This document shows, one piece after another, positions 1 to 64,000 of a DNA stretch of 64,000 nt (position 1 is the first letter of the stretch; every line of letters begins with the position of its first letter). The notes under the pieces are model-generated. The model did no database searches and had not been told where the DNA came from. It worked only from the letters and a program-made list of their open reading frames with translations. The translations under genes were made by a program, and so were the position numbers. The DNA comes from Pseudoleptotrichia goodfellowii (GTDB taxonomy: Bacteria > Fusobacteriota > Fusobacteriia > Fusobacteriales > Leptotrichiaceae): assembly GCF_007990505.1 (NCBI RefSeq), contig NZ_AP019822.1:1488001-1552000 (forward strand), in the 5' to 3' direction.

Positions 1-35
1 TATAATCTGCCAATACTTTTATTTTCTTTTTTCAT
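1..35 (-). CDS. Start of a second sugar ABC permease (partial, runs off window)
   Basis: Only the first 11 codons are present (MKKENKSIGRL), beginning with ATG at 35-33 and running off the left edge. A strong ribosome binding site (AGGGGG) lies just upstream, overlapping the stop of the preceding permease. By position after a binding protein and a MalF-type permease, it is probably the MalG-type partner permease. That identity is inferred from gene order only, because no diagnostic sequence is visible. Confidence 0.5.
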   Translation of the reverse strand, partial: MKKENKSIGRL

Positions 36-44
36 TAGAGCCCC

Positions 45-938
45 CTAATATTCCAAAATTTCACGATTGGTTACAGCACTTATAATACCCGACAATGCGA
101 AAGAAAAAATAAAGACTGCAACTCCGATAGCCATTCCATATCCGTAGCTTTGATTTGTATATGCCTGTTTATACATATAACTTAAAAATACTTCTGTTGC
201 TCCGTCAGGACCTCCTCCTGTCAAGGGTATTACAAGAAGAAAGCTCAAATTTATCGTACTTATTATAAAGAATGACAATGTAGCTCTTATATTTAGCCAT
301 ACCAAAGGAAGAGTTACATTGAAAAATCTGCTTATTTTCCCCGCTCCGTCCAGTTCCGCAGCTTCATAAAGACTTTCGGGAATATTTGCCATCCCTGCCA
401 TATACATTACCATATAATATCCTACAGCCTGCCATATCAATGCCATCGTAATACTGTAAATTACTATTTTCTGATCCCCCAACCAACCGGCTTTAGGTCC
501 TTTCAGCCCTATCATCTGAAGAATACTGTCTATAAGTCCTTGACCTGGATCATAAATTGCTGAAAAAATTCCTGAAACTACCACTATTGAAAGTATATTT
601 GGAATATAGAAAATTATTCTGAAAAAATTACTTCCTTTTATTTTTTCCGTAGTTAAAATTGCTGCAAAAAATACAGCTACTACAAGAGTTACTATTGTAA
701 CTACCACTATTAATAAAATCGTATTTTGAAAGGATCTTATAAAAGCTTTATCCTGCAAAAGACTTATAAAATTATTAAATCCTACAAATTTTTCTTTTTT
801 TGACAAGGCACTCGTTTTAAAAAACGACATTCTGAACACCTGAAAAGTAGGGATAATCCTGAAGATTATATACAGTATCATAGCCGGTGCCAAAGAAAAA
901 AATATGAATAAATTTTTGGAATATCTGTTTGTTTTCAT
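45..938 (-). CDS. Carbohydrate ABC transporter permease, MalF/UgpA type
   Basis: This inner-membrane subunit of a family-1 sugar ABC importer has 297 residues, the usual length. It has an N-terminal membrane segment (about residues 10-30), a cluster of further hydrophobic helices, and the cytoplasmic EAA loop (EAAELDGAG at about 192-200, ending in TLP) that docks on the ATPase. It follows its binding protein in the same direction, with a 196-base gap containing a long inverted repeat, and is followed at once by a second permease start. No ATPase gene lies here, so the complex probably uses a shared MsmK/UgpC-type ATPase. The upstream NagR-like site suggests an amino sugar or its oligosaccharide as cargo; this is inference. 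Confidence 0.9.
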   Translation of the reverse strand: MKTNRYSKNLFIFFSLAPAMILYIIFRIIPTFQVFRMSFFKTSALSKKEKFVGFNNFISLLQDKAFIRSFQNTILLIVVVTIVTLVVAVFFAAILTTEKIKGSNFFRIIFYIPNILSIVVVSGIFSAIYDPGQGLIDSILQMIGLKGPKAGWLGDQKIVIYSITMALIWQAVGYYMVMYMAGMANIPESLYEAAELDGAGKISRFFNVTLPLVWLNIRATLSFFIISTINLSFLLVIPLTGGGPDGATEVFLSYMYKQAYTNQSYGYGMAIGVAVFIFSFALSGIISAVTNREILEY

Positions 939-974
939 AATATCTCCTAAATCAATATTATTAAATATTTAAAA

Positions 975-1104
975 TTAGAGATTACCTCAAAACAGAATTG
1001 TTAAATAATAATATCTTTAAAAAAACTATTTTATATACTGTTGAATAAAGCTGCTAATAGTATTCAAGACAAAACTTAAAACAATTATTCAGGATAATCT
1101 CTAA
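975..1104. repeat. Long imperfect inverted repeat between binding-protein and permease genes
   Basis: Left arm 975-1002 and right arm 1080-1104 are complementary over TTAGAGATTA/TAATCTCTAA (10 bp) and AATTGTT/AACAATT (7 bp), with a loop of about 77 bases. It lies between the stop of the binding-protein gene and the start of the permease gene. That is the place where many sugar ABC operons carry a stem-loop which protects or processes the mRNA so that more binding protein than permease is made. The role is inferred; the arms are seen directly. Confidence 0.55.
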
Positions 1105-1134
1105 TAAATAATTTTTAAATTTATAATTACCGAA

Positions 1135-2466
1135 CTAATTTATAAGGTTATTTCTCAATTTTTCCATCATTTCATTTACTTCTTTCTGCCATTCTTCAGG
1201 TGTTTTAGTTCCGTTTACAACTGAATTGAAAGAATCATATAAAGTTCCTCTGAAATCTATACCTTCTACAGGTTTTGTAGTAGCATATCCGCCTACAAGT
1301 GCTTTTGCTCCGTTTTTATAAACATCATAGAATACTTTGTTTTCTTCGCTTAATTTATCATAAGGATACGAATTTATAGGCTGTACTGCATTATATTTCA
1401 CAAAAATTTCAGCTGCTTTGTCGGAATAAAGGAATGCAATAAATTTTTGTGCTTCTTCTATATTTTTTGCGGCTTTAGGCACCCATATCTGTTCAAAGAA
1501 ACTCCATGCATATTGTGCTCCGTCTTTTGTAAATGAAGGATACGCAGTCATTCCCCATTTAAAGTCTTTCGGAGTAGTTGCTGCCATTTCTCCTACTATC
1601 CACGAACCGTTAGGCATAAATACTGCTTTATCATCCAATACCAACTGCTGATTTTTCTTAAATCCTTCATCGGTAGCATTGGCAACTGTTGTAGGTTCCA
1701 CATATTTAGCAAGTTTTCCCAATGTTTTAAATATATCGTTCATTTCAGGAGAAGTCCATATTCCCTGTTTGTAATTCATCACATCGTTGAAAAACTGTTC
1801 TCCGCCTCTTCCTGCTAAAATCGGAGGCAAGAAAGAATCCAAATATCCTGTTGTAGGATAAGTCAATAAAGCTATTTTCTTTTCTTTTGCTTTATCTCCT
1901 AAAGCAAACATTTCATCCCAAGTTTTAGGTACTTGCCAACCGTTTTTTTCAAATAAAGTTTTATTATAAAATAGTCCTGTAGGACTGTAAAACATAGGCA
2001 TCAAATATACTTTTCCGTCAGAATAAGGATTTGTGATTGTATTTCCTGTAAATCCTTCTACCAGTTTATCTTTAACGGCTTTTTCCTCTCCCGGCACTTT
2101 CATTTCCAAAATAGGAGTTAAATCTGCCAACTCTTTTTCTTTTACAAAATTTTCAGTAATTCCGGCTTTTCTTCCTATTCCCAACATAATCACATCAGGA
2201 TAATTTTCAGCTTGAAATTGCCCCGGCAAACTTGACTCTATATCTTTCGACTGAGTCAATTCTATTTTAACATTAGGATTTACTTTTTTATATTCTTCTA
2301 TTATTTCAGGCCACATTTTATCCCCATAACCTGATTCGAGAGTTGCTATTTTCAATACAGTTTCTTTCGACCCCGAATTTTCCTTATTTTCATTTTCTTT
2401 TTTTTCACCGCAGGCCATTAACAACAAAATACTTAACAGCGACAATAGACATAATTTAACTTTCAT
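1135..2466 (-). CDS. Sugar ABC transporter substrate-binding lipoprotein (family 1)
   Basis: A 443-residue extracellular solute-binding protein. It starts with a lipoprotein signal (LLMAC, Cys19 as lipid site) followed by a charged linker rich in Glu, Lys and Asn, then a periplasmic binding-protein fold; YSPTGLFYNKTLFEKNGW is typical of family-1 sugar binders. It should capture a sugar in the periplasm and pass it to the permeases that follow. It differs clearly from the two longer (about 520-residue) binding proteins elsewhere in the window. Its promoter overlaps a NagR/dre-like site, so it probably belongs to the amino-sugar regulon. The exact ligand cannot be read from the sequence. Confidence 0.9.
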   Translation of the reverse strand: MKVKLCLLSLLSILLLMACGEKKENENKENSGSKETVLKIATLESGYGDKMWPEIIEEYKKVNPNVKIELTQSKDIESSLPGQFQAENYPDVIMLGIGRKAGITENFVKEKELADLTPILEMKVPGEEKAVKDKLVEGFTGNTITNPYSDGKVYLMPMFYSPTGLFYNKTLFEKNGWQVPKTWDEMFALGDKAKEKKIALLTYPTTGYLDSFLPPILAGRGGEQFFNDVMNYKQGIWTSPEMNDIFKTLGKLAKYVEPTTVANATDEGFKKNQQLVLDDKAVFMPNGSWIVGEMAATTPKDFKWGMTAYPSFTKDGAQYAWSFFEQIWVPKAAKNIEEAQKFIAFLYSDKAAEIFVKYNAVQPINSYPYDKLSEENKVFYDVYKNGAKALVGGYATTKPVEGIDFRGTLYDSFNSVVNGTKTPEEWQKEVNEMMEKLRNNLIN

Positions 2467-2509
2467 TTTACTCCTCCTGTATTATTTTAATTTTTCATTT
2501 TCCATTTTA

Positions 2510-2551
2510 ATTATATCCTACTTTTTTAAAAATGCAATAGATCCGTACCAA
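2510..2551 (-). promoter_or_regulatory. Promoter of the first ABC operon with dre-like site
   Basis: On the minus strand a -35 TTGCAT (2532-2537), 16-base spacer and -10 TATAAT (2510-2515) precede the binding-protein gene. Upstream and overlapping the -35 is TTGGTACGGATCTATT (2536-2551), which shares TTGGTA and the CTATTGC context with the better palindrome in front of the tagatose-6-phosphate kinase gene. One half-site is intact and the other is degenerate, so binding of the NagR-like regulator is plausible but weaker here. Confidence 0.55.
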
Positions 2552-2647
2552 AAAAAACGAAAAATTAAACATTTTATAATTTCTCAAAATGCCTATATTT
2601 CCGTTTTTTCAGTATTTTAATATACAATTGATAAGTTAAAAAATTTT

Positions 2648-3574
2648 TTATAATTTAATTTCTTCTATTTTTATTTGTTTCATAAAAGATTCTACATCTT
2701 TAATATCTACCAATCCTGTTTCTGTTTTCTGAGCATTGGACATACCGCAAGCCATTGCAAGTTTTAATGTTTCTTCCAAGTCCATATTATCTTGCAGTCC
2801 CTTTGCAAAACCTGCTACTGTGGAATCTCCCGAGCCTACAGTATTGCAAACCTCTATTTCGGGAATCGTAACCTTTAAATTTCTTTCGCCAAAATACATC
2901 GCTCCGTCTTTTCCCATAGATACAAGTATATTTTGAGCTCCTGATTCTTTCAGTTTTAACATCGCTCCCTTTAATTTATGTTCATCGCTGATTTTCTCTC
3001 CTGTTATATATTCCAATTCATCAAAATTAGGTTTTATTAAATAAGGCTTTGCTTTAATTCCTTCGAGAAGTGTTGCTCCGCTTGTGTCCAAAATCACTTT
3101 TCTATTTTTGCTGTTAATCATCTCTATTAACTTTTTATAATAATCTTTTTCCACACCTTTGAGCAGACTTCCCGAAATTGTTATAATATCGCTTTTTTCA
3201 AGCAATTCTGCAAATACTTTTTCAAAACCTTTTATATCTTTTTCTTCTACTTCCTCGCTTGCTTCAAGAATTTCAGTTTCAGAATTTTTAGCCAATACCG
3301 CTATACAAACTCTCGTTTCTTTAGAACAGATATAAAATTTTTCTTTTATATTTCTTTCTTTTAACTTTTCTCTTATCCACTCTCCGTTTTTTCCTCCGAC
3401 TATTCCTGTTGCTGTAACATCTGCTCCTAACTGATGCAGAACTTTTGTTACATTCAGTCCTTTTCCTCCTGGACTTTTTACAATTTTATCGGCTCTGAAC
3501 AGCTTTCCTTCCTGAAAATCATCTATAAAATATCTTGTATCTATAGCAGGGTTTAAAGTTATCGTTGTTATCAT
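2648..3574 (-). CDS. lacC: Tagatose-6-phosphate kinase / 1-phosphofructokinase family sugar kinase
   Basis: PfkB-family kinase of 308 residues, the length of LacC and FruK. It has the sugar-binding SPGGKGLNV motif (about 34-42) and the ATP/anion-hole motif NTVGSGDST with catalytic Asp near 250. It should phosphorylate a hexose phosphate at C1. With AgaS and a tagatose-bisphosphate aldolase in the same regulon, tagatose-6-phosphate is the most likely substrate, giving tagatose-1,6-bisphosphate. A strict FruK (fructose-1-phosphate) role cannot be excluded, but no fructose PTS is nearby. It starts after a good site (GGGAGG) and has its own promoter with a dre-like palindrome, although it follows a sulfatase gene by only 79 bases. 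Confidence 0.8.
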   Translation of the reverse strand: MITTITLNPAIDTRYFIDDFQEGKLFRADKIVKSPGGKGLNVTKVLHQLGADVTATGIVGGKNGEWIREKLKERNIKEKFYICSKETRVCIAVLAKNSETEILEASEEVEEKDIKGFEKVFAELLEKSDIITISGSLLKGVEKDYYKKLIEMINSKNRKVILDTSGATLLEGIKAKPYLIKPNFDELEYITGEKISDEHKLKGAMLKLKESGAQNILVSMGKDGAMYFGERNLKVTIPEIEVCNTVGSGDSTVAGFAKGLQDNMDLEETLKLAMACGMSNAQKTETGLVDIKDVESFMKQIKIEEIKL

Positions 3575-3608
3575 TTTTCCTCCCGATTAATTAAAATTTT
3601 TCATTTTA

Positions 3609-3636
3609 ATTATAACCTTTTTTCATAAAAAAGCAA
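3609..3636 (-). promoter_or_regulatory. Promoter of the tagatose-6-phosphate kinase gene
   Basis: Minus-strand -35 TTGCTT (3631-3636), 16-base spacer and -10 TATAAT (3609-3614), about 35 bases before the start codon. It lies in the gap after the sulfatase stop, so the kinase can be transcribed separately from the symporter-sulfatase unit upstream. Confidence 0.65.
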
Positions 3637-3652
3637 TAGGTACATACCAATT
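3635..3652. promoter_or_regulatory. NagR/dre-like operator at the kinase promoter
   Basis: An 18-bp near palindrome, AATTGGTATGTACCTATT on the minus strand, with one mismatched pair. It overlaps the first bases of the -35 element. It matches the perfect palindrome found at the agaS promoter and resembles the dre sites bound by NagR/DasR-type GntR regulators (ATTGGT-type half-sites). A NagR-like protein is encoded at 44463. Confidence 0.65.
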
Positions 3653-3653
3653 T

Positions 3654-5108
3654 TTATATTTCATAAATTATTCTGTATAACCAGTTTGCCATAGGATCGT
3701 TTATTTTTATCATTTCATCGTAAAGTTCTTTTAGCATCTCATCTTTTATTTTTTTATAGTCTTTATTATAAAACAGATTATTCATTTCTTCGCTGTCATT
3801 TTTTACATCGTATAACTCACAAATATCCGACGCATTGAATACGAGTTTATAGTCGTCTCTGTGCCACATTCTTTGCTCAAAATAGACAAAATGTCCTGCA
3901 AGCTGACAAAGCAGTCCTTTTCTGTCATTTTTACTTCCGTTTCTTACAATATTAAGCACAGATTCTCCTTCAAATGCCTCCGGAATTTCCTGAGAAGCTA
4001 CATCATATACAGTAGAAGTCAAATCATGCAAATAAACAAAATTATCATCTCTTTCATTTACTCTGTTTGATTGGGGATCTTTTATTATCATCGGAATATT
4101 ATATGTAGTATCAAACATAAATTCCCCTTTTTCTATCATTCTGTGTGCTCCCATAGCATCTCCGTGATCTGCTGTTACAACTATAAATGAGTTATCATAA
4201 AGATTATTTTCTTTTAAAAATTCAAACAACTCTCCTATTGCATCATCTATAAGTGTAATATATCCCCAGAATTTTGAGATAACTTCTTTCCATCTTTCTT
4301 CACTGGCTTCCCACATTCCCCACATTTTGGAAATTGTTTTATAATGTCCCGGTTTTCCTTCCAACGGTTTAAAGAAACTTTTATCGAGTTCCACATCATC
4401 AGGATTATACATAGAATAATAAGGTTCGGGAACTATACACGGTGTGTGCGGTCCCCAGAAGTTTATCCATGTAAAAAACGGTTTTCCGCTGTCTTTATAT
4501 TCGGAAATATATTTTTTTGCTTCATCAATTATAAAATAAGGGATTGTTTCTTCTTTTGTTCCTGATAGCAAACCGCATAATTCCTGTACTCTTAAATGAG
4601 GGTTATCTCCGAAATAAGCTCGGCTTACTGTAGGAATTTCATATCCTTTTTCTTCAAGCCATTCTCTATATCTGTTACTTAATCTTGTTGGCGGTTGATT
4701 GAATACAAGATTTTTATATACTCCGCTTCCGGGATATCCGTATCCGTCAAAGTTATGTCCTTTTATATCGTAGTCTTTCGGTATGGAACTTGTCCCGACA
4801 TGCCATTTTCCCACAACATAAGAATTATAATCTTTCAAATTAGCCATAATATTTGGATTTTCTTTACTTATTTCTCCGACGCCGCCTTTTTCTCCATTTT
4901 TAACAATTCCATGAGAAGTAGGCATAAGCCCTGTAAATAAAGATGTTCTTGCAGGTCCACACACAGAAGCCGGTGTAAAAGCATTGTTAAAAGTAACTCC
5001 CTCTTGGGAAAGTCTGTCTATATTGGGCGTTTTCACTATTTTATGTCCATATGTTCCCAACATATCTTTTCTGACTTGATCAAGCAGTATATATATTATA
5101 TTATTCAT
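3654..5108 (-). CDS. Cytoplasmic Cys-type sulfatase (S1 family)
   Basis: 484-residue type I sulfatase. The formylglycine motif is CGPAR with Cys50, followed by TSLFTG; metal-ligand regions are LLDQ at the N-terminus and TADHGDAMG later. Cys50 must be converted to formylglycine by an anaerobic maturase, and an anSME gene is present at 34331. There is no signal peptide (MNNIIYILLDQ is already the first strand of the fold), so the enzyme acts in the cytoplasm on an imported sulfated sugar. It lies 13 bases after a sodium:solute symporter gene, which implies a transporter plus desulfation module. Its sulfatase subfamily and target position cannot be fixed by eye. Confidence 0.92.
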   Translation of the reverse strand: MNNIIYILLDQVRKDMLGTYGHKIVKTPNIDRLSQEGVTFNNAFTPASVCGPARTSLFTGLMPTSHGIVKNGEKGGVGEISKENPNIMANLKDYNSYVVGKWHVGTSSIPKDYDIKGHNFDGYGYPGSGVYKNLVFNQPPTRLSNRYREWLEEKGYEIPTVSRAYFGDNPHLRVQELCGLLSGTKEETIPYFIIDEAKKYISEYKDSGKPFFTWINFWGPHTPCIVPEPYYSMYNPDDVELDKSFFKPLEGKPGHYKTISKMWGMWEASEERWKEVISKFWGYITLIDDAIGELFEFLKENNLYDNSFIVVTADHGDAMGAHRMIEKGEFMFDTTYNIPMIIKDPQSNRVNERDDNFVYLHDLTSTVYDVASQEIPEAFEGESVLNIVRNGSKNDRKGLLCQLAGHFVYFEQRMWHRDDYKLVFNASDICELYDVKNDSEEMNNLFYNKDYKKIKDEMLKELYDEMIKINDPMANWLYRIIYEI

Positions 5109-5120
5109 TTATTTCACCTT

Positions 5121-6812
5121 TCATTTTTCCATTTTTTTATTTTTAATTGAATAATAAGCAATTACAATTATTTCCACTACTATATAAGCAGCTGTAACAA
5201 GAAGCGGATTTCCCGTTTTTGATGCAAGTCCCAATGGAGATAGTAATCCGTGCAAATACAACAAACTGAAAAACAATGTAGCTATAACCATATCGACATA
5301 TTTCCAGTCGGTCAAATCAACATTCGCCTTATTTTCTTTGCTTTCTTTGTAAGGAGTGTCTCTTTTCATGAAACTTCCTATTAAAAGCATAACTATTACA
5401 TCAAATACAAACAATGCTCCCATTACATGAACAAAATTTACTTTTACTTTAAATACCCAAACTAATGAATAATAAAGGATAACATGAAGCATAACAGCCA
5501 AACGTGCGGCTTTTCCTGACACTGTTTTATTGAATATTCCTACAACGAATAAAGCTACAATCGGTATATTGAAAAATCCTGCAAATCTTTTTGTGAATAG
5601 AAATATTCCGCTCGAGGCATCTATTAGCATAGGTGCAATAAACATAGTCAATATTGCCATAACTGTTGAAATCACTTTCGCAAGTTTAATAACTTCTGTA
5701 TCGCTTCTCTGTTTTTTAGAAATTACCGGCAACAAATCATTACAGAAAATAGTTGCTGCGGAGTTTAAAAACGAGTTGAATGTACTTAAAACCGCTCCGA
5801 ACATTGCAGCTACGAAGAATCCCATTAACGGTTTAGGCAACACTGTGTTTACAAGTGTCGGATATGCCAAATCAATAGGTTTAAGTCCTTCTCCTTTAAT
5901 GTGATAAGTTAGAAGTCCCGGCAAATTCAACAAGATAGGCAATAATAAAAGGAATAATGCTGCTATAAGTACACCTTTCTGTCCCGATTTCAAATCTTTT
6001 GCTCCCAATGTACGTTGAACTATAGCTTGATTGGTTGTCCAGTAAAAGAAGTTTACTACAAGTATTCCTGTAAATATTGCTGTCCAAGGTACCGCATCTC
6101 CTGCTCCCCCGATAGCATTGAGTTTTTCTACATGTTGAGTTGTTATTATTGTCAAACCTTTTGCTATACTTCCGTTACCTAAAAATCTTAATCCGAATAA
6201 AGGTACTAAAAATCCTCCTATTACAAGAATTATTGCATTTAAAGTATCAGAAACCGCTACCGCTTTTAATCCTCCGAATATTGCATATATTCCTCCTACG
6301 ATTCCTATAGCCCATATTGTTATCCACATTGACTGTGCATAAGAAAGACCTGTAAGTGTTTCGATATTAAATACCTGATTAAAGGCAATCGCTCCTGTAT
6401 ACAATGCCACAGGAATTGCAATAAACAGATAGAAAAATAAGAATAATGTAGACATTATAAGTCTTGTAGATTTGTCATAACGTTTTTCGAAAAATTCCGG
6501 AATTGTAGTATACCCTTCACGAATATACTTAGGTAATAAAAATTTTGCCAAAATGCATAAAGGTATTACCGATTGAACTGTCCATGCCATAATTGAAAAA
6601 TTTCCTTTGTAGGATTCGGCATTAATACCTATAAGCTGTTCTGTCGATAATGAAGTCAAGACCATAGAACAACCGATTACCAAACCTGTCAATCCTCTTC
6701 CTGCAAGAAAATATCCTTTAGACGTAGATAAATCATCATTTTTGGTTTTCCACCATGAAATGAGTGCTACCAAACCTGTAAAAAATAGAAAAGACAATAA
6801 AACTGTAAACAT
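5121..6812 (-). CDS. Sodium:solute symporter (SSS family)
   Basis: 563-residue polytopic membrane protein with about 13-14 hydrophobic helices. It opens with the typical SSS pattern ([14 protein letters not shown], then [15 protein letters not shown], then [13 protein letters not shown]). Such proteins couple uptake of sugars or organic acids to sodium entry. It stands between a GntR regulator (34 bases upstream) and a cytoplasmic sulfatase (13 bases downstream). A second symporter at 37157 is also followed by a sulfatase. The likely cargo is therefore a sulfated mono- or oligosaccharide, but this rests on context only. Unlike the second symporter, it has no small companion protein after it. 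Confidence 0.9.
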
Positions 6813-6845
6813 GATTTTTCCCTCCTGAAATTTATATTTTATTTT

Positions 6846-7574
6846 TTAAAAATCTATAGTATAAATAAATCTGTCCCCTCTTATAACTGATTTTGTGTAT
6901 TCAAATATTTTTTTATCTTTATATAATACCCGCTCGATCCTCATTCCCAAATCTTCCTGCCTCATTTTCAAAAATTTTGCTTCCTTAGCGTTTAATTTAC
7001 AAGGATAAATTTGTTCCTGTCCATTTTGAGGTTTTATGCCGAATTCTTCTTCCAAAATTTTATATAACTTAATATCATCATTCAAATCAATTTTTTCTAT
7101 GCCTGATACAAGGCTGTAGTTTAAATGAATAGTTTCATATATTAAAGGTTCATCATTGCCGTATCTTACCCAGTTTATAATATATATAAAATCGTCATCA
7201 TTCAATTTCATTTTATCTTTTACATTTTTATCCGGAATTTCTTTTCCTGAATGTAATATCTTTGAATAAGGTACAAGTCCCGACATTTTTATATCATCAT
7301 AAAATCTGCTTAATTTTGTTCTGTTTTGATAAATTTTTGGAGATAAAACAAAACTGCCTTTTCCTTTTATTTTCTTTATAAGTCCTTCTTTTTCAAGTAT
7401 ATCGAGTGCCTGTCTTACTGTATTTCTACTTATATAATAATCCTTACATAAAGTATTTTCGGAAACAAGTTTTTCTCCTTCTTTTATTTTGCCTTCCTTT
7501 ATTTCTTTTTTTATACTGTGAACTATTTGCAGATATATCGGCTTTTTACTTTTATAATTTATATTTAATTCCAT
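6846..7574 (-). CDS. GntR/HutC-family transcriptional regulator with UTRA domain
   Basis: 242 residues: winged-helix DNA-binding domain at about 10-75 (KPIYLQIVHSIKKEI, SRNTVRQALDILEKEGLI, KGKGSFV) and a UTRA effector-binding domain from about 95 to the end. It is the first gene of a unit with a symporter and a sulfatase, so it likely responds to the sugar they handle. A strong promoter (TTGACA, 16 bases, TATACT) with two candidate palindromic operators lies directly upstream, which suggests autoregulation. It is a paralog of the NagR-like regulator at 44463 but has different neighbours. Confidence 0.9.
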   Translation of the reverse strand: MELNINYKSKKPIYLQIVHSIKKEIKEGKIKEGEKLVSENTLCKDYYISRNTVRQALDILEKEGLIKKIKGKGSFVLSPKIYQNRTKLSRFYDDIKMSGLVPYSKILHSGKEIPDKNVKDKMKLNDDDFIYIINWVRYGNDEPLIYETIHLNYSLVSGIEKIDLNDDIKLYKILEEEFGIKPQNGQEQIYPCKLNAKEAKFLKMRQEDLGMRIERVLYKDKKIFEYTKSVIRGDRFIYTIDF

Positions 7575-7616
7575 ATTTTCCCCTTGATTTTGTTAGTTAC
7601 TGATTATTTTCACTAA

Positions 7617-7644
7617 AGTATAACTTTAAAAAAAAAATTGTCAA
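7617..7644 (-). promoter_or_regulatory. Promoter of the GntR-symporter-sulfatase unit
   Basis: Minus-strand -35 TTGACA (7639-7644) and -10 TATACT (7617-7622) are separated by 16 bases; the match to consensus is very good. The -35 lies inside one arm of the terminator-like hairpin at 7633-7663, so the upstream terminator and this promoter share DNA. Confidence 0.7.
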
Positions 7645-7663
7645 TTTCATAATGACAATTTTT
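7633..7663 (-). terminator. A/T-rich bidirectional terminator after kdgK
   Basis: On the minus strand AAAAATTGTCA pairs with TGACAATTTTT over 11 bp around a 9-base loop and is followed by a T run (10 Ts in all). It lies between the kdgK stop and the GntR gene, so it should end the long upstream operon. The stem contains few G/C pairs, so efficiency is uncertain. Confidence 0.5.
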
Positions 7664-7731
7664 TAAACTTGTACTATACAACTTTTATCTTTAATTCTCA
7701 CATTTCCCGTTGCCTGTTTTATTTTTATTTT

Positions 7732-8760
7732 TTATCTTGCTATGTCAAAACACTTACTGTTTATAATTTGCAAAATATCTTCCACTCCGAACTCCGATAC
7801 ATCTCCGTGTATCGTATGTTTTAATGCTCCGGAACCTATCGCAAAATTTATTATTCCTTCCTTATCTTTGCCTGAAAGATAACCGTATATGGCTCCCGAT
7901 GTAAACGCATCTCCCGTTCCTACTCTGTCTTGTATTTCTATATGATACTCTCTTCCTTTTATCGTTTCTTTCCCGTCCGTAATTATTCCCGAGTATTCAT
8001 TTCTGTTCGAGCTTACGGATTTTCTTATGGACGATATTATATACTTAAAGTTATATTTCTCATATACTTTTATGTAAAGTTTTTTATAGTATTCAGTATA
8101 ATCTTCTTTTCCGTCATATTCAGGATTTTCAATTTTAAATATATTTATAAAATCTAAATATCCTGCAAATAAAACATCCGCATAGTCTATTATTTCTCTG
8201 TAACGTTTTGATGCTTCTTCCAAACTTATCAGTTTTGATCTGTAATTGCAGTCAAATATTATTTCTTTTTCCAGTTCTTTTGCTATTTTTATAAATTGTT
8301 TGGATAACTTAAAAGTTTTCTCGCTTATAGAAAGGGTTATCCCACTTATAAATAAAACATCATAATCCGACAGTGCTTTTCTTATTTCTTCGTCTGTCAT
8401 TTCCATTTCCGAAAAAGAAGAATATTTTCTGTCATATGTTACACAGGACGGTCTTACCGAATAACCGTTTTCCAAAAAATATATTCCTATTCTTTCTCCG
8501 CCGATTTGTATATTTTCAGTATTTACTCCGTACTGTTTTAAATACTTTATCCCTTTATCTCCTAACGAATTATCGGGTACTTTCGTTATATATCCACTTT
8601 TCACTCCGAAATTTGCCAATGCTATGGAAACATTAAGTTCCGCTCCTCCATAAAACATTTCCAATAAATTTGTACCCGACTGTATTATCATTTTATGATT
8701 TTCAGGAGATAACCTTAGCAGCATTTCTCCCAACAATAAAACACTTTTCATTTTACTCAT
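7732..8760 (-). CDS. kdgK: 2-dehydro-3-deoxygluconokinase (KDG kinase), PfkB family
   Basis: 342-residue PfkB-type kinase with LLGEMLLRLSPE at the start, the substrate loop YGGAELNVSIALANFG and the ATP-site motif VGTGDAFTSGA near the C-terminus; this combination and length fit KDG kinase. It should make 2-keto-3-deoxy-6-phosphogluconate from the KDG formed by KduI and KduD, both encoded upstream in the same direction. The next enzyme, KDPG aldolase (Eda), is not in the window. The start ATG follows a clear AGGAG site. It is probably co-transcribed with the TSUP transporter 18 bases upstream. Confidence 0.85.
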   Translation of the reverse strand: MSKMKSVLLLGEMLLRLSPENHKMIIQSGTNLLEMFYGGAELNVSIALANFGVKSGYITKVPDNSLGDKGIKYLKQYGVNTENIQIGGERIGIYFLENGYSVRPSCVTYDRKYSSFSEMEMTDEEIRKALSDYDVLFISGITLSISEKTFKLSKQFIKIAKELEKEIIFDCNYRSKLISLEEASKRYREIIDYADVLFAGYLDFINIFKIENPEYDGKEDYTEYYKKLYIKVYEKYNFKYIISSIRKSVSSNRNEYSGIITDGKETIKGREYHIEIQDRVGTGDAFTSGAIYGYLSGKDKEGIINFAIGSGALKHTIHGDVSEFGVEDILQIINSKCFDIAR

Positions 8761-8778
8761 TATTTTTTCTCCTTGTAA

Positions 8779-9561
8779 CTATACTATTGCACTGTAAGTA
8801 TTGTATATTGATACAAATATTAATCCGATAATTATTCCCAAATAAATTTTTTCAATTTTACTGCTGTTCAATTTTTGGTTGATCAATGTTCCCATAAATC
8901 CTCCTATTACAGCTGCAAAACATATAAAAGGAAGTAAAGATAAATCATAATTCATCAGTTTTCCTCCTACTAATACACTGCCTAATTTAGAAATTTGGGC
9001 AAAAAATATTGTAGCTATGGAGTAAACTGTAGCTTCTTTCATTTCATAAGAAAACAGCAACATTAAGACAGCAATATTTAAAGGCCCTCCGCCAATCCCT
9101 AAAAATACTGATATTGAACCCAAAAAAAATCCTGAAGCAAAGATGTATAAAATATTTTTTAAGCAATATGACTTCATCTTATTTTTATTTAATGTATAAA
9201 TTAATATTCCTATTAGAGTTATTCCCAAACATACCGCCTGAATAATTTTAACTGTGCTGTTTTCATATGCCCGAGTTACTTCATTAAAAACGTTTTCACC
9301 GATAATACCTCCGACAAGTGAGCCGAAAGATATCCAAAATACAGTTTTTATTTCAAAGCTGAATCCTTTTCTCAACTGTTTTATTATGGAAACAATGCTC
9401 ATCGTAAACACTGCAACTGATGAATAAAATCCTATTGTGCTCATATTGTGAAATCCCACAGCATCAAACAGAGGTTTGATAATTACTCCGCCTCCAAGTC
9501 CTGATATTGCTCCTAATGTTGTTGCAAGTATAATTATAACAGTATATATCAGAATTATCAT
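8779..9561 (-). CDS. TSUP-family (TauE/SafE) anion permease
   Basis: 260-residue membrane protein with about eight hydrophobic segments. It carries the repeated glycine motifs of the family (LGAISGLGGGVIIKPLFDA near residue 20 and LGIGGGPLNIAVLM near 155). Family members move sulfite, sulfate, sulfoacetate or similar anions across the inner membrane. Its place between sugar-acid genes of a sulfatase-rich locus suggests export of the sulfate (or sulfite) released in the cytoplasm. That is inference from context; direction and ion cannot be read from sequence. Confidence 0.85.
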   Translation of the reverse strand: MIILIYTVIIILATTLGAISGLGGGVIIKPLFDAVGFHNMSTIGFYSSVAVFTMSIVSIIKQLRKGFSFEIKTVFWISFGSLVGGIIGENVFNEVTRAYENSTVKIIQAVCLGITLIGILIYTLNKNKMKSYCLKNILYIFASGFFLGSISVFLGIGGGPLNIAVLMLLFSYEMKEATVYSIATIFFAQISKLGSVLVGGKLMNYDLSLLPFICFAAVIGGFMGTLINQKLNSSKIEKIYLGIIIGLIFVSIYNTYSAIV

Positions 9562-9657
9562 TTCTTTCCTTTCGCTTTACAATGTAATATTTATCTTATT
9601 TCTATTTTATCAATATTTTTTGTGTATTGCTATAATAAAATTTAATTTCTGTTTCTA

Positions 9658-10758
9658 TTACAAACTTATATTTTCCTCTGTTTCTGCATCAAATATATGA
9701 GCTTTATTCGTATCAAATCTGAATACTCTTTTTCCTTTCTTCGATACTGAATCTCCTACATGCTCTATGTTTATTCTGCATGTCATCTGATGTCCGTTTA
9801 ATGTAAAGTATATATACTCTTCATTTCCCATTTGTTCTACTACGCTTATTTCCCCTGTCTTTGATATCGAATCTTCATGTTCGGCTACACTTATATTTTC
9901 AGGTCTTATTCCGAATGTTACTTTCTTTCCTGTATGTCCTTTTACTTTTCTCCTTTTTTCATGAGATAGCTCTATTTCCGCTCCGTCTATATCTATATAT
10001 ACTTTCCCTCTTTTCTTTTAATACTCCGTCTACTAAGTTCATCGTAGGTGACCCTATAAATCCTGCCACAAACTTGTTCGCAGGATAATGATACAAGTTT
10101 AACGGTGTATCTACCTGCATTATTCTTCCCGCTCTCATTACTGTTATTCTGTCTCCCATTGTCATTGCTTCTACCTGATCATGGGTTACATATATCATCG
10201 TTGTTTTAGCTCCTGATGTAATTGTGTTATTCTTACACGCATCGATACTCTCAACTTCGCATCAAGGTTTGATAACGGTTCATCAAACAGAAATACTTCA
10301 GGTTTTCTTACTATCGCTCTTCCTAACGCTACCCTTTGTCTTTGTCCTCCTGACATTTCCTTAGGTTTTCTATCCAGTAATTCTGTTATCTCAAGTTTTT
10401 CTGCCGCTTCTCTTACTCTTCTATCTATTTCATCTTTCGGCGTTTTCTTTAATTTAAGTCCGAAAGCCATATTCTGATACACTGTCATATGAGGATACAA
10501 AGCATAGTTCTGGAACACCATTGCTATTCCTCTGTCTTTCGGAGGAACATCATTTACAAGTTTATCTCCTATATATATTTCTCCTCCTGTTATTTCTTCA
10601 AGTCCTGCTATCATTCTCAGTGTTGTGGATTTAGCACATCCTGAAGGTCCGACAAATACCATAAATTCTCCGTCTTTTATCTCCAAATCAATTCCATGAA
10701 CCGCTTTAAATCCGTTAGGATATTGTTTTTCCACTTTTTTTAATACTACTCCCGACAT
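9658..10758 (-). pseudogene. msmK: Sugar ABC ATPase (MsmK/UgpC type), interrupted by two compensating frameshifts
   Basis: The N-terminal 187 codons (10758-10195) encode a normal nucleotide-binding domain: Walker [10 protein letters not shown] (37-45, Ala in place of the usual Gly), signature MSGGQ (135-139), Walker B VFLFDE (155-160). Frame is lost at about 10204-10208, where one A seems missing, and TGA follows. The next frame continues the protein ([19 protein letters not shown]-loop included) to about 10005-10015. There one extra base restores the first frame, which runs through the regulatory domain to TAA at 9658. All three pieces are well conserved, so the break is recent or a sequencing error. 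The TGA overlaps the following ATG, so re-initiation is conceivable. This is the only ATPase for the ABC permeases in the window. Confidence 0.8.
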
Positions 10759-10856
10759 TTAAAATTCCTCCTTGATATAATTTATTTAACTCAAATACGG
10801 GTTTAATTTTATTTTATATTTTCATTATAAGACCGTTTTTTACTTCATATAAATTT

Positions 10857-11651
10857 TTAAGGCTGTTTTCCTATATATGCCAATATTCCGCCATCTACAT
10901 ATAATATATGTCCGTTTACAAAGTTACTCGCATCACTTGCAAGAAAAACTGCAGGTCCTGTTAAATCTTCAGGGGTTCCCCATCTTCCTGCCGGAGTCTT
11001 TGCTATTATAAAGCTGTCAAAAGGATGTCTTGATCCGTCAGGCTGCTTTTCTCTCAAAGGAGCTGTTTGCGGTGTTGCAATATATCCAGGGCCTATTCCG
11101 TTACATTGAATATTTTTTTCTCCAAACTCGCTGCATATATTTCGGGTAAGCATTTTCAGACCTCCCTTAGCTGCTGCATATGCACTTACTGTCTCTCTTC
11201 CAAGTTCGGACATCATAGAGCAAATATTTATTATTTTACCGTGCCCTTTTTTTATCATGCCGGGTATTACAGCTTTTGACATTATAAACGGTGCATTTAA
11301 GTCCACATCTATTACTTTTCTGAAGTCTTCTACCGACATTTCAGTCATCGGTATTCTCTTTATAATTCCTGCATTATTTACAAGTATATCTATTATTCCT
11401 ACTTCTTTTTCTATCTGAACTATCATACTATTTACAGCTTTTTCATCAGTTACATCGCACACATAACCTTTTGCGTCTATCCCTGATTCTTTATAAGCTT
11501 TTATTCCTTTTTCCACTAATTCCCCGTTAATATCATTAAAAACTATTCTCGCTCCTGCTTTTGCAAGCCCTGCTGCCATTGAAAATCCTATACCATATGA
11601 AGCTCCTGTTACTAATGCTATTTTTCCTGTCAAATCAAATAATTTATCCAT
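10857..11651 (-). CDS. kduD: KduD-type short-chain dehydrogenase (2-dehydro-3-deoxy-D-gluconate 5-dehydrogenase)
   Basis: 264-residue SDR enzyme with the NAD(P) loop TGASYGIG (15-22), NNAG (92-95), and catalytic Ser145, Tyr158 and Lys162 (YAAAK). It sits 21 bases after kduI. In this pathway it interconverts the diketo acid made by KduI and KDG. It also resembles gluconate 5-dehydrogenases and the streptococcal DhuD enzymes; the KduI neighbour favours KduD. It acts in the cytoplasm on the unsaturated uronate released by the GH88 enzyme. Confidence 0.88.
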   Translation of the reverse strand: MDKLFDLTGKIALVTGASYGIGFSMAAGLAKAGARIVFNDINGELVEKGIKAYKESGIDAKGYVCDVTDEKAVNSMIVQIEKEVGIIDILVNNAGIIKRIPMTEMSVEDFRKVIDVDLNAPFIMSKAVIPGMIKKGHGKIINICSMMSELGRETVSAYAAAKGGLKMLTRNICSEFGEKNIQCNGIGPGYIATPQTAPLREKQPDGSRHPFDSFIIAKTPAGRWGTPEDLTGPAVFLASDASNFVNGHILYVDGGILAYIGKQP

Positions 11652-11672
11652 TTTTATTATCCTTTCCCAATA

Positions 11673-12515
11673 TTATTTTAATTCAGTCGGTTTTAAATGA
11701 TCCATATCATCAAAAGCTATATTTTCGCCGCCCATTGCCCAAATAAATGAATAGTTGGAAGTTCCGGCTCCTGCATGTATACTCCACGAAGGACAAATTA
11801 CAGCTTCTTCATTTTTTATTACTACATTTCTTGTTTCTGTAGGCTCTCCCATAAAATGCATTACTATATTATCTTCAGGCACTTCAAAATATGTATATAT
11901 CTCCATTCTTCTTTCATGTGTATGACAAGGCATTGTATTCCATACACTTCCTTTTTCCAATATTGTCATTCCCATGGATAGTTGACATGTTTTTATTACA
12001 TCAGGGTGAATAAACTGATATATTGTTCTTTTATTTGCAGTTTCTATTGCTCCCAATTCTCTTTTGGCTGCATCTTTTATAGAAATAAATGTTGTTTCAT
12101 AAGAACAGTGAGCAGGAGCACTTATCATATAGAATTTTGCAGGTTTATCTTTATTATCACTTGTAAAATATACTTTTTTTGCTCCCTTAGTAATATAAAG
12201 ACAATCTTTATAATCCAACTCATATACTTTTTCATCAACTTCTATTTTACCTTTTCCGCCTAAGTTAAATATACCGATTTCTCTTCTTTCTAAAAAATAA
12301 TCAGTCCCGAAATTTTCCCAACTGTTTATACCTTTATCTATAGAAACTTTTTCAGTAGTAGGCATACATCCTAAAGTCACCATTCTGTCTATATGTGAAT
12401 AAACAGCTTTAATTTCATTTTCTACATACAGTTTTTCTATTAAAAATTCATTTCTTAATTCTTCCGTTGTGTATCTTTTAAAATCTTTTTGATTTACAGA
12501 ATATCTTATATCCAT
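11673..12515 (-). CDS. kduI: 5-keto-4-deoxyuronate isomerase
   Basis: 280 residues, full family length, with a metal-binding cupin core: His198, His200 and Glu205 in PCHTHERRMEIYTYFE and His247 in WSIHAG. These match the zinc ligands known for E. coli KduI with a two-residue offset. It isomerises the 4-deoxy-5-ketouronate that forms spontaneously from unsaturated glucuronate. It is followed at once by kduD and preceded by the F5/8-domain gene, all in one direction with short gaps. Identification is secure because KduI has few close relatives. Confidence 0.95.
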   Translation of the reverse strand: MDIRYSVNQKDFKRYTTEELRNEFLIEKLYVENEIKAVYSHIDRMVTLGCMPTTEKVSIDKGINSWENFGTDYFLERREIGIFNLGGKGKIEVDEKVYELDYKDCLYITKGAKKVYFTSDNKDKPAKFYMISAPAHCSYETTFISIKDAAKRELGAIETANKRTIYQFIHPDVIKTCQLSMGMTILEKGSVWNTMPCHTHERRMEIYTYFEVPEDNIVMHFMGEPTETRNVVIKNEEAVICPSWSIHAGAGTSNYSFIWAMGGENIAFDDMDHLKPTELK

Positions 12516-12553
12516 TTTTATCTCTCCTTATTATATTTTAGTTTTTTAATAAA

Positions 12554-13387
12554 TCACGCATTTATCCCGAAACATTCGATTTGTGTTAATGCCGGAAACG
12601 GTGAATCGTCTTCTTCACTTTTAATTAAATTTTCTAATACTATTTTTTTTGTTATAATATCCGAAAATGAAAAATATTGCGGTTTACTTTCTTTTTTTAA
12701 ATCAAATATCATTTTTTCTCCTGAATCAAAAGAAACCGTAACTTGTTTCCAATAACTGTCATGAGGAAAATCAGCTCTTAAAGTCAAACCTATCTGATTC
12801 AGTTTCACATTTCTTCCGAAATCGATAGTCAATGCAGCATCTTTTTGTCTGTTTATCCCCCAGGACTGATAAGGATAAGAACCGTGATTATTGTTGGCAA
12901 AAATACCGTCAATAGCATTTTTGGCAAAAAAAGTGCTGTCGTTTCTTGTTTCAACATTAGCATAGGCATGGGGATAGGCTCCACTGTCTTCTTTCTGATC
13001 GTGAGTATTTAATGCCAAGTTTCTGTATGCATTTATTTCATAATCTTTTGCGAGCCTTACCTGAATATAATGTCTTTTTGCCTTGAAAGCTTCTTCAGGA
13101 GCTGCTTCCAATCCGTTCAGCACAAATAAAGGCTCATATATCCATTCTGTTCCTGACAAATAAATAAGACTTTCATTTAATGTTTCGTCTAATTTCACAA
13201 ATAGATATTGCCCTTCTTTTTCTACTTTTACACATATTTTATCTCCTGATTGTATAGACATCACTTGTGTAGCTAAATAAACCAGATCTTCTCCTTTTAC
13301 CTGCATAGGTCTTAATTCTTTTTCGTAATCATTTTTTCCGAGTTTAATTTCATTATTTCTGTCTAAAATTTCTATACTGATATTCAT
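12554..13387 (-). CDS. Intracellular F5/8 type C (galactose-binding-like) domain protein
   Basis: 277 residues without a signal peptide. The C-terminal part (about 115-275) looks like an F5/8 type C, or discoidin, domain: RNLALNTHD, then AYANVETRNDSTFFAKNAIDG, SWGINRQKDAALTIDFGR, ITLRADF-like and WKQVTVSFDSG. The N-terminal 110 residues are unassigned. Such domains usually bind sugars outside the cell, so a cytoplasmic version is unusual. It lies between the DUF2264 gene and kduI with small gaps and probably works with one of them on an imported oligosaccharide. No catalytic function can be assigned. Confidence 0.6.
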   Translation of the reverse strand: MNISIEILDRNNEIKLGKNDYEKELRPMQVKGEDLVYLATQVMSIQSGDKICVKVEKEGQYLFVKLDETLNESLIYLSGTEWIYEPLFVLNGLEAAPEEAFKAKRHYIQVRLAKDYEINAYRNLALNTHDQKEDSGAYPHAYANVETRNDSTFFAKNAIDGIFANNNHGSYPYQSWGINRQKDAALTIDFGRNVKLNQIGLTLRADFPHDSYWKQVTVSFDSGEKMIFDLKKESKPQYFSFSDIITKKIVLENLIKSEEDDSPFPALTQIECFGINA

Positions 13388-13421
13388 AATCCTGTTTATC
13401 TCCTAAAAATTATTTATTATA

Positions 13422-15245
13422 TTAAAATTTATTATTTATATTTACTGAGATCCTTTTATTTTCAGTTATTATAACAACCTGATTATCTTCACGTTTCACA
13501 TCGGGCTTTTGTGCAGTATTGCCTTTCGGAATACCTCCTACAATAGAAATCAAAATATGTTTTCCTTTGGATAAATTAGCTGTAAGTATCGGCAATAAAG
13601 TTCTTTCATATAAAAGATTTGTATTAGGTTCGGGTCTTATGACATCTCCTTTATCAAAGCCTTTTACTGAAAAAATTTCGCTTGTTCCAATTTTAGAAAT
13701 ATATTTTGCACTTTTACTGTCTTCAATTCGTTCTTCTTTATCATATAAATTACTGAAACCGCCTTCACAAGCAATCAAATTCCGTTCAGAATTTATTTCA
13801 TGAATACGGACATGATAATCTCCACAAGGTATAATTGTTGAATAAATTAAAACATCAGAGTAAGGTTTCCATTTACATATCAAGTAATCTTCATTTACTT
13901 CAAACATTTCATCTTTTTCTTTAGGACGAAAATACAATCCGTCTTCTGAAACAGCCAATACATTATCAAAAGCACCTTCATAATAATAATATGTTGATTT
14001 AGGCACACTAAATCCAAATACAGATGAATAAACAAATTTTGAATATTTTGCGGCACAATGAGGCTGATAATTTATACTTTGTCCGAAAGGAAACATTTGA
14101 GCATGATTACTATTACCGGTATGTACATACATGGATCTTCCGGAAACATTCAAATATTTTTCTTCGGACAGCTTTGTTTCCTTCACAACGGCTTTCCAAA
14201 AAGGATGATCATCCGGAACTGCCAATAATAAATATGATTTTAAAGCCCAATATGGAGAACCCGGAGCATTATATCCTTCTGCCATTATTAAATTTTGATA
14301 ATAATATCCTACACTTAATATACCATCTGTTGTAAAAATTTCTTTATTATACCAGCTTTCCATATTACGGACATAAAGCCCTTTTATTTGATCCCAAGGT
14401 AAAGCTTCTACATCTGCAAATACAAGTGCTGACCAAAATGCACATTGAGCAAACCTGTATGTCAGACTTCTTCCAAAAGGTATTGCATTTCCATTTTTAT
14501 CAAACATATAAGCAAAACTTTTGGCAAACTCTGCCGCTCTTTCTTTAAATAATTTTGATCTCACAGGATCATCTTCCGACATGAATACAGAATAAATCAA
14601 CCCGTAATAATGAAATGCCCAAGGTATATAGTAATCTCTTTGTGTTTTTATCCCGTCATAATACCAGCCGTTATCCACATAAAAAGAATTTATCAATTCC
14701 AAATCTTCATCTAACTTTTCTTGAGAAAATCTGACACCCATTTTTTTTAAACAAACATTGACAAGTATTCTGAAAAAATGCCAATTATTTGCAGGCATAT
14801 TATGTTCATTAATTTGTCTTAACCAATTTGCAATTTTTGTCTGTTCTTTGGCAGTTAAACGATCCCATATTTTTTCTTTATTTAACATAAATGTTACTAC
14901 TATCGAAGTCATTTCAACCAATAATTGATCATAATCCGTAACATCTCCAAAATAATCTTCATTGGTAGGATCAGTCCCTGCAACAATTCCTTTTATATAA
15001 ATATCTAACCATTTTTCTGAAGGATTTTGAGCCCAAAATGAACCCAATCCCCATAAAATTCTTAAAAAAGCTTCAATATTACGTGTATCTTTTTTATAAA
15101 CTGTTCCATGACTTCCGATATTTAAACGTCCTTTTCTATTTTTATAAAAATCTTCTAACGGACCTATTGTTTTCCATAGACTATCTTCTATTTCCTTACG
15201 TGTATTAAAATGAAAAGTTTTTCTGTCAAAACTCATTGTTATCAT
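13422..15245 (-). CDS. DUF2264 family protein (possible uronic-acid glycosidase)
   Basis: 607 residues, no signal peptide. The start (LWKTIGPLEDFYKNRKGRL, EAFLRILWGLGSFWAQ) and the helix-rich N-terminal two thirds with WLRQINEHNMPANNWHFFR and RDYYIPWAFHYYG match the DUF2264 pattern as I remember it, an alpha-barrel followed by a beta domain. From memory, related proteins include glucuronidases placed in CAZy GH154; this was not checked. It is flanked by a ROK kinase and an F5/8-domain protein within the uronate operon. It may remove a saturated uronic acid from imported fragments that GH88 cannot handle. Confidence 0.7.
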   Translation of the reverse strand: MITMSFDRKTFHFNTRKEIEDSLWKTIGPLEDFYKNRKGRLNIGSHGTVYKKDTRNIEAFLRILWGLGSFWAQNPSEKWLDIYIKGIVAGTDPTNEDYFGDVTDYDQLLVEMTSIVVTFMLNKEKIWDRLTAKEQTKIANWLRQINEHNMPANNWHFFRILVNVCLKKMGVRFSQEKLDEDLELINSFYVDNGWYYDGIKTQRDYYIPWAFHYYGLIYSVFMSEDDPVRSKLFKERAAEFAKSFAYMFDKNGNAIPFGRSLTYRFAQCAFWSALVFADVEALPWDQIKGLYVRNMESWYNKEIFTTDGILSVGYYYQNLIMAEGYNAPGSPYWALKSYLLLAVPDDHPFWKAVVKETKLSEEKYLNVSGRSMYVHTGNSNHAQMFPFGQSINYQPHCAAKYSKFVYSSVFGFSVPKSTYYYYEGAFDNVLAVSEDGLYFRPKEKDEMFEVNEDYLICKWKPYSDVLIYSTIIPCGDYHVRIHEINSERNLIACEGGFSNLYDKEERIEDSKSAKYISKIGTSEIFSVKGFDKGDVIRPEPNTNLLYERTLLPILTANLSKGKHILISIVGGIPKGNTAQKPDVKREDNQVVIITENKRISVNINNKF

Positions 15246-15250
15246 CCTTT

Positions 15251-16210
15251 TTATTTTAAATCATTTATAATCAATGCTGCTGCACCCTTTATTCCGGCAT
15301 CATTTCCCAGTTCACTGAAAGCAAATTTCAAGTCTTCTGTTGTCATCTTCAAAGCATATTTATCCAGATGTTTTTTTACTCCGTCAGTAATTATACTTCC
15401 CGCTTTGGAAACTCCCCCTGCAAAAATTATTATTTCAGGATTTACTATATTAAGCAGAGTTCCTATACCGTGTGCTAGATTATCACAAAAATCGTCTACT
15501 ATTTTCATTGCAATTTTATCTTTTTTCTTTGCCTCTTCAAAAATATGATAAGCTTCGAGTTTATCCAAATCATTATCGACAACTTGAAACAATGTGCTTT
15601 CTTTGTTATCTTTAAGAATGATTTTAGCTTCTCTTACTATTCCTGTAGCTGAGCAATATGTTTCAAGGCAACCTGTCAACCCGCAACCGCATTTATGTCC
15701 TTTTTTATTTACAACAATATGTCCGAATTCTCCTCCGGCTCCTGTCGTTCCGGCGAGTATTCTTCCGTCTATTATTATACCTGCTGCAATTCCTGTTCCT
15801 ATAGGAATAGTTATACTGTTTTTATAGCCTTTTCCTGCTCCGTAAAGCTGTTCTCCTAAAGCTATAACTTTCACATCATTTCCTATTTTCACACGTTTTT
15901 TTGTTATTTTTTCAAACATTTTTTTAGCAGGAAAATCATTTCCCCACGAAAAATTTGCAGCTATTTTCACAATAGATTCATCCACAACAGGTCCGGGAAT
16001 ACCTACACCTACTCCTTCAATATCTTCAATATTTACAGATATTTCTTTTGCCAGTTTTTCAACAGTTTTCCATATTCTTTCAATTGTATCCTGAGGCCCT
16101 TTATTCGATTCGGTTTTAATACTTTCTGTTATTAAAATATTTCCATTTTCATCTAACAGACCTATTTTACTGTTTGTTCCTCCTACATCAATCCCTGCAA
16201 AACATCTCAT
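15251..16210 (-). CDS. ROK-family sugar kinase (glucokinase / N-acetylhexosamine kinase)
   Basis: 319 residues from the chosen ATG at 16210, which has AAGGAG seven bases upstream; an in-frame ATG at 16225 would place that site inside the gene. It has the phosphate motif DVGGTNSK at the N-terminus, the GNDV and GTGIAAG loops, GGEFGH and the ROK zinc motif GHKCGCGLTGCLE. It should phosphorylate a hexose with ATP in the cytoplasm. Because the GH88 reaction releases an amino sugar and no PTS permease is encoded here, a GalNAc/GlcNAc 6-kinase role fits the locus, but glucose specificity cannot be ruled out. Confidence 0.85.
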   Translation of the reverse strand: MRCFAGIDVGGTNSKIGLLDENGNILITESIKTESNKGPQDTIERIWKTVEKLAKEISVNIEDIEGVGVGIPGPVVDESIVKIAANFSWGNDFPAKKMFEKITKKRVKIGNDVKVIALGEQLYGAGKGYKNSITIPIGTGIAAGIIIDGRILAGTTGAGGEFGHIVVNKKGHKCGCGLTGCLETYCSATGIVREAKIILKDNKESTLFQVVDNDLDKLEAYHIFEEAKKKDKIAMKIVDDFCDNLAHGIGTLLNIVNPEIIIFAGGVSKAGSIITDGVKKHLDKYALKMTTEDLKFAFSELGNDAGIKGAAALIINDLK

Positions 16211-16243
16211 ACTTCTCTCCTTCATTATCCTGAATTATGTTAT

Positions 16244-18403
16244 TTACACTTCATTTTCTGTATCAAAAAAGTATTTTCCCGGCGATACTCCTTCATATTT
16301 TCTGAACATACGAATAAATGTATTCGAACTGTTATAACCTACAAGCTCTGCCAATTCTTTTATTTTATATTCTTTTTCTTCCATTAATTCTTTTGCTTTT
16401 TTTATTCTGTAAAGAGATAAATAATTTTTAAAGTTATCTCCCATTATTTTTTTAAATAAAATGCTCGTATATTTGAATGAATATCCCAAATATTCGGATA
16501 AATTCTCAAGAGATATATCTTTCATATAATTTTCTGTCATATATTTCTCAATCGAATTTTTTATAGTTCTAATATCTATTTCTGAATTTTCCTTTATAAA
16601 TTTACAAATTTCGATTAATCTTTCAGAAAAAACTTCTTTTAACTCTTTTATTTCAGTTATTTTCAGAAACTTTTCAAAATTCTCGCTTCTGTTTATTTCT
16701 CCTATGTTCATTTCATCCAGTTGTATTGAAATCTGATTCAAAGTATTATATAAAAGTCCGTTAAATTCTTTTACTGCCTTTTTATTAATCAATTTTTGCT
16801 CTATATCATTACCGAAAATCTCCTGTATTATTTTTTTGACTTCACTCGTATTTGAACTCAAAGTCTTTGTTATGAGCTTTGCTTCGAGCTGAATAGGATA
16901 ATAATATTTATTCAGCTGATTTTCATTCATAATATTCTGAAAGATAACTTTATATTGTTTATAAATATACTTATAATCCATTATTCTTTTAGCAGTTCTG
17001 TATGCCAATGGCAAGTCTTTTAAATCATTATATTTATCAGTAACTGCCGCAACAAAATAAAGAGAAAAATTTCTTTCAATATGAAAAATAAGGTTATCTA
17101 ATATGGGTTCCATTTCTTCTTTAGGAAAATTTTCAATTACAATTACAATACTTTTAAAATCAATATCTATAACTTCAAATGCCACTTCATTCAAAAAATA
17201 TTTCATAACAAATTCTTTTGATAATCTAAAATTGTCATATATATTTTTAACAGAATCTACATCATCAATTTCCATTAAAATTACTCTGTATTCTTTTTCC
17301 CATAGGATTTTTTCAACATTCTGTTCATTTGGAATACCTAAAAGAGAGTCTTTTAACTTTTTTCTTTTCTGAATTTCACTTAATTCTTTTATTTTGCCTG
17401 TCAATTCCACATTAGTAGTGCTTAACTCTTCTATTTTTGTTTCAATATAGTCTATCTCGGCAGTCCCTTTTTCATTTCCGTATCCTATTTTTTCTGCTAG
17501 TTCTTTTATAGGTTTAATAATAAGATTTATAACTGCAGCTACTGTAAAATATAACAGTCCGAAAAATAATAAGCTTTTTATTATTTCTATAGCGATTATC
17601 ATTATTAGATTTATTCGGGGTTGATAATAATAAAGCTCGGCATCAATTTCAGATAAATAGAACACATGTAAATTCCGACCTTTTAATTTCAGATTCTCTT
17701 TAAAAGCTGAATTTTTTTTCTCTGTATGATTTATATTTTTTATGATCTCAGAATTTTTATTTTCAGACTCCGATAAACTTATAGTATTATCTATTCTCAA
17801 ATACCAGTCTTTTTTATCTTCTATTTCGTAAAAAAAACTGTTTTTATCTAATTTTATTACCCAAAAACTTTTATTCAATCCTAAATATCCTTTGTCATTA
17901 ATAAAAATATTAATATAATTTCCGTCATCACTTACACTTTTTATTTTTTTTTCGATACTTTCATAAGGAAATTTATTGTTTTTATAAAAAGTTTTCTTAT
18001 CCACAATTCCTGTGGATGTCATATAATAATTCAGATTATTTGTAGAAAAATTAATAAGATAACCTATACTTCCGTATATATTATTCCCGCTTATTATCTT
18101 TCTGTGTAAAGCCGATTTTAAATACTGGTACTCTTGATCATTTTCATTTTTGGAAATATATTCGTTAAATTTATCGTCAAATTTTAAATCATTTAATGTA
18201 GACATTATAAACTGAGTTTTTCTGTTTATATTTAAAAATATATTTGAGGCATTCTTTTTTTCTTCTTCATTTATTCTGCTAATTTTGTTTACTATATTGA
18301 ATAACATAAATATAAATAATGAACAACTCAATATTGATATTATTATATTATTCATTTTTTTCGAATGTATCACGCATAATTCCTGTATATTTTTTAGTTC
18401 CAT
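16244..18403 (-). CDS. Membrane-bound AraC-family transcriptional regulator
   Basis: 719 residues. A membrane helix at about 18-40, an extracytoplasmic sensor region of about 230 residues and a second helix (about 270-295) precede a short HAMP-like and coiled-coil linker. A central region and a C-terminal AraC double helix-turn-helix (about 615-715, EYLGYSFKYTSILFKKIMG and ELVGYNSSNTFIRMFRKYEG) follow. The layout is that of YesN-like one-component sensors that detect extracellular sugars and activate uptake genes without a kinase. It stands between GH88 and the ROK kinase and probably controls the glycan operon. It has its own promoter with an extended -10. Confidence 0.88.
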   Translation of the reverse strand: MELKNIQELCVIHSKKMNNIIISILSCSLFIFMLFNIVNKISRINEEEKKNASNIFLNINRKTQFIMSTLNDLKFDDKFNEYISKNENDQEYQYLKSALHRKIISGNNIYGSIGYLINFSTNNLNYYMTSTGIVDKKTFYKNNKFPYESIEKKIKSVSDDGNYINIFINDKGYLGLNKSFWVIKLDKNSFFYEIEDKKDWYLRIDNTISLSESENKNSEIIKNINHTEKKNSAFKENLKLKGRNLHVFYLSEIDAELYYYQPRINLIMIIAIEIIKSLLFFGLLYFTVAAVINLIIKPIKELAEKIGYGNEKGTAEIDYIETKIEELSTTNVELTGKIKELSEIQKRKKLKDSLLGIPNEQNVEKILWEKEYRVILMEIDDVDSVKNIYDNFRLSKEFVMKYFLNEVAFEVIDIDFKSIVIVIENFPKEEMEPILDNLIFHIERNFSLYFVAAVTDKYNDLKDLPLAYRTAKRIMDYKYIYKQYKVIFQNIMNENQLNKYYYPIQLEAKLITKTLSSNTSEVKKIIQEIFGNDIEQKLINKKAVKEFNGLLYNTLNQISIQLDEMNIGEINRSENFEKFLKITEIKELKEVFSERLIEICKFIKENSEIDIRTIKNSIEKYMTENYMKDISLENLSEYLGYSFKYTSILFKKIMGDNFKNYLSLYRIKKAKELMEEKEYKIKELAELVGYNSSNTFIRMFRKYEGVSPGKYFFDTENEV

Positions 18404-18413
18404 TTTCCTCTCC

Positions 18414-18449
18414 GTAATATAAATTTATTCCTTATATTACAGTATACCA
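18414..18449 (-). promoter_or_regulatory. Extended -10 promoter and 5' stem-loop of the AraC-type regulator
   Basis: On the minus strand TGG-TATACT (18441-18449) is an extended -10 element without an obvious -35. Directly downstream lies a perfect 9-bp inverted repeat (GTAATATAA 18414-18422, TTATATTAC 18432-18440), which would form a hairpin at the very start of the mRNA, next to the ribosome site. It may stabilise the transcript or be a regulator site. Confidence 0.45.
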
Positions 18450-18485
18450 CATATTATAAAAAATTAGATGTTTTAGAATTTATTT

Positions 18486-19676
18486 TTACCAATAAATTTT
18501 TAAATCCTGTTTCAAAAATCTGACTAAAGCCTCCATATAAAAGTAATCCCCCCATATACAACATTCATTTACTCCTATTCCATGAGGTTTACTATACACA
18601 GCTTCTTTTAGTAGTCCGTTAGATTCCCTCAAATCTTTTGTAGTGTATTTTTCTATGAGAGATTTCATCATATGCTTCGCAGCATTCATATATACTTTTT
18701 TGTTTTTATCAGTATCTGATAAATTTTTATCCATTTCCAGTATTCCGCAAATGGCTATTGCCGCTGCCGATGTATCTTTTTCTTCTCCCGAAGTATCATC
18801 AAAAGCAAGATCCCAGTAACAAATATCATCTTCAGGCAATTTGTTCAGGAAATAATTTGTTACTTTTTTATACAAACTTACAAACTTTTCATTTTTTAAG
18901 TATTTATAAGCTAATGGGAATCCGTAAACTCCCCATGCCTGACCTCTTGCCCATGCAGAATCGTCAGAACTTCCCTGTGCCGTACTTCCTCTTAACGGTT
19001 TTCCCGTTTCAACATCAAAATAATAAGTATGAAAAGTTGATCCGTCTTCTCTAACTACAGTTCCTGCTGCTGTATTTACATGCTTTTCGGCTATTTCTCT
19101 ATATTTTTTTTCTCCTGTAACTTCACTTGCCCAGAAGAGCAACGGTATATTGAGATTACAGTCTATTATCAATCTATGATTATCGGGATTTCCCAATACC
19201 CCCCAAGCCTGAATAAATTCTCCTTTTTCTCTGAATCTTGTTATCAAATGTTCAGCAGCCATTATTCCTGTTGTCTTGGCTTCTTCACTTTTTGTTGTTT
19301 TATACTGAGCCACAGCAGACGGTATGTACAAAAATCCCAAATCATGATGATCAACGGCATTTTTATTTTTTATTCTTTCTTTGTAACTCTTCAACTGAAA
19401 TTCAGCTACTTTTTTATATTTTTCTTCTTTTGTTATCTCATAAGCAAGCCATAGTATTCCTGTCCAGAAACCGCTTGTCCAGTCGTCCCATTCGCCTCCG
19501 TTAAGTATTCCTGGATAAATGTTATTTACACTTGCCGGTCTAGGAAATAAATTTATAAAGTATTCAATATTTTTATCTATTTTACTCAGTGCATTATGCA
19601 AAGCTCCATATAAGATTTCTTTTGAAAGTTCGATATCTTCAGAATATCTTTTTATTGTTTTTTCATTTAGTTCCAT
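18486..19676 (-). CDS. ugl: Unsaturated glucuronyl hydrolase (GH88)
   Basis: 396 residues without a signal peptide, so cytoplasmic. The alpha/alpha-barrel motifs are present: GGEWDDWTSGFWTGILWLAYE, DHHDLGF with Asp112 and IDCNLNIPLLFWAS with Asp172. Asp112 and Asp172 have the same 60-residue spacing as the catalytic pair of streptococcal UGL. It hydrates the double bond of unsaturated glycosaminoglycan disaccharides made by a lyase, freeing an amino sugar and an unsaturated uronate that passes to KduI. The gene follows a sulfatase by 14 bases. Near the C-terminus (YSKPHGIGVNE) only part of the sulfate-binding Ser/Ser/Lys set I recall from streptococcal UGL is seen, so desulfated disaccharides may be preferred. 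Confidence 0.93.
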   Translation of the reverse strand: MELNEKTIKRYSEDIELSKEILYGALHNALSKIDKNIEYFINLFPRPASVNNIYPGILNGGEWDDWTSGFWTGILWLAYEITKEEKYKKVAEFQLKSYKERIKNKNAVDHHDLGFLYIPSAVAQYKTTKSEEAKTTGIMAAEHLITRFREKGEFIQAWGVLGNPDNHRLIIDCNLNIPLLFWASEVTGEKKYREIAEKHVNTAAGTVVREDGSTFHTYYFDVETGKPLRGSTAQGSSDDSAWARGQAWGVYGFPLAYKYLKNEKFVSLYKKVTNYFLNKLPEDDICYWDLAFDDTSGEEKDTSAAAIAICGILEMDKNLSDTDKNKKVYMNAAKHMMKSLIEKYTTKDLRESNGLLKEAVYSKPHGIGVNECCIWGDYFYMEALVRFLKQDLKIYW

Positions 19677-19690
19677 ATTTTCTCCTATAT

Positions 19691-21118
19691 TTAAAACTTA
19701 AATTTATCTTTATATTTCTCAGCCCAATTTTTTAATAACTTTTCCAATTCTTCCGATAATTTATTTTCAGAACTGTCATTTAATTTTAAAGGATTCAACT
19801 GATATTCATCATTAATATTATCATATAAAAGTCTTTCAGTTTTACGACCCGGTTTATAACCTTTATTTATAACATAAGTATGAGTTTTTGTTTTTACTGC
19901 ACGCCAACCATACTCTTTATTGTCCTCATTTATTTTCTCAAATTCTTTTATTGCGGGTATTTGACCTGGGTATGATGAAATAAAAGCTTTATTTTCGTTT
20001 TTTTCCTTTTCCAGTAGTGTATTTTTAAGATCTGTACCCTCTACAGTATCAGGAACATCCAAATCCATTAATGATAATATAGTCGGCATTATATCAACAC
20101 TGCTCATTACAGTATCCGTTCTCCCTGACAAACATTTACTTCCGTATTTTATCAAAAACGGTATTCCTATAGATTCCTCATACCAGACATGTTTACTCCA
20201 TAGTCCGTGTCCGCAAAGCATTTCTCCGTGATCAGCAGTTAAAATAATTACTGTATTTTCATATAAATCGTTTTCTTTTAAATAATTTATAATTCTACCG
20301 AAATTTTCATCAATTCCTGTTATTGCAGCAAAATACTTTTTCATTACTGTTTGGTATTCCTCTTCGGTAAAATTAAGTTTTTCTTTCATGCTTTCAGTAT
20401 GATCAATTACATTTTCCAATATCACATTAGGATTTACTTTTAATTTTTTGTTATCATACATTTTTATATACTTTTCAGGTACCAGATCAAGAGGTGTATG
20501 TGGTGGATTCCATGAAACAAACAAAGAGAATGGAACATTTTTATCTTTATTTTTTTCAAGAAATTCTATAGCTTTATCAGTTTCATGCTCTACAGACCAC
20601 TTGTCCACTTCTATCATCTTTTCATCATTACTCCAATAATGAGGTTTCAAATGATTATCATATGCACCGTATGAATACCAGTAGTCAACTCCATGGCGTT
20701 TTTTCCCGGGCGGAGTATAGGCATCCCAATCTCTTGCTCCTGATACGGGATTTTCACTTTTATTCATTTCGGGACTGTCCAAATGCCATTTTCCTATATA
20801 CCCTGTATTATAGCCGTTTTTCTTTAAAATATCCGTTATTGTGACAGCATCTTCTTTCAATGCCACATCATCAAGACCTGTTTTACAGTTAGTCCATACT
20901 CCGTGAGTTATCGGATATGTTCCTGTCAGTATACTTGCTCTACTCGGAGAGCAGAGAGGACATCCGCTCACCGCATTTTCAAAAGCAAGTGCTTCTTTTG
21001 AAAACAAATCTATATTTGGAGTAATAACATCTTCTTTTTCCATAAATCCTACAGAATTTCTTCTCCATTGATCTGCAAATAAAAATAACAAATTCGGTCT
21101 ATTCATATTTTTATTCAT
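19691..21118 (-). CDS. Cytoplasmic Cys-type sulfatase (S1 family)
   Basis: 475 residues with the formylglycine motif CSPSR (Cys56) in CPLCSPSRASILTGTYP, the N-terminal metal site LFADQW and the later TADHGEMLCGHGLWSKHVW segment that ends the metal site. No signal peptide is present (MNKNMNRPNLLFLFADQ). It lies between a disaccharide-binding lipoprotein gene and the GH88 gene, so it probably removes sulfate from the imported unsaturated disaccharide before or after GH88 cleavage. Maturation needs the anSME encoded at 34331. It is clearly different from the other two sulfatases in the window. Confidence 0.93.
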   Translation of the reverse strand: MNKNMNRPNLLFLFADQWRRNSVGFMEKEDVITPNIDLFSKEALAFENAVSGCPLCSPSRASILTGTYPITHGVWTNCKTGLDDVALKEDAVTITDILKKNGYNTGYIGKWHLDSPEMNKSENPVSGARDWDAYTPPGKKRHGVDYWYSYGAYDNHLKPHYWSNDEKMIEVDKWSVEHETDKAIEFLEKNKDKNVPFSLFVSWNPPHTPLDLVPEKYIKMYDNKKLKVNPNVILENVIDHTESMKEKLNFTEEEYQTVMKKYFAAITGIDENFGRIINYLKENDLYENTVIILTADHGEMLCGHGLWSKHVWYEESIGIPFLIKYGSKCLSGRTDTVMSSVDIMPTILSLMDLDVPDTVEGTDLKNTLLEKEKNENKAFISSYPGQIPAIKEFEKINEDNKEYGWRAVKTKTHTYVINKGYKPGRKTERLLYDNINDEYQLNPLKLNDSSENKLSEELEKLLKNWAEKYKDKFKF

Positions 21119-21142
21119 ATGTCCTCTATCCTCCTGTATTTA

Positions 21143-22717
21143 CTATTTTTTCGTAAATCTTTTATACGCTTCCAGTTGTATTTTTTCAGCCTTTGCCAGT
21201 CCTATATCATTTAATCTTTTTATATAACTGTCCCAGTCTTTATCTACATCAGAAACTCCCATTATCCATTTTTGAGACATTTCTTCCACATAAGAATTTA
21301 ATTGTGTATTTATTTTTATAAATTCTTTAGATTCATCTTTTGTGTATTTTAATATAGGCATTAGTTCATGAACATAATTATTTTTCAAATAAAAATCTAT
21401 TGCATCAACAGCTTCTTTTACATACCATTGTTTTTCATATTCGGAATCCTGAGGCATTCCCAATCTGAATTGTGCTCCCGATTCTCTGATTACAGCTAAA
21501 GGAGTTTTCCCTTGAGAATTTTTCAATATTTTATCTGTAAATACAGGTTTTCCGTCTACCAATTTATAATCATCACCTTCAATACCGAAATTCCATAGTC
21601 TTCTTCCTTCAGGAGAGTACCAGAAATCAAAATATTTTATGGCTTCTACGACATTTTTGGATTTTGAGCTTATTCCCCAGCCTCCTAAGTATGTAGTTCT
21701 TGCCTGATATGTTTTATTATCTCCGTTAAATGTTGCAGGTGCTATTATTCCGAAATCAAATCCCTGTATTGTTTTACCAAGTTTATTGTTATAAGAGCTT
21801 GTACTTCCGAACCAGTCTATTGTAAAACCTCCCAAGTTATTGGAAAGCATGTAATCTCTTGCGTTAATTCCTCTTGTAAAAATTTCTTTATCAATTAATC
21901 CTTCTTTATACCATTTTGCCAACTGTTTCATAGCTTCTTTGTATTCAGCCTGTGCAGGTCCGAATTTTACTGCATCTTTATCATCATACCAGAAAGCTCT
22001 CGCCTTAAATATATCAGCTAAAGGTTGTAAAACTTTTGCTACAGTATCTCCTCTACTAAATAAAGGTACTTCGTCTTTTTTTCCGTTTCCGTTAGGATCT
22101 TTATCTCTGAAAGCTACAAGCACATTATATAAATCATCTGTTGTTACAGGATCTTTCAAATTCAATTTTTTTATCCAGTCTTTTCTTATATAATAACCTG
22201 TAGACGGCATAAAATTAAAATAATCATAATAGTTAGGTATCATATAAATATGTCCGTCAGCTGCTATTGCATCCTGTTTGTATCTCGGATTTTCTTCCCA
22301 GAATTTTTTAATATTCGGAGCATATTTATCTATTAAATCTTCTAATGGAACAAGCCCTCCGTCTATTCCCAATCCTTCCAAATCTTCAGTAAATTCATAA
22401 GCAACTATATCAGGTAATTCTCCTGAAGATACAAGTAAATTATATGCTTCTTTCTGATCTGTCTGATTTTGTGATGCTACATTTTTCAATTTTATATTTG
22501 TCATTTCGGCTGCTTTTTTATACACAGGTGCATCAGGATTTAAAGCTTTTCCCAAATGAATAGCAAAAACTGTCAGTTCTTTAGGATTTTCTGAAATTAA
22601 ATGACCTTCCAATTTTTTACCGCTATCTTTGTTATCTCCTTTTGACTGTGATTTTCCACAGGCAACCAATAATATTGCTATAATTAACAATAAATAAGTA
22701 ATTTTCTTTTTCATCAT
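21143..22717 (-). CDS. Glycosaminoglycan-disaccharide-type ABC substrate-binding lipoprotein, copy 1
   Basis: 524 residues with a lipoprotein signal (ILLVACGKS, Cys20). It contains the calcium-binding loop DKDPNGNGKKDEVP typical of long binding proteins for acidic oligosaccharides (AlgQ type) and of the Streptobacillus moniliformis protein Smon0123, which binds unsaturated chondroitin and hyaluronan disaccharides. It is roughly two-thirds identical by eye to the protein at 29479. It follows the PL8 lyase gene by 17 bases and precedes a sulfatase. The only matching permeases are at 31093 and 32015, so both binding proteins probably feed one transporter and may differ in sulfation preference. 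Confidence 0.9.
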   Translation of the reverse strand: MMKKKITYLLLIIAILLVACGKSQSKGDNKDSGKKLEGHLISENPKELTVFAIHLGKALNPDAPVYKKAAEMTNIKLKNVASQNQTDQKEAYNLLVSSGELPDIVAYEFTEDLEGLGIDGGLVPLEDLIDKYAPNIKKFWEENPRYKQDAIAADGHIYMIPNYYDYFNFMPSTGYYIRKDWIKKLNLKDPVTTDDLYNVLVAFRDKDPNGNGKKDEVPLFSRGDTVAKVLQPLADIFKARAFWYDDKDAVKFGPAQAEYKEAMKQLAKWYKEGLIDKEIFTRGINARDYMLSNNLGGFTIDWFGSTSSYNNKLGKTIQGFDFGIIAPATFNGDNKTYQARTTYLGGWGISSKSKNVVEAIKYFDFWYSPEGRRLWNFGIEGDDYKLVDGKPVFTDKILKNSQGKTPLAVIRESGAQFRLGMPQDSEYEKQWYVKEAVDAIDFYLKNNYVHELMPILKYTKDESKEFIKINTQLNSYVEEMSQKWIMGVSDVDKDWDSYIKRLNDIGLAKAEKIQLEAYKRFTKK

Positions 22718-22734
22718 TTATTCCACCTTTATTT

Positions 22735-25098
22735 TCAAATTTTTTTTAAATTTATAACAACTGATTTCCCTTGATTTACAAGATTTACTTTTATTTCTGT
22801 TTTTCCATTTTTAACATTTAATTTTACACTGTTATTTTGAGATAAAAGACTGTATTCTCCATCCAGTTCTATTATTGTCTCATATTTGGAAAGTTGTGTA
22901 GGATCACTTACTGCAAGAATAATTTCATTTCCTTTTTCTGTTTTTACTATTGAAATAGGAGAAACTGCTTTAATACCTGCAATTGTTATTTCTTTACTTC
23001 CCCAAAAATTTATTCCTGTAATTTTTCTCTGTTTATCTTCTATCGCATGTACATCATTATCCATACGTATGATTTTAATATTATCCTCGTTATAATTTTT
23101 TACTTCTTCTTCACTGAACATCGGTAAAACTATATATGCATATTTAGAATCTTTAGGATTTTTTCCATGCTCTGCATATACTTTAAAATATGTCTTTTCT
23201 TTTATATCCTGAGATTTCCCTCCTATTTCTTTCCAGCTTCCTTTTCTTTTTTCAATATTGATTGTTAAAATAGGAGTATTCAAAATTTTATATCCGATAT
23301 TTTCATTTGTTTTTTTATCTGTAAAATTTATGTAAGTTCCTTTTGTTCCCGGTACTTTTTTTATTCCTGTTACTGTTCCACCGTTTACAGTTATTTTTTT
23401 ATCATTTATATCGTTTATTATTTTATTATCCAATGTTGTATGAATTTCTCCATCACTACTGGAAATACCCGAACCTAAAGCTACTATTTCCTCTCCGAGC
23501 ATAAACCACGACTTTTTGGCAACAGTTTTATTATTCCATGATATAAAATCCATTCCTATCATTGCCGACTTACCGTCCGTAGCTCCTCCTGCCCATGAAT
23601 TAGGCGATACCGCTGAAGGAAGTCTTCTTTCTCCCGAACCTAAACCTCTATCATTTGTACTTTCAGTTGTTCCGGATAAATGAAGATTATCAACTGTTTC
23701 CCAAAAATCAACATAATCCGACGAAGAAATTCCGTAAATATAAGTCATTCCATCTCCGGTATGCCATCCTTTCAGATTTTCCCCGTTCATTGTTTCATAG
23801 TTGGCTATTCTTGAAGAATGCATTGAAACGAGAAATTTTCCATTTTTTTTATTTACCTGAACAGCTCTGTCCATTGAAGAAAATATTTTTGTTCCTGACA
23901 TTTCTTCTATTTTTATATTACTGTTTTCAACAATATTTTTTATAATTCTTTTTATTACAGGATTATTAATTTTTTCTACAACATTGAAAAAATTATTTTC
24001 CAGTACGCTTTTCTTTACCAGTTTTTTTATTTCTTCTTTATAAGGCGATTCAACACCTTCGGAAATTATTGCAAAAGCTGCTATTAACGATTTTCCTCTT
24101 TCCAGATCATTGGAATTATCTCTCGATATGGATCTTCCGCTGACCGAGTCATTTATTCCGCCGTTTATCATTAAATAACTGTATCCTTTTGTAATTGATT
24201 TATAAAGATTTTCCAGTCTCGGATCCTTAGGAAAAAAAACTGTTCCCTCAGAAACATAAAGTAAAGTACCCAATCCGTTAAACAATACACTTGCATAAGT
24301 TCCGCTGTATGCTACATTTTCATGCTGTATAAAAGAACCGTCTGAATAAAATCCGTCTTCATTTGTAACGATTTCTCCGATTTCTCCGACCGCATTTACT
24401 CCGTTCATTGTTTCAACTTTATCTTTTGTCAACACTCCTCTTCCGAATGAGATAATTGCCGTATCCATTCTGTTTCCGCCTTTGGAAACTCTCTTATTGG
24501 GAGAAGTCGAATATTTTGCTGCAGGGCTTGATCCCGAATGGGTAGCATAAGGCTGAAAATATTTTGAAGCATTCATCAAATTAATTAACAGACTTTGAGG
24601 AATTTCTCCGTACATTATTATTCCTATTTCATTTACACTTTTAGGAATACCTATTTCCCACTGCCACCAGTTTCCGAGCTCGTCCAATCCTTCATGATAA
24701 GCATTTTTATTAAGCCATTCCAATGATTCGGTTATTGTTTTTTTCAAATCCTTATTTTTATAATATTTTGTTCCCGGCATCATATAAGCTTTTGCCATAG
24801 CTTTTACATTCTGAAATGAACTTAATATATGTGCACCGTTTTTCATATCTTTCAAATCATTAAATAAACTTTTTTTATCTTCTTCTTTATTAAGTTTTTC
24901 TATTGCTTTTTCCGCATCTTTTTCTATCTGTGATACGTATTTGCCCATATTTTTATCAGTTCGACCGTTATTTTCTTCAGGCAGTCCGACAATTATTTCA
25001 AACCATTTTTTTCTTATTTTGTCAAATTCATTTTTTTGAGTTATACCCGAAGAAATTGAAGCTATAATCATCATCATTAAAAGTACTGTATTTTTCAA
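22735..25098 (-). CDS. Secreted polysaccharide lyase family 8 (hyaluronate/chondroitin lyase)
   Basis: 787 residues with an N-terminal signal peptide (about 1-20) and no surface anchor. It has the alpha-toroid and beta-sandwich layout of PL8. Key sites: aromatic patch NWWQWEIG (143-150), catalytic Asn209 in GGNRMDT, catalytic His259 and Tyr268 in IQHENVAYSGTY, and Arg322/Arg326 in GRSISR. The Asn/His/Tyr pattern and the nine-residue His-Tyr spacing match the pneumococcal hyaluronate lyase. It beta-eliminates chondroitin or hyaluronan to unsaturated disaccharides in the periplasm or outside. It sits between the autotransporter and a disaccharide-binding protein. Confidence 0.94.
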   Translation of the reverse strand: MKNTVLLMMMIIASISSGITQKNEFDKIRKKWFEIIVGLPEENNGRTDKNMGKYVSQIEKDAEKAIEKLNKEEDKKSLFNDLKDMKNGAHILSSFQNVKAMAKAYMMPGTKYYKNKDLKKTITESLEWLNKNAYHEGLDELGNWWQWEIGIPKSVNEIGIIMYGEIPQSLLINLMNASKYFQPYATHSGSSPAAKYSTSPNKRVSKGGNRMDTAIISFGRGVLTKDKVETMNGVNAVGEIGEIVTNEDGFYSDGSFIQHENVAYSGTYASVLFNGLGTLLYVSEGTVFFPKDPRLENLYKSITKGYSYLMINGGINDSVSGRSISRDNSNDLERGKSLIAAFAIISEGVESPYKEEIKKLVKKSVLENNFFNVVEKINNPVIKRIIKNIVENSNIKIEEMSGTKIFSSMDRAVQVNKKNGKFLVSMHSSRIANYETMNGENLKGWHTGDGMTYIYGISSSDYVDFWETVDNLHLSGTTESTNDRGLGSGERRLPSAVSPNSWAGGATDGKSAMIGMDFISWNNKTVAKKSWFMLGEEIVALGSGISSSDGEIHTTLDNKIINDINDKKITVNGGTVTGIKKVPGTKGTYINFTDKKTNENIGYKILNTPILTINIEKRKGSWKEIGGKSQDIKEKTYFKVYAEHGKNPKDSKYAYIVLPMFSEEEVKNYNEDNIKIIRMDNDVHAIEDKQRKITGINFWGSKEITIAGIKAVSPISIVKTEKGNEIILAVSDPTQLSKYETIIELDGEYSLLSQNNSVKLNVKNGKTEIKVNLVNQGKSVVINLKKI

Positions 25099-25112
25099 TT
25101 TTAATCTCCTTT

Positions 25113-28100
25113 CTAAAAACTGTAATTTATACCTATACTGGGTTTAAACACATGATTTCTCGTTTTTTCTCCGTATTTACTGCTTTTTTCATCTGTGTTT
25201 TTTACTTTTATCTCGGATATTGCCAAAGAAGCAAATATGTTAAGTCCCGGTACTATTCCTTTATTATATTTTATGCCGTATCGGTACTCATATACTTCGG
25301 ATTTTCTTTCTTTTGTTTCTGCAGTTTCATACCATGCTCCTTTTCCTAATGGCAATCTCAAGTCAAAGGTTACGCTGTCTCCATTACCGAAATTATAAAT
25401 TACTGACGATCTCAGCTGCTCAGAAACGTATTTTCTTACATTATTTTTACTGTCAAATCTTCTGTCATCTCTAAAATACATCAGTTGAAGCTTCCACTTA
25501 GGCGAGAACCCGTTATACACAAATCCGTACTGATTTTCTACCTTATAGTCAACTTGATTCTTTCTTTCTCCTTTATAATAAAAATCAATCATTCCTGTAG
25601 TTTTTCCTGTAAAATAGAGTCCGTTACCTAAATTATAAGAAATATTTCCATCCAATTTCAGTTCATGAAATCCCGACTTTGACACATAATAATCTTTTTT
25701 AGGATAATTTTTCGGTTTTTTCAGATTTTCAATTTTATATCCTATACTGAATCCGTAGTTTCCTTTGGAAAAAGTATTTCTGTATCTCATTTCTGCCATC
25801 AGACGACTTGAAGATATAATGTCTTCCCTTGAACTTTTCCCTTGAAACATACTGTTATTTTTATAATATCCTTCAAAATAATAAGAAATCTTTGATTTTG
25901 TATCTGACAAAGTCAACCATACCAGCGGTTTATAATCTGCAGATTTTGAATAATCTCCTGAAGATAATATATTTCCGTAATAATACGCTCTGTCCGAAGG
26001 ATCTTCAGCTTCAAGGGTAAATCCTAATGTCTTTTTCCATCTTGAATTTTTTCTGCTGTTACTCAATTTTGCAACAATACTGTTAAATATATTATTTTTG
26101 AAAATGTTTCCTTTATATTCAAAACCGAGTGTGATTTTATCGGATTTATATTCTTTTCCTTTGACATGTTTATAATTTGCAGTTATTGCCAGATTTTCAG
26201 TTAATCCTAAAACAGTATCTATATTATAAAAAAATACATTTTTCATGTTTGCAGATTTTACTTTATGTTCATTATTTAATCCCTGCAATTTATAATATTT
26301 GAATTTATTTATATTTCCTGTTTCAGTTTCATATCCTGCACCTATTCCGAATCTGTAAACTTTGTTAAACAGAAGTCCTGCCTTTTCAAAGTTTATCCCT
26401 ATGGACGGTACCACTGAATTATAGTATTTTTCATTTACAGGGCTATTTTTTATTGTCAAATTACTTGCCCGTGAAGGTAATTCCTCACGATTTTCATTTA
26501 TGTTTCCCTGAAATACCCTTTTAAAACCTATTCCTCCGTAAATCGATACTTTAAATATATTTTTTTCTATCGGAGTATAAATTATTTTTGAATCGGCTCC
26601 CAATGTAATTACAGGATAACTCGAATTAAATTTATAATTTTGATTACCGATATTAATTTCTCTTTTAATCGAAGCATGAGAATACGTTGTTCCTACCGTT
26701 GTCAAAAATGAAATTTTATTATTTAAGTTATAATTATAGTAACCTCCGAAATAAACTGTTTCCAAATGTGCATTTCCTGCATTATTCTTCTTAAAATTCA
26801 AATCTCCTTTGGAAGCTCCGTAAATAAATCCTAACTTATTATCATTGATAATCTGCTTTTCCCATATTCCTGCTACTCCTTTTTCTTTACGTTCTGCTTC
26901 TATTGTGCCCGATAAATTTCCTGTATCGTTTATATAAAAAATGTTATGTGTTACCGAATTTAAAGGACTGTTTCTTGTAATGTCTCTCGAAAATACTTTT
27001 TTTAAACTTAAATCTTTGAATAATTCCGATTCTTGTAAAACCGAGTCAATAACATAAGAATGTACAACACCTGAAATTTGAGCTAAAGCATTATTAAAAT
27101 CTTCTTTATTTTTTAACATTTCCATTTTTCCTATAACTTTATCCAAATCTCCGTTCGTTTTGTTTGCATTTCGCTCAGCTTCCAAATATTCTGCAAAGTC
27201 GTTCAAATTTTTATTTCTGTTCACATCGGAATATCTATTTTTACTAAGCACTACATCGGTATTTCCTTTTTTTCTGTATGCCCATACTAATGTATCCTCA
27301 AATTTTGCCTGACTTCCGTCTACTTTTATTCCTCCAAGATATTCAGAAGTAGAAAATTCTTTACCTTCTCCTTTGAACAATAAACTTATTTTCCCTTTTA
27401 ATATTATCTGATTACCGTTTACATATATAGGAGTACTATCCGCTTTATTTAAAGTCAATGTTGAATCTTCCAATGTCAAAGTTCCCGTTCGGTTACTTAT
27501 GTAACTTTCTCTTTCCAAAGATTTTTTTATGTCTTCTGAATATTTTTGGGCATTTTCATGACTTTCCAGTGATATTTCGGAATTTTTAATATAAGAATTT
27601 CCGATTAAATTCAATGAATTGTATTTTTTAACATTTATCCTGTCAATATTAGCATTTTCAAGAAACAAAGTATCTATTCCTGTATTTCCGATAATATTAC
27701 CGTTTACAGAATTTCTATTTTTCAATACAACAGTATTATTTGTTAAAGGCTTTGATATTACAGCATTTCCCTTTTCATCTCCGATAATTTTCCCTGTGTC
27801 ATTTATAAAAATCGAATTTGAAAGACTTATTCCTGTTGTAGTTCTATTTTTTAAAAGAATTTCTCCTTTATTTATACCTATTCCGTTTTTTTCTATTTTT
27901 ATTCCGGTACCTTCATTTATCTTTATTTTTCCGGCTTCAGAATTTATTCCGAAGGAATTTTCTCCTACAGCTATTCCCGAAGAAAGTTTTCCGCTTAATA
28001 CTTCTATTTCTCCTTTATTTTCTATCGTCCCTTTCATTTGAGATACAGCAGCATTTGAAGTATTTTTTTCATCTCCCTTATGAACTATTTTTCCTGCATT

Positions 28101-29444
28101 TGTAAGCTGAGAATTTTCACCTGAAGCTTTTATTCCTGTTGTATATTTTCCTGCATCAACTTCTACAAGCCCTGTTGTTGTAATTTTTCTATTGTCATTC
28201 GCCTGTATTCCCGTACTTTTATCTCCCGAAACAAAAATATTTCCTTTATTTATTACATTTCCATTTTCAGTTTCACTACTTTCTTTAACAGCAACAATTC
28301 CTGTCGCACCTTCTGAAACATAAATTTTCCCGTTTTCACTATTTTCAAAATTTGCATTTCCTGCAGCCTGTATTCCGTAACTTTCTCCTGACGCTTTTAT
28401 CACACCGGTATTTACAGTTTTTTCTATCGGAACCGTATTTGTTTTCAGTATATTGATTCCGACAGATTTTCCGTCTGCATTTATAGTACCGCTATTTGTA
28501 AAATAACCTTTAGATATAACTCCTATCCCGTTATTATCAGCATTTATAATCCCAAAATTCAAAGCATTTCCATTTTGGTTGTTTATAAATATACCTTTGG
28601 CATTATATCCGCTGTAAGGATTTTTACCTGTTCCTTTAACATTTATTATTCCATAGTTTTCAAAAGAATTTTTATCTTCGGAATTTATATTTACTCCGAT
28701 TGCCTCGGATCCTGATGTCAATCTATTATTAGAAAATACATTTATTTGACCTTCATTTTTGAAAAATACTTTATTTTCCAAAGAAACTCCCGTTGCTTTA
28801 TCTCTTACTTCTATTACACCGTTATGATAAGAAGTTATATTGGCTTTTTTATTTTTATTTCCTGTTATTCCGATACTTTCTTGCCCTGTAACATTTATTT
28901 TCGCGTAATTCTCAAACTTTGAATTATTATAATTTAAAAATATTCCTTTTGCTTTATTTCCTACAGAAATTTCTCCTTTATTTTCCAATTCGGCAGTATT
29001 TGTAACGTTTATTCCTACTCCTTTAGCTCCTGAAATTTCAAGTATTCCTTCATTTCTGAATTTTCCTTTTTGAATGGAAATCAGCTCAAAATTAAAATTA
29101 CTTTTATTCTTTCCTTTAATAATTCCACGATTTATAACAAAATTATTATTTGTAATTCCGGAATTTATATTTATAATTTTCTTATTTTTGTTTTGAGAAT
29201 ACTCAATATCTATATTAACAGGACTGTCTGTATCCTCTTTTCCCAACAATATAGCATATTTTCCAGGTTGAATACTTATTACCGTATCCCCGTTCAAATC
29301 ATTCGGAGTTATAATTTTATTGGTTATCAAATGATTTCTTCGGGGATCAGTATTGTTGTTCTGATCAGGATATAATGTCGCATGTCCCTGATTACACATT
29401 AATATTGCTAAAAGTATGAAAAGTGACAATTTATTTTTCTTCAT
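25113..29444 (-). CDS. Autotransporter with a second, OmpG-like beta-barrel at the C-terminus
   Basis: 1443 residues. Signal peptide 1-22. Residues about 95-580 are a repetitive beta-helix passenger with repeating N-x-G-x-I and x-G-I-x motifs, followed by a linker to about 800. Residues about 850-1115 look like an ordinary autotransporter barrel (VYFGGYYNYNLNNKISFLTT and on to KITLGFEYKGNIF). A further 310 residues follow (about 1135-1443). They are again amphipathic beta strands and end in GINYSF, and they resemble the E. coli porin OmpG (DDRRFDSKNN, LRLPLGKGAWYE, terminal NYSF). The start has a duplicated ribosome-site unit. It lies in the GAG operon between PL8 and a binding protein. It may tether or bind polymer and provide a pore. 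Confidence 0.85.
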   Translation of the reverse strand: MKKNKLSLFILLAILMCNQGHATLYPDQNNNTDPRRNHLITNKIITPNDLNGDTVISIQPGKYAILLGKEDTDSPVNIDIEYSQNKNKKIININSGITNNNFVINRGIIKGKNKSNFNFELISIQKGKFRNEGILEISGAKGVGINVTNTAELENKGEISVGNKAKGIFLNYNNSKFENYAKINVTGQESIGITGNKNKKANITSYHNGVIEVRDKATGVSLENKVFFKNEGQINVFSNNRLTSGSEAIGVNINSEDKNSFENYGIINVKGTGKNPYSGYNAKGIFINNQNGNALNFGIINADNNGIGVISKGYFTNSGTINADGKSVGINILKTNTVPIEKTVNTGVIKASGESYGIQAAGNANFENSENGKIYVSEGATGIVAVKESSETENGNVINKGNIFVSGDKSTGIQANDNRKITTTGLVEVDAGKYTTGIKASGENSQLTNAGKIVHKGDEKNTSNAAVSQMKGTIENKGEIEVLSGKLSSGIAVGENSFGINSEAGKIKINEGTGIKIEKNGIGINKGEILLKNRTTTGISLSNSIFINDTGKIIGDEKGNAVISKPLTNNTVVLKNRNSVNGNIIGNTGIDTLFLENANIDRINVKKYNSLNLIGNSYIKNSEISLESHENAQKYSEDIKKSLERESYISNRTGTLTLEDSTLTLNKADSTPIYVNGNQIILKGKISLLFKGEGKEFSTSEYLGGIKVDGSQAKFEDTLVWAYRKKGNTDVVLSKNRYSDVNRNKNLNDFAEYLEAERNANKTNGDLDKVIGKMEMLKNKEDFNNALAQISGVVHSYVIDSVLQESELFKDLSLKKVFSRDITRNSPLNSVTHNIFYINDTGNLSGTIEAERKEKGVAGIWEKQIINDNKLGFIYGASKGDLNFKKNNAGNAHLETVYFGGYYNYNLNNKISFLTTVGTTYSHASIKREINIGNQNYKFNSSYPVITLGADSKIIYTPIEKNIFKVSIYGGIGFKRVFQGNINENREELPSRASNLTIKNSPVNEKYYNSVVPSIGINFEKAGLLFNKVYRFGIGAGYETETGNINKFKYYKLQGLNNEHKVKSANMKNVFFYNIDTVLGLTENLAITANYKHVKGKEYKSDKITLGFEYKGNIFKNNIFNSIVAKLSNSRKNSRWKKTLGFTLEAEDPSDRAYYYGNILSSGDYSKSADYKPLVWLTLSDTKSKISYYFEGYYKNNSMFQGKSSREDIISSSRLMAEMRYRNTFSKGNYGFSIGYKIENLKKPKNYPKKDYYVSKSGFHELKLDGNISYNLGNGLYFTGKTTGMIDFYYKGERKNQVDYKVENQYGFVYNGFSPKWKLQLMYFRDDRRFDSKNNVRKYVSEQLRSSVIYNFGNGDSVTFDLRLPLGKGAWYETAETKERKSEVYEYRYGIKYNKGIVPGLNIFASLAISEIKVKNTDEKSSKYGEKTRNHVFKPSIGINYSF

Positions 29445-29470
29445 TATAATTACCTTATTATAATTACCTT
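29443..29470 (-). repeat. Tandem 14-bp duplication of the ribosome-site/start region
   Basis: AAGGTAATTATAAT occurs twice in a row on the minus strand (29457-29470 and 29443-29456). The downstream copy runs into the real start codon (ATAATG), giving the autotransporter a Shine-Dalgarno AAGG twice, 14 bases apart. Perfect tandem copies at a start codon can slip and change translation strength. Confidence 0.7.
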
Positions 29471-29478
29471 TTCGATTT

Positions 29479-31044
29479 TTATTTTTTCATAAATCTTGCA
29501 TAAGCTGTTTTTTGTATTTCTTCAGCTCTTTTTAAGCCTATCTCGTTTAATCTTTTTACATAGTTATCCCAGTCTTTTTGTACATCTGAAACACCAAGTA
29601 TCCATTTTTGAGTCATTTCTTCAGTATACGCTCTTAATTGAGTGTCTATTTTCAAAAATTCTTTTGCTTCTTCTTTTGTATATTTCAATACAGGTAAATC
29701 ATCTTCTATTACATTGGATTTTATATATAAATCTACTGCCTCAGTTTGTCCCGATAATTGTTTTTCAGCTTCTGCATCCTGGAACATACCCAATCTGTAT
29801 TGTGCTCCTGTTGATCTTATTACTGCTAAAGGATTTTTTCCTTGAGGATCTTTTAATATTTTATCTGTAAATACAGGTTTTCCATCTACCATTTTGTAGT
29901 CTTCGCCTTCTATTCCGAAGTTCCAAAGTCTTCTTCCCGCTTCAGAATACCAGAAATCAAAATATTTTATCAATTCAACAGGATTTTTTGCTGCCGATGT
30001 TATTCCCCAACCTCCAATATATGTAGGTCTTACAAAAAATGTTTTATTATTTCCTTTATATTCAGGCGGTAACATAATTGAAAGATCAAATCCCGGTATT
30101 TTTGATGCTAATTTGTCATTATAAGTTCCTGTACTTGAAAACCAGTCATTTGTAAATCCTCCCAAATTATTGGAAAGCATGTAATCTCTCGAATTCATTC
30201 CTCTTGTAAATACTTCTTTATCTATAAGTCCTTCTTTATACCATTTTGCTAACTGTATCATTGCTTCTTTATAATTTTCCTGTGCAGGACCGAACTGTGG
30301 AGTTCCTTTATCATCATACCAAACTGCTCTCGCTTTAAATATATCAGTTAATCCCATCATTATTTTTCTTATTATATTTCCTCTTAAGAACAACGGTACT
30401 TCATCTTTTTTACCGTTCCCGTTAGGGTCTTTATCTCTGAAAGCCACAAGTACATTGTATAATTCATCTACTGTTTTAGGCTCCTGAAGATTTAATTTTT
30501 TCAACCAGTCTTTTCTTATGTAATATCCTTGAGTAGTTTTCAAATTAAAGTAATCATTATAATTAGGTATCATATATATATGCCCGTCAGCTGCTATTGC
30601 ATCTTTTTTGTATCTCGGATTTTCTTCAAAAAACTTTTTTATATTCGGAGCATGTTTATCTATCAAATCCTCCAAAGGAATAAGTCCGCCTTCCATTCCC
30701 AAATTTTCAAAATCCGAAACAAGTTCATATGCTACAATGTCCGGCAATTTCCCTGAAGAAAGCATTAAATTAAATCCCTGTACTTCATCACTTTGATTTT
30801 TTGAAGCTACACTTACAAGTTTTATATTTGTTTCTTCAAAAGCTTTTTTAAACACCGGCAATTCTCCGTCTATGGCTTTCCCTTGGAAAATAGCAAATAT
30901 CGTTACTTCTCTCGGTTTTTCCGTTATCAGATTTCCTGATAATTTTTTTCCGTTTCCTCCGTCCGAAGCAGATTTTTCATTTTTGCACGCTAATATAGCT
31001 GTTAAACAAATTAAAGTCATAATCAAAATCTTTTTTACTTTCAT
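29479..31044 (-). CDS. Glycosaminoglycan-disaccharide-type ABC substrate-binding lipoprotein, copy 2
   Basis: 521 residues; lipoprotein signal with Cys20 (LTAILACKN), low-complexity linker and the same Ca-loop DKDPNGNGKKDEVP as the paralog at 21143. It directly follows its two permeases, the gene order of LplB-LplC-LplA type importers, so this is the dedicated binding protein. By analogy with Smon0123 of Streptobacillus moniliformis it should bind unsaturated disaccharides from chondroitin or hyaluronan. Conserved blocks include DIVAYEL, PLEDLIDK, ADGHIYMIPNY and YYIRKDWLKKL. Confidence 0.92.
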   Translation of the reverse strand: MKVKKILIMTLICLTAILACKNEKSASDGGNGKKLSGNLITEKPREVTIFAIFQGKAIDGELPVFKKAFEETNIKLVSVASKNQSDEVQGFNLMLSSGKLPDIVAYELVSDFENLGMEGGLIPLEDLIDKHAPNIKKFFEENPRYKKDAIAADGHIYMIPNYNDYFNLKTTQGYYIRKDWLKKLNLQEPKTVDELYNVLVAFRDKDPNGNGKKDEVPLFLRGNIIRKIMMGLTDIFKARAVWYDDKGTPQFGPAQENYKEAMIQLAKWYKEGLIDKEVFTRGMNSRDYMLSNNLGGFTNDWFSSTGTYNDKLASKIPGFDLSIMLPPEYKGNNKTFFVRPTYIGGWGITSAAKNPVELIKYFDFWYSEAGRRLWNFGIEGEDYKMVDGKPVFTDKILKDPQGKNPLAVIRSTGAQYRLGMFQDAEAEKQLSGQTEAVDLYIKSNVIEDDLPVLKYTKEEAKEFLKIDTQLRAYTEEMTQKWILGVSDVQKDWDNYVKRLNEIGLKRAEEIQKTAYARFMKK

Positions 31045-31092
31045 TTTTTAATTCCTCCTGATTTTTTATATTATTTTTTTACATTTACTTTT

Positions 31093-31971
31093 TTATCCTT
31101 TTACTGCCCCTATTGCTACACCTTTTTTAAAGAATTTCTGTATAAAAGGATAAATTAACAATATCGGTATAAGAGATAGTACAATTACCGCATATATTAT
31201 TGTTTGTGGGGAAGTCAGACTTTCAGGCGTTATTAACTGAGTCGCTTCTCCTGCCATATTTTTTTCAACTATTAACTTTTTCAAAAATACTTGTAACGGT
31301 GCTTTTGCATCATCGGTTAACAGCACCATTGACCAGAAATATCCGTTCCAACGGGATATCGCATAAAATAACGAAACTGTTGTTATAGCTGATGTAGACA
31401 ACGGCAAATATATATGAGTCATTATTTTAAAATGTGATGCACCGTCGATTCTTGCTGATTCTTCCAATGATTTCGGCACAGCTTCAAAAAAAGTTTTTAA
31501 TATTATTACATTAAAAGTATTTATTGCAAATCCCAGTATTATTCCTGTATAACTGTTTATCAATCCTAAATCTCTGAAATTCAAATATTTAGGTATCATT
31601 CCCGGGTCGAACCACATTGTTACGACTACCAGTATAACTATAATTTTTCTGAATTTCAGCTCGGGTTTAGATAAAACATATGCTCCGCTTATTGTAAACA
31701 TCATACTTATTGTAGTTCCCACAACAGTTATAAATATTGAATTTGCATATGCTCTCCATATGCCTGGAATTGCTGCTGCACTTTTAAATGCTTCAAAATT
31801 AAATCCTTTAGGTAGTAATGTAACAGCTCCTGTCTCTATAAAGTACGGTTTGCTCACCGAAGCTGAAAATACATACACTATTGGATACAAAAACATCAAA
31901 GCAAAAACGGCTAACAGAATATAATTTATCGTATAAAATATTTTTTCATCAATTCCCGTTTTTATTTTCAT
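31093..31971 (-). CDS. ABC permease, LplC/YtcP type
   Basis: 292 residues from the ATG at 31971, which has AAAGGAG upstream; a longer frame reaching 32070 overlaps the previous gene and lacks such a site. Six membrane helices are expected, with the EAA loop ESARIDGASHFKIMTHIYLP near the middle and a conserved C-terminal end (FFKKGVAIGAVKG). It is one half of the membrane channel that takes GAG disaccharides from the binding proteins into the cytoplasm, paired with the permease 43 bases upstream. No dedicated ATPase is adjacent; the MsmK-type gene at 9658 would be the partner. Confidence 0.92.
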   Translation of the reverse strand: MKIKTGIDEKIFYTINYILLAVFALMFLYPIVYVFSASVSKPYFIETGAVTLLPKGFNFEAFKSAAAIPGIWRAYANSIFITVVGTTISMMFTISGAYVLSKPELKFRKIIVILVVVTMWFDPGMIPKYLNFRDLGLINSYTGIILGFAINTFNVIILKTFFEAVPKSLEESARIDGASHFKIMTHIYLPLSTSAITTVSLFYAISRWNGYFWSMVLLTDDAKAPLQVFLKKLIVEKNMAGEATQLITPESLTSPQTIIYAVIVLSLIPILLIYPFIQKFFKKGVAIGAVKG

Positions 31972-32014
31972 TTCGTTCTTCTCCTTTATTAAGTTTAATA
32001 TAATTTCCGAAAAT

Positions 32015-32929
32015 CTACCATAAACTTGAACTTGATACTTTTTTACTCCATTTATTTGCACTGTATACAAGTATAAATCCTACTAAAGCATTAAATAATC
32101 CTACTGCTGTTGCAAGTCCGAAATCCTGTTGCAACATTCCTGTTCTGTATACATATGTGCTTATAACATCTGATGTAGAGTAAGTTGCCGGTTGATAAAG
32201 AAGTAATACAGTTTCAAATGCTACATTTAGCATACTTCCTACTTTTAAAACAAGCATAATTACAATAGTAGGTATTATACCGGGAATTGTTATATATCTT
32301 AATTGTTTAAATTTATCCGCACCGTCGATTTTAGCAGCTTCATATAACTGTTCATCAATTGTCGTAAGTGCTGCCAAATATATAACTGCATTAAATCCTG
32401 TATTTTTCCATATGTTCAAGCCTGTAAAAATTCCTCTGAAATATTCAGGTTTGGATAAAAAGTATATCTTTCCCATTCCCAATTTTTCCAGCAAAAGATT
32501 AATTACTCCTGTACTTGGCGATAATATATTTATTGCAATTCCCGCTGCAACAACTATTGCTATAAAATAAGGTATAAATGAAGCTGTCTGAACAAAAGAT
32601 TTAAACAGTTTATTTTTAACTTCATTTAACATCAATGCCAGCATAATTGCGAAAGGAAATTCAAGAAATAAACTGTAGAGATTTATCATAAGTGTATTTT
32701 TTAAAGTCACATAAAAATACGGACTCGTTAAAAATTCAGTAAAATTTTTAAAGCCTACCCAGTCACTTCCGGAAATCCCCTTAAATAAGCTATAATCTTT
32801 AAAAGCTATTATCAAACCGTACATCGGTTTATACACAAATACTGCATACCATAAAATAAAAGGCAACAATAACAAATACAACGAAAGCTGTTCTTTATTA
32901 AATTTTGTTTTTTTGAGTTTTGCCCTCAT
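32015..32929 (-). CDS. ABC permease, LplB type
   Basis: 304 residues. It begins with a charged N-terminus and a first helix (LYLLLLPFILWYAVFVYKPMYG, a family hallmark with the following IAFKDYSLFKGI). The EAA loop (YEAAKIDGADKFKQLRYITIP) is in the second half. It follows a porin gene by 45 bases and precedes the LplC-type partner. The trio of two permeases and a long binding protein is that used for acidic oligosaccharides (alginate or GAG disaccharides). Confidence 0.92.
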   Translation of the reverse strand: MRAKLKKTKFNKEQLSLYLLLLPFILWYAVFVYKPMYGLIIAFKDYSLFKGISGSDWVGFKNFTEFLTSPYFYVTLKNTLMINLYSLFLEFPFAIMLALMLNEVKNKLFKSFVQTASFIPYFIAIVVAAGIAINILSPSTGVINLLLEKLGMGKIYFLSKPEYFRGIFTGLNIWKNTGFNAVIYLAALTTIDEQLYEAAKIDGADKFKQLRYITIPGIIPTIVIMLVLKVGSMLNVAFETVLLLYQPATYSTSDVISTYVYRTGMLQQDFGLATAVGLFNALVGFILVYSANKWSKKVSSSSLW

Positions 32930-32974
32930 TTTTTTCCTCCTGAAAATTTTTTATCATTTTTTTAAACTCAATTA

Positions 32975-34054
32975 TTATTTTACTGTCAAACCTATATTCA
33001 GTCCTGCTCTTACTTCATTAGTTTCTGTTGTTCTTTTATATCCGTAATTTTTTAATCCTCTATTATTTTTATCTTTCAGTGTTGCTCTTTGTAAAACTCT
33101 GTATTTTACAAAAGGACTTATTGATACTTTTCCTACTCCTGTTTCAAAGCTTTTTGAATATCCCAACTCTGTCCATACAGAAATTGTATTTTTATATCCT
33201 GTTTTAGCAGTATGTTTTTCCCATTCATTATCTGCAGAAATACTTCCTGTAAATCCTGCAAATGTCGGAGTAGTATATTTTATTCCTGCTACATATACTA
33301 ATTTAACACTTGATTTTGCTTCTTTTCCTGTAGCGGCAATTTTACCGTGGGGATCTCTGAATTTATTTTTTAAATCTATCCAGTAATTTACTTTTCCTAC
33401 TTTTCCCTGATAAATATTTCCGTTTGTTCTGAATCTTGCATTTAATCCCCAACCGTCAGTCTTTCCTCCTTCAAATCCTGAACCGCTTAAATAATATTCT
33501 CCGTTTTTTTCTCCGTTACTTTTAAAGTATACTGCCTCTAAAGTAGTAGTAATATTTTGTCCGAAAAGTTTCATTCCGAATGTAGGCCCGAAATATATTT
33601 CATTGGAAATCCCTGCTGTTTTTTTCGATTCATTCTTTTTATATTTCATAGAAGATTTATGTAACCATCCTAAAGTTGTCGTTGTTTCCAAATTTCCTAT
33701 ATTGATTTTTTTGCTGAATTCCAAATTATTTTCCCACGATTCTTTTTTTATATTGTTTCTTTTTCCTTTTTGGAAAGTACTGTCATTATCATGTATAATA
33801 TTAAATTTAGAATCGATTCCCCACTCATCGGATAATTTCAATTCTCCTGAAACAATATTTCTCCATCTTGCAAAAGTTTTATTATTGGATTTAAAGCCTG
33901 CATTTCCTATATTATTTGCTTCATTTCCGTCTTTATCTGTCCATGCCTGTCTATACTCAGTAGTTACTCTGATATTTTTAAGTACATCCTGATTTCCGTA
34001 CACCACACCTGAAATTACAGTCATTAAAGCTGTTAATCCTATAATCTTTTTCAT
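32975..34054 (-). CDS. Outer-membrane beta-barrel protein, oligosaccharide porin-like
   Basis: 359 residues with a signal peptide (cleavage after about residue 20, VVYGN). The rest is alternating polar and aromatic residues in about 12-16 predicted strands (IRVTTEYRQAW, ISVWTELGYSKSF and similar), like KdgM/OmpG-type porins. It ends in Lys rather than Phe, unusual for an outer-membrane barrel, although the last strand (EVRAGLNIGLTVK) is amphipathic. As first gene of the unit with the disaccharide ABC importer it probably lets lyase products through the outer membrane. Confidence 0.75.
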   Translation of the reverse strand: MKKIIGLTALMTVISGVVYGNQDVLKNIRVTTEYRQAWTDKDGNEANNIGNAGFKSNNKTFARWRNIVSGELKLSDEWGIDSKFNIIHDNDSTFQKGKRNNIKKESWENNLEFSKKINIGNLETTTTLGWLHKSSMKYKKNESKKTAGISNEIYFGPTFGMKLFGQNITTTLEAVYFKSNGEKNGEYYLSGSGFEGGKTDGWGLNARFRTNGNIYQGKVGKVNYWIDLKNKFRDPHGKIAATGKEAKSSVKLVYVAGIKYTTPTFAGFTGSISADNEWEKHTAKTGYKNTISVWTELGYSKSFETGVGKVSISPFVKYRVLQRATLKDKNNRGLKNYGYKRTTETNEVRAGLNIGLTVK

Positions 34055-34100
34055 TCAATATTCCTCCTATATAATTTTTTAATTTCCAATATCCAATACA

Positions 34101-34128
34101 AGTATATCCCGACAAATCAATTTGTAAA
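34101..34128 (-). promoter_or_regulatory. Promoter of the porin-ABC-autotransporter-PL8 operon
   Basis: Minus-strand -35 TTTACA (34123-34128), 16-base spacer and -10 TATACT (34101-34106), about 45 bases before the porin start. It lies downstream of the anSME terminator, so a new transcript probably begins here. Confidence 0.6.
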
Positions 34129-34276
34129 TCTGTAATTTTATATATACATTTTTCTATTTCTGCTTTTTCCCCTTTATTTCCAAGTGTTTTTTATTACAAA
34201 AAATAAAAGATATTCATTTTTCTATCTGCTATTTTATTGATTTTTTTCTCATATCATTATAAAAATTATTTTACAT

Positions 34277-34317
34277 AAAAAAACTATCTCAAATAAGATT
34301 TAACTTATTCAAGATAG
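34277..34317 (-). terminator. Rho-independent terminator after anSME
   Basis: CTATCTTGAATAAG pairs with CTTATTTGAGATAG (34304-34317 and 34284-34297) over 14 positions including two G-U pairs, around a 6-base loop, and is followed by seven Ts on the minus strand. It ends the agaS-to-anSME unit 14 bases after the anSME stop codon. Confidence 0.8.
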
Positions 34318-34330
34318 ATTATAAATTATT

Positions 34331-35476
34331 TCATTTTTGAAGATTCTTAACATTTTCATATCTTATTTTTCTTGTTATTTTTGCAACTTCAATCAATTTT
34401 TCTAAATTCTTTCCGAAAAAATTCATATATGCATCACAAAACTTATTTTCGTATAGATTTTCAGTACCGTCAAAGTTTTTATATCTTCTGCAGCCGCTTC
34501 TGCAAATTTTAAGATACTTGCATTTTTTACACTTTTCACTCATTTTTAAAGAAGATGTATAAAATTTTACTGCATTTTCACTGAAAAGTATATTTTCAAA
34601 TTTATCATTTACTATATTTCCTATTTTGTATTCATCCAACACATAAAAATCACAGGGGTATATATCTCCGTTTGATTCAACAACTCCGTTTACACTGCAA
34701 AACCCCATCATATCACAGGCTTCGGGCGGTTCTCCCAGAAGTATTCTTATTAAATTATCAAAATATCTTATACTTATAAAGTTACCCTTTATAAAATCTT
34801 CGTACCATAAAGAAAAAGTATCATTTAAAAATATTCCGTAATCTTTTGCTGTCAATGTATAGTTTTCTTCATTTTTTTTATTAAAATTATCAATACATGG
34901 AATAAACTGCATATATCTGAAATTTTTTTCTTTAAAAAAATTATAAACTTTTTTTCCATTCTTAGCTACAAGTTTGTTTATGACGCATAAAACATTAAAT
35001 TCAATATTATTATTCTTCAGTAATTCTGCTCCTTTAATAACTTGCTCGAAAGTTCCTTTGTTCTTTGCACTTAATCTGAAAACATCATGTATTTCTTTAT
35101 ATCCGTCTATAGATATTCCTATGAGATAATCATATTTTTTATACAGCTCTATCCATTCTCTATTCAGCAAAGTTCCGTTAGTTTGCATAAAAAATGCCGT
35201 ACGAATATTATTTTTATTATATATTTCAACATACTCATGGAATTTCCTGTAATATTCTATTCCTACAAGTGTAGGCTCCCCCCCCTGAAACATAAAATTA
35301 ACAATCGTATCTGCATATGCAAAAGCTTCTTTTACAAGCTTTTCCAGCACATCAAACTTCATAGGTCCGTAATTTTTTATAATTCTGTTATCTGCCACGT
35401 CATAATAAAAACAATATTTACATCTCAAATTACATCCGCTCGAATAAGGTTTTATCAGTAAGTTTAATGCCCTCAT
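34331..35476 (-). CDS. Anaerobic sulfatase-maturating enzyme (radical SAM/SPASM)
   Basis: 381 residues from the ATG at 35476 (a GTG at 35488 in the same frame has no visible ribosome site). The radical SAM cluster motif is CNLRCKYC (Cys15, 19, 22), followed by FQGGEPTL and the SPASM-type C-terminus with many cysteines (CSVNGVVESNGDIYPCDFY, CKKCKYLKICRSGC) for two extra iron-sulfur clusters. It oxidises the active Cys of the sulfatases to formylglycine in the cytoplasm without oxygen. All three sulfatases here have Cys-type motifs, as anSME accepts. It follows a sulfatase gene by about 75 bases and is closed by a strong terminator. Confidence 0.95.
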   Translation of the reverse strand: MRALNLLIKPYSSGCNLRCKYCFYYDVADNRIIKNYGPMKFDVLEKLVKEAFAYADTIVNFMFQGGEPTLVGIEYYRKFHEYVEIYNKNNIRTAFFMQTNGTLLNREWIELYKKYDYLIGISIDGYKEIHDVFRLSAKNKGTFEQVIKGAELLKNNNIEFNVLCVINKLVAKNGKKVYNFFKEKNFRYMQFIPCIDNFNKKNEENYTLTAKDYGIFLNDTFSLWYEDFIKGNFISIRYFDNLIRILLGEPPEACDMMGFCSVNGVVESNGDIYPCDFYVLDEYKIGNIVNDKFENILFSENAVKFYTSSLKMSEKCKKCKYLKICRSGCRRYKNFDGTENLYENKFCDAYMNFFGKNLEKLIEVAKITRKIRYENVKNLQK

Positions 35477-35549
35477 ATATTTCACCACTTATTTTGTATT
35501 CGTAATTTATGTTTAATGAAATGAATAAAAGTAACTTTTATCGGAATAA

Positions 35550-37028
35550 TTATTGTATTTTATTTTCAATTTCAATTTCTTCTTTTTTTTCTTTAAGCTC
35601 TTCATCACTTGAAAAAATGAATCTAGAATGGTATCTTCCGAAACTGTCTCTTGCGTAATTCCCCCATTTACCCGCAAGTTTTTTCTGTCCTGCACCGTAA
35701 ATAGGCAACACAGCTCCGTCAATCTCTTTATTTACATGATTTAAAAACCATATTTCAAGCTCTTTTCTCATTTCATCTATAATATTATAATATATTTTAT
35801 TATGAATTTCATTTGTCCGCTCTTCAGGATCTTTTTCAAGATCATAAAATTCATATGGTCCGTCAGGATATCTGTGAACATATTTATATTTTTTATTTCT
35901 TATCATTCTTGTAGGACCGTATTCATCATAAATAACAACATTTTCATCATCAATTTTCTGCTCATTATTCAATATTTCTGCAAAACTTTTTCCGGGATAA
36001 TTAACCGTTTCATCTTTAATATCCTCAAGTTTCAAATATTCCAGCAATGTAGCTCTCACATCATAATGACTTAATACATTCCCTACTTTATCGGCATCAG
36101 TTTCACCTTTTTTATAAATAATAAAAGGTACTTTAACTGATGTATCATACATATTTAAAGGACTGGTTCCGTTACCTTTACCAAAAATTCCGTGATGTCC
36201 CATATTCATTCCATTATCACTTGTAAATATTACCAGTGTATCTTCAAGAATATTTTTCTTTTCCAACTCATCCAACACTCTTCCTATATTAAAATCCATT
36301 GAAGTCAGTGCTGCAAAATATCCTCTTAAAATTTCTCTTCTTTCTTCTTCATTTCCTTCAAAAGTTTCTGCAATTTTCCAAGGATGATACGGATCTCTCG
36401 GACATGATTCAAATTTACAGTTTTCATATAATTTCAAAATTTCTTCCTGATGATTTTTTCTGTCCCAAGGAGAATGAGGAGCTGTATAATTAAGGCTTAA
36501 AAAGAAAGGTTTTTCATTCTCGTAAATTTTGTCTAAAAATTCTATTGCATAATCGGTTATTTTATCAGTTATATATTCTTCTTCATGGATCAAATTACCG
36601 TTCTTATACATAGGAGCTTTATAATACGGTCCTCCGCCTTTCTGATGAGAATACCAATATCCGAATCCTTTTTGAGGAGTTTCTGCAAGTCCCATATGCC
36701 ATTTTCCACTCATACAGCATATATAATCATTTTTTGATAAAATATCTACAAAAGTAGACTGCCCTTTCAAATAATCTTCAGTCGTAGTTCCATTTTCCCA
36801 TTCGTCAAGCCAGTCATGTATTCCGTGTTGTGAGGGTATTCTTCCCGTAAAAATCGAAGCTCTTGCAGGAGAACAGACAGGTGACACACAAAAAAAGTTT
36901 TCAAATATTTTTCCTTCTTTTGCCAATTTATCAATATTCGGAGTTATAGCATCTTTATTACCGTAACAACCCAAAGCCCATGCACCCAAATCATCAGCAA
37001 CTATTAATAAAACATTACTTTTTTTCAT
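35550..37028 (-). CDS. Cytoplasmic Cys-type sulfatase (S1 family)
   Basis: 492 residues. Formylglycine motif CSPAR (Cys52) in CVSPVCSPARASIFTGR, metal sites IVADDLG and TSDNGMNMGHHG. No signal peptide. The start overlaps the small membrane protein gene by 14 bases, so both are translated from one mRNA with the symporter upstream and anSME downstream. The close linkage to AgaS, a KbaY-type aldolase and a symporter suggests that it desulfates an amino-sugar sulfate. Long C-terminal extension (about 430-492) ends in an acidic and lysine-rich tail. Confidence 0.93.
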   Translation of the reverse strand: MKKSNVLLIVADDLGAWALGCYGNKDAITPNIDKLAKEGKIFENFFCVSPVCSPARASIFTGRIPSQHGIHDWLDEWENGTTTEDYLKGQSTFVDILSKNDYICCMSGKWHMGLAETPQKGFGYWYSHQKGGGPYYKAPMYKNGNLIHEEEYITDKITDYAIEFLDKIYENEKPFFLSLNYTAPHSPWDRKNHQEEILKLYENCKFESCPRDPYHPWKIAETFEGNEEERREILRGYFAALTSMDFNIGRVLDELEKKNILEDTLVIFTSDNGMNMGHHGIFGKGNGTSPLNMYDTSVKVPFIIYKKGETDADKVGNVLSHYDVRATLLEYLKLEDIKDETVNYPGKSFAEILNNEQKIDDENVVIYDEYGPTRMIRNKKYKYVHRYPDGPYEFYDLEKDPEERTNEIHNKIYYNIIDEMRKELEIWFLNHVNKEIDGAVLPIYGAGQKKLAGKWGNYARDSFGRYHSRFIFSSDEELKEKKEEIEIENKIQ

Positions 37029-37155
37029 GACTGACAGCCTCCAGCATATCTTTTATATTTCTGAAACCTTTTATTCCCACTATAACTATAGTTGCCACAT
37101 ACCAGATCAAGCCGAAAACTATTAAAAATTTCCAAAATAAGATTAATATACTCAT
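37015..37155 (-). CDS. Small single-span membrane protein, symporter accessory candidate
   Basis: 46 codons from ATG 37155 to TAA 37015: a hydrophobic helix (about 3-28, starting MSILILFWKFLIVFGLIWYV) followed by a short charged tail ending HEKK. It begins one base after the stop of the symporter gene and its last 14 bases overlap the start of the sulfatase gene, so it is tightly coupled to both. I recall that similar small proteins are found next to some SSS transporters and are thought to be accessory subunits; this is from memory. The first symporter locus (5121) lacks one. Confidence 0.75.
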   Translation of the reverse strand: MSILILFWKFLIVFGLIWYVATIVIVGIKGFRNIKDMLEAVSHEKK

Positions 37156-37156
37156 A

Positions 37157-38641
37157 TTATCTCACATCCTTTACAAATATATTTTTCATGTAAGACCCTG
37201 CTATCATAGCAATCCATGCAAATACAAATGCCGATATTCCTGAATAATACGGTCCTATTGCTTTTGCTATAGGTTTTAATGGATCTACCTGTTGAGCTAT
37301 TAAAAAACTTACCGGAATTATTGCTCCTACAATTATTGATGCATACGCTCCCCAATCGTTAGCTTTTTTCCAATAACATGCTGCTATTAATAAAGTTGAT
37401 ACACTTACTGAATAAATTGTTGCTGTAAGAGTCATATATACCCACAAATCCGATTTTAGCGGATACCATAAACCATATAATAATAAGAATATACCAATCA
37501 AAGCTACCAATAATCTATTTACAAAAATCGCTTTTTTCTCTTCCCATGAATTTTTATGAAATATTACAAGTATATCATTATATATTACACTTGCCCATCC
37601 CAATAAATACGAAGAATCTGTCGACATATCGGCTGCAAGCATAGCTGCCACCAAAATACCGATTATTCCGCTTGGAAGTAAAGTTGAAAGCATTTTAGGC
37701 ATAGCTTTTATAGGAGCACCTCCTACAGAATCCAAGCTGATTAAGCTGAGAGCAGCCACTCCCCATAATACAGGAATTAATGATCTCACAATATAAAACA
37801 TACTTGTTCTTGTATATATTTTTTTAGCTACTTTTTCGTCTTTTGCCGATAAAACCCTTGATATCATTGTCTGCCATGTTAAAACCGTAGCACTTAATAC
37901 TAATGCTGTATATAGCACATACTGCCAACCTAACTGAGGATGAACAAAAGGATTTAATCCTCCTTCTCCGTACTTTTCTATAACTGTATCAAATAATTTA
38001 TTCCATCCTAATTTATAGAATATTGTAAAAGTCGTCAAAACAAGTCCTATACTCATTAACAAAAACTGCATATAATCAGTGACCAAAACCGACAACATTC
38101 CTCCGAATATAGTATAAACCGCAACTATTAACAAAAGTATTGTCATCGTAATTTCCAAATATTTGGGATTTAATCCTGCAACATATACTAAAAATTCTCC
38201 ACCTGTTCTTAGGAAAACTCCCATATTCAGTAATCCTCCTAAAACTATAACTACTCCTGAAGCCCATCTTATTTTTCTCCCGAACTTTTTTTCAAAAAAC
38301 TCAGGAATAGTTACTACTCCTGCTCTTCTCAGAGGTTCTATGCAAAAGCCGGTTTTTCCTACAGTAAACATTATAATAGACATAAGTAGTCCTACTGTTG
38401 CTCCTGAAAATCCGTATTTATATCCCAATTGGCTCGCAGCCATACAGGTTATAATCCCAAATTCAGTTGCCGCAAGGGAAGCCATTCCTACATAAAGATC
38501 TACGCTCCTTCCTGCAACCAAGAAATCATCAACATTTTTAACATATTTTTTAATTATTAATCCTACAATAAGGCTTAATAATATATACACTCCTACTATA
38601 CTTCCGTCTAAAAACCAGTTAAAATTCAACACTCTCTTCAC
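37157..38641 (-). CDS. Sodium:solute symporter (SSS family)
   Basis: 494 residues with about 13 membrane helices and the SSS pattern ([51 protein letters not shown]). It should take up a sugar or organic anion with sodium. It sits after the aldolase and EIIA genes and before a small membrane protein and a sulfatase, in the unit driven by the agaS promoter. It is only distantly similar to the symporter at 5121. A sulfated amino sugar is a plausible cargo by context. Confidence 0.9.
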   Translation of the reverse strand: MKRVLNFNWFLDGSIVGVYILLSLIVGLIIKKYVKNVDDFLVAGRSVDLYVGMASLAATEFGIITCMAASQLGYKYGFSGATVGLLMSIIMFTVGKTGFCIEPLRRAGVVTIPEFFEKKFGRKIRWASGVVIVLGGLLNMGVFLRTGGEFLVYVAGLNPKYLEITMTILLLIVAVYTIFGGMLSVLVTDYMQFLLMSIGLVLTTFTIFYKLGWNKLFDTVIEKYGEGGLNPFVHPQLGWQYVLYTALVLSATVLTWQTMISRVLSAKDEKVAKKIYTRTSMFYIVRSLIPVLWGVAALSLISLDSVGGAPIKAMPKMLSTLLPSGIIGILVAAMLAADMSTDSSYLLGWASVIYNDILVIFHKNSWEEKKAIFVNRLLVALIGIFLLLYGLWYPLKSDLWVYMTLTATIYSVSVSTLLIAACYWKKANDWGAYASIIVGAIIPVSFLIAQQVDPLKPIAKAIGPYYSGISAFVFAWIAMIAGSYMKNIFVKDVR

Positions 38642-38717
38642 CTTCTTTTATATTATATTTTTATAAATGTGAATATTTCAAATGCTGTATTATTATTCTG
38701 TAATTTTTATGATTTTA

Positions 38718-39593
<876 letters not shown>

Positions 39594-39647
39594 TTAATTA
39601 CATACATTCTAATTTCCTGATTCCTCCTCACTATTTTATTTTTTTTA

Positions 39648-40085
39648 TTAAATTCCTTCTTCAAATTCTCCTTCATTTTTTGACTTAGTATCTTTTAATT
39701 CAAATCCTGTTATTTGACTTTTACCTGTTTCCACCGCATTCAAATACAGTTCGTTGATACTGTCATAACCTTCCCTTTCACAAACAGTTTCTAAAACCAT
39801 AGGTAAATTCATACCGCTGATTACTTTTACTTTTTCCTTTTTCAGACTTAAAACGGAAGCAGTTTTGAAGGGAGTTCCTCCTGCAATATCAGTAAATATC
39901 AATACTCCCTCTTCTCCGTTCAACTCGTCTATTTTTTCTTCAATTTCCTTTTCCAATAATTCAGGTGTTATATCTTCAGTAAAATTAATTGAATAAAACT
40001 TTTCAGGTTTCCCAAATACTAATTTTATTGAGCTTTCTATTCCTTCAGCTATTTTGCCATGCCCTGTCAAAATAATTCCTATCAT
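39648..40085 (-). CDS. PTS EIIA component, mannose/AgaF family (orphan)
   Basis: 145 residues, a stand-alone EIIA of the mannose-fructose-sorbose class with phosphorylated His9 in LTGHGKIAEG and the conserved FTDIAGGTPF segment. It normally passes phosphate from HPr to a IIB protein. No IIB, IIC or IID gene is present anywhere in the window, although the aga-type neighbours (AgaS, KbaY) match loci where such a PTS imports GalNAc. It may serve a permease encoded elsewhere or act as a phosphorylation-dependent regulator. Confidence 0.9.
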   Translation of the reverse strand: MIGIILTGHGKIAEGIESSIKLVFGKPEKFYSINFTEDITPELLEKEIEEKIDELNGEEGVLIFTDIAGGTPFKTASVLSLKKEKVKVISGMNLPMVLETVCEREGYDSINELYLNAVETGKSQITGFELKDTKSKNEGEFEEGI

Positions 40086-40115
40086 TTTTTCACCTCTATC
40101 CTAAATTATTATTTT

Positions 40116-41300
40116 TTATTTATTAAATTTATGTACTTCAAATTTTTTAACTACTCTGTTTACCTCTCCCGTAGGAAACGGATTATCTGTCGTATTTCCT
40201 AAATACTGAGATTTAAAGAATGCATACATTTGTCCATATATTAAATATATAAACAAACTGCATAATTCTTTGTCTTTAATTTCCTGTATCTTTTTACTTT
40301 CAGGAATAACTGTTTCATCGGTATTTTCAGATATTTTTTCATTTTCTTTGATATCATAAGCTATTATTTTATCAGCTGTTTCATCACCGAACATTTCCTC
40401 CAAAAGACCTTCGTCATATTTTCTTGCATAATCATCCTGATTTACCAAATCAAATACTATTGTTTCTTTATCTATTATAGCTTTAGGACCGTGTCTGAAT
40501 CCTAAAGTTGTGTTGTTTACGGAAACTATTTTTCCTGCACTCAGTTCCATAACTTTTAAAGACAGTTCCTGAGCCAAACCTTTTAATATTCCGCTTCCAA
40601 GTATGACTATTCTTTTATTGTCATAATCAGCCAATTTTTTTATTTTTTCATACTTTTCTTTTAATTCGCTCTCTGCAAGAACGATAATCTTTTCCATGTC
40701 TTCTATTACATTTTTACTATTTTTACCGAATACTAAAATTCCTGTCAAAAGCATACAGCTGAAACTGTTTATCATTGCAAAACCTTTATCATTGGATTTT
40801 TCAGGCATTAGAAGTAAAAAGGTTTTCTCGTTATTTACGGAACTTTTAGCCAATGCTCCTTCTTTATTACAAGTGATAAATAAATGATAGATATTATCAA
40901 TATTATCATTTGCAATATCTACAACTGCCATGCTCTCAGGCGAATCTCCCGATCTTGCAAAAGACACAAGTAGTGTTTTTTTATCTTTTTTGAAATAATT
41001 CATCGGATTATTTAAAATATCGGTTGTTGCAAAAGATTTAAACTCTACTTTTGATTCTTTTCTCAATAACGGCTCCAAGATATTTCCTACATATTCGGAA
41101 GTTCCCGCTCCTGTAAATATAACATCAAAAGTTTCATTGAAATCTATTTTTTTCAGAAATTCTTTCAACTGTTTTCCGGAATTTTTAAATATTTCCAATG
41201 TTTCTTTCCATAATTCAGGTTGTTGTAAAATTTCTTTTGCTGTAATATACGATTTTTTTTCTTTTAACAAATTTTCGTCTATCCCTAAAAGTAAACTCAT
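40116..41300 (-). CDS. agaS: AgaS-type SIS-domain ketose/aldose isomerase-deaminase
   Basis: 394 residues with two SIS domains (about 45-190 and 215-370). Hallmarks are DVIFTGAGTSEYVGN, LLVSFARSGDSPESMAVV and NNTTLGFRHGPKAI. AgaS converts galactosamine-6-phosphate to tagatose-6-phosphate. It is the first gene of a unit with EIIA, aldolase, symporter, sulfatase and anSME, behind a consensus promoter and a perfect NagR/dre palindrome. The deacetylase that would supply its substrate is not in the window. Confidence 0.9.
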   Translation of the reverse strand: MSLLLGIDENLLKEKKSYITAKEILQQPELWKETLEIFKNSGKQLKEFLKKIDFNETFDVIFTGAGTSEYVGNILEPLLRKESKVEFKSFATTDILNNPMNYFKKDKKTLLVSFARSGDSPESMAVVDIANDNIDNIYHLFITCNKEGALAKSSVNNEKTFLLLMPEKSNDKGFAMINSFSCMLLTGILVFGKNSKNVIEDMEKIIVLAESELKEKYEKIKKLADYDNKRIVILGSGILKGLAQELSLKVMELSAGKIVSVNNTTLGFRHGPKAIIDKETIVFDLVNQDDYARKYDEGLLEEMFGDETADKIIAYDIKENEKISENTDETVIPESKKIQEIKDKELCSLFIYLIYGQMYAFFKSQYLGNTTDNPFPTGEVNRVVKKFEVHKFNK

Positions 41301-41341
41301 AAATTATCCTCTTTCTAATCGTTTATTATTATTATTTTTAG

Positions 41342-41359
41342 AATTGGTATATACCAATT
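41342..41359. promoter_or_regulatory. Perfect NagR/dre-like operator at agaS
   Basis: AATTGGTATATACCAATT is an 18-bp perfect palindrome about 12 bases downstream of the -10, over the transcription start, where a bound repressor would block RNA polymerase. It is close to the dre sites of NagR/DasR regulators, and a NagR-like gene lies 3.1 kb away. Confidence 0.8.
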
Positions 41360-41370
41360 TTTTCAATATA

Positions 41371-41398
41371 ATTATAATACGATTTTTCATTTTGTCAA
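41371..41398 (-). promoter_or_regulatory. Promoter of the agaS operon
   Basis: Minus-strand -35 TTGACA (41393-41398), 16-base spacer and -10 TATAAT (41371-41376), a consensus promoter. About 39 bases here are nearly identical to the promoter of the lacI gene at 44329-44356, so one was copied from the other. Confidence 0.85.
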
Positions 41399-41563
41399 TA
41401 CCTTTTTGAAATTTTTTTTGTTTTTTATTCTCTATACACATAAATCCAGTAAAATCAATACCAAATTTAAAAGCAGAAGTTATAAAAGTAAAAACACTTT
41501 TAATCCCTTCTGCTTAATATATTTTATAGAGAAAAATCACATAAATCAGTACTGTATAATATT

Positions 41564-42157
41564 TCAATATTTTTTATTTCTTGCATTTTTCAATACTTCT
41601 TCAAACTTTTCGTATGAACAGAAACCGTTTTTATCAACAGGACATTCTTCCATTTCCAGTACTTTTCTCATCGGCGGATTTTTCAAACCTAACTGTTCCC
41701 CATTTTTGAGCTGTTCTGTTGATTGATATATATACTCGATTTTTACCTTCTTTTTTTTCGATTCCCTGTCTTTCCATATTTGAAAAAATATTTTTCCCCT
41801 TACAGGGAACATTTCATACTGTTTTTCCAATGTATATTTTTTGATATTCAAAGCCGAAAACAATGCAGCAATATTAGAATCATGACCTACTATTACTGTT
41901 ATTTTATGTTCCGAATTGAAAATATCTTTGTACATAAATTTAATCAATTCTTTCGAGATGTACGGACCAATAATTTTGTTTCCGAATAAAGTCTGAATAT
42001 ACGTGTCTTTTATTTCATTCAATCTTTTCCATTTTTCTTCCGTATCTATATTTCCGTTTACAATATTTTTCGGTTTTTCTCCTTCATATAACTGCAATAA
42101 TAGTGTATCAACTATTTGAGTTCCTTTTTTTACCCTGCCTTCCAGTTCGGCATATTT
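41564..42157 (-). pseudogene. Histidine-acid phosphatase, C-terminal fragment (copy 2)
   Basis: The frame encodes only the C-terminal half of a histidine acid phosphatase: a helix (KYAELEGRVKKGTQIVD), the catalytic HD motif VGHDSNIAALFSAL, then a tail found in no other gene here. Homology to copy 1 (42130) begins at about 42157, inside the end of copy 1, and there is no RHG motif upstream in this frame. A TTG at 42097 gives 177 codons but no natural start is evident. It seems to be the remnant of a tandem paralog whose front half was lost. Confidence 0.7.
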
Positions 42158-43130
42158 ATTTTTTTCTTTTTATCGGTTCTGTCTTCCCACAATTCCAAAA
42201 ACATTTTTCCGCCGACAGGAGAATACTCAAACTGATTATTCAATCTGTATTCTTTCACTCCCATTGCCGACAATAGTGCAAATATATTACAGTCATGTCC
42301 GACCATGAGGGAAATTTCCGTATTGTTGCCAAAAAAGTATTTATGTATATATTTTAACAAAGGAAGCATCATATGTTGTGCGGCTTCTTCATTTTCATGT
42401 TTAATTTTCATGTATTCTTCTCTTAAATCGAAAATTCCCTTTAATTCTTCAAACGTTCTCACTCTCCCGTCTAATAATTTTTCAATTTCTATCCCCTCGT
42501 AATACTGTAACATCAGATTTCCTGCCAATTCCACATATAAGTTAAACAGTCCTGCAGGATTAAAATACTCGGAATTTAAAGTTACTCTTCCGTAATAACG
42601 TTCTCCTTCATCACTCCCTTCTTCATAATCTATCAAATCTTTCAGTAATTCATAATTTTTTGTTATCATTTCATCCATTTTTTTCAAAGCCTTTTCAGAT
42701 TTTTTAAATATCTCTCTAAATCTGTCGTGATTACTCACAATATTATGCTGAAAAACCGGATCCATTTTCCCGTACTCTACTTCAACATGAGGAACTACAT
42801 TCAAACCGGGAAACATTCCCAAGCTTAATGCCTGAGCAGCAGCAACCGTTCTTTGATAAGCATTTGCATATATTTTTTTTCCTATTTTATCTATATTTTT
42901 TCCGTTTATAAATTTATTTTCTGTCAAATATTCTTTTATATATTGTCCGAAATAAAGCTCCAACACAGCACCTTTAGCTGTCAATTTTCCTGTATTATTT
43001 TCATGTTCTTCCAGTTTATAAATTTTCTTTTTTACTATATCACTCATACTCAAAAGCGGGCTTCTCAAACCATGTCTACTAAGTATCAGTATTTTTTCAT
43101 TTCAAAATTTTCTGTTATATTTTCTTTCAT
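42130..43130 (-). pseudogene. Histidine-acid phosphatase with frameshift before the catalytic RHG motif (copy 1)
   Basis: With ATG at 43130 and site AAGGA upstream, translation gives MKENITENFEMKKY and stops at a TGA. Adding one A to the six-A run at 43092-43097 joins this to KILILSRHGLRSP, which carries the catalytic His of the family. The frame then runs 300 codons to GHDCNIFALLSAMG (HD motif). It ends abruptly after a lysine run (DKKKK) with eight unrelated residues, so the C-terminal tail is missing too. A start at the internal ATG 43068 would omit the catalytic RHG. No signal peptide; the enzyme would be cytoplasmic. A LacI-type operator and promoter precede it. Confidence 0.75.
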
Positions 43131-43178
43131 TTTATTCCTTTCTAAGCATAGATATTTTTATATTTTTTGTTTCTTTTA

Positions 43179-43200
43179 AAATTGTGAACGTTCACAATTT
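43179..43200. promoter_or_regulatory. Perfect 22-bp LacI-family operator
   Basis: A perfect palindrome with half-site AAATTGTGAAC and a central CG, the classic LacI/GalR-type pattern. It lies immediately downstream of the -10 of the phosphatase promoter and 45 bases after the end of the LacI-family gene, so that regulator very probably represses the phosphatase gene. Confidence 0.85.
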
Positions 43201-43228
43201 ATTTTAAATAAAAATTGATTTTGTTCAA
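43201..43228 (-). promoter_or_regulatory. Promoter of the phosphatase gene
   Basis: Minus-strand -35 TTGAAC (43223-43228), 16-base spacer and -10 TAAAAT (43201-43206), touching the operator that covers the expected transcription start. Confidence 0.65.
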
Positions 43229-43244
43229 TTAAATTTTTTTCAGT

Positions 43245-44249
43245 TTATTTCGTACTGTTTCTTATTATCAGTTCTCCTGCTACAAATTCTGATTTTTCTT
43301 CTTTACCGTTTATTAAATTTATAATTTTTCTGAAAAGCTTGTCGGCTGTTTTTTTATAATTCAGATCTATTGTCGATAACGACGGAAAATAATATTTTGA
43401 AATAGGTATGTTATCATATCCTAAAATCATTATTTCATCAGGAATTTTTATAGATTTTTCATTTAATGCTCTGAGAACTCCTGCCGCTTTTTCATCTCCC
43501 GATATAAAAAATGCTTCCGGTAACTGATTATTTTCTATCTTTTTCATAACTTCTCTGTAAATTTTTTCCTGATTTTTCATTTTTCTCATTACGTTAAAAT
43601 ATTTCAAATTTATATTTTTCCCTCTATAGACATCTGCAATTCCTTTTTCCCTGTCATCTTCCTTAAAAGTATCATTTCCTGTTATAAAATCTATTTTTTT
43701 AACACCCTTTTTAAAAAGATATTTCGTTCCGTTAATAAATGAATTATAATCATCACTCGCTACAAATATTTCTTCTTCTTTTGATGACTTTCCGAAAATT
43801 ACATAAGGCACATTATTATTTTTCAAATAAGAAACTCTCGAATCATCTTCCAATTTATTAAAAATTACAGCTCCGTCTATAAAATTACTTGTTGTATACA
43901 GTAAAGATTTTTTCAATTCTTTTTCTTCATAAAACTGCTCGACGAAAATAGAAATTTTAGGTGTATTATTTGCCACTATTATTTCATTTACAAGATTATT
44001 TAACCAAATTGTAGTATCATGTCCTTTTTCTCTTCTTATACTTATAAGAACGTTCACATTTTTTTTACTATTCAAATTTCTCGCATAGAAATTAGGCTTA
44101 TATTCAAGCTCTTTTATTGCCGATTCGATAACTCTTCTTGTACTTTCTTTTACATCAGGACTTTTATTTATTACTCTTGAAACAGTCTGAATAGAATATC
44201 CCGTCTTTTTTGCAACATCTTTTATTGTACTTTTGTTTTTCTGAATCAT
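43245..44249 (-). CDS. LacI/GalR-family transcriptional regulator
   Basis: 334 residues: N-terminal helix-turn-helix and hinge (TIKDVAKKTGYSIQTVSRVINK, EYKPNFYARNL) and a periplasmic-binding-protein-like effector domain. Its likely target is the perfect operator at 43179-43200, just downstream. The gene has its own consensus promoter with a degenerate NagR-like site, which suggests control by the divergently encoded GntR regulator. The effector is unknown; the phosphatase target hints at a sugar phosphate. Confidence 0.92.
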   Translation of the reverse strand: MIQKNKSTIKDVAKKTGYSIQTVSRVINKSPDVKESTRRVIESAIKELEYKPNFYARNLNSKKNVNVLISIRREKGHDTTIWLNNLVNEIIVANNTPKISIFVEQFYEEKELKKSLLYTTSNFIDGAVIFNKLEDDSRVSYLKNNNVPYVIFGKSSKEEEIFVASDDYNSFINGTKYLFKKGVKKIDFITGNDTFKEDDREKGIADVYRGKNINLKYFNVMRKMKNQEKIYREVMKKIENNQLPEAFFISGDEKAAGVLRALNEKSIKIPDEIMILGYDNIPISKYYFPSLSTIDLNYKKTADKLFRKIINLINGKEEKSEFVAGELIIRNSTK

Positions 44250-44300
44250 TAATTATCCATTTCTGCAGTCAGATTTATAATTAAATCTGTCATTTTTACA

Positions 44301-44356
44301 AATTGGTTTATATCATTTATTTAGCATAATTATAATATGATTTTTCATTTTGTCAA
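44301..44356 (-). promoter_or_regulatory. lacI promoter with degenerate dre-like site
   Basis: -35 TTGACA (44351-44356), 16-base spacer and -10 TATAAT (44329-44334). Downstream, at 44301-44318, AATTGGTTTATATCATTT keeps one good half of the palindrome found at agaS. Promoter and spacer are almost the same as at agaS. In the same gap, the plus-strand GntR gene has no clear promoter that I can define. Confidence 0.65.
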
Positions 44357-44462
44357 TACCTTTTCAAAAAAATTTTTAAAATTAAACCGAATTTATTCTC
44401 TGTTTTATTTTATCAAAATATGATATTATATAGGAAAGAAATTTTAGAAAGGATTTGTATAA

Positions 44463-45203
44463 GTGAAATCAACTGATAAATTTCCTACTGTTCCTTTATA
44501 TTATAGGATTTATGAGCATTTTAAAACTTTAATAACAAATGAAAAACTTTCAGAAGGAGAGGCTTTACCGCCTGAAAGAGATTTGGCGGATACATTCAAA
44601 GTCAGTCGTGCCACGATAAGACAGGCTCTTCAAAAACTTCAGGAAGATAATCTTGTATACAGGTTGCACGGGAACGGAACATTTGTATCTCACAAGACAG
44701 TAAAACAGGAACTGACTTCTTTTTACAGTTTCTATGAAGAAACTGTAAAAGCGGGAAAAATTCCGTCTTCAAAAGTATTAAAACATGAAGTTATTCCGTC
44801 GGATAAAGAATTTTCCGAAATTTTTAAAATTCCGTTGACAGTGAATATTTTGCATATTACCAGATTAAGATTAATTAATGACGAACCGATAATGTATGAG
44901 GATACATATATTCCTTTAAACAGATTTGAAAATTTTGATCCGGAACTGTTAAATGAAAAGCCCATGTATTCTATTTTTAAAGAGCAGTATAATGTGTCAT
45001 TTGACAAAGCAACAGAGTCTTTTTCTTCACTTATTATTAAAGACAAAGAAATTCTCGACAACTTGGGATATAAAGAAAAATCTTCGTGTATGCTTATAAA
45101 AAGATTGACTTACGAAAAAAATCGTGTCATAGAATACACTATTTCTTATGCAAGAGGAGATAAATACGAATATAAAGTTATACTTAACAATATAGAAAAA
45201 TAA
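44463..45203 (+). CDS. nagR: NagR-like GntR/HutC transcriptional regulator
   Basis: 246 residues starting at GTG with AGAAAGGA nine bases upstream. Winged helix at about 10-75 (LYYRIYEHFKTLI, ERDLADTFKVSRATIRQAL, HGNGTFV) and UTRA effector domain from about 90. Length and layout match NagR/YvoA and DasR, which sense glucosamine-6-phosphate or N-acetylglucosamine-6-phosphate and bind dre sites. Four dre-like sites occur in this window at agaS, lacI, the LacC-like kinase and the first ABC operon, so it probably represses the amino-sugar genes until a hexosamine phosphate builds up. The symbol is a best guess. Confidence 0.8.
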   Translation: MKSTDKFPTVPLYYRIYEHFKTLITNEKLSEGEALPPERDLADTFKVSRATIRQALQKLQEDNLVYRLHGNGTFVSHKTVKQELTSFYSFYEETVKAGKIPSSKVLKHEVIPSDKEFSEIFKIPLTVNILHITRLRLINDEPIMYEDTYIPLNRFENFDPELLNEKPMYSIFKEQYNVSFDKATESFSSLIIKDKEILDNLGYKEKSSCMLIKRLTYEKNRVIEYTISYARGDKYEYKVILNNIEK

Positions 45204-45211
45204 TAAAAAAG

Positions 45212-45251
45212 GAGGAAAAATCTGTCTTAAACAATAAAATTTTATAGACAG
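45212..45251 (+). other. Unused strong ribosome site plus hairpin before rlmN
   Basis: AGGAGG at about 45212-45217 is a strong Shine-Dalgarno but the rlmN ATG is 50 bases further on and has none of its own. Between them CTGTCT and AGACAG can pair around an A/T-rich palindromic loop, followed by TTTT. It may be a weak terminator for nagR, or folding may bring the site nearer to the start. No short peptide longer than two codons follows the site. Confidence 0.35.
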
Positions 45252-45266
45252 TTTTAAGTTAATTTA

Positions 45267-46340
45267 ATGACAGTAACAAATACAAAAGATAAAATAGATA
45301 TACTTGGATTGAATTTACAAAAATTACAAAATGTATTTGCAGATACGGGACTTAAAAAGTTCAATGCAAATCAGGTTTATGACTGGCTTCACAATAAACT
45401 TGTCTTTGATTTTGACAAATTTACAAATATTTCCAAGCATGACAGAGAAATTTTAAAAGAGAAATTTACTTTACCCAAATTGGTTCATAGAAGTCATCAG
45501 ATTTCAGAAGACAGGGACACGGAAAAGTTTCTCTTTGAACTGAAAGACAGAAGGTTAATCGAGAGTGTACTTATATCTCACAAAAACCGTCACACTTTAT
45601 GTGTGTCTTCGCAGATAGGGTGTCTTATAGGATGTGATTTCTGTGCCACCGCTACTATGAAATATGAAAGAAATCTCGATGCTTCGGAGATTTTAATGCA
45701 GTTTTATCACATACAGAACTATTTGAAAGAAAAAAACGAGAAACTCGGAAATGTTGTTTTCATGGGAATGGGCGAACCTTTTTTAAATTATGACAATGTT
45801 ATTGAATCTATTAATATACTTAATTCAGATAAAGGGCAAAATTTTTCCAAGAGAAATTTTACAATATCTACAAGCGGTATTGTTCCTGTCATAAATAAAT
45901 TTACAGAAGACGAAAATCAAATTAATCTGGCGATTTCTCTGCATTCGGTAAAAGACGATATAAGATCGGAACTTATGCCTATTAATAAAACGTATAAAGT
46001 GAAAGAGTTGAAAGAAGCTCTTATAAATTATCAGAAAAAAACTAAAAACAGAATAACATTCGAGTATATTCTCATAGATGATTTGAACTGTGAAACAAAA
46101 GATGCTTTCGAGCTTATGAATTTTTTACATTCGTTTTCCTGTCTGGTTAATCTTATACCTTACAATCCTGTTGCAGGAAAGCCTTACAGCACTCCTTCTA
46201 AGAAGAAGCAAAGAGAATTTTATACTCTACTTAAAGATAAAAATGTTAATGTTACTTTACGTGAAACAAAGGGTCAGGATATAGCTGCCGCATGCGGTCA
46301 GCTTAAGGCCAAAAAGGAGATGGATAATGGAAAACAATAA
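45267..46340 (+). CDS. rlmN: 23S rRNA / tRNA adenine-C2 methyltransferase RlmN
   Basis: 357 residues. Radical SAM motif C-x3-C-x2-C at Cys119, Cys123, Cys126 (GCLIGCDFCAT), FMGMGEPFLNYDNV, and the C-terminal catalytic Cys343 in AAACGQL that forms the methyl adduct. It methylates A2503 of 23S rRNA and some tRNAs. The start ATG at 45267 is chosen by family alignment (DILGLNLQKL follows soon after); it has no nearby ribosome site. The end overlaps pbp1A by 14 bases. Confidence 0.95.
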   Translation: MTVTNTKDKIDILGLNLQKLQNVFADTGLKKFNANQVYDWLHNKLVFDFDKFTNISKHDREILKEKFTLPKLVHRSHQISEDRDTEKFLFELKDRRLIESVLISHKNRHTLCVSSQIGCLIGCDFCATATMKYERNLDASEILMQFYHIQNYLKEKNEKLGNVVFMGMGEPFLNYDNVIESINILNSDKGQNFSKRNFTISTSGIVPVINKFTEDENQINLAISLHSVKDDIRSELMPINKTYKVKELKEALINYQKKTKNRITFEYILIDDLNCETKDAFELMNFLHSFSCLVNLIPYNPVAGKPYSTPSKKKQREFYTLLKDKNVNVTLRETKGQDIAAACGQLKAKKEMDNGKQ

Positions 46341-48384
46341 GGAAACTAATATACCTGATACAAAATCTCCAAAAAAGAAGAAAAAAAGAACTTTACTTTC
46401 ATTTTTTTTAAAACTTTTTGGGGTATTGGTATTAGCAGGAATAGGATTTTTTGCATATATGATATTTACATTGAGGGGAGAAACACCTACAGAACTGATT
46501 GAAAGTTACAGTCCTATTTCTCCGTCAATAATTTACGATATGAACGGAAATCAGCTTGATACTATAACAGTTGAAAACAGAGATCCGATAAGCATAAAAG
46601 ACGTTCCGCTCAATGTTCAGAATGCTTTTTTAGCAATAGAAGACAGAAAATTCCGGACACATTACGGATTTGACCTTGTGAGAACAGGACGGGCAATGTT
46701 TCTGACTCTTACAGGTAAAAGACGTGAAGGAGGAAGTACAATTACTCAGCAGTTGGCTAAAAATGCTTTTTTGACACCTGAAAGAACTGTTGTCAGAAAG
46801 ATGAAAGAAGCTATACTTGCTCTCGAGATAGAAAGGAAATATACTAAAGACGAGATACTTGAAAATTATTTGAATACTATTTATTTTGGAAGAGGGGCTT
46901 ACGGCATTAAAAATGCCGCATTGAAATATTTCAATAAAGAACCTAAGGATTTGACTATCGCTCAGGCAGCAGTATTAGCAAGTTTGCCTAAATCTCCTTC
47001 TAAATACTCAAAAATAGAAAATGCTAAAAAAAGACAGGAAATAGTGCTTACTCAAATGAGAAATTTCGGATTTATAAACGAACAGCAATATGAACAGGCA
47101 AAATCTGAAGAAATAGCATTTGTAAACACAGATAGTAAAAATAAAAATGAAGAAGAACAGATTTCTACTTCAAATATTGCTCCTGAATTTACAACTATTG
47201 TTTTAAGCGAAGTAAAGAAAATTTTGAAAGTTGACGAAGACGATCACAATTTCCTTTTTGACGGTTACAAAATATATGCAACTGTTGATTTGGATATGCA
47301 AAGAGCCGCTTATAAAGCTTTTTCAAGTAATTATAATTTGAAAAGAAGAGAAAAATTAAACGGTGCTTTATTTTCCATAGATCCTAGTAACGGATATGTT
47401 AAAGCTATGGTTGGAGGAAAGAACTACAAAAAGGGTGAATTTAACAGAGCATTAAGTGCATTAAGACAGCCCGGTTCATCATTTAAGCCGTTGGTTTATC
47501 TCGCTGCTTTACAAAAAGGTATGGAAATGAGCAGTGTTATGGAGGATTCTCCGCTTACTACTCCGGGATGGTCTCCAAAAAACTATGACGGAAAATTCAG
47601 AGACAGCATGACTTTATTAAAAGCTATTGAAATTTCTAATAACATTATTCCGGTTAAACTTCTTCAGTATGTAGGAGTCGATTCGGTAGAGAAAGTATGG
47701 CGTGATGCAGGAGTTGTCGGAGGGGATTTCCCTAAAGATTTGACTTTGGCTTTAGGGTCTATTTCAACTAAACCTATAGATATGGCTTTATTTTATGCAG
47801 CCCTTGCCAACGGGGGTTATCAGGTAACTCCTCAGTATATTTATAAAATTGAAAATAAATACGGAGAGGTTATTTACGAAGCAAAACCTAAGAAAAAGCA
47901 GATATTTAAGTCGGAAGATGTAGCATTATTAACATATATGCTGGAAAGTGCCGTAAATTACGGAACAGGACAAAGTGCAAAAGTATTTAAAAACGGTAAC
48001 TTAATTCCGATGGCGGGAAAAACAGGAACTACCAGTGATTATATTTCGGCATGGTTTACAGGATATACACCTACTCTTGCAACTGTAGTTTATGTAGGTT
48101 ATGATGATAATAAATCCATGGGTGGAGGAATGACAGGAGGAGCTGCCGCTGCACCTATATGGAAAACTTATATGCAGTCGGTTGTAAACATTCAAAATTA
48201 TAATGTAGGAACTTTTGAATTTATCGACGATTATATAAAAAGACGTGATTTGTCATTACGTGAAATCGACTTGAAAATAGGACTTCTTGATACTGACGGA
48301 GTGGATAAAAGAACTGCTCTTTTCAAAGCAGGAACAGAACCTATTGAAAGTGAAACTAAATTTAAAGACGGTATAGTATTTTAA
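46327..48384 (+). CDS. Class A penicillin-binding protein (PBP1A)
   Basis: 685 residues: basic cytoplasmic tail (KKKKKR), membrane helix at about 23-45, GT51 glycosyltransferase with catalytic Glu105 (AIEDRKF) and EGGSTITQQLAKN, then the transpeptidase with active-site Ser384 (SSFK), an SxN-type motif and KTGT at 565-568. It polymerises and crosslinks peptidoglycan in the periplasm. Translation is coupled to rlmN by a 14-base overlap. A clear terminator follows. Confidence 0.95.
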   Translation: MENNKETNIPDTKSPKKKKKRTLLSFFLKLFGVLVLAGIGFFAYMIFTLRGETPTELIESYSPISPSIIYDMNGNQLDTITVENRDPISIKDVPLNVQNAFLAIEDRKFRTHYGFDLVRTGRAMFLTLTGKRREGGSTITQQLAKNAFLTPERTVVRKMKEAILALEIERKYTKDEILENYLNTIYFGRGAYGIKNAALKYFNKEPKDLTIAQAAVLASLPKSPSKYSKIENAKKRQEIVLTQMRNFGFINEQQYEQAKSEEIAFVNTDSKNKNEEEQISTSNIAPEFTTIVLSEVKKILKVDEDDHNFLFDGYKIYATVDLDMQRAAYKAFSSNYNLKRREKLNGALFSIDPSNGYVKAMVGGKNYKKGEFNRALSALRQPGSSFKPLVYLAALQKGMEMSSVMEDSPLTTPGWSPKNYDGKFRDSMTLLKAIEISNNIIPVKLLQYVGVDSVEKVWRDAGVVGGDFPKDLTLALGSISTKPIDMALFYAALANGGYQVTPQYIYKIENKYGEVIYEAKPKKKQIFKSEDVALLTYMLESAVNYGTGQSAKVFKNGNLIPMAGKTGTTSDYISAWFTGYTPTLATVVYVGYDDNKSMGGGMTGGAAAAPIWKTYMQSVVNIQNYNVGTFEFIDDYIKRRDLSLREIDLKIGLLDTDGVDKRTALFKAGTEPIESETKFKDGIVF

Positions 48385-48388
48385 TATT

Positions 48389-48433
48389 AAAGAGGCTGAA
48401 AAAATAAAGATTTTATTTTGAGACAGCCTCTTT
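48389..48433 (+). terminator. Terminator after the PBP gene
   Basis: AAAGAGGCTG (48389-48398) pairs with CAGCCTCTTT (48424-48433) over 10 bp around a 25-base loop and is followed by a T-rich stretch. It begins five bases after the stop codon. The A run on the other side could make it work for the minus strand too. Confidence 0.8.
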
Positions 48434-48576
48434 TGATTTATGTTTATTATATTGGAATTTTTCTAAACAAATTTATTTTTATATTTATTTTATGTTTTTA
48501 TGATTGACAATATACATTAAAATATCATATTACACTTCACTTTTTACCTAATATGATATTTATAATTCTATTTCTC

Positions 48577-48616
48577 CGACATTAAAATTTTTACTACTTT
48601 TTTTAAAAAAGTAGCA
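48577..48616. repeat. Internally deleted copy of the 177-bp intergenic repeat
   Basis: It keeps the left end (CGACATTAAAATTTT) and the terminal hairpin (CTACTTTTTTTAAAAAAGTAG) of the two long copies at 50736 and 58221 but has lost the middle. It lies just after the metA stop on the minus strand. Confidence 0.6.
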
Positions 48617-48622
48617 ACCATG

Positions 48623-49540
48623 CTATTTCAACTCATTCAAATCATAAGGTGTTTCCTGATAAACATAATAATTTATCCAGTTTGTAAAAAACAGATTTGC
48701 ATGACTTCTCCAAGTATACAGAGGAGTTTTTTCAGGATTATTTTCAGGATAATAATTATAAGGAATGTCTATTTTTTCCCCTAAATTTATATCTCTGTTA
48801 TATTCATTCGCCAATGTAAGTCTGTCATATTCCATATGTCCCGTAACAAATATTTTTCTTTTATCTTTGGTTCTTATGATACTTGCTCCGACTAAATCCG
48901 ATTTTGCCAATATTTCCAATTCGGGATTTTTTTTAATTTCCTCTTCTTTAATTCCTGTATGGCGGGATTGAGGCATATTAAATATTTCGTCAAATCCTCT
49001 CAACAGCATAGTTTTTGAATCTTCTATTTCCAAAGGGAATACCCCGAAAAGTTTTTTATCCAAACTGTATTTCGGTATGTTGTAATGATAATAAAGTCCT
49101 GCCTGTGCTCCCCAACATATATGAAGCGTAGAAAAAACATTTTTACTGCTCCATTCCATAACTTCGGTTAATTCTTTCCAGTAATCCACTTCTTCAAATT
49201 CCAGTGTTTCCACAGGAGCACCTGTAATTATGAGAGCATCAAACTTCTCATTTTTTATATCTTCAAAAGTTTTATAAAAATTTTTCATATGTTCGGCAGA
49301 TATATTTTTTGAAATATAACTGTCCATCTTCAAAAAAGTAATCTCGATTTGTAAAGGAGTATTACTTAAGAGTCTTAATAATTGAGTTTCAGTTTCTATT
49401 TTTGTAGGCATCAGATTTATAATGATAAATTTTAAAGGTCGAATATCCTGTGATAATGCCCTTTTTTCATCCATTACAAATATATTTTCTTTTGCCAGAA
49501 TATTTACCGCCGGTAAATTATGAGGTATTTTTATAGGCAT
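48623..49540 (-). CDS. metA: Homoserine O-acyltransferase, MetA (probably acetyl-specific)
   Basis: 305 residues, MetA length. Catalytic Cys142 in HICWGAQAG and the His/Glu pair in TGHMEYD. At position 111 it has Glu (GAPVETLEF). In this family Glu at 111 goes with acetyl-CoA and Gly (as in E. coli) with succinyl-CoA, so homoserine O-acetyltransferase activity is expected. It makes the activated homoserine for methionine synthesis. Good site AAAGGAG precedes the start. No SAM riboswitch or T-box is visible in the short upstream gap. Confidence 0.93.
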
Positions 49541-49582
49541 CGAATACTCCTTTTATAATTAGTCTTTATTGATTTTCACTAT

Positions 49583-50176
49583 TTATGATCTTCTTGCATC
49601 ATCCACTCTTACAGCGTATTTAAAGTATTTCCCCCAATAAGAACTTTCCAAAGATGATAGAACAACTCCTTTAGAAGAGGAAGCATTTATGAACAGCGAT
49701 TTTCCCAGATAAACTGCAGTATGATTTACTCTGTTTTCAGGTCTGAAGAACAATATGTCTCCCGGTTTCAAATCATTAACAGACACTTTTCTTCCGACTT
49801 TTACCTGATCTTCAGTAACTCTGGGCAATTCATAACCGAAAACTTCTCTGTATACTCTTCTTGTCAATGCAGAGCAGTCTATTCCTCTTGAAGAATCTCC
49901 TCCCCATGCGTATCTTGTTCCTTTCCAGTTGTTATAAGATTTTAAAAGAGCATTTTCCAAAATAACTCTGTCTATTTCTTCGGCAGTTCCGCTTAACATA
50001 ATTCTGTCCTGTTCTCTTCTCAATTCTTTAAAACGGTCGCTTACTATCTGTTCGTCATTTGTTACTGTTTTACCTGAATGTGTACCTTTTCCCGAATGCT
50101 TATTATTCTCAATACTTGAACAACTTAAAGTAAGCAGTATACAACCTACCGTTATAATTATTTTTTTCCTGTTCAT
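49583..50176 (-). CDS. NlpC/P60 cell-wall peptidase lipoprotein
   Basis: 197 residues. Lipoprotein signal with Cys19 (LLTLSCSS), linker, then an NlpC/P60 domain with catalytic Cys101 (GIDCSAL) and His152 (NHTAVYLG). It should cut peptide stems of peptidoglycan in the periplasm, similar to E. coli Spr/MepS. It lies between dtd and metA on the minus strand. Confidence 0.93.
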   Translation of the reverse strand: MNRKKIIITVGCILLTLSCSSIENNKHSGKGTHSGKTVTNDEQIVSDRFKELRREQDRIMLSGTAEEIDRVILENALLKSYNNWKGTRYAWGGDSSRGIDCSALTRRVYREVFGYELPRVTEDQVKVGRKVSVNDLKPGDILFFRPENRVNHTAVYLGKSLFINASSSKGVVLSSLESSYWGKYFKYAVRVDDARRS

Positions 50177-50208
50177 TCCGAATCCTTTCCGATTTTATAA
50201 AAATAATT

Positions 50209-50646
50209 TTAAGATTCTATTATCAAATTTACAGGCCCGTCATTTTCAGAATAAATCTTCATATCCGCCTGAAATTCTCCTGTTTCAAAAGGTACTTCCG
50301 TTTCTGACAATTTTTCCAAAAACAGATTGTATATTTCCTTCGCTTTCGATGCAGGAGCCGAATGAAGATAGTCAGGACGTCGACCTTTTTTTGTATTTCC
50401 GTAAACAGTAAAATTACTCACTATCAAAAGTTCTCCTTTTATGTCCTGAACAGATAAATTGAGTCTTCCTTCACTGTCATCAAAAATTCTGAGATTAATC
50501 AGTTTATCAATGCAGTAATTTATATCCTTAATCTCGTCCTCATGAGTAATTCCTATATAGGCAACGATTCCTTTACCTATTTTACATTTAAAAGTACCGT
50601 TTACATTCATTTCCGCTTTATTAACTCTTTGAATAATTATTTTCAT
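50209..50646 (-). CDS. dtd: D-aminoacyl-tRNA deacylase
   Basis: 145 residues, full length. It has the motifs SNFTVYG-NTKKGRRPDY and the C-terminal NDGPVNLIIES that form the chiral pocket (SQxxLY-like and NxGPV motifs). It removes D-amino acids (and glycine) wrongly attached to tRNA. It starts after a weak AAGGA-type site and is followed by the NlpC/P60 gene 32 bases away. Confidence 0.95.
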   Translation of the reverse strand: MKIIIQRVNKAEMNVNGTFKCKIGKGIVAYIGITHEDEIKDINYCIDKLINLRIFDDSEGRLNLSVQDIKGELLIVSNFTVYGNTKKGRRPDYLHSAPASKAKEIYNLFLEKLSETEVPFETGEFQADMKIYSENDGPVNLIIES

Positions 50647-50735
50647 AAAATCCTTCTCACTTCAAAATTTATAGTTATATAATATATGTTATTTATACCT
50701 TTTGTCAATAGATAAATATTCTTTTTTTATTTCCC

Positions 50736-50912
50736 CGACATTAAAATTTTACTTCGAGAAATACGAAACGGAACGTTATAAAAACAACTGTTTGAGCGAG
50801 GATTTTTAATCCGAAGCGAGTTTGTTGTTTTTATAGTAGAGTGAGTAATTTCGAGTTAGTAAAATTTTTAGTCAACTGTTTTTTGCTGCTTTTTATAAAA
50901 AAAGCAGGTAAA
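50736..50912. repeat. Intergenic palindromic repeat, copy A
   Basis: About 177 bp, with more than 90 percent of positions the same by eye as copy B at 58221, in the same orientation. Outer arms are TTAAAATTTTAC on the left and GTAAAATTTTTAG on the right. An inner 12-bp pair is TATAAAAACAAC/GTTGTTTTTATA (50777-50788, 50824-50835), and a small hairpin GGATT..AATCC is in the centre. It ends in a hairpin of the GCTGCTTTTT type. It lies between the GH1 and dtd genes, in a 280-base gap without a gene. Confidence 0.8.
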
Positions 50913-50925
50913 GAAAACATTTTTG

Positions 50926-52341
50926 CTATTTTTTTTCTAAAGAAATATTATACTCCTCTATTTCATTACTTTCAGCAACATTTTTTATCCAGTTTCCCGA
51001 TTTTTTGACAGTCTTTTTCTGTGTTGCCAAATCTACCGAAATAAATCCGTATCTGTTTTTATAAGCATTCGCCCATGACCAACAGTCTATTCCTGTCCAC
51101 GTATGGTATCCGAAACAGTTCGCTCCTTCTTCCAAAGCTTTATGCAGATGAGTCAGATGTTCTCTGTAAAAATCTATTCTGTAATCGTCTTCTATAATAC
51201 CTTCAGTATTTTTAAATCTATCTTCTCCTTCTACACCCATACCGTTTTCGGATATAAACCATTTTATGTTTTTATAATTTTCGCGAATATTTTTTGCTAT
51301 ATCATAAATTGCCTGAGGGTATATTTCCCAACCTCTGTAAATATTCATTCTTCTTCCCGGCATTTCATAATTTTCGAAATATTTGTCAGGAAGCCAACCG
51401 TTTGACATATCAAATTCCATTTCTCTTGCTTTTACTCTTTTAGGCTGATAATAATTTACTCCTAAAAAATCTACTGTATTTTCCTTTATAATTTTCAATT
51501 CTTCTTCAGTACTTTCCCAAAGAACGTTATCTTTTTTAAGAGTATCCGTCAATAATTTCGGAAATTCACCGTAAACTGCAGGATCCAAAAAAGAATTATT
51601 GAAAAAGACATCGGATATTTCTGCCGCTCTTTTATCTTCTTCACTTTCACTTCTCGGATACGAAGGTGTAAGATTCAGTATAATTCCTATTTCCCCTTCG
51701 GTTTTCATATCTCTGAATTTTTTTATGACTTTTGCCGAAGCAAGAGCAGTATTGTATAAAACCTGCATTGCTTTTTTCCCGTCAACTATAAGCGGATAAT
51801 GAAATTTATACATATATTGGGCTTCCACAGGAACTATAGGTTCATTGAAGGTCATCCAGTATTTCACTCTATTTCCGAAAAGTTCAAAAGCTTTCTCTGC
51901 ATACTTTACAAAAAGCTCAACTACATGTTTTGATTCCCAGCCTCCGTATTTTTCCTGTAATTCTATAGGCATATCAAAATGAAAGAGATTTAAAACTAAT
52001 GTAATTCCTTTTTTTTCAAATTCATTTATTACATCATTATAAAATCTCACTCCATCTTCATCAAGTTCGGTAGTTTCAAAATTTTTAACAAGTCTTGACC
52101 ACTGGATAGAAGTTCTGAAAGAGTTTAATCCTATTTTTTTATAAAGTTCTATGTCTTCTTTATAACTGTTGTAAAAATTTGAAGCTGTATCAGGTCCGAC
52201 TTCATCAAAAAAAGCTTTTTTATCAATATCATACCAGTAATCAAATATATTTCGATTTTTTTTGTTAAATCGCCCTTCAGATTGGGGTCCTGAAGTTGCA
52301 GCTCCCCACCAGAAATTTTTCGGAAATTTCAATTTACTCAT
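50926..52341 (-). CDS. Family 1 glycoside hydrolase (beta-glucosidase / 6-phospho-beta-glucosidase)
   Basis: 471 residues. It has the GH1 N-terminal signature FPKNFWWGAATSGPQSEG, acid/base Glu167 (TFNEP) and nucleophile Glu365 (ISENG). The C-terminal RYGFISVDL...KKSGNWIK pattern is seen in 6-phospho-beta-glycosidases but phosphate specificity is not certain. Cytoplasmic. No PTS genes are adjacent. Starts after TCCTCC-complement site at the edge of a short gap. Confidence 0.92.
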   Translation of the reverse strand: MSKLKFPKNFWWGAATSGPQSEGRFNKKNRNIFDYWYDIDKKAFFDEVGPDTASNFYNSYKEDIELYKKIGLNSFRTSIQWSRLVKNFETTELDEDGVRFYNDVINEFEKKGITLVLNLFHFDMPIELQEKYGGWESKHVVELFVKYAEKAFELFGNRVKYWMTFNEPIVPVEAQYMYKFHYPLIVDGKKAMQVLYNTALASAKVIKKFRDMKTEGEIGIILNLTPSYPRSESEEDKRAAEISDVFFNNSFLDPAVYGEFPKLLTDTLKKDNVLWESTEEELKIIKENTVDFLGVNYYQPKRVKAREMEFDMSNGWLPDKYFENYEMPGRRMNIYRGWEIYPQAIYDIAKNIRENYKNIKWFISENGMGVEGEDRFKNTEGIIEDDYRIDFYREHLTHLHKALEEGANCFGYHTWTGIDCWSWANAYKNRYGFISVDLATQKKTVKKSGNWIKNVAESNEIEEYNISLEKK

Positions 52342-52367
52342 ATAAATTTTCCTCCGTTTCTTTATTA

Positions 52368-52976
52368 TTAATAATTATAATATTTTCGCTCATCTTTTAT
52401 ATAAGTGTAATCTCCATGTCCCGGATAAACTATAATATCTCCGTCCATTTTCATAAGCCTTGATATGGAATTTTTCATGTCCTCGGAACTTCCCGTAGGA
52501 ACATCTGTTCTTCCGTAAGTTCCTTTAAAAATAGTATCTCCCGATATCATCAATTTTTCATTTTCATCATAAAAGCACACTCCTCCGTGTGTATGTCCCG
52601 GAGTTTCTATTATTTTAAATCCGAATACTTCATCATTTTCTTTCATTTTTATGACTTTTACATCATCGGACAGCTTAAAATCCATTCTTATCCAAGTTGA
52701 AAGTGATAAATTCGGATCATATAAAAAGTCATAATCTTTTTCGCTTATATAAACAGGGACATCTTTATATTCTATAATTTGAGGAATACCTATTATATGA
52801 TCGAAATGCCCATGAGTAAGCAAAACCGCCACAAGATTCAAGCCTTTTTCTTTAATATAATCAATCACCGGAGCCATATTTTTACCTCCCGGATCTACCA
52901 CATAACAGTCTGTTCCTTTTGTTATAACATAGCTGTTTCCTTGAGTATCCCAATTTCTGAATAATTCTACTTCCAT
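52368..52976 (-). CDS. Metallo-beta-lactamase-fold hydrolase (glyoxalase II-like)
   Basis: 202 residues from the ATG at 52976, which has GGGAG upstream and follows the mscS stop by one base; longer frames to 53048 would lie inside mscS. Metal motif THGHFDHIIG, further ligands PGHTHGG, GDTIF and YPGHGDYT. It resembles YqgX/GloB-like thioester hydrolases. Substrate unknown. Confidence 0.88.
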   Translation of the reverse strand: MEVELFRNWDTQGNSYVITKGTDCYVVDPGGKNMAPVIDYIKEKGLNLVAVLLTHGHFDHIIGIPQIIEYKDVPVYISEKDYDFLYDPNLSLSTWIRMDFKLSDDVKVIKMKENDEVFGFKIIETPGHTHGGVCFYDENEKLMISGDTIFKGTYGRTDVPTGSSEDMKNSISRLMKMDGDIIVYPGHGDYTYIKDERKYYNY

Positions 52977-52977
52977 T

Positions 52978-53823
52978 TTATTCTTCTCCCTTCTTTGAAA
53001 TATGAACATCCATTTGAGGATAAGGTATTTCAATATTATTTTCATCAAATTTTATTTTTATTTTTTCATTCATTTTGAGCATTAAGTTGAAATAATTATC
53101 ACTTTTTGTATAAACATACACGCAGAAAACTACTGATGATTCTGCCAATTCCAATACTCCGATAGTAGGTGCAGGAGATTTCAGCACTAATTTTTCTTCA
53201 CTTTTGATTTCTTCATTTACAATCTCATTTAACACTTCTTTTACTTTTAAAATATCACTGTCATAAGACACTCCGATTTTTATATCCAGCCTACGAACTT
53301 TTTCTTTTGTGACATTTCTTATTTCGCTGTTGGTTATCATTCCGTTCGGAATTATAACGAGTTCATTTTGAGGTGTTTTTATTTTTGTATAAATTAATTC
53401 TATGGATTTTACTTCTCCCATATATTTTCCGTATTCTATGAGATGCCCTACTTTAAACGGCTTAAAAGTCAGAATAATCAATCCGCCGCAAAAATTTCCC
53501 AAAGTCTCTTTAAAAGCAAATCCGAGAACTATCCCTGCAGCTCCTAAAAACGTTGTTATGGAAGTTAGATTTATTCCTAAAAAGCCGATTAGAAGATAGC
53601 CTAAAATTATATAGTACAGAACCGAAAAAGAAGATCTTAAAAATGAAGCCACACTTTTATCCATCTTTGATTTTTCAAGTACAATTTTAATAGTATTGTC
53701 CACATATTTTTTCAATATCCCGGCTATTTTAAACACCGCAAATGCAAAGATTATTTTTAATACATTCGTTTCAAGAAAACGGTAAATCGTTTTCCAGTCA
53801 AAAAGCTTCTCAAAATTTCCCAT
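52978..53823 (-). CDS. mscS: Small-conductance mechanosensitive channel MscS
   Basis: 281 residues with three N-terminal membrane helices. The pore helix has the glycine/alanine pattern FLGAAGIVLGFAFKETLGNF, followed by FKVGHLIEYG and the cytoplasmic beta domain (VIIPNGMITNSEIRNVT). It opens on osmotic downshock to release solutes. Followed at once by the hydrolase gene. Confidence 0.92.
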   Translation of the reverse strand: MGNFEKLFDWKTIYRFLETNVLKIIFAFAVFKIAGILKKYVDNTIKIVLEKSKMDKSVASFLRSSFSVLYYIILGYLLIGFLGINLTSITTFLGAAGIVLGFAFKETLGNFCGGLIILTFKPFKVGHLIEYGKYMGEVKSIELIYTKIKTPQNELVIIPNGMITNSEIRNVTKEKVRRLDIKIGVSYDSDILKVKEVLNEIVNEEIKSEEKLVLKSPAPTIGVLELAESSVVFCVYVYTKSDNYFNLMLKMNEKIKIKFDENNIEIPYPQMDVHISKKGEE

Positions 53824-53864
53824 TTTTCTCCTATCAGATAATTAAAAATTTTTATATATCAAAC

Positions 53865-54968
53865 TTATACATTAAATCTGAAAAACATTACATCCCCGTC
53901 ATTTATAATATATTCTTTTCCTTCAAGCCGCATAGCACCTTTTTCTTTGGACCCTTGCCAACCTTTATATTCTATAAATTTATCGTAAGCCACTACTTCC
54001 GCTCTTATAAACCCTTTTTCTATATCGGTATGTATTTCTCCCGCTCCTTTTTGAGCGTTAGTCCCTTTGCTTATAGTCCATGCTCTGACTTCTTTTTCTC
54101 CTGCAGTGAAATAAGTTATAAGTCCTAAGAGTTTAAATCCTCCTCTTATCAGTCTGTTTAAACTCGGCTCACTTATCCCTAATTCTTCTATGAACATCTG
54201 TCTTTCTTCTTCATCTTCTATTTCTATCAGTTCCGCTTCGACTTTTGCCGAAAATGTTACTACTTCACTTTCATGAGTTGCAGCATACTCTCTCACTTTT
54301 TTAACATAGTCATTTTCTATTCCTTTGGACAAATCGTCTTCAGAAATATTTGCCGCAAACATCATCGGTTTCAATGTTAAAAACTGATATACTCTTATAA
54401 GTTCAGCTTCTCTTTGAGTGAAAGTCAACGTTTTTAAAAGTTTAAAATCTTCCAAATGAGTTTTACATTTTTCAAGTACCGCTACAAGCTCTTTCCCTTC
54501 GGCATTTCCCCCTCTGGCTAACTTGGTATTTTTCTGCAACGCTCTTTCTACTGTATCCAAATCGGCAAATATAAGTTCTCCGTTTATTGTTTCTATATCT
54601 CTAACAGGATCTACACTTCCTTCTACATGAATAATATTATCATCGTCAAAACATCTTACGACCTGACATATAGCTGCAGTATTTCTTATGTTGGATAAAA
54701 ACTGATTTCCCAGTCCTTCTCCTTTGGAGGCTCCTTTTACAAGTCCCGCTATATCTACAAACTCTACTGTTGCTCCTACTGTTCTTTGGGGATTTATAAT
54801 TTCTTCCAGTTCTTTCAGCCTTGTGTCAGGCACACTTACAAGTCCTATATTAGGCTCAATCGTTGCAAAAGGATAATTTGCAGCCTCCGCATTCTGTGTT
54901 TTTGTAATCGCATTAAATAATGTCGACTTTCCTACATTAGGCAATCCTACTATTCCTATTCCTATCAT
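53865..54968 (-). CDS. ychF: Ribosome-binding ATPase YchF
   Basis: 367 residues. OBG-type P-loop GLPNVGKST at 8-16, switch region and the NxxE-type specificity motif replacing NKxD, then a TGS domain with [12 protein letters not shown] and the conserved C-terminus. Binds ribosomes and hydrolyses ATP. Single gene with good site upstream. Confidence 0.95.
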
Positions 54969-55007
54969 TTTTCTCCCTTTCCTGTTTTCATTAATTATTT
55001 TTTATCT

Positions 55008-55553
55008 TTATTCACTTATTCTTCTGTTAATTTCTTCGAGTATTTTTACAACCTGCCATTTTTCTTTATCTCCCGCTTTAAGCAAATAAGACAGATCGTA
55101 AACAGGAATTATTTTTATGCCACCTGTATATCCGTATATTTTCCCAACCATATCTCTTATTTCCTCTTTAGATTTTATAAAATTTTTCGTAGGTATTTCT
55201 CCCACAGTTATTATGTATTCGGGATTTAACAATGCTATTTGAGTTGTCAAATAATCTCTGCATTTTACTATACATTCGTTTTCTATCAGCTCACCGTGAG
55301 AGCTGCATTTGGTCAATGTAGTAAAATAGCATTCGGATAGATTTATTTTGGAATATTCAAGAAATTTTTTAAAATACTCCCCTTTTTTATCTGTCAGCAA
55401 ATCATTTTTTAAATCTTCTTTTTTACTGACACTTTCCAATACAAACAATATTTTAGCTTTTCTGCTTCCTTTTCCCGTAACGGGATTCGTTCTTATTCTC
55501 TCCAAATGACATTTTGTACAAATTCCTATTTCCGTTTCCAAGTCATCCCACAT
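55008..55553 (-). CDS. Degenerate family-4 uracil-DNA glycosylase-like protein
   Basis: 181 residues. It has the CTKC pair (Cys12, Cys15) and a second pair (Cys83, Cys98) spaced like the iron-sulfur ligands of family-4 UDGs, and the YIITVGEIPTKNFI strand. The catalytic motif GEAPG-type is replaced by VLESVSKKED and the HPS motif by YDLSYLL, so the water-activating and His residues seem lost. It may have another role or target. Family assignment is likely; activity is doubtful. Confidence 0.7.
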   Translation of the reverse strand: MWDDLETEIGICTKCHLERIRTNPVTGKGSRKAKILFVLESVSKKEDLKNDLLTDKKGEYFKKFLEYSKINLSECYFTTLTKCSSHGELIENECIVKCRDYLTTQIALLNPEYIITVGEIPTKNFIKSKEEIRDMVGKIYGYTGGIKIIPVYDLSYLLKAGDKEKWQVVKILEEINRRISE

Positions 55554-55580
55554 TTATTTCAACCCCGTTTTTTCCTATAT

Positions 55581-56354
55581 TCATATTTTATAAATTACAG
55601 TTTCATTTTCAGTAACTATTTCTATTTCCAAATGGCTCTTATTTTCTCTTTCCAATATTTCATAAAGAGAATTATATGCCAATTCAGGTGTATTATTATC
55701 CTTACTTATATGCATAAGATAAATCTTTTTCAATTTATCGGACATAACCTGAGATATTAATTTTGAAGCTTCGGCATTAGATAAATGCCCGTTTCTGCCT
55801 TTAACTCTGTTTTTCAACTCCCAGTGGTAAGGTCCTGTCATAAGCATATTGTAATCGTAATTGCTTTCTACAACAATAACATCGCTGTTTTTAAAATTTT
55901 CTTTTATTATATTATTTGTGCAGCCTACATCACTTGCATAAGCCAATTTTTTGTCCTCGTGTTCAAAAGTAAATCCCAGACATTTTTCGGCATCATGCAT
56001 TACTTCAAAGCTGTTTATCACACAATCATCTATGGTTATTTTTTCTTCATTAATAAAGTTGATATTTTTTTTCTCGATTTTTCCTACTTTTTCTTTTATC
56101 ATTCCATATGTTATCTCATGCAAATATACCGGAATGTCAAATTTTCTCGATAAAACGCCTAATCCCTGTATATGATCCGAATGTTCATGTGTCACAAAAA
56201 TCCCGTCTATATCTTCTATTCTTCGTTCAATATTATTCAATTTTTCAATAGTCTTTTTACCGCTGAATCCTGCATCTATAAGAAATTTTCTTTTCCCCAT
56301 TTCTATATAGCTTGAATTTCCGCTGCTTCCGCTTCCCAATACTGAAAATTCCAT
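55581..56354 (-). CDS. Metallo-beta-lactamase-fold hydrolase, WalJ/YycJ-like
   Basis: 257 residues from ATG 56354 (GGAG 12 bases upstream); a TTG at 56381 with GAGGG upstream is an equal alternative. It has the start FSVLGSGSSGNSSYIE, metal motif THEHSDHIQG, then ASDVGCTNNII and SNYDYNMLMTGPYHWELKNR-type end typical of YycJ. Such enzymes are linked to DNA or cell-wall processes; here it stands apart from any walKR genes. Confidence 0.9.
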   Translation of the reverse strand: MEFSVLGSGSSGNSSYIEMGKRKFLIDAGFSGKKTIEKLNNIERRIEDIDGIFVTHEHSDHIQGLGVLSRKFDIPVYLHEITYGMIKEKVGKIEKKNINFINEEKITIDDCVINSFEVMHDAEKCLGFTFEHEDKKLAYASDVGCTNNIIKENFKNSDVIVVESNYDYNMLMTGPYHWELKNRVKGRNGHLSNAEASKLISQVMSDKLKKIYLMHISKDNNTPELAYNSLYEILERENKSHLEIEIVTENETVIYKI

Positions 56355-56416
56355 TTGTACTTTTTTCTCCGTTTTCTGCAAATTTTATCCCTCATATTTT
56401 CCCCTTTTTATTTTTA

Positions 56417-56857
56417 TCAATCAATGTTGGGCTTAATTTCTCCCGTCATTGTATTATAAAACCAACCGCCTTTATTATCTTTTCGTAGATTCACACTGTT
56501 GGATTTCATAATCCCTTTTTTTAAATTATCAGGTATTTCATAAATTTTTTCTGTTCCGTAAAACAGATCGAACGTATATCTGCCGTCAGGACTTTTCACC
56601 TCTTTCAGATTATTTTCTTTTCCGCTTATATCAGGATACACGCCTGTTTTTGACTTAAACTCTTTGACAGCATTTTCCAGTCTTACAGTTTCTATTTGTA
56701 TATCCGCTTTTATAAGTTTCTCAACTCTTTTGGAAAAAAGATAAACTCCAATAAAAAATACCGTTATAAATACTGTTATAAAAACTATCGTTTTAACTAT
56801 TATTTTTCTTATTTTTTTTCTATTCAGTCCTGTTACATATTCATCATTTATAGCCAT
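56417..56857 (-). CDS. Single-span pilin-like protein of unknown function
   Basis: 146 residues. Cytoplasmic head with basic residues, one membrane helix (about 20-44), coiled segment (IETVRLENAVKEFKSKTG) and a C-terminal domain with GVYPDIS and a final GGWFYNTMTGEIKPN. The last motif is typical of type II secretion pseudopilins (GspG), which have W-Y-x-P-x-T-G-x-x-x-P. It lacks a clear prepilin cleavage site. No other secretion genes are near. Function unknown. Confidence 0.7.
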   Translation of the reverse strand: MAINDEYVTGLNRKKIRKIIVKTIVFITVFITVFFIGVYLFSKRVEKLIKADIQIETVRLENAVKEFKSKTGVYPDISGKENNLKEVKSPDGRYTFDLFYGTEKIYEIPDNLKKGIMKSNSVNLRKDNKGGWFYNTMTGEIKPNID

Positions 56858-56872
56858 TTCAATACTCCAATA

Positions 56873-58015
56873 CTATTTATATTTTCTCCCTCTAAAAAGA
56901 GACGGTCTTACGATTACTTTGGCATATTCAGGCACTGTAAGTTCTATATTAAGAGGTCCTCTTTTGACATTTATCCAACCTAAACCTGCTATTACAAGAT
57001 CTTCGTTTTCCTGAATTTCGGTATTATAAGTTACAAATTTATTTTCCAAATAATTTTCCTTTTCCTCTTTTTTCATAAGTTCAAAGAAATCTCCCTTAAG
57101 AAGTTCCTCGACTCTGTCTTCTTTTGTCAGATGAAATTTTACATTTTTTGAAGAATACACAGAAAATATCGGTTTATATTTTTCTCCATCGGAATTTTCT
57201 GTCTCCAAAATTTTGAATCTGCAAAAAGCATCAAACATAAATACTCTGTTTTCTTCAGGTTTGAAAGTTTTTCTCGAAATCTCCCCTGAAGGCACGAGCT
57301 TTAATCCTGATTCAACACTTATCAAATCTGATATTCTGCCCTCAGGAATCAGTCCCGGAGTATCTATTATCGTAATATCCGTTTTCGGTATTTTGTTATT
57401 AATAGATTTTAAAGTAGTTCCCGAATATTTTGATGTGGTTATTTTATTTTTTCCAAGTAAAAGATTTATAACAGAAGATTTTCCTACGTTAGAAGCTCCT
57501 AAAATAACTGCTCTCACTTTTTTGTCAGGAAAAAGATTGTTTATTTTTCTTATAATACCGTTTACTCCGTATTTACTTTTAGCACTTAAGAAACCTATAT
57601 CATCAGGGATAATATCTTCTTCCATAAGCCTTTCTTTTACCCAGTTTGCTATTTCCGTAGGATGCACAAAATCAGGCAGTAAATCTATTTTATTTATTAA
57701 TATTATCGATCTGTAATCTCTCAAATAATCCAGTATTTCTTCTGTAAACGACCCTTCAAAATCAATAATATCAAATATCGGAAGTATTATATCGGATTTT
57801 TTCACACTGTTTGCAACTTCTTTGGAATAATCTTCCTTTTTTAAATTATTTCCTATATTTTGACCGTAATTTTTTATTTTATAACATCTCTGACAAAGTA
57901 AATCTTCTTCTGTTATAAATTTTTCCTCGGGAACATATCCTTCCCTGTTTTTATCTTCAAATTGCAGTTCTATTCCACAACCTGTACATTTCTTTGAAAT
58001 CAATTCTTCCTCCAA
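56873..58015 (-). CDS. yqeH: Ribosome biogenesis GTPase YqeH
   Basis: 380 residues. Zinc finger with Cys10, Cys13 and a CQRC pair, then a circularly permuted GTPase in which NKIDLLP (G4) comes before the P-loop GASNVGKSS (G1) and DTPGL (G3). Needed for 30S assembly in Firmicutes. Upstream 478-base gap holds repeats. Confidence 0.95.
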   Translation of the reverse strand: MEEELISKKCTGCGIELQFEDKNREGYVPEEKFITEEDLLCQRCYKIKNYGQNIGNNLKKEDYSKEVANSVKKSDIILPIFDIIDFEGSFTEEILDYLRDYRSIILINKIDLLPDFVHPTEIANWVKERLMEEDIIPDDIGFLSAKSKYGVNGIIRKINNLFPDKKVRAVILGASNVGKSSVINLLLGKNKITTSKYSGTTLKSINNKIPKTDITIIDTPGLIPEGRISDLISVESGLKLVPSGEISRKTFKPEENRVFMFDAFCRFKILETENSDGEKYKPIFSVYSSKNVKFHLTKEDRVEELLKGDFFELMKKEEKENYLENKFVTYNTEIQENEDLVIAGLGWINVKRGPLNIELTVPEYAKVIVRPSLFRGRKYK

Positions 58016-58132
58016 TTATTATATCTTATCTTATAGAAATTTTTATCTAATTTCAAAAATAAAACAACTTTATTTTCTATTTCTTTTCTTCAACATTCAA
58101 ATTTTACTTACTTAAAATTCCTATAATAATTT

Positions 58133-58157
58133 ATTGCCACTCTCATACTCCCGCTAC
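58133..58157. repeat. Short motif shared with the right end of the window
   Basis: The 16-mer CTCATACTCCCGCTAC (58142-58157) occurs exactly again at 63957-63972, and the preceding ATTGCC is also shared. Both copies lie upstream of a minus-strand gene and are more GC-rich than their surroundings. Confidence 0.65.
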
Positions 58158-58220
58158 TCTCAACCTTTGCTCCTACATCTACACGGTAATACGATGTACA
58201 TTTTATCATTATATTTTTCT

Positions 58221-58397
58221 CGACATTAAAATTTTACTTCGAGAAATACGATACGGAACGTTATAAAAACAACTGTTTTAGCAAGGATTTTTAATCCGAA
58301 GCGAGTTTGTTGTTTTTATAGTGTAGTGAGTTATTTCGAGTTAGTAAAATTTTAGTCGAGTGGTTTTTTGCTACTTTTTTTGTAAAAAAGTAGGTAA
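58221..58397. repeat. Intergenic palindromic repeat, copy B
   Basis: 177 bp matching copy A (50736) end to end, same orientation, with the inner 12-bp inverted pair and the outer arms conserved. Its tail hairpin (GCTACTTTTTT...AAAAAAGTAG) is duplicated at 58414-58441. On the minus strand that tail lies after the xerC/D stop and could act as a terminator. Confidence 0.8.
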
Positions 58398-58492
58398 AAG
58401 TTTTAGTTGGGAGTTTTTGCTACTTTTTTGTAAAAAAGTACTTAAAAATTTTGGTCTTTTTTTGTTTCCTTTTTTTCAAAAAAGAAAAATTC

Positions 58493-59440
58493 CTATTCTC
58501 TCGCCAACGGATGAGTATTCATATACACATCTTTCAATAATGCTTTACTTACATGAGTATAAACCTGTGTCGTTGAAATACTGCTATGCCCGAGCAATTC
58601 CTGCAAATACCTTATATCTACTCCGTTATTTAAAAGTTCCGTTGCAAAAGTATGTCTGAACACGTGAGGAGTAACTTCCTTTTGTAATCCCGCTTTTTTT
58701 GCGTAATCGGCTATAAGTCTTCTAAGTGATCTCGTTGTAAGTTTTTCCCCCTTGCTGTTAGCAAACACTACATCTTTAGTGTAATTGGAATATTTTTTCT
58801 TTTTTTCCTCTATATATTTTTCCAGCCATTTTTTACTGTTCTCGCTGAAAAAAGTAATTCGTTCTTTATTCCCTTTCCCTATTACTCTCAGTTCTCTTTC
58901 CTCAATATTTATCATATATTCATTTAAGTCTATAAGCTCGCTCGCTCTGATTCCGCTGGAATAAAGCAGTTCTATTATAAGTCTGTCCCTTATTCCCGTT
59001 ATTTTTGAGGTGTTTACTGCATCTCTTAATTTATTTATATCTTCTCTGCCGAGAATGTTAGGCAACTCCTTTTCAAATTTGGGCATTGTAATATAATTTA
59101 CTTTATTGGTTTTTACTATTTTTTTCTCCTGTAAATATTTAAAAAAAGTTCTTAATGCCGAAATTTTTCTGTTAATACTTCTTTTTGACACAACTTTTCG
59201 CTCATCATTATTTTCTTTACTCGTAGAATTAAGGTATGCTATAAACGAACGGAAAGTTATCGTTTCAACATTCTCAAATTCATCAATTTCTTCATATTCA
59301 TTAAGATAATCTATGAACTGCATAATATCTTTTTTGTAGCTCTTTATTGTATTATAACTTTTTCCTGTTATTACTTCTTCATAATATAAAAATTTATCAA
59401 CATATGTTTTTAAATTATTATTTTTCTCTGAATTTTCCAT
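58493..59440 (-). CDS. xerC: Tyrosine recombinase XerC/XerD
   Basis: 315 residues. SAM-like N-terminal domain and catalytic domain with Arg in SGIRASEL, HVFRHTFATELLNNG, LGHSSISTTQVYTHV (nucleophile Tyr). It resolves chromosome dimers at dif. Its place after topA and dprA is the common smf-topA-xerC arrangement; C versus D subtype is not fixed. Confidence 0.93.
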   Translation of the reverse strand: MENSEKNNNLKTYVDKFLYYEEVITGKSYNTIKSYKKDIMQFIDYLNEYEEIDEFENVETITFRSFIAYLNSTSKENNDERKVVSKRSINRKISALRTFFKYLQEKKIVKTNKVNYITMPKFEKELPNILGREDINKLRDAVNTSKITGIRDRLIIELLYSSGIRASELIDLNEYMINIEERELRVIGKGNKERITFFSENSKKWLEKYIEEKKKKYSNYTKDVVFANSKGEKLTTRSLRRLIADYAKKAGLQKEVTPHVFRHTFATELLNNGVDIRYLQELLGHSSISTTQVYTHVSKALLKDVYMNTHPLARE

Positions 59441-59452
59441 ACATACACTCCA

Positions 59453-61951
59453 TTATTTATCTTTGGAAGATGATTTTTTTGAAGTTGTTTTCTTAGCAGT
59501 TGAACTTTTTTTAGCCGTTGTTTTAGTGCTGCTTGCTTTTTTTGTTTTTGCTACAGCTTTTTTAGTTGAAGTTTTTTCAACTGTTTCTTTTTTACTTGCA
59601 GCTTTTTTAACTGTTGTATTTTCACCCGCTACTTTTTTAGCAGCCGTTTTCCCTGCAGTTCCTTTCTTTGGCTTCGTCTTTTTGGAAGCAGTTTTTTTCT
59701 TCGCAGAAGCCGATTTTGCTTTAGGAATCGCTTTTATATTTTTACATTCAGGATAGCCTGTACATGCTAAAAACTTTCCGAACCTTCCCATTTTTATTTC
59801 AAAAGGACGTCCGCATTTTTCGCATACTCCCGCTTCTTCTATTATTTTTTTATCTTCATTTATAATTGCCGTTATTTCTTCATTTATCTGTAAAATCCCG
59901 TTTACTTCGTTAAGTGTTCCTTTTTTGTATTTCTGCTTTATAGGTAAAGGCAAAGACATTCTTTTTTCATCATTTTCATAATCTTCACTTTCCAGATATT
60001 CTCCAAACCGTCCTTTTTTCAACATGTATCTTTTGTCATTTTCTGTAAAAAAGTCTGTCGGTATTCCTTTTTTATTTGCCTGAAGTTTTTCCACTTCTTC
60101 TTTTATAAAGATTTTTCCCGCTTCAATTTGTTCAGGCTCGACGGCTATTCCTTTTATTGTTATTTTTTCTTCAGGATTTGTCTCGGAAACAAGGTATTTT
60201 CCGAATCTTCCCGTTTTTAAAAGCATAGGACTTCCGTCTGAAGAAAGAACATCCGATTCTATTCTTCTGTCTTTTAGTTTTTCTATTTCTTTCTCATACT
60301 GTTCCAAATGAATTTCCAGAGAATCATAGAATTTTTTTAATAATTCCACCCACTGAACATTTCCCTCTTCTATTTTATCAAGGTCCTCTTCCATAATTGC
60401 AGTAAATTTTACATTCATTATATCTTCAAAGTTTTTTTCGAGCTCATTTTTCACTTCATATCCTAAAAAGGTAGGATGAAACCTTTTTTCTATAATTTCC
60501 ACATATTCCCTTGTTTTAAGAGTTTCCACTATTGAAGCATAAGTCGACGGTCTTCCTATCCCTTCGGATTCGAGTTTTTTCACAAGTGTCGCTTCCGAAT
60601 ATCTTGTAGGAGGCTTTGTAATACCTTCTTCAACATTAAGTTTTTTTATCAGATAACTGTCTCCCTCTTTTAATTCAGGAAAGTCGGCTGTTTTTATTTC
60701 ATCTTCTTCTTTGAATATTTTATAATATCCATCAAATATTACTTTATTTATAGTTCCTCTAAATTTGTAATCTCCATTCACTGCATTTATCTGCATCTGT
60801 TCATATTTCATTGCAGCAAACTGTGAAACGAGAAATCTGTTCCATATAAGTTTATATAATTTATACTGATCGTTCGTCAGAGAGTCCTTTATTTTTTCAG
60901 GATCAAGATTTATATCCGAAGGTCTTATACCTTCGTGAGCATCCTGAACATTGGACTTGGAATTTTTAGTAACATAGTATCCGACATATTCTTTCCCATA
61001 ATGATTTGTAATGTAGTCTTTTGCCATGTTTATTGCATCCATGGAAATTCTTGTGGAATCAGTTCTCATGTATGTTATAAGCCCACGATTTTCTCCACTG
61101 ATGGAAAGCCCTTCATATAGCTGCTGAGCTATTCTCATCGTTTTTGTAGCCCCGTAACCTAAATAAGATGAAGCCAGTTGCTGCAATGTGCTTGTCTTAA
61201 AAACAAGAGGCGGTCTTTGAGTTTTTTTCTTGATTTCTATGCTGTCCAATGTCAAAGATTTACCTTTCAGTTCTTTTTTAAGTTTTTTTACAACTTCTTC
61301 ATCAAAGATTTTATCTACTTTTTCTTTAAGAATTTCTACAAGATTAAGATTTATTCCGTTTTCAAGTAATGCTCCTACTTCCCAGTATTTTTGTGGAACA
61401 AAACTTTTAATTTCACCTTCCAGATCGCAAATCAGTTTTAACGCCACAGACTGCACACGACCTGCACTGGCATTTTTATTTATTGTTTTCCATAGCAAAG
61501 GACTGATTTTATAACCCACTATTCTGTCCAAAAGCCTTCTTGCCTGTTGTGCATTTACAAGGTTTTTATTTATATCTCTGGGATTTTTTATTGCATTATT
61601 CACTGCAGTTTTTGTGATTTCATTAAATTCTATTCTTTTGGTTTTTTCAGGCTGTTTTATATAATTGGAAATATGCCATGCAATAGCCTCTCCTTCACGA
61701 TCCTGATCCGATGCCAGATAAACCGTACTAGCCTTTTTTGATTTTTCTTTTAATTTTTTCAGTACTTCGCCTTTTCCTTTTATGACCTGATATTTAGGCT
61801 CAAAATTATTTTCCACATCTATTCCTATTTTTGTTTTGGGCAAGTCAATAACATGTCCGTAAGAAGCGGTTACTTCATAACCTTTTCCCAATATTTTCTC
61901 AATTGTTTTTGCTTTGGACGGAGACTCCACTATTACAAGCTTTTTTGCCAA
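59453..61951 (-). CDS. topA: DNA topoisomerase I with long basic tail
   Basis: 832 residues from TTG 61951, with GAGGTG six bases upstream, so that the protein starts M-A-K-K-L-V-I-V-E-S-P. Toprim domain, active-site Tyr in GLITYMRTDST, one C4 zinc finger (CEKCGRPF...CTGYPEC). The last about 95 residues are a disordered tail of Lys, Ala, Ser and Thr like histone H1. It relaxes negative supercoils. Next gene xerC is 12 bases away. Confidence 0.94.
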   Translation of the reverse strand: MAKKLVIVESPSKAKTIEKILGKGYEVTASYGHVIDLPKTKIGIDVENNFEPKYQVIKGKGEVLKKLKEKSKKASTVYLASDQDREGEAIAWHISNYIKQPEKTKRIEFNEITKTAVNNAIKNPRDINKNLVNAQQARRLLDRIVGYKISPLLWKTINKNASAGRVQSVALKLICDLEGEIKSFVPQKYWEVGALLENGINLNLVEILKEKVDKIFDEEVVKKLKKELKGKSLTLDSIEIKKKTQRPPLVFKTSTLQQLASSYLGYGATKTMRIAQQLYEGLSISGENRGLITYMRTDSTRISMDAINMAKDYITNHYGKEYVGYYVTKNSKSNVQDAHEGIRPSDINLDPEKIKDSLTNDQYKLYKLIWNRFLVSQFAAMKYEQMQINAVNGDYKFRGTINKVIFDGYYKIFKEEDEIKTADFPELKEGDSYLIKKLNVEEGITKPPTRYSEATLVKKLESEGIGRPSTYASIVETLKTREYVEIIEKRFHPTFLGYEVKNELEKNFEDIMNVKFTAIMEEDLDKIEEGNVQWVELLKKFYDSLEIHLEQYEKEIEKLKDRRIESDVLSSDGSPMLLKTGRFGKYLVSETNPEEKITIKGIAVEPEQIEAGKIFIKEEVEKLQANKKGIPTDFFTENDKRYMLKKGRFGEYLESEDYENDEKRMSLPLPIKQKYKKGTLNEVNGILQINEEITAIINEDKKIIEEAGVCEKCGRPFEIKMGRFGKFLACTGYPECKNIKAIPKAKSASAKKKTASKKTKPKKGTAGKTAAKKVAGENTTVKKAASKKETVEKTSTKKAVAKTKKASSTKTTAKKSSTAKKTTSKKSSSKDK

Positions 61952-62040
61952 AACTCTCACCTCAAATTTCTTATATTTATTTTCTCTCAAGGCTTTTACC
62001 GCCTTGTATTTCTTTTGTCCTTCAACACGAAGTTTTTCAT

Positions 62041-63096
62041 TTATACTATTCGCATATATCTTGCAGTTCCTGTTTCTGTTATAAGTCCTTTGACTTTCAG
62101 GCTCATCAGCAATGATAAAATCCTGTTTACAGGTATTTCATTTCCGATTTTTTTCATAAGCTCTTCAAGTCCTGTTTCTTCTTCAAGATAATCGAACACC
62201 TTTTTTTCTTCTTCATTTAATTTTGTTTTTTTACTTTTTTCTTTATTTATATCCCATAAAAATTCTTTTGCAATATCTTCGGCACATGTTACAAGTTTAG
62301 CTTTATTTTCTTTTATAAGATTATTGCACCCTTCAAAAGAAGGATAATTTATAAATCCCGGTATTGCAAATATTTCTCTATCCACAGAAAATCCCAATTC
62401 TGCAGTTATAAGAGAACCTCCCGATTTAAAGCTTTCTGCTATTATAATACCGTCTGAAAGTCCTGCTATTATCCTGTTTCTTCTCGGAAAATTCCATTTC
62501 AGAGGTGCCGTTCCTAAAGGGTACTCACTGATTATCATTCCTGTATCGCTTATTTTCTCCCATAACATCTTATTTTCATAAGGATAAACTACATCAAGAC
62601 CTGTTCCGACAACGGCTACAGTATTACCATTTTTTTCAGAAAATGCCGTTAATGCTATTGTATCTATCCCTTCGGCAAGTCCGCTTATAAGATTTATATT
62701 ATAAGAAAATAATTCTCTCACTATTTTTTCACATGAACTTTTACCGTATTTTGTAGCTCTTCTTGTGCCTACTACGGCTATATTTTTTCTTTCGTTGCTA
62801 TTTAGATTTGCATTTCCCTTAACATACAAAAACAGAGGATAATCAACGATTTCCTTCAGTTTTTTCGGATATTCCTTATCATTTGCGTTAATTATCCTTA
62901 TTCCTTTTTTGCTGTATAATTCATATTTCTCACTTAAATCAATATTTTCAGCCTTTTCCAGCATTCTTTTCAACTCACCGTTAAAAAGCCTGAAATTTTC
63001 TTCTAAGAACAGCTCTTCATAAGTCCTGTAATATTCCATAAGTTTTCTTATGTGACTGTCTTTCATTCCGATTTCTTTGAGCTTCAACCACCCCAT
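62041..63096 (-). CDS. dprA: DNA-processing protein DprA (Smf)
   Basis: 351 residues. N-terminal helical part, Rossmann fold with NIAVVGTRRATKYGK and ISGLAEGIDTIA, FPRRNRIIAGLSDG and GGSLITAELG, then a small winged C-terminal domain. It loads RecA onto incoming single-stranded DNA in natural transformation. It stands just upstream of topA. Confidence 0.95.
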   Translation of the reverse strand: MGWLKLKEIGMKDSHIRKLMEYYRTYEELFLEENFRLFNGELKRMLEKAENIDLSEKYELYSKKGIRIINANDKEYPKKLKEIVDYPLFLYVKGNANLNSNERKNIAVVGTRRATKYGKSSCEKIVRELFSYNINLISGLAEGIDTIALTAFSEKNGNTVAVVGTGLDVVYPYENKMLWEKISDTGMIISEYPLGTAPLKWNFPRRNRIIAGLSDGIIIAESFKSGGSLITAELGFSVDREIFAIPGFINYPSFEGCNNLIKENKAKLVTCAEDIAKEFLWDINKEKSKKTKLNEEEKKVFDYLEEETGLEELMKKIGNEIPVNRILSLLMSLKVKGLITETGTARYMRIV

Positions 63097-63121
63097 AAAT
63101 TAATCCCCCAATTAATTTTTA

Positions 63122-63922
63122 TTATTTGTTATTTGCTATTACTTCGTTTAATATCGCAATTTCCCTCGTAACTTCTCTATCAGGATTTGATGATGCGTAA
63201 GATCTCAAATACTCAAGGGCTTTTCCGTAATCACCTTTTCCTTTATATGCTATTCCTATCCCCAGTCTTGCCTGTGCTTCTCCCGGCGACGAAGCCAATA
63301 TTCTGTTGTAATAATCTATAGACTGATCGTAATTACCCATCAGTCTTGAACTTATAGCAACTACATAAAGATTTCTTATATCTCCCGAAGTGTCTTTTTT
63401 TGCTAAATTAGCTGCTCTTTCAAATAATCCGTCTTTAAAATACAACTGACATAATTGATAAATAGTAGAGGCATTTCTCTTAGCAAGGGCTGCTTTTTCA
63501 TAGTTATTATATGTACCGAATTTTGAACCGTCCGACACATCGTCAGTCTGAGTAACAGGAACTGTTCCTGTATCAGCAGTTTGAGGCGTATTTGCAGCAT
63601 CTCCGTTTTGAGTAGCTTCTGTTATTATTTTGTCAATTTCAGACTGAGTAGCCTGTTGCTGCTGTTGTGCTTGCTGATTAGTCTGCTGCTGTTTTTGACC
63701 ATTTTTCTTTTGTGCTATTTCATTCAGTAAATTTTGTACCGATGCTTTTTCCTGAGGAGTTATATTAGGATCATTCAAAAGTTTTCTTGCACTTTGTTCA
63801 GCTCTGTCATATTTCCCTTGCTGAATAAGCGTATCTATTGTCTGAATTTTCCCTAATAAATCTCCCTTTACGATTATGGCAACAGTAAGTATAAGTGTTA
63901 TGAGTGATATTATTTTTTTCAT
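63122..63922 (-). CDS. Secreted or membrane TPR-repeat protein
   Basis: 266 residues from ATG 63922 (GGAGGG just upstream); a longer frame to 63961 runs into the GC-rich repeat. Signal peptide (about 1-20), then a Gln-rich linker (QQQ runs about 85-100) and tetratricopeptide repeats (ARKLLNDPN..., AKKDTSGD, YDQSIDYYNRILASSP, DYGKALEYLRSYASSNP). A scaffold for protein contact in the periplasm, function unknown. Confidence 0.85.
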   Translation of the reverse strand: MKKIISLITLILTVAIIVKGDLLGKIQTIDTLIQQGKYDRAEQSARKLLNDPNITPQEKASVQNLLNEIAQKKNGQKQQQTNQQAQQQQQATQSEIDKIITEATQNGDAANTPQTADTGTVPVTQTDDVSDGSKFGTYNNYEKAALAKRNASTIYQLCQLYFKDGLFERAANLAKKDTSGDIRNLYVVAISSRLMGNYDQSIDYYNRILASSPGEAQARLGIGIAYKGKGDYGKALEYLRSYASSNPDREVTREIAILNEVIANNK

Positions 63923-63937
63923 TTTTCCCTCCGTTTC

Positions 63938-64000
63938 ATGAGGGCTCATTGCCGCCCTCATACTCCCGCTACCCGCGTTCTACGTGACTACGTCAACTCC
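63938..64000. repeat. GC-rich hairpin and motif shared with 58133
   Basis: ATGAGGGC (63938-63945) pairs with GCCCTCAT (63954-63961) around an 8-base loop. The 16-mer shared with 58142 follows (63957-63972), and the rest runs to the window edge. It lies just upstream of the TPR gene's ribosome site. The element is cut by the window end. Confidence 0.55.

What the first reader, a model, noticed from the sequence alone, without database searches (positions are those of the whole stretch)
25113..29444. Autotransporter fused to a second OmpG-like beta-barrel inside a GAG operon
The protein has a beta-helix passenger and a normal-size autotransporter barrel (about 850-1115). A further 310 residues of amphipathic strands then end in NYSF and look like OmpG. 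An autotransporter barrel is normally the end of the chain. Two barrels in one polypeptide beside a secreted PL8 lyase and a disaccharide importer would join a surface adhesin or binder to an oligosaccharide pore.
Basis: partly seen in the sequence, partly recalled or inferred. Interest (0 to 1): 0.75.

Follow-up and report, generated by a model that had tools for sequence, protein, structure and literature searches.

The report
Double-barrel surface protein beside hyaluronan lyase
A bacterial surface protein carries two membrane barrels in one chain, one that exports a surface arm and one that looks like a sugar pore, and its gene always sits next to the gene for an enzyme that cuts host hyaluronan or chondroitin, so it may be the missing doorway by which these bacteria take up those sugars.

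Summary
Confirmed and extended. Window 25113-29444 (minus strand) encodes a 1443-aa protein: signal-peptide-like start, repeat-rich passenger, complete autotransporter barrel (PF03797, closing near residue 1111), then 332 more residues. The genome's other ten autotransporter chains end 19-21 aa after the same Pfam match; this one runs on. The extra domain has no direct Pfam or PDB sequence hit, but is homologous to a stand-alone 340-aa protein that passes the OmpG-porin Pfam cut-off. A low-confidence AlphaFold2 model has 14 strands, and its nine best PDB matches are all OmpG. The joint model of both barrels failed, so 'two barrels' rests on sequence.

The domain occurs in 13 Fusobacteriota genomes (15 copies): always as the chain's end behind an autotransporter barrel, always 8-26 bp upstream of a PL8 lyase gene, never in a genome without PL8. 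Two species keep both barrels but lack the passenger. In otherwise near-identical loci the barrel protein and PL8 were replaced together. The second barrel is basic in every copy measured. Best reading: an outer-membrane capture and uptake protein for glycosaminoglycans (GAGs), a step described in the literature as an 'unknown channel/transporter'. Architecture is well supported; function is inferred.

The parts
25113..29444 (-). Whole gene, 1443-aa two-barrel autotransporter-type protein
   Evidence: full-length orthologues
29379..29444 (-). Signal-peptide-like N-terminus, residues 1-22 (MKKNKLSLFILLAILMCNQGHA)
   Evidence: sequence itself; no dedicated predictor was available
27045..29378 (-). 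Passenger, residues 23 to about 800, repeat-rich, beta-helix-like; length varies strongly in relatives and it is missing in two
   Evidence: repeat counts against shuffles; domain comparison
26112..26861 (-). Autotransporter barrel, Pfam match residues 862-1091, inferred closing strand to about 1111 (SDKITLGFEYKG)
   Evidence: PF03797 48.5 bits; end inferred from the other autotransporters of the genome
26037..26111 (-). Linker between the barrels, residues about 1112-1136, with a predicted short helix
   Evidence: AF2 model, low confidence
25116..26036 (-). OmpG-like second barrel, residues about 1137-1443, 14 predicted strands, ends NYSF
22735..25098 (-). PL8 polysaccharide lyase, next gene downstream (14-bp gap), the constant partner of the two-barrel gene
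   Evidence: Pfam PF08124/PF02278/PF02884; PDB relatives hyaluronate, chondroitin AC and xanthan lyases; pairing
29479..31044 (-). Solute-binding protein of the GAG disaccharide ABC importer, next gene upstream
   Evidence: Smon0123 structures 5xs8/5gub about 725 bits
31093..32929 (-). Two ABC permease subunits
   Evidence: PF00528
18486..22717 (-). Second solute-binding protein (21143-22717), sulfatase (19691-21118), GH88 unsaturated glucuronyl hydrolase (18486-19676)

Best explanation
It is an outer-membrane protein with two beta-barrels in one chain. The first is a classical type Va autotransporter barrel that puts a beta-helix arm on the surface. The second is a 14-strand OmpG-like, basic barrel joined to it by a short periplasmic linker. 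It works with the adjacent PL8 lyase in uptake of hyaluronan or chondroitin. Proposed steps: the surface arm (where present) captures or holds the polymer; the second barrel is the water-filled channel that lets GAG chains or lyase products cross the outer membrane; PL8 makes unsaturated disaccharides; the Smon0123-type ABC transporter imports them. SHOWN: the domain order, its conservation, the constant pairing and joint replacement with PL8, the importer relationship, the basic character of the second barrel. INFERRED: closure as two separate barrels, channel activity, substrate, and whether PL8 acts outside or in the periplasm.
For: Autotransporter barrel complete to profile end and alone in its genome in not ending the chain. 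The second domain matches the stand-alone 340-aa protein P0004 (profile search 4.6e-10; hhalign 3.7e-9, probability 96, against controls at 0.01-0.08; phmmer 1.0e-7). P0004 passes the OmpG-porin family PF16946 (25.3 bits, cut-off 23). AF2 gives 14 strands, and the nine best PDB fold matches are all OmpG (1.1e-6 to 2.7e-3). The domain is in 13 of 24 PL8-bearing and 0 of 74 PL8-less Fusobacteriota genomes (Fisher 5e-10). All 15 copies lie directly upstream of PL8, gap 8-26 bp. Identities of domain and PL8 track each other (r 0.93, permutation p 0.0005). In G042/G037 against G044/G038 the flanking GAG genes are 87-100% identical, while the two-barrel protein (30%) and PL8 (44%) were replaced together. 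In those two species (G044, G038) the protein keeps both barrels without a passenger. The second barrel is net positive in 14 of 14 copies, while the first barrel is net zero or negative in 10 of 12 and PF16946 porins range from -7 to +5. The outer-membrane step is recorded as unknown (PMC5430744).
Against: The joint structure model failed (pLDDT 28.5) and the single-domain model is weak (pLDDT 52.7, TM about 0.3-0.4). No Pfam or PDB sequence hit for the domain itself. Eleven PL8-bearing genomes lack it, so it is not required for PL8 as such. In G056 only its last codons remain beside a PL8 gene. The locus here also holds a separate porin-like protein (32975-34054), although sister loci do not. 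Conserved charges on the predicted strands are of both signs. Joint inheritance of adjacent genes can also come from linkage alone. No functional data.
Confidence: 0.55

Rival explanations
1. One merged barrel: the 12 autotransporter strands and the 14 C-terminal strands close together as a single wide pore of about 26 strands.
For: Two species lack a passenger, which would leave a pure barrel protein. The joint AF2 run does not exclude it.
Against: The first barrel matches PF03797 to its end and has its own closing-strand motif. The second has a stand-alone homologue with its own signal-peptide-like start and best resembles a closed 14-strand OmpG. A linker with a predicted helix separates them.
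Confidence: 0.1
2. Adhesin or GAG binder only: the passenger does the work and the second barrel is an accessory anchor or stabiliser without transport.
For: Beta-helix passengers are often adhesins (general knowledge); passengers here are long and variable. A GAG binder beside a GAG lyase would make sense.
Against: The passenger is the variable part and is absent in two species, while both barrels and the PL8 link remain. The second barrel is as conserved as the first or slightly more (40-46% against 36-40% outside the genus).
Confidence: 0.2
3. Lyase export or display device: the two-barrel protein helps bring PL8 to the surface, in the manner of two-partner secretion.
For: PL8 starts with a signal-peptide-like stretch without a lipobox (sequence) and needs a way out if it acts outside; the pair is inherited and replaced together.
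Against: The second barrel resembles OmpG, a small-molecule porin, and no POTRA or TpsB-type domain was found. Eleven genomes have PL8 without it.
Confidence: 0.12
4. Accidental fusion with no shared function: neighbouring autotransporter and porin genes were fused in an ancestor and persist neutrally.
For: A related stand-alone barrel gene still sits next to the two-barrel gene in G068.
Against: Kept in four genera of two families down to about 25% identity, never found split, and held beside PL8 in all 15 copies.
Confidence: 0.03

Closest known systems
GfcD/YjbH double-barrel outer-membrane proteins (polysaccharide export; Solan et al. 2021 as cited in PMC8592465, PMC9603273, PMC11494523)
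   Same: Two barrels in one chain, the first of 12 strands, in a polysaccharide-handling operon
   Different: GfcD has a periplasmic domain between the barrels, a 13-strand second barrel and no autotransporter passenger; it is linked to capsule export, not GAG uptake
Type Va autotransporters (PF03797)
   Same: Signal-peptide-like start, beta-helix-like passenger, PF03797 barrel
   Different: The chain continues for about 332 residues after the barrel; two relatives have no passenger
OmpG porins (PF16946; E. coli OmpG structures)
   Same: Predicted 14 strands, best fold matches, transitive sequence homology
   Different: No direct Pfam hit; fused behind an autotransporter barrel in all 15 copies; basic and Arg-rich
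Streptobacillus moniliformis GAG import cluster Smon0117-Smon0127 (PMC5430744)
   Same: Same type of SBP, permeases, PL8, sulfatase and UGL; the paper also names a Leptotrichia goodfellowii cluster
   Different: Outer-membrane channel unknown there; four loci of genus g11 (by gene order Streptobacillus-like) lack the two-barrel gene and have an unrelated 684-760-aa basic, probably outer-membrane protein instead

Membership tests
Type Va autotransporter | PF03797 beta-domain | tested here: met
   48.5 bits, cut-off 26, to profile end
Type Va autotransporter | Repeat-rich beta-helix-like passenger N-terminal to the barrel | tested here: met
   Repeat motif 8 times against shuffle mean 0.3; no solved relative
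Type Va autotransporter | Barrel ends the chain | tested here: not met
   352 residues follow the match; 19-21 in the other ten of the genome
Type Va autotransporter | Passenger exposed on the surface | not testable with these tools
   needs experiment
OmpG porin family | Direct match to an OmpG family model | tested here: not met
   No Pfam OmpG hit in any of 14 members; homology only through P0004
OmpG porin family | 14-strand barrel fold | tested here: inconclusive
   14 strands, OmpG the best nine fold matches, but pLDDT 52.7 and TM about 0.3-0.4
OmpG porin family | Pore activity | not testable with these tools
   needs bilayer or liposome assay
Multi-barrel outer-membrane proteins | Two barrel domains in one chain | tested here: inconclusive
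   Sequence says yes; the joint model failed
Fusobacterial GAG utilisation locus | Smon0123-like SBP, ABC permeases, PL8, GH88, sulfatase | tested here: met

The most novel reading that the evidence does not exclude
A single-chain GAG acquisition machine of Fusobacteriota, analogous in role to SusCD but unrelated to it: an autotransporter-displayed arm catches the polymer, the linked basic OmpG-like barrel brings chains or large fragments into the periplasm, and a co-inherited PL8 partner cuts them there. It would be the missing outer-membrane step of GAG import and a first passenger-plus-porin protein.
Probability: 0.3. Interest if true: 0.8.

Novelty: new variant of a known kind. Interest (0 to 1): 0.62.

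Why it matters
How GAG disaccharides cross the outer membrane of Fusobacteriota is stated as unknown in the paper that defined the inner-membrane importer (PMC5430744). This gives one concrete, conserved candidate to knock out. It also adds an autotransporter-plus-porin type to the small set of outer-membrane proteins with two barrels in one chain, and poses a clear folding question: how the barrel assembly machinery inserts two different barrels, one with a passenger to export, from one polypeptide.

Tried and rejected
Joint AF2 model of residues 790-1443 with a two-row alignment: useless (pLDDT 28.5). Search of viral contigs and plasmids for the second domain: nothing. Pfam, NCBIfam and PDB sequence searches with the domain or its profile: nothing. 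Direct profile comparison with four PF16946 porins: weak (0.0014, probability 17.5), not used as proof. Streptobacillus-like 684-760-aa protein as a relative of either barrel: no. A frameshift or mis-assembly as the source of the fusion: rejected by full-length orthologues. Promoter scan of the region: no more sites than chance, not used. The source paper on multi-barrel proteins (10.1073/pnas.2104059118) is not held, so whether it lists this family could not be checked.

Full report
WHAT IS THERE. The finding's coordinates hold one open frame on the minus strand, 1443 aa. It begins with a signal-peptide-like stretch (MKKNKLSLFILLAILMCNQGHA, read from the sequence). Residues 23 to about 800 are rich in Gly/Asn repeats: N-x-G-x-I-x-[VIA] occurs 8 times against a shuffle mean of 0.3. 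Pfam finds PF03797 at 862-1091, to profile position 254 of 255, and nothing after it. Of the eleven PF03797 proteins in this genome, ten end 19-21 residues after the match; this one runs on for 352. By analogy with those, the first barrel closes near residue 1111, and 332 residues follow.

THE EXTRA DOMAIN. Two sister species have full-length orthologues at 70-71% identity, with the tail at 74%. A profile of the tail finds it in 12 genomes and a broader profile finds it over the full domain in 13 Fusobacteriota genomes, 15 copies, from four genera of two families. A further weak end-fragment in G056 (0.018) is the last about 20 codons of a lost copy, lying just upstream of its PL8 gene. The same search found, at 4.6e-10, a stand-alone 340-aa protein (P0004) encoded in the same GAG locus of G068. 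hhalign gives the pair E 3.7e-9 and probability 96, against 0.01 for the autotransporter barrel, 0.057 for the window's other porin-like protein, and 0.08 between the autotransporter barrel and OmpG-type porins. P0004 passes PF16946 (OmpG porin) at 25.3 bits, cut-off 23. Single-sequence search links it to other PF16946 proteins at about 7e-7 and to the two-barrel protein of G068 at 1.0e-7. AF2 of residues 1101-1443 with one relative gives 14 strands at mean pLDDT 52.7. Foldseek's nine best PDB matches are all E. coli OmpG, E 1.1e-6 to 2.7e-3, ahead of every other barrel. TM-scores are only 0.3-0.4, so this supports but does not prove the fold; AF2 may also have drawn on known OmpG structures.

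ONE BARREL OR TWO. The joint model failed. Two barrels are favoured because each part has complete relatives of its own: ordinary chain-ending autotransporter barrels for the first, P0004 for the second. Even strand numbers (12 by family, 14 predicted) would put all ends in the periplasm, which fits a tandem arrangement (inference).

COUPLING TO PL8. All 15 copies found lie immediately upstream of a PL8 lyase gene on the same strand, with gaps of 8-26 bp. PL8 occurs in 24 of 98 Fusobacteriota genomes, and the domain in 13 of those and in none of the other 74 (Fisher 5e-10; species are related, so this p-value is too small). Pairwise identities of second domain and PL8 correlate at r 0.93 (permutation p 0.0005). 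Four species of one genus give a natural test: UGL, SBP, permease and sulfatase are 84-100% identical among all four, yet G044 and G038 carry a different two-barrel/PL8 pair (about 30% and 43-45% identical to that of G042 and G037), in inverted orientation relative to the sulfatase and transport genes. In these two species the protein is 632 aa: signal-peptide-like start, about 55 residues, PF03797 barrel, second barrel, no passenger. So the constant core is two barrels plus PL8, and the passenger is optional.

CHEMISTRY. The second barrel is net positive in 14 of 14 aligned copies (+3 to +24, 17-29 Arg), while the first barrel is net zero or negative in 10 of 12 and four PF16946 porins range from -7 to +5. 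Conserved charges on predicted strands are of both signs, so this is consistent with, not proof of, a polyanion pore.

CONTEXT. The upstream SBP matches Smon0123 structures at about 725 bits; PL8 matches hyaluronate, chondroitin AC and xanthan lyases; GH88, sulfatase and permeases are confirmed by Pfam. [quoted passage not shown] The genome size (2,290,729 bases) and family suggest that species or a close one, which is an inference. Where the two-barrel gene is missing, four loci of genus g11 (Streptobacillus-like by gene order) have a 684-760-aa basic protein after UGL, and G001 a 452-aa one, both with barrel-like ends. The former is unrelated to either barrel by profile comparison; the latter was not compared by profile.

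MECHANISM. Best reading: the protein is the outer-membrane capture and entry component of GAG uptake, the second barrel being the channel. Shown: architecture in sequence, conservation, coupling. Inferred: fold closure, transport, substrate, site of PL8 action. Rivals are a merged barrel, an adhesin with an extra anchor, a PL8 export aid, and a neutral fusion.

NOVELTY. Outer-membrane chains with two barrels are a known, mostly predicted kind; the best studied is GfcD/YjbH in capsule operons (PMC8592465, PMC9603273, PMC11494523). An autotransporter barrel followed by an OmpG-like barrel, tied to a GAG lyase, was not found in the papers searched, but the main catalogue paper is not held. Hence 'new variant of a known kind'.

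Noticed in passing
L080 (G056) 12253-12324: Only the last about 20 codons of a two-barrel gene remain just upstream of PL8; PTS-type genes now sit there, as if the outer-membrane gene was lost when the import system changed.
   Followed up: partly
L084 13597-15675 and counterparts in L083, L085, L086: Streptobacillus-like GAG loci carry a 684-760-aa strongly basic, probably outer-membrane protein after UGL, with no Pfam family and no link to either barrel; a candidate for the unknown channel there.
   Followed up: partly
L029 9606-11504; L081 11697-13595: Passenger-less 632-aa version: autotransporter barrel and OmpG-like barrel alone, next to PL8.
   Followed up: yes
L119 321-1523 (minus); L129 1501-2715: Two other fusobacterial autotransporter barrels are followed by an OmpA-family peptidoglycan-binding domain (PF00691), another case of a barrel that does not end the chain.
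   Followed up: partly
window 32975-34054: Stand-alone 359-aa porin-like protein upstream of the permeases; one of three copies in the genome and absent from the GAG locus of two sister species.
   Followed up: partly
window 13422-15245: 607-aa protein in the same gene run with no NCBIfam match and only weak PDB similarity over residues 50-356 to glucuronate dehydratase-type enzymes.
   Followed up: no

Follow-up and report, generated by a model that had tools for sequence, protein, structure and literature searches.

The locus lies in a 64-kb window of the Pseudoleptotrichia goodfellowii genome (the whole stretch of 64,000 nucleotides that was analysed, whose numbering is used below), which consists of a single contig of 2,290,729 bases. 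Two pieces of histidine acid phosphatase genes, referred to as copy 1 and copy 2, follow a lacI gene, and the three together sit between gntR and agaS. The gene for the GntR-family regulator (44463–45203, plus strand) forms one edge of this insert, and the gene for the AgaS-type sugar isomerase (40116–41300) is its neighbour on the other side. The agaS gene and all genes of the insert are on the minus strand, with the gene for the LacI-family regulator (43245–44249) upstream of copy 1.

Copy 1 is the remnant of an Agp-type histidine acid phosphatase, open from stop to stop at 42130–43101 (323 residues). The RHGxRxP motif, the distal Arg and the HD motif are all contained in this one frame (43101–42130), and QRT is also kept. 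The RHG codons are located at 43069–43077 (catalytic His at 43074–43072) and the HD codons at 42292–42297; copy 1 retains RHG, Arg and HD residues found to be invariant across 15 aligned sequences. The frame has no usual start codon upstream of RHG, the first ATG, GTG or TTG being a TTG at 43068, past the motif. The only start preceded by a ribosome-binding-like sequence (AGAAAGGAAT) is the ATG at 43130, from which a frame of 14 codons (43086–43130, minus strand) runs into a TGA (43088–43086) just 3' of a run of six As at 43092–43097. At this run the ATG frame diverges from the one that contains RHG, as an earlier note on this DNA had read it. The note had also described copy 1 as cut after a lysine-rich run, and indeed the frame ends at 42130, just past the lysine-rich stretch near 42150–42165, with the last approximately 60 residues absent relative to its relatives. 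Copy 1 leaves no space for a signal peptide and contains a single cysteine. A whole translatable gene, with a start before RHG and a complete C-terminus, is not found at the locus. A fold model of copy 1 was of middling confidence (pLDDT 63.1); Agp is the best match of this predicted structure among solved folds, and the model adds nothing beyond that.

Copy 2 (41564–42163, minus strand) is the C-terminal half of a second Agp-type phosphatase. It is open from 42163 to 41564 and contains the HD codons (41879–41884) and the C-terminal Cys pair; the RHG half is missing, in agreement with its earlier description as an HD half only. When aligned with Enterobacter Agp (PDB 3ntl), copy 1 covers residues 8–330 and copy 2 residues 197–389. 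HD is thus present twice, and at the joint copy 1 has lost its end and copy 2 its first half. The two pieces meet at 42150–42170 (minus strand) in an A-rich lysine stretch, AAAAAGAAAAAAA, and in intact relatives both sites matching it are lysine-rich as well.

Complementary ends are missing at one joint, which is the pattern taken to mark a deletion between paralogs. GC3 is raised in both copies (0.296 in copy 1 and 0.285 in copy 2, compared with 0.238, SD 0.027, in 49 intact ORFs). A single deletion between two neighbouring old paralogs would be the shortest account of the sequence, and we infer that the A-rich stretch had a role in it. Recombination debris between paralogs had been one of the options named for this locus, and it is the one borne out by the complementary remnants of two Agp-type genes joined at the A-rich lysine stretch.

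Regulatory sites and the aga neighbourhood

A promoter copy with the arrangement TTGACA-16-TATAAT is located before lacI (44315–44377, minus strand). It and the agaS promoter (41357–41419, minus strand) are the two arms of a 63-nt direct repeat, with 84% identity between them. The best 34-base match between the arms has 33 identical bases, as compared with 22–24 in 15 shuffles. Both aga-type promoters match the sigma-70 consensus at 12 of 12 positions, while a sigma-70 scan around the locus gave no excess of sites (21, against 19.3 in shuffles).

Between lacI and copy 1 there is a perfect palindrome of 22 bp (43179–43200). It is the longest perfect one in the window, and its core has no second occurrence in the genome when up to one mismatch is allowed. 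It is probably the operator of the neighbouring LacI-family regulator. A perfect 18-bp palindrome in the agaS promoter (41342–41359) is a probable GntR operator. A second LacI-family gene (G000:C1:879099–880088, L068), 51% identical to the lacI gene of the insert, is located beside sugar ABC transporter genes; a relative of it occupies the same setting in G001 and G002, the two other genomes of the genus.

Neither G001 nor G002 contains lacI or a phosphatase at the gntR site. In G002, agaS directly follows gntR; in G001, a symporter gene comes after gntR, with agaS further on. In another genome, G005, a phosphatase of the Agp type is located inside an aga operon, so that the association with amino-sugar use recurs. 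The AgaF-type PTS IIA gene of the window (39648–40085, minus strand) has no IIB, IIC or IID genes beside it, unlike its counterpart in G002, which adjoins all three. The second AgaF-type IIA gene of G002 has no better matches elsewhere in the genome than two of 36% and 30% identity.

Relatives of the two copies

Both pieces have their best sequence match in Agp, the periplasmic glucose-1-phosphatase/inositol phosphatase (PDB 1nt4, 3ntl; NF007553), with E-values against the Enterobacter protein of 1.4e-46 for copy 1 and 2.2e-47 for copy 2. The Pfam His_Phos_2 scores of 42.9 and 28.4 bits are above the gathering score of 23.6; the scores for NF007553, the Agp equivalog (178.8 and 191.2 bits), are under its cut-off of 425, both pieces being partial. 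Agp-type proteins are placed in branch 2 of the histidine phosphatase superfamily. Copy 1 shares with Agp the RHG..R.P, QRT and HD motifs, and copy 2 shares HD. Unlike Agp, copy 1 is without a signal peptide and the C-terminal part, and copy 2 without roughly its N-terminal half.

Identity between the two copies is only 33% over 148 shared columns, which makes them old paralogs and rules out a fresh tandem duplication. The earlier description as a tandem of phosphatases therefore stands for the two pieces, both His_Phos_2 proteins, and fails where it would imply recent duplication. Copy 2 has its nearest kin in the secreted Agp of Leptotrichia; it is 46–48% identical to intact genes of G004, G005 and four genomes of genus g6, taken to be Leptotrichia. 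Copy 1 forms a long branch (1.57) of uncertain placement, which falls with the long Agp type in a tree of the shared region; this tree was built from 24 hand-chosen rows, namely both copies, 16 of the 19 relatives from the family and six of the 80 loci from a profile search. The short phosphatases without a signal peptide in other Leptotrichiaceae were also considered as sharing an origin with copy 1; this was rejected, as they form a clade of their own (100/100).

The secreted Agp-type genes of Leptotrichia and its relatives (G004, G005, G008, G011, G015 and G017) have a C-terminal Cys pair as in copy 2. Unlike the copies described here, they are single and intact and have a hydrophobic leader, and no lacI relative is found beside the gene in G004, G005 and G015, the three of the six whose surroundings were read. 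The missing signal peptide and single Cys of copy 1, set beside the Cys pair that copy 2 shares with secreted relatives, point to a cytoplasmic and a secreted form. Judged by these features, copy 1 was probably cytoplasmic and copy 2 probably secreted.

In 18 of 19 relatives, the catalytic motif is in frame with an upstream start. The exception is a Leptotrichia gene (G010; L074, 7031–7969, minus strand) in which the N-terminal half is swapped for unrelated sequence, a second and independent wreck in this family. An intact neighbouring pair of long Agp-type phosphatases was found in another genus of the family (G022; L072, 898–3473, minus strand). It is the only other neighbouring pair seen and belongs to a different branch. 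An intact ancestor with the order lacI–phosphatase–phosphatase was not found among the relatives seen.

A relative is present in 17 of the 33 genomes of the family at E-values up to 0.001 and absent from both other genomes of the genus. Across the phylum, 17 of 98 genomes contain one at E-values up to 1e-15, all of them within the Leptotrichiaceae. A search of genome contigs with copy 1 alone found no relative; with alignment A1, 80 of 322 loci were kept, mostly from Enterobacterales. Two loci were found in viral contigs. The plasmid search returned 845 records, all below 60% identity, with Agp genes as the best among the matches listed. Rfam gave no match anywhere in the 64-kb window. No paper was found in literature searches that paired glucose-1-phosphatase with Leptotrichia, or phase variation with Streptobacillus and Leptotrichia.

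Accounts of the broken frames

The frame of copy 1 breaks in a homopolymer beside the start codon, and the earlier note had raised phase variation, with slippage of the six-A run turning copy 1 on and off. Runs of this length are ordinary here. The 49 intact ORFs of the window contain 155 A6, 85 A7, 17 A8 and one A9 run (103 longer than six in all), and 48 of the 49 have runs of at least six. Even within the first 60 nt, the longest A run is A6 in eight of these ORFs and A7 or A8 in eight more. Moreover, no state of the run supplies the C-terminus of copy 1, so that one extra A, which had been expected to restore the gene, would still leave a protein lacking the last approximately 60 residues. 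Of two marks of a contingency gene, a tract longer than the background (that of the intact ORFs of the window) and a gene that is whole in one state, the locus has neither. Known poly-A contingency genes carry longer tracts, according to the accessible part of one study (PMC3441752): in Vibrio cholerae, wbeL had an A7 variant after a one-base deletion, and manA had A9 tracts with an A8 variant, for which reversion was shown. As in copy 1, the frame of these genes is lost at an A run inside the gene; unlike copy 1, with its six As and missing gene end, they have longer tracts and are otherwise intact (PMC3441752, same part). The length of the run, the A-run background and the absence of the C-terminus in every state make phase variation extremely unlikely.

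A different homopolymer of the window is found in an intact gene for an anaerobic sulfatase maturase, where eight Cs (35278–35285; read as G8 on the coding strand) fall within the QGGEP motif. All 11 other family sequences read have no unbroken run at this place. As a candidate slipping tract, this G8 is preferable to the A6 run in copy 1.

Low-level synthesis of copy 1 protein by a programmed frameshift, transcript slippage or re-initiation at a non-standard start is highly improbable. The intact catalytic residues and the long open frame of copy 1 leave room for some product, as does a hairpin of −16 kcal/mol located right after the A run (z = −2.06; five of 200 shuffles as good). However, the hairpin begins without a spacer, and three relatives folded at the same place gave no hairpin signal (z = 0.05, 0.54 and −0.82). 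The arrangement is found in no relative, 18 of 19 having plain frames, and the C-terminus of copy 1 is missing whatever the frame mechanism. Expression of the locus as one two-headed, chimeric phosphatase is also very unlikely. Such a protein would consist of the RHG domain with its HD, followed by the second HD half; slippage would join the frames, or the assembly would have miscounted them, and the LacI repressor would have its only strong genomic operator here.

The breaks themselves may be questioned. The assembly of strain JCM16774 is based on MinION reads, polished with nanopolish and with MiSeq/Pilon as stated in the accessible part of its description (PMC6914741), and both breaks fall within A-rich runs. 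It is possible, if rather unlikely, that one or both are uncorrected nanopore indels; a longer chimeric frame could then exist, and the fusion would still be real. In favour of this, a multi-sugar ABC ATPase gene in the same window is frame-broken relative to a near-identical intact paralog. On the other hand, the phosphatase locus occurs only once in the genome, so that short reads should have corrected errors there. One-base errors can produce neither the missing ends nor the doubled HD. A frame-break detector called eight candidates in 400 kb of this genome and 11 in 400 kb of the draft genome G001, and these counts, although rough and obtained with settings tuned after the fact, indicate no general excess of frame breaks in the assembly. 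With the first penalties nothing was called, in the window or elsewhere, and with the second many plain gene boundaries were called; the third setting, with a start-codon filter, was used. The detector needs 90 nt on either side and is therefore blind to the 5' break of copy 1. It gave three candidates in the window, one of which (62053) resembles a plain gene boundary. The catalytic residues and the open frame of 323 codons kept in copy 1 imply either that the decay is recent or that the 5' break is not real.

The ATPase gene (UgpC/MsmK type, approximately 9656–10758, minus strand) is split by two frame changes. Its intact paralog at genome position 1,699,337 is identical at 1098 of 1105 bases (99%), with five one-base gaps. 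The breaks are probably nanopore indels that survived polishing, this being a repeat in which short reads had no unambiguous place. With this gene as an example, a frame break in this assembly should be believed only once it has been seen in reads.

Proposed history of the cassette

We favour ordinary decay, at a probability of about 70%: the locus would be a pseudogene pair, left from a LacI-controlled cassette that was wrecked by a deletion and by loss of frame, and not a switch. The cassette would originally have contained two Agp-type histidine acid phosphatases. It may have come to rest between gntR and agaS along with a duplicate of the aga promoter. A single deletion would then have fused the two genes at the A-rich lysine stretch, taking with it the 3' end of copy 1 and roughly the 5' half of copy 2. 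The frame would also have been lost at the start of copy 1, so that translation from its start codon could no longer read the catalytic RHG; the order given here for these events is a proposed one. As the sequence reads, neither piece could yield a working phosphatase, and activity has presumably been lost.

The locus warns against taking each broken homopolymer as a switch. If the LacI-family regulator has lost its only target, it would provide a test case for an orphaned repressor. On the reading as decay, the locus would be a small, clear case of an accessory phosphatase cassette that enters, and then decays in, the genome of an oral anaerobe.
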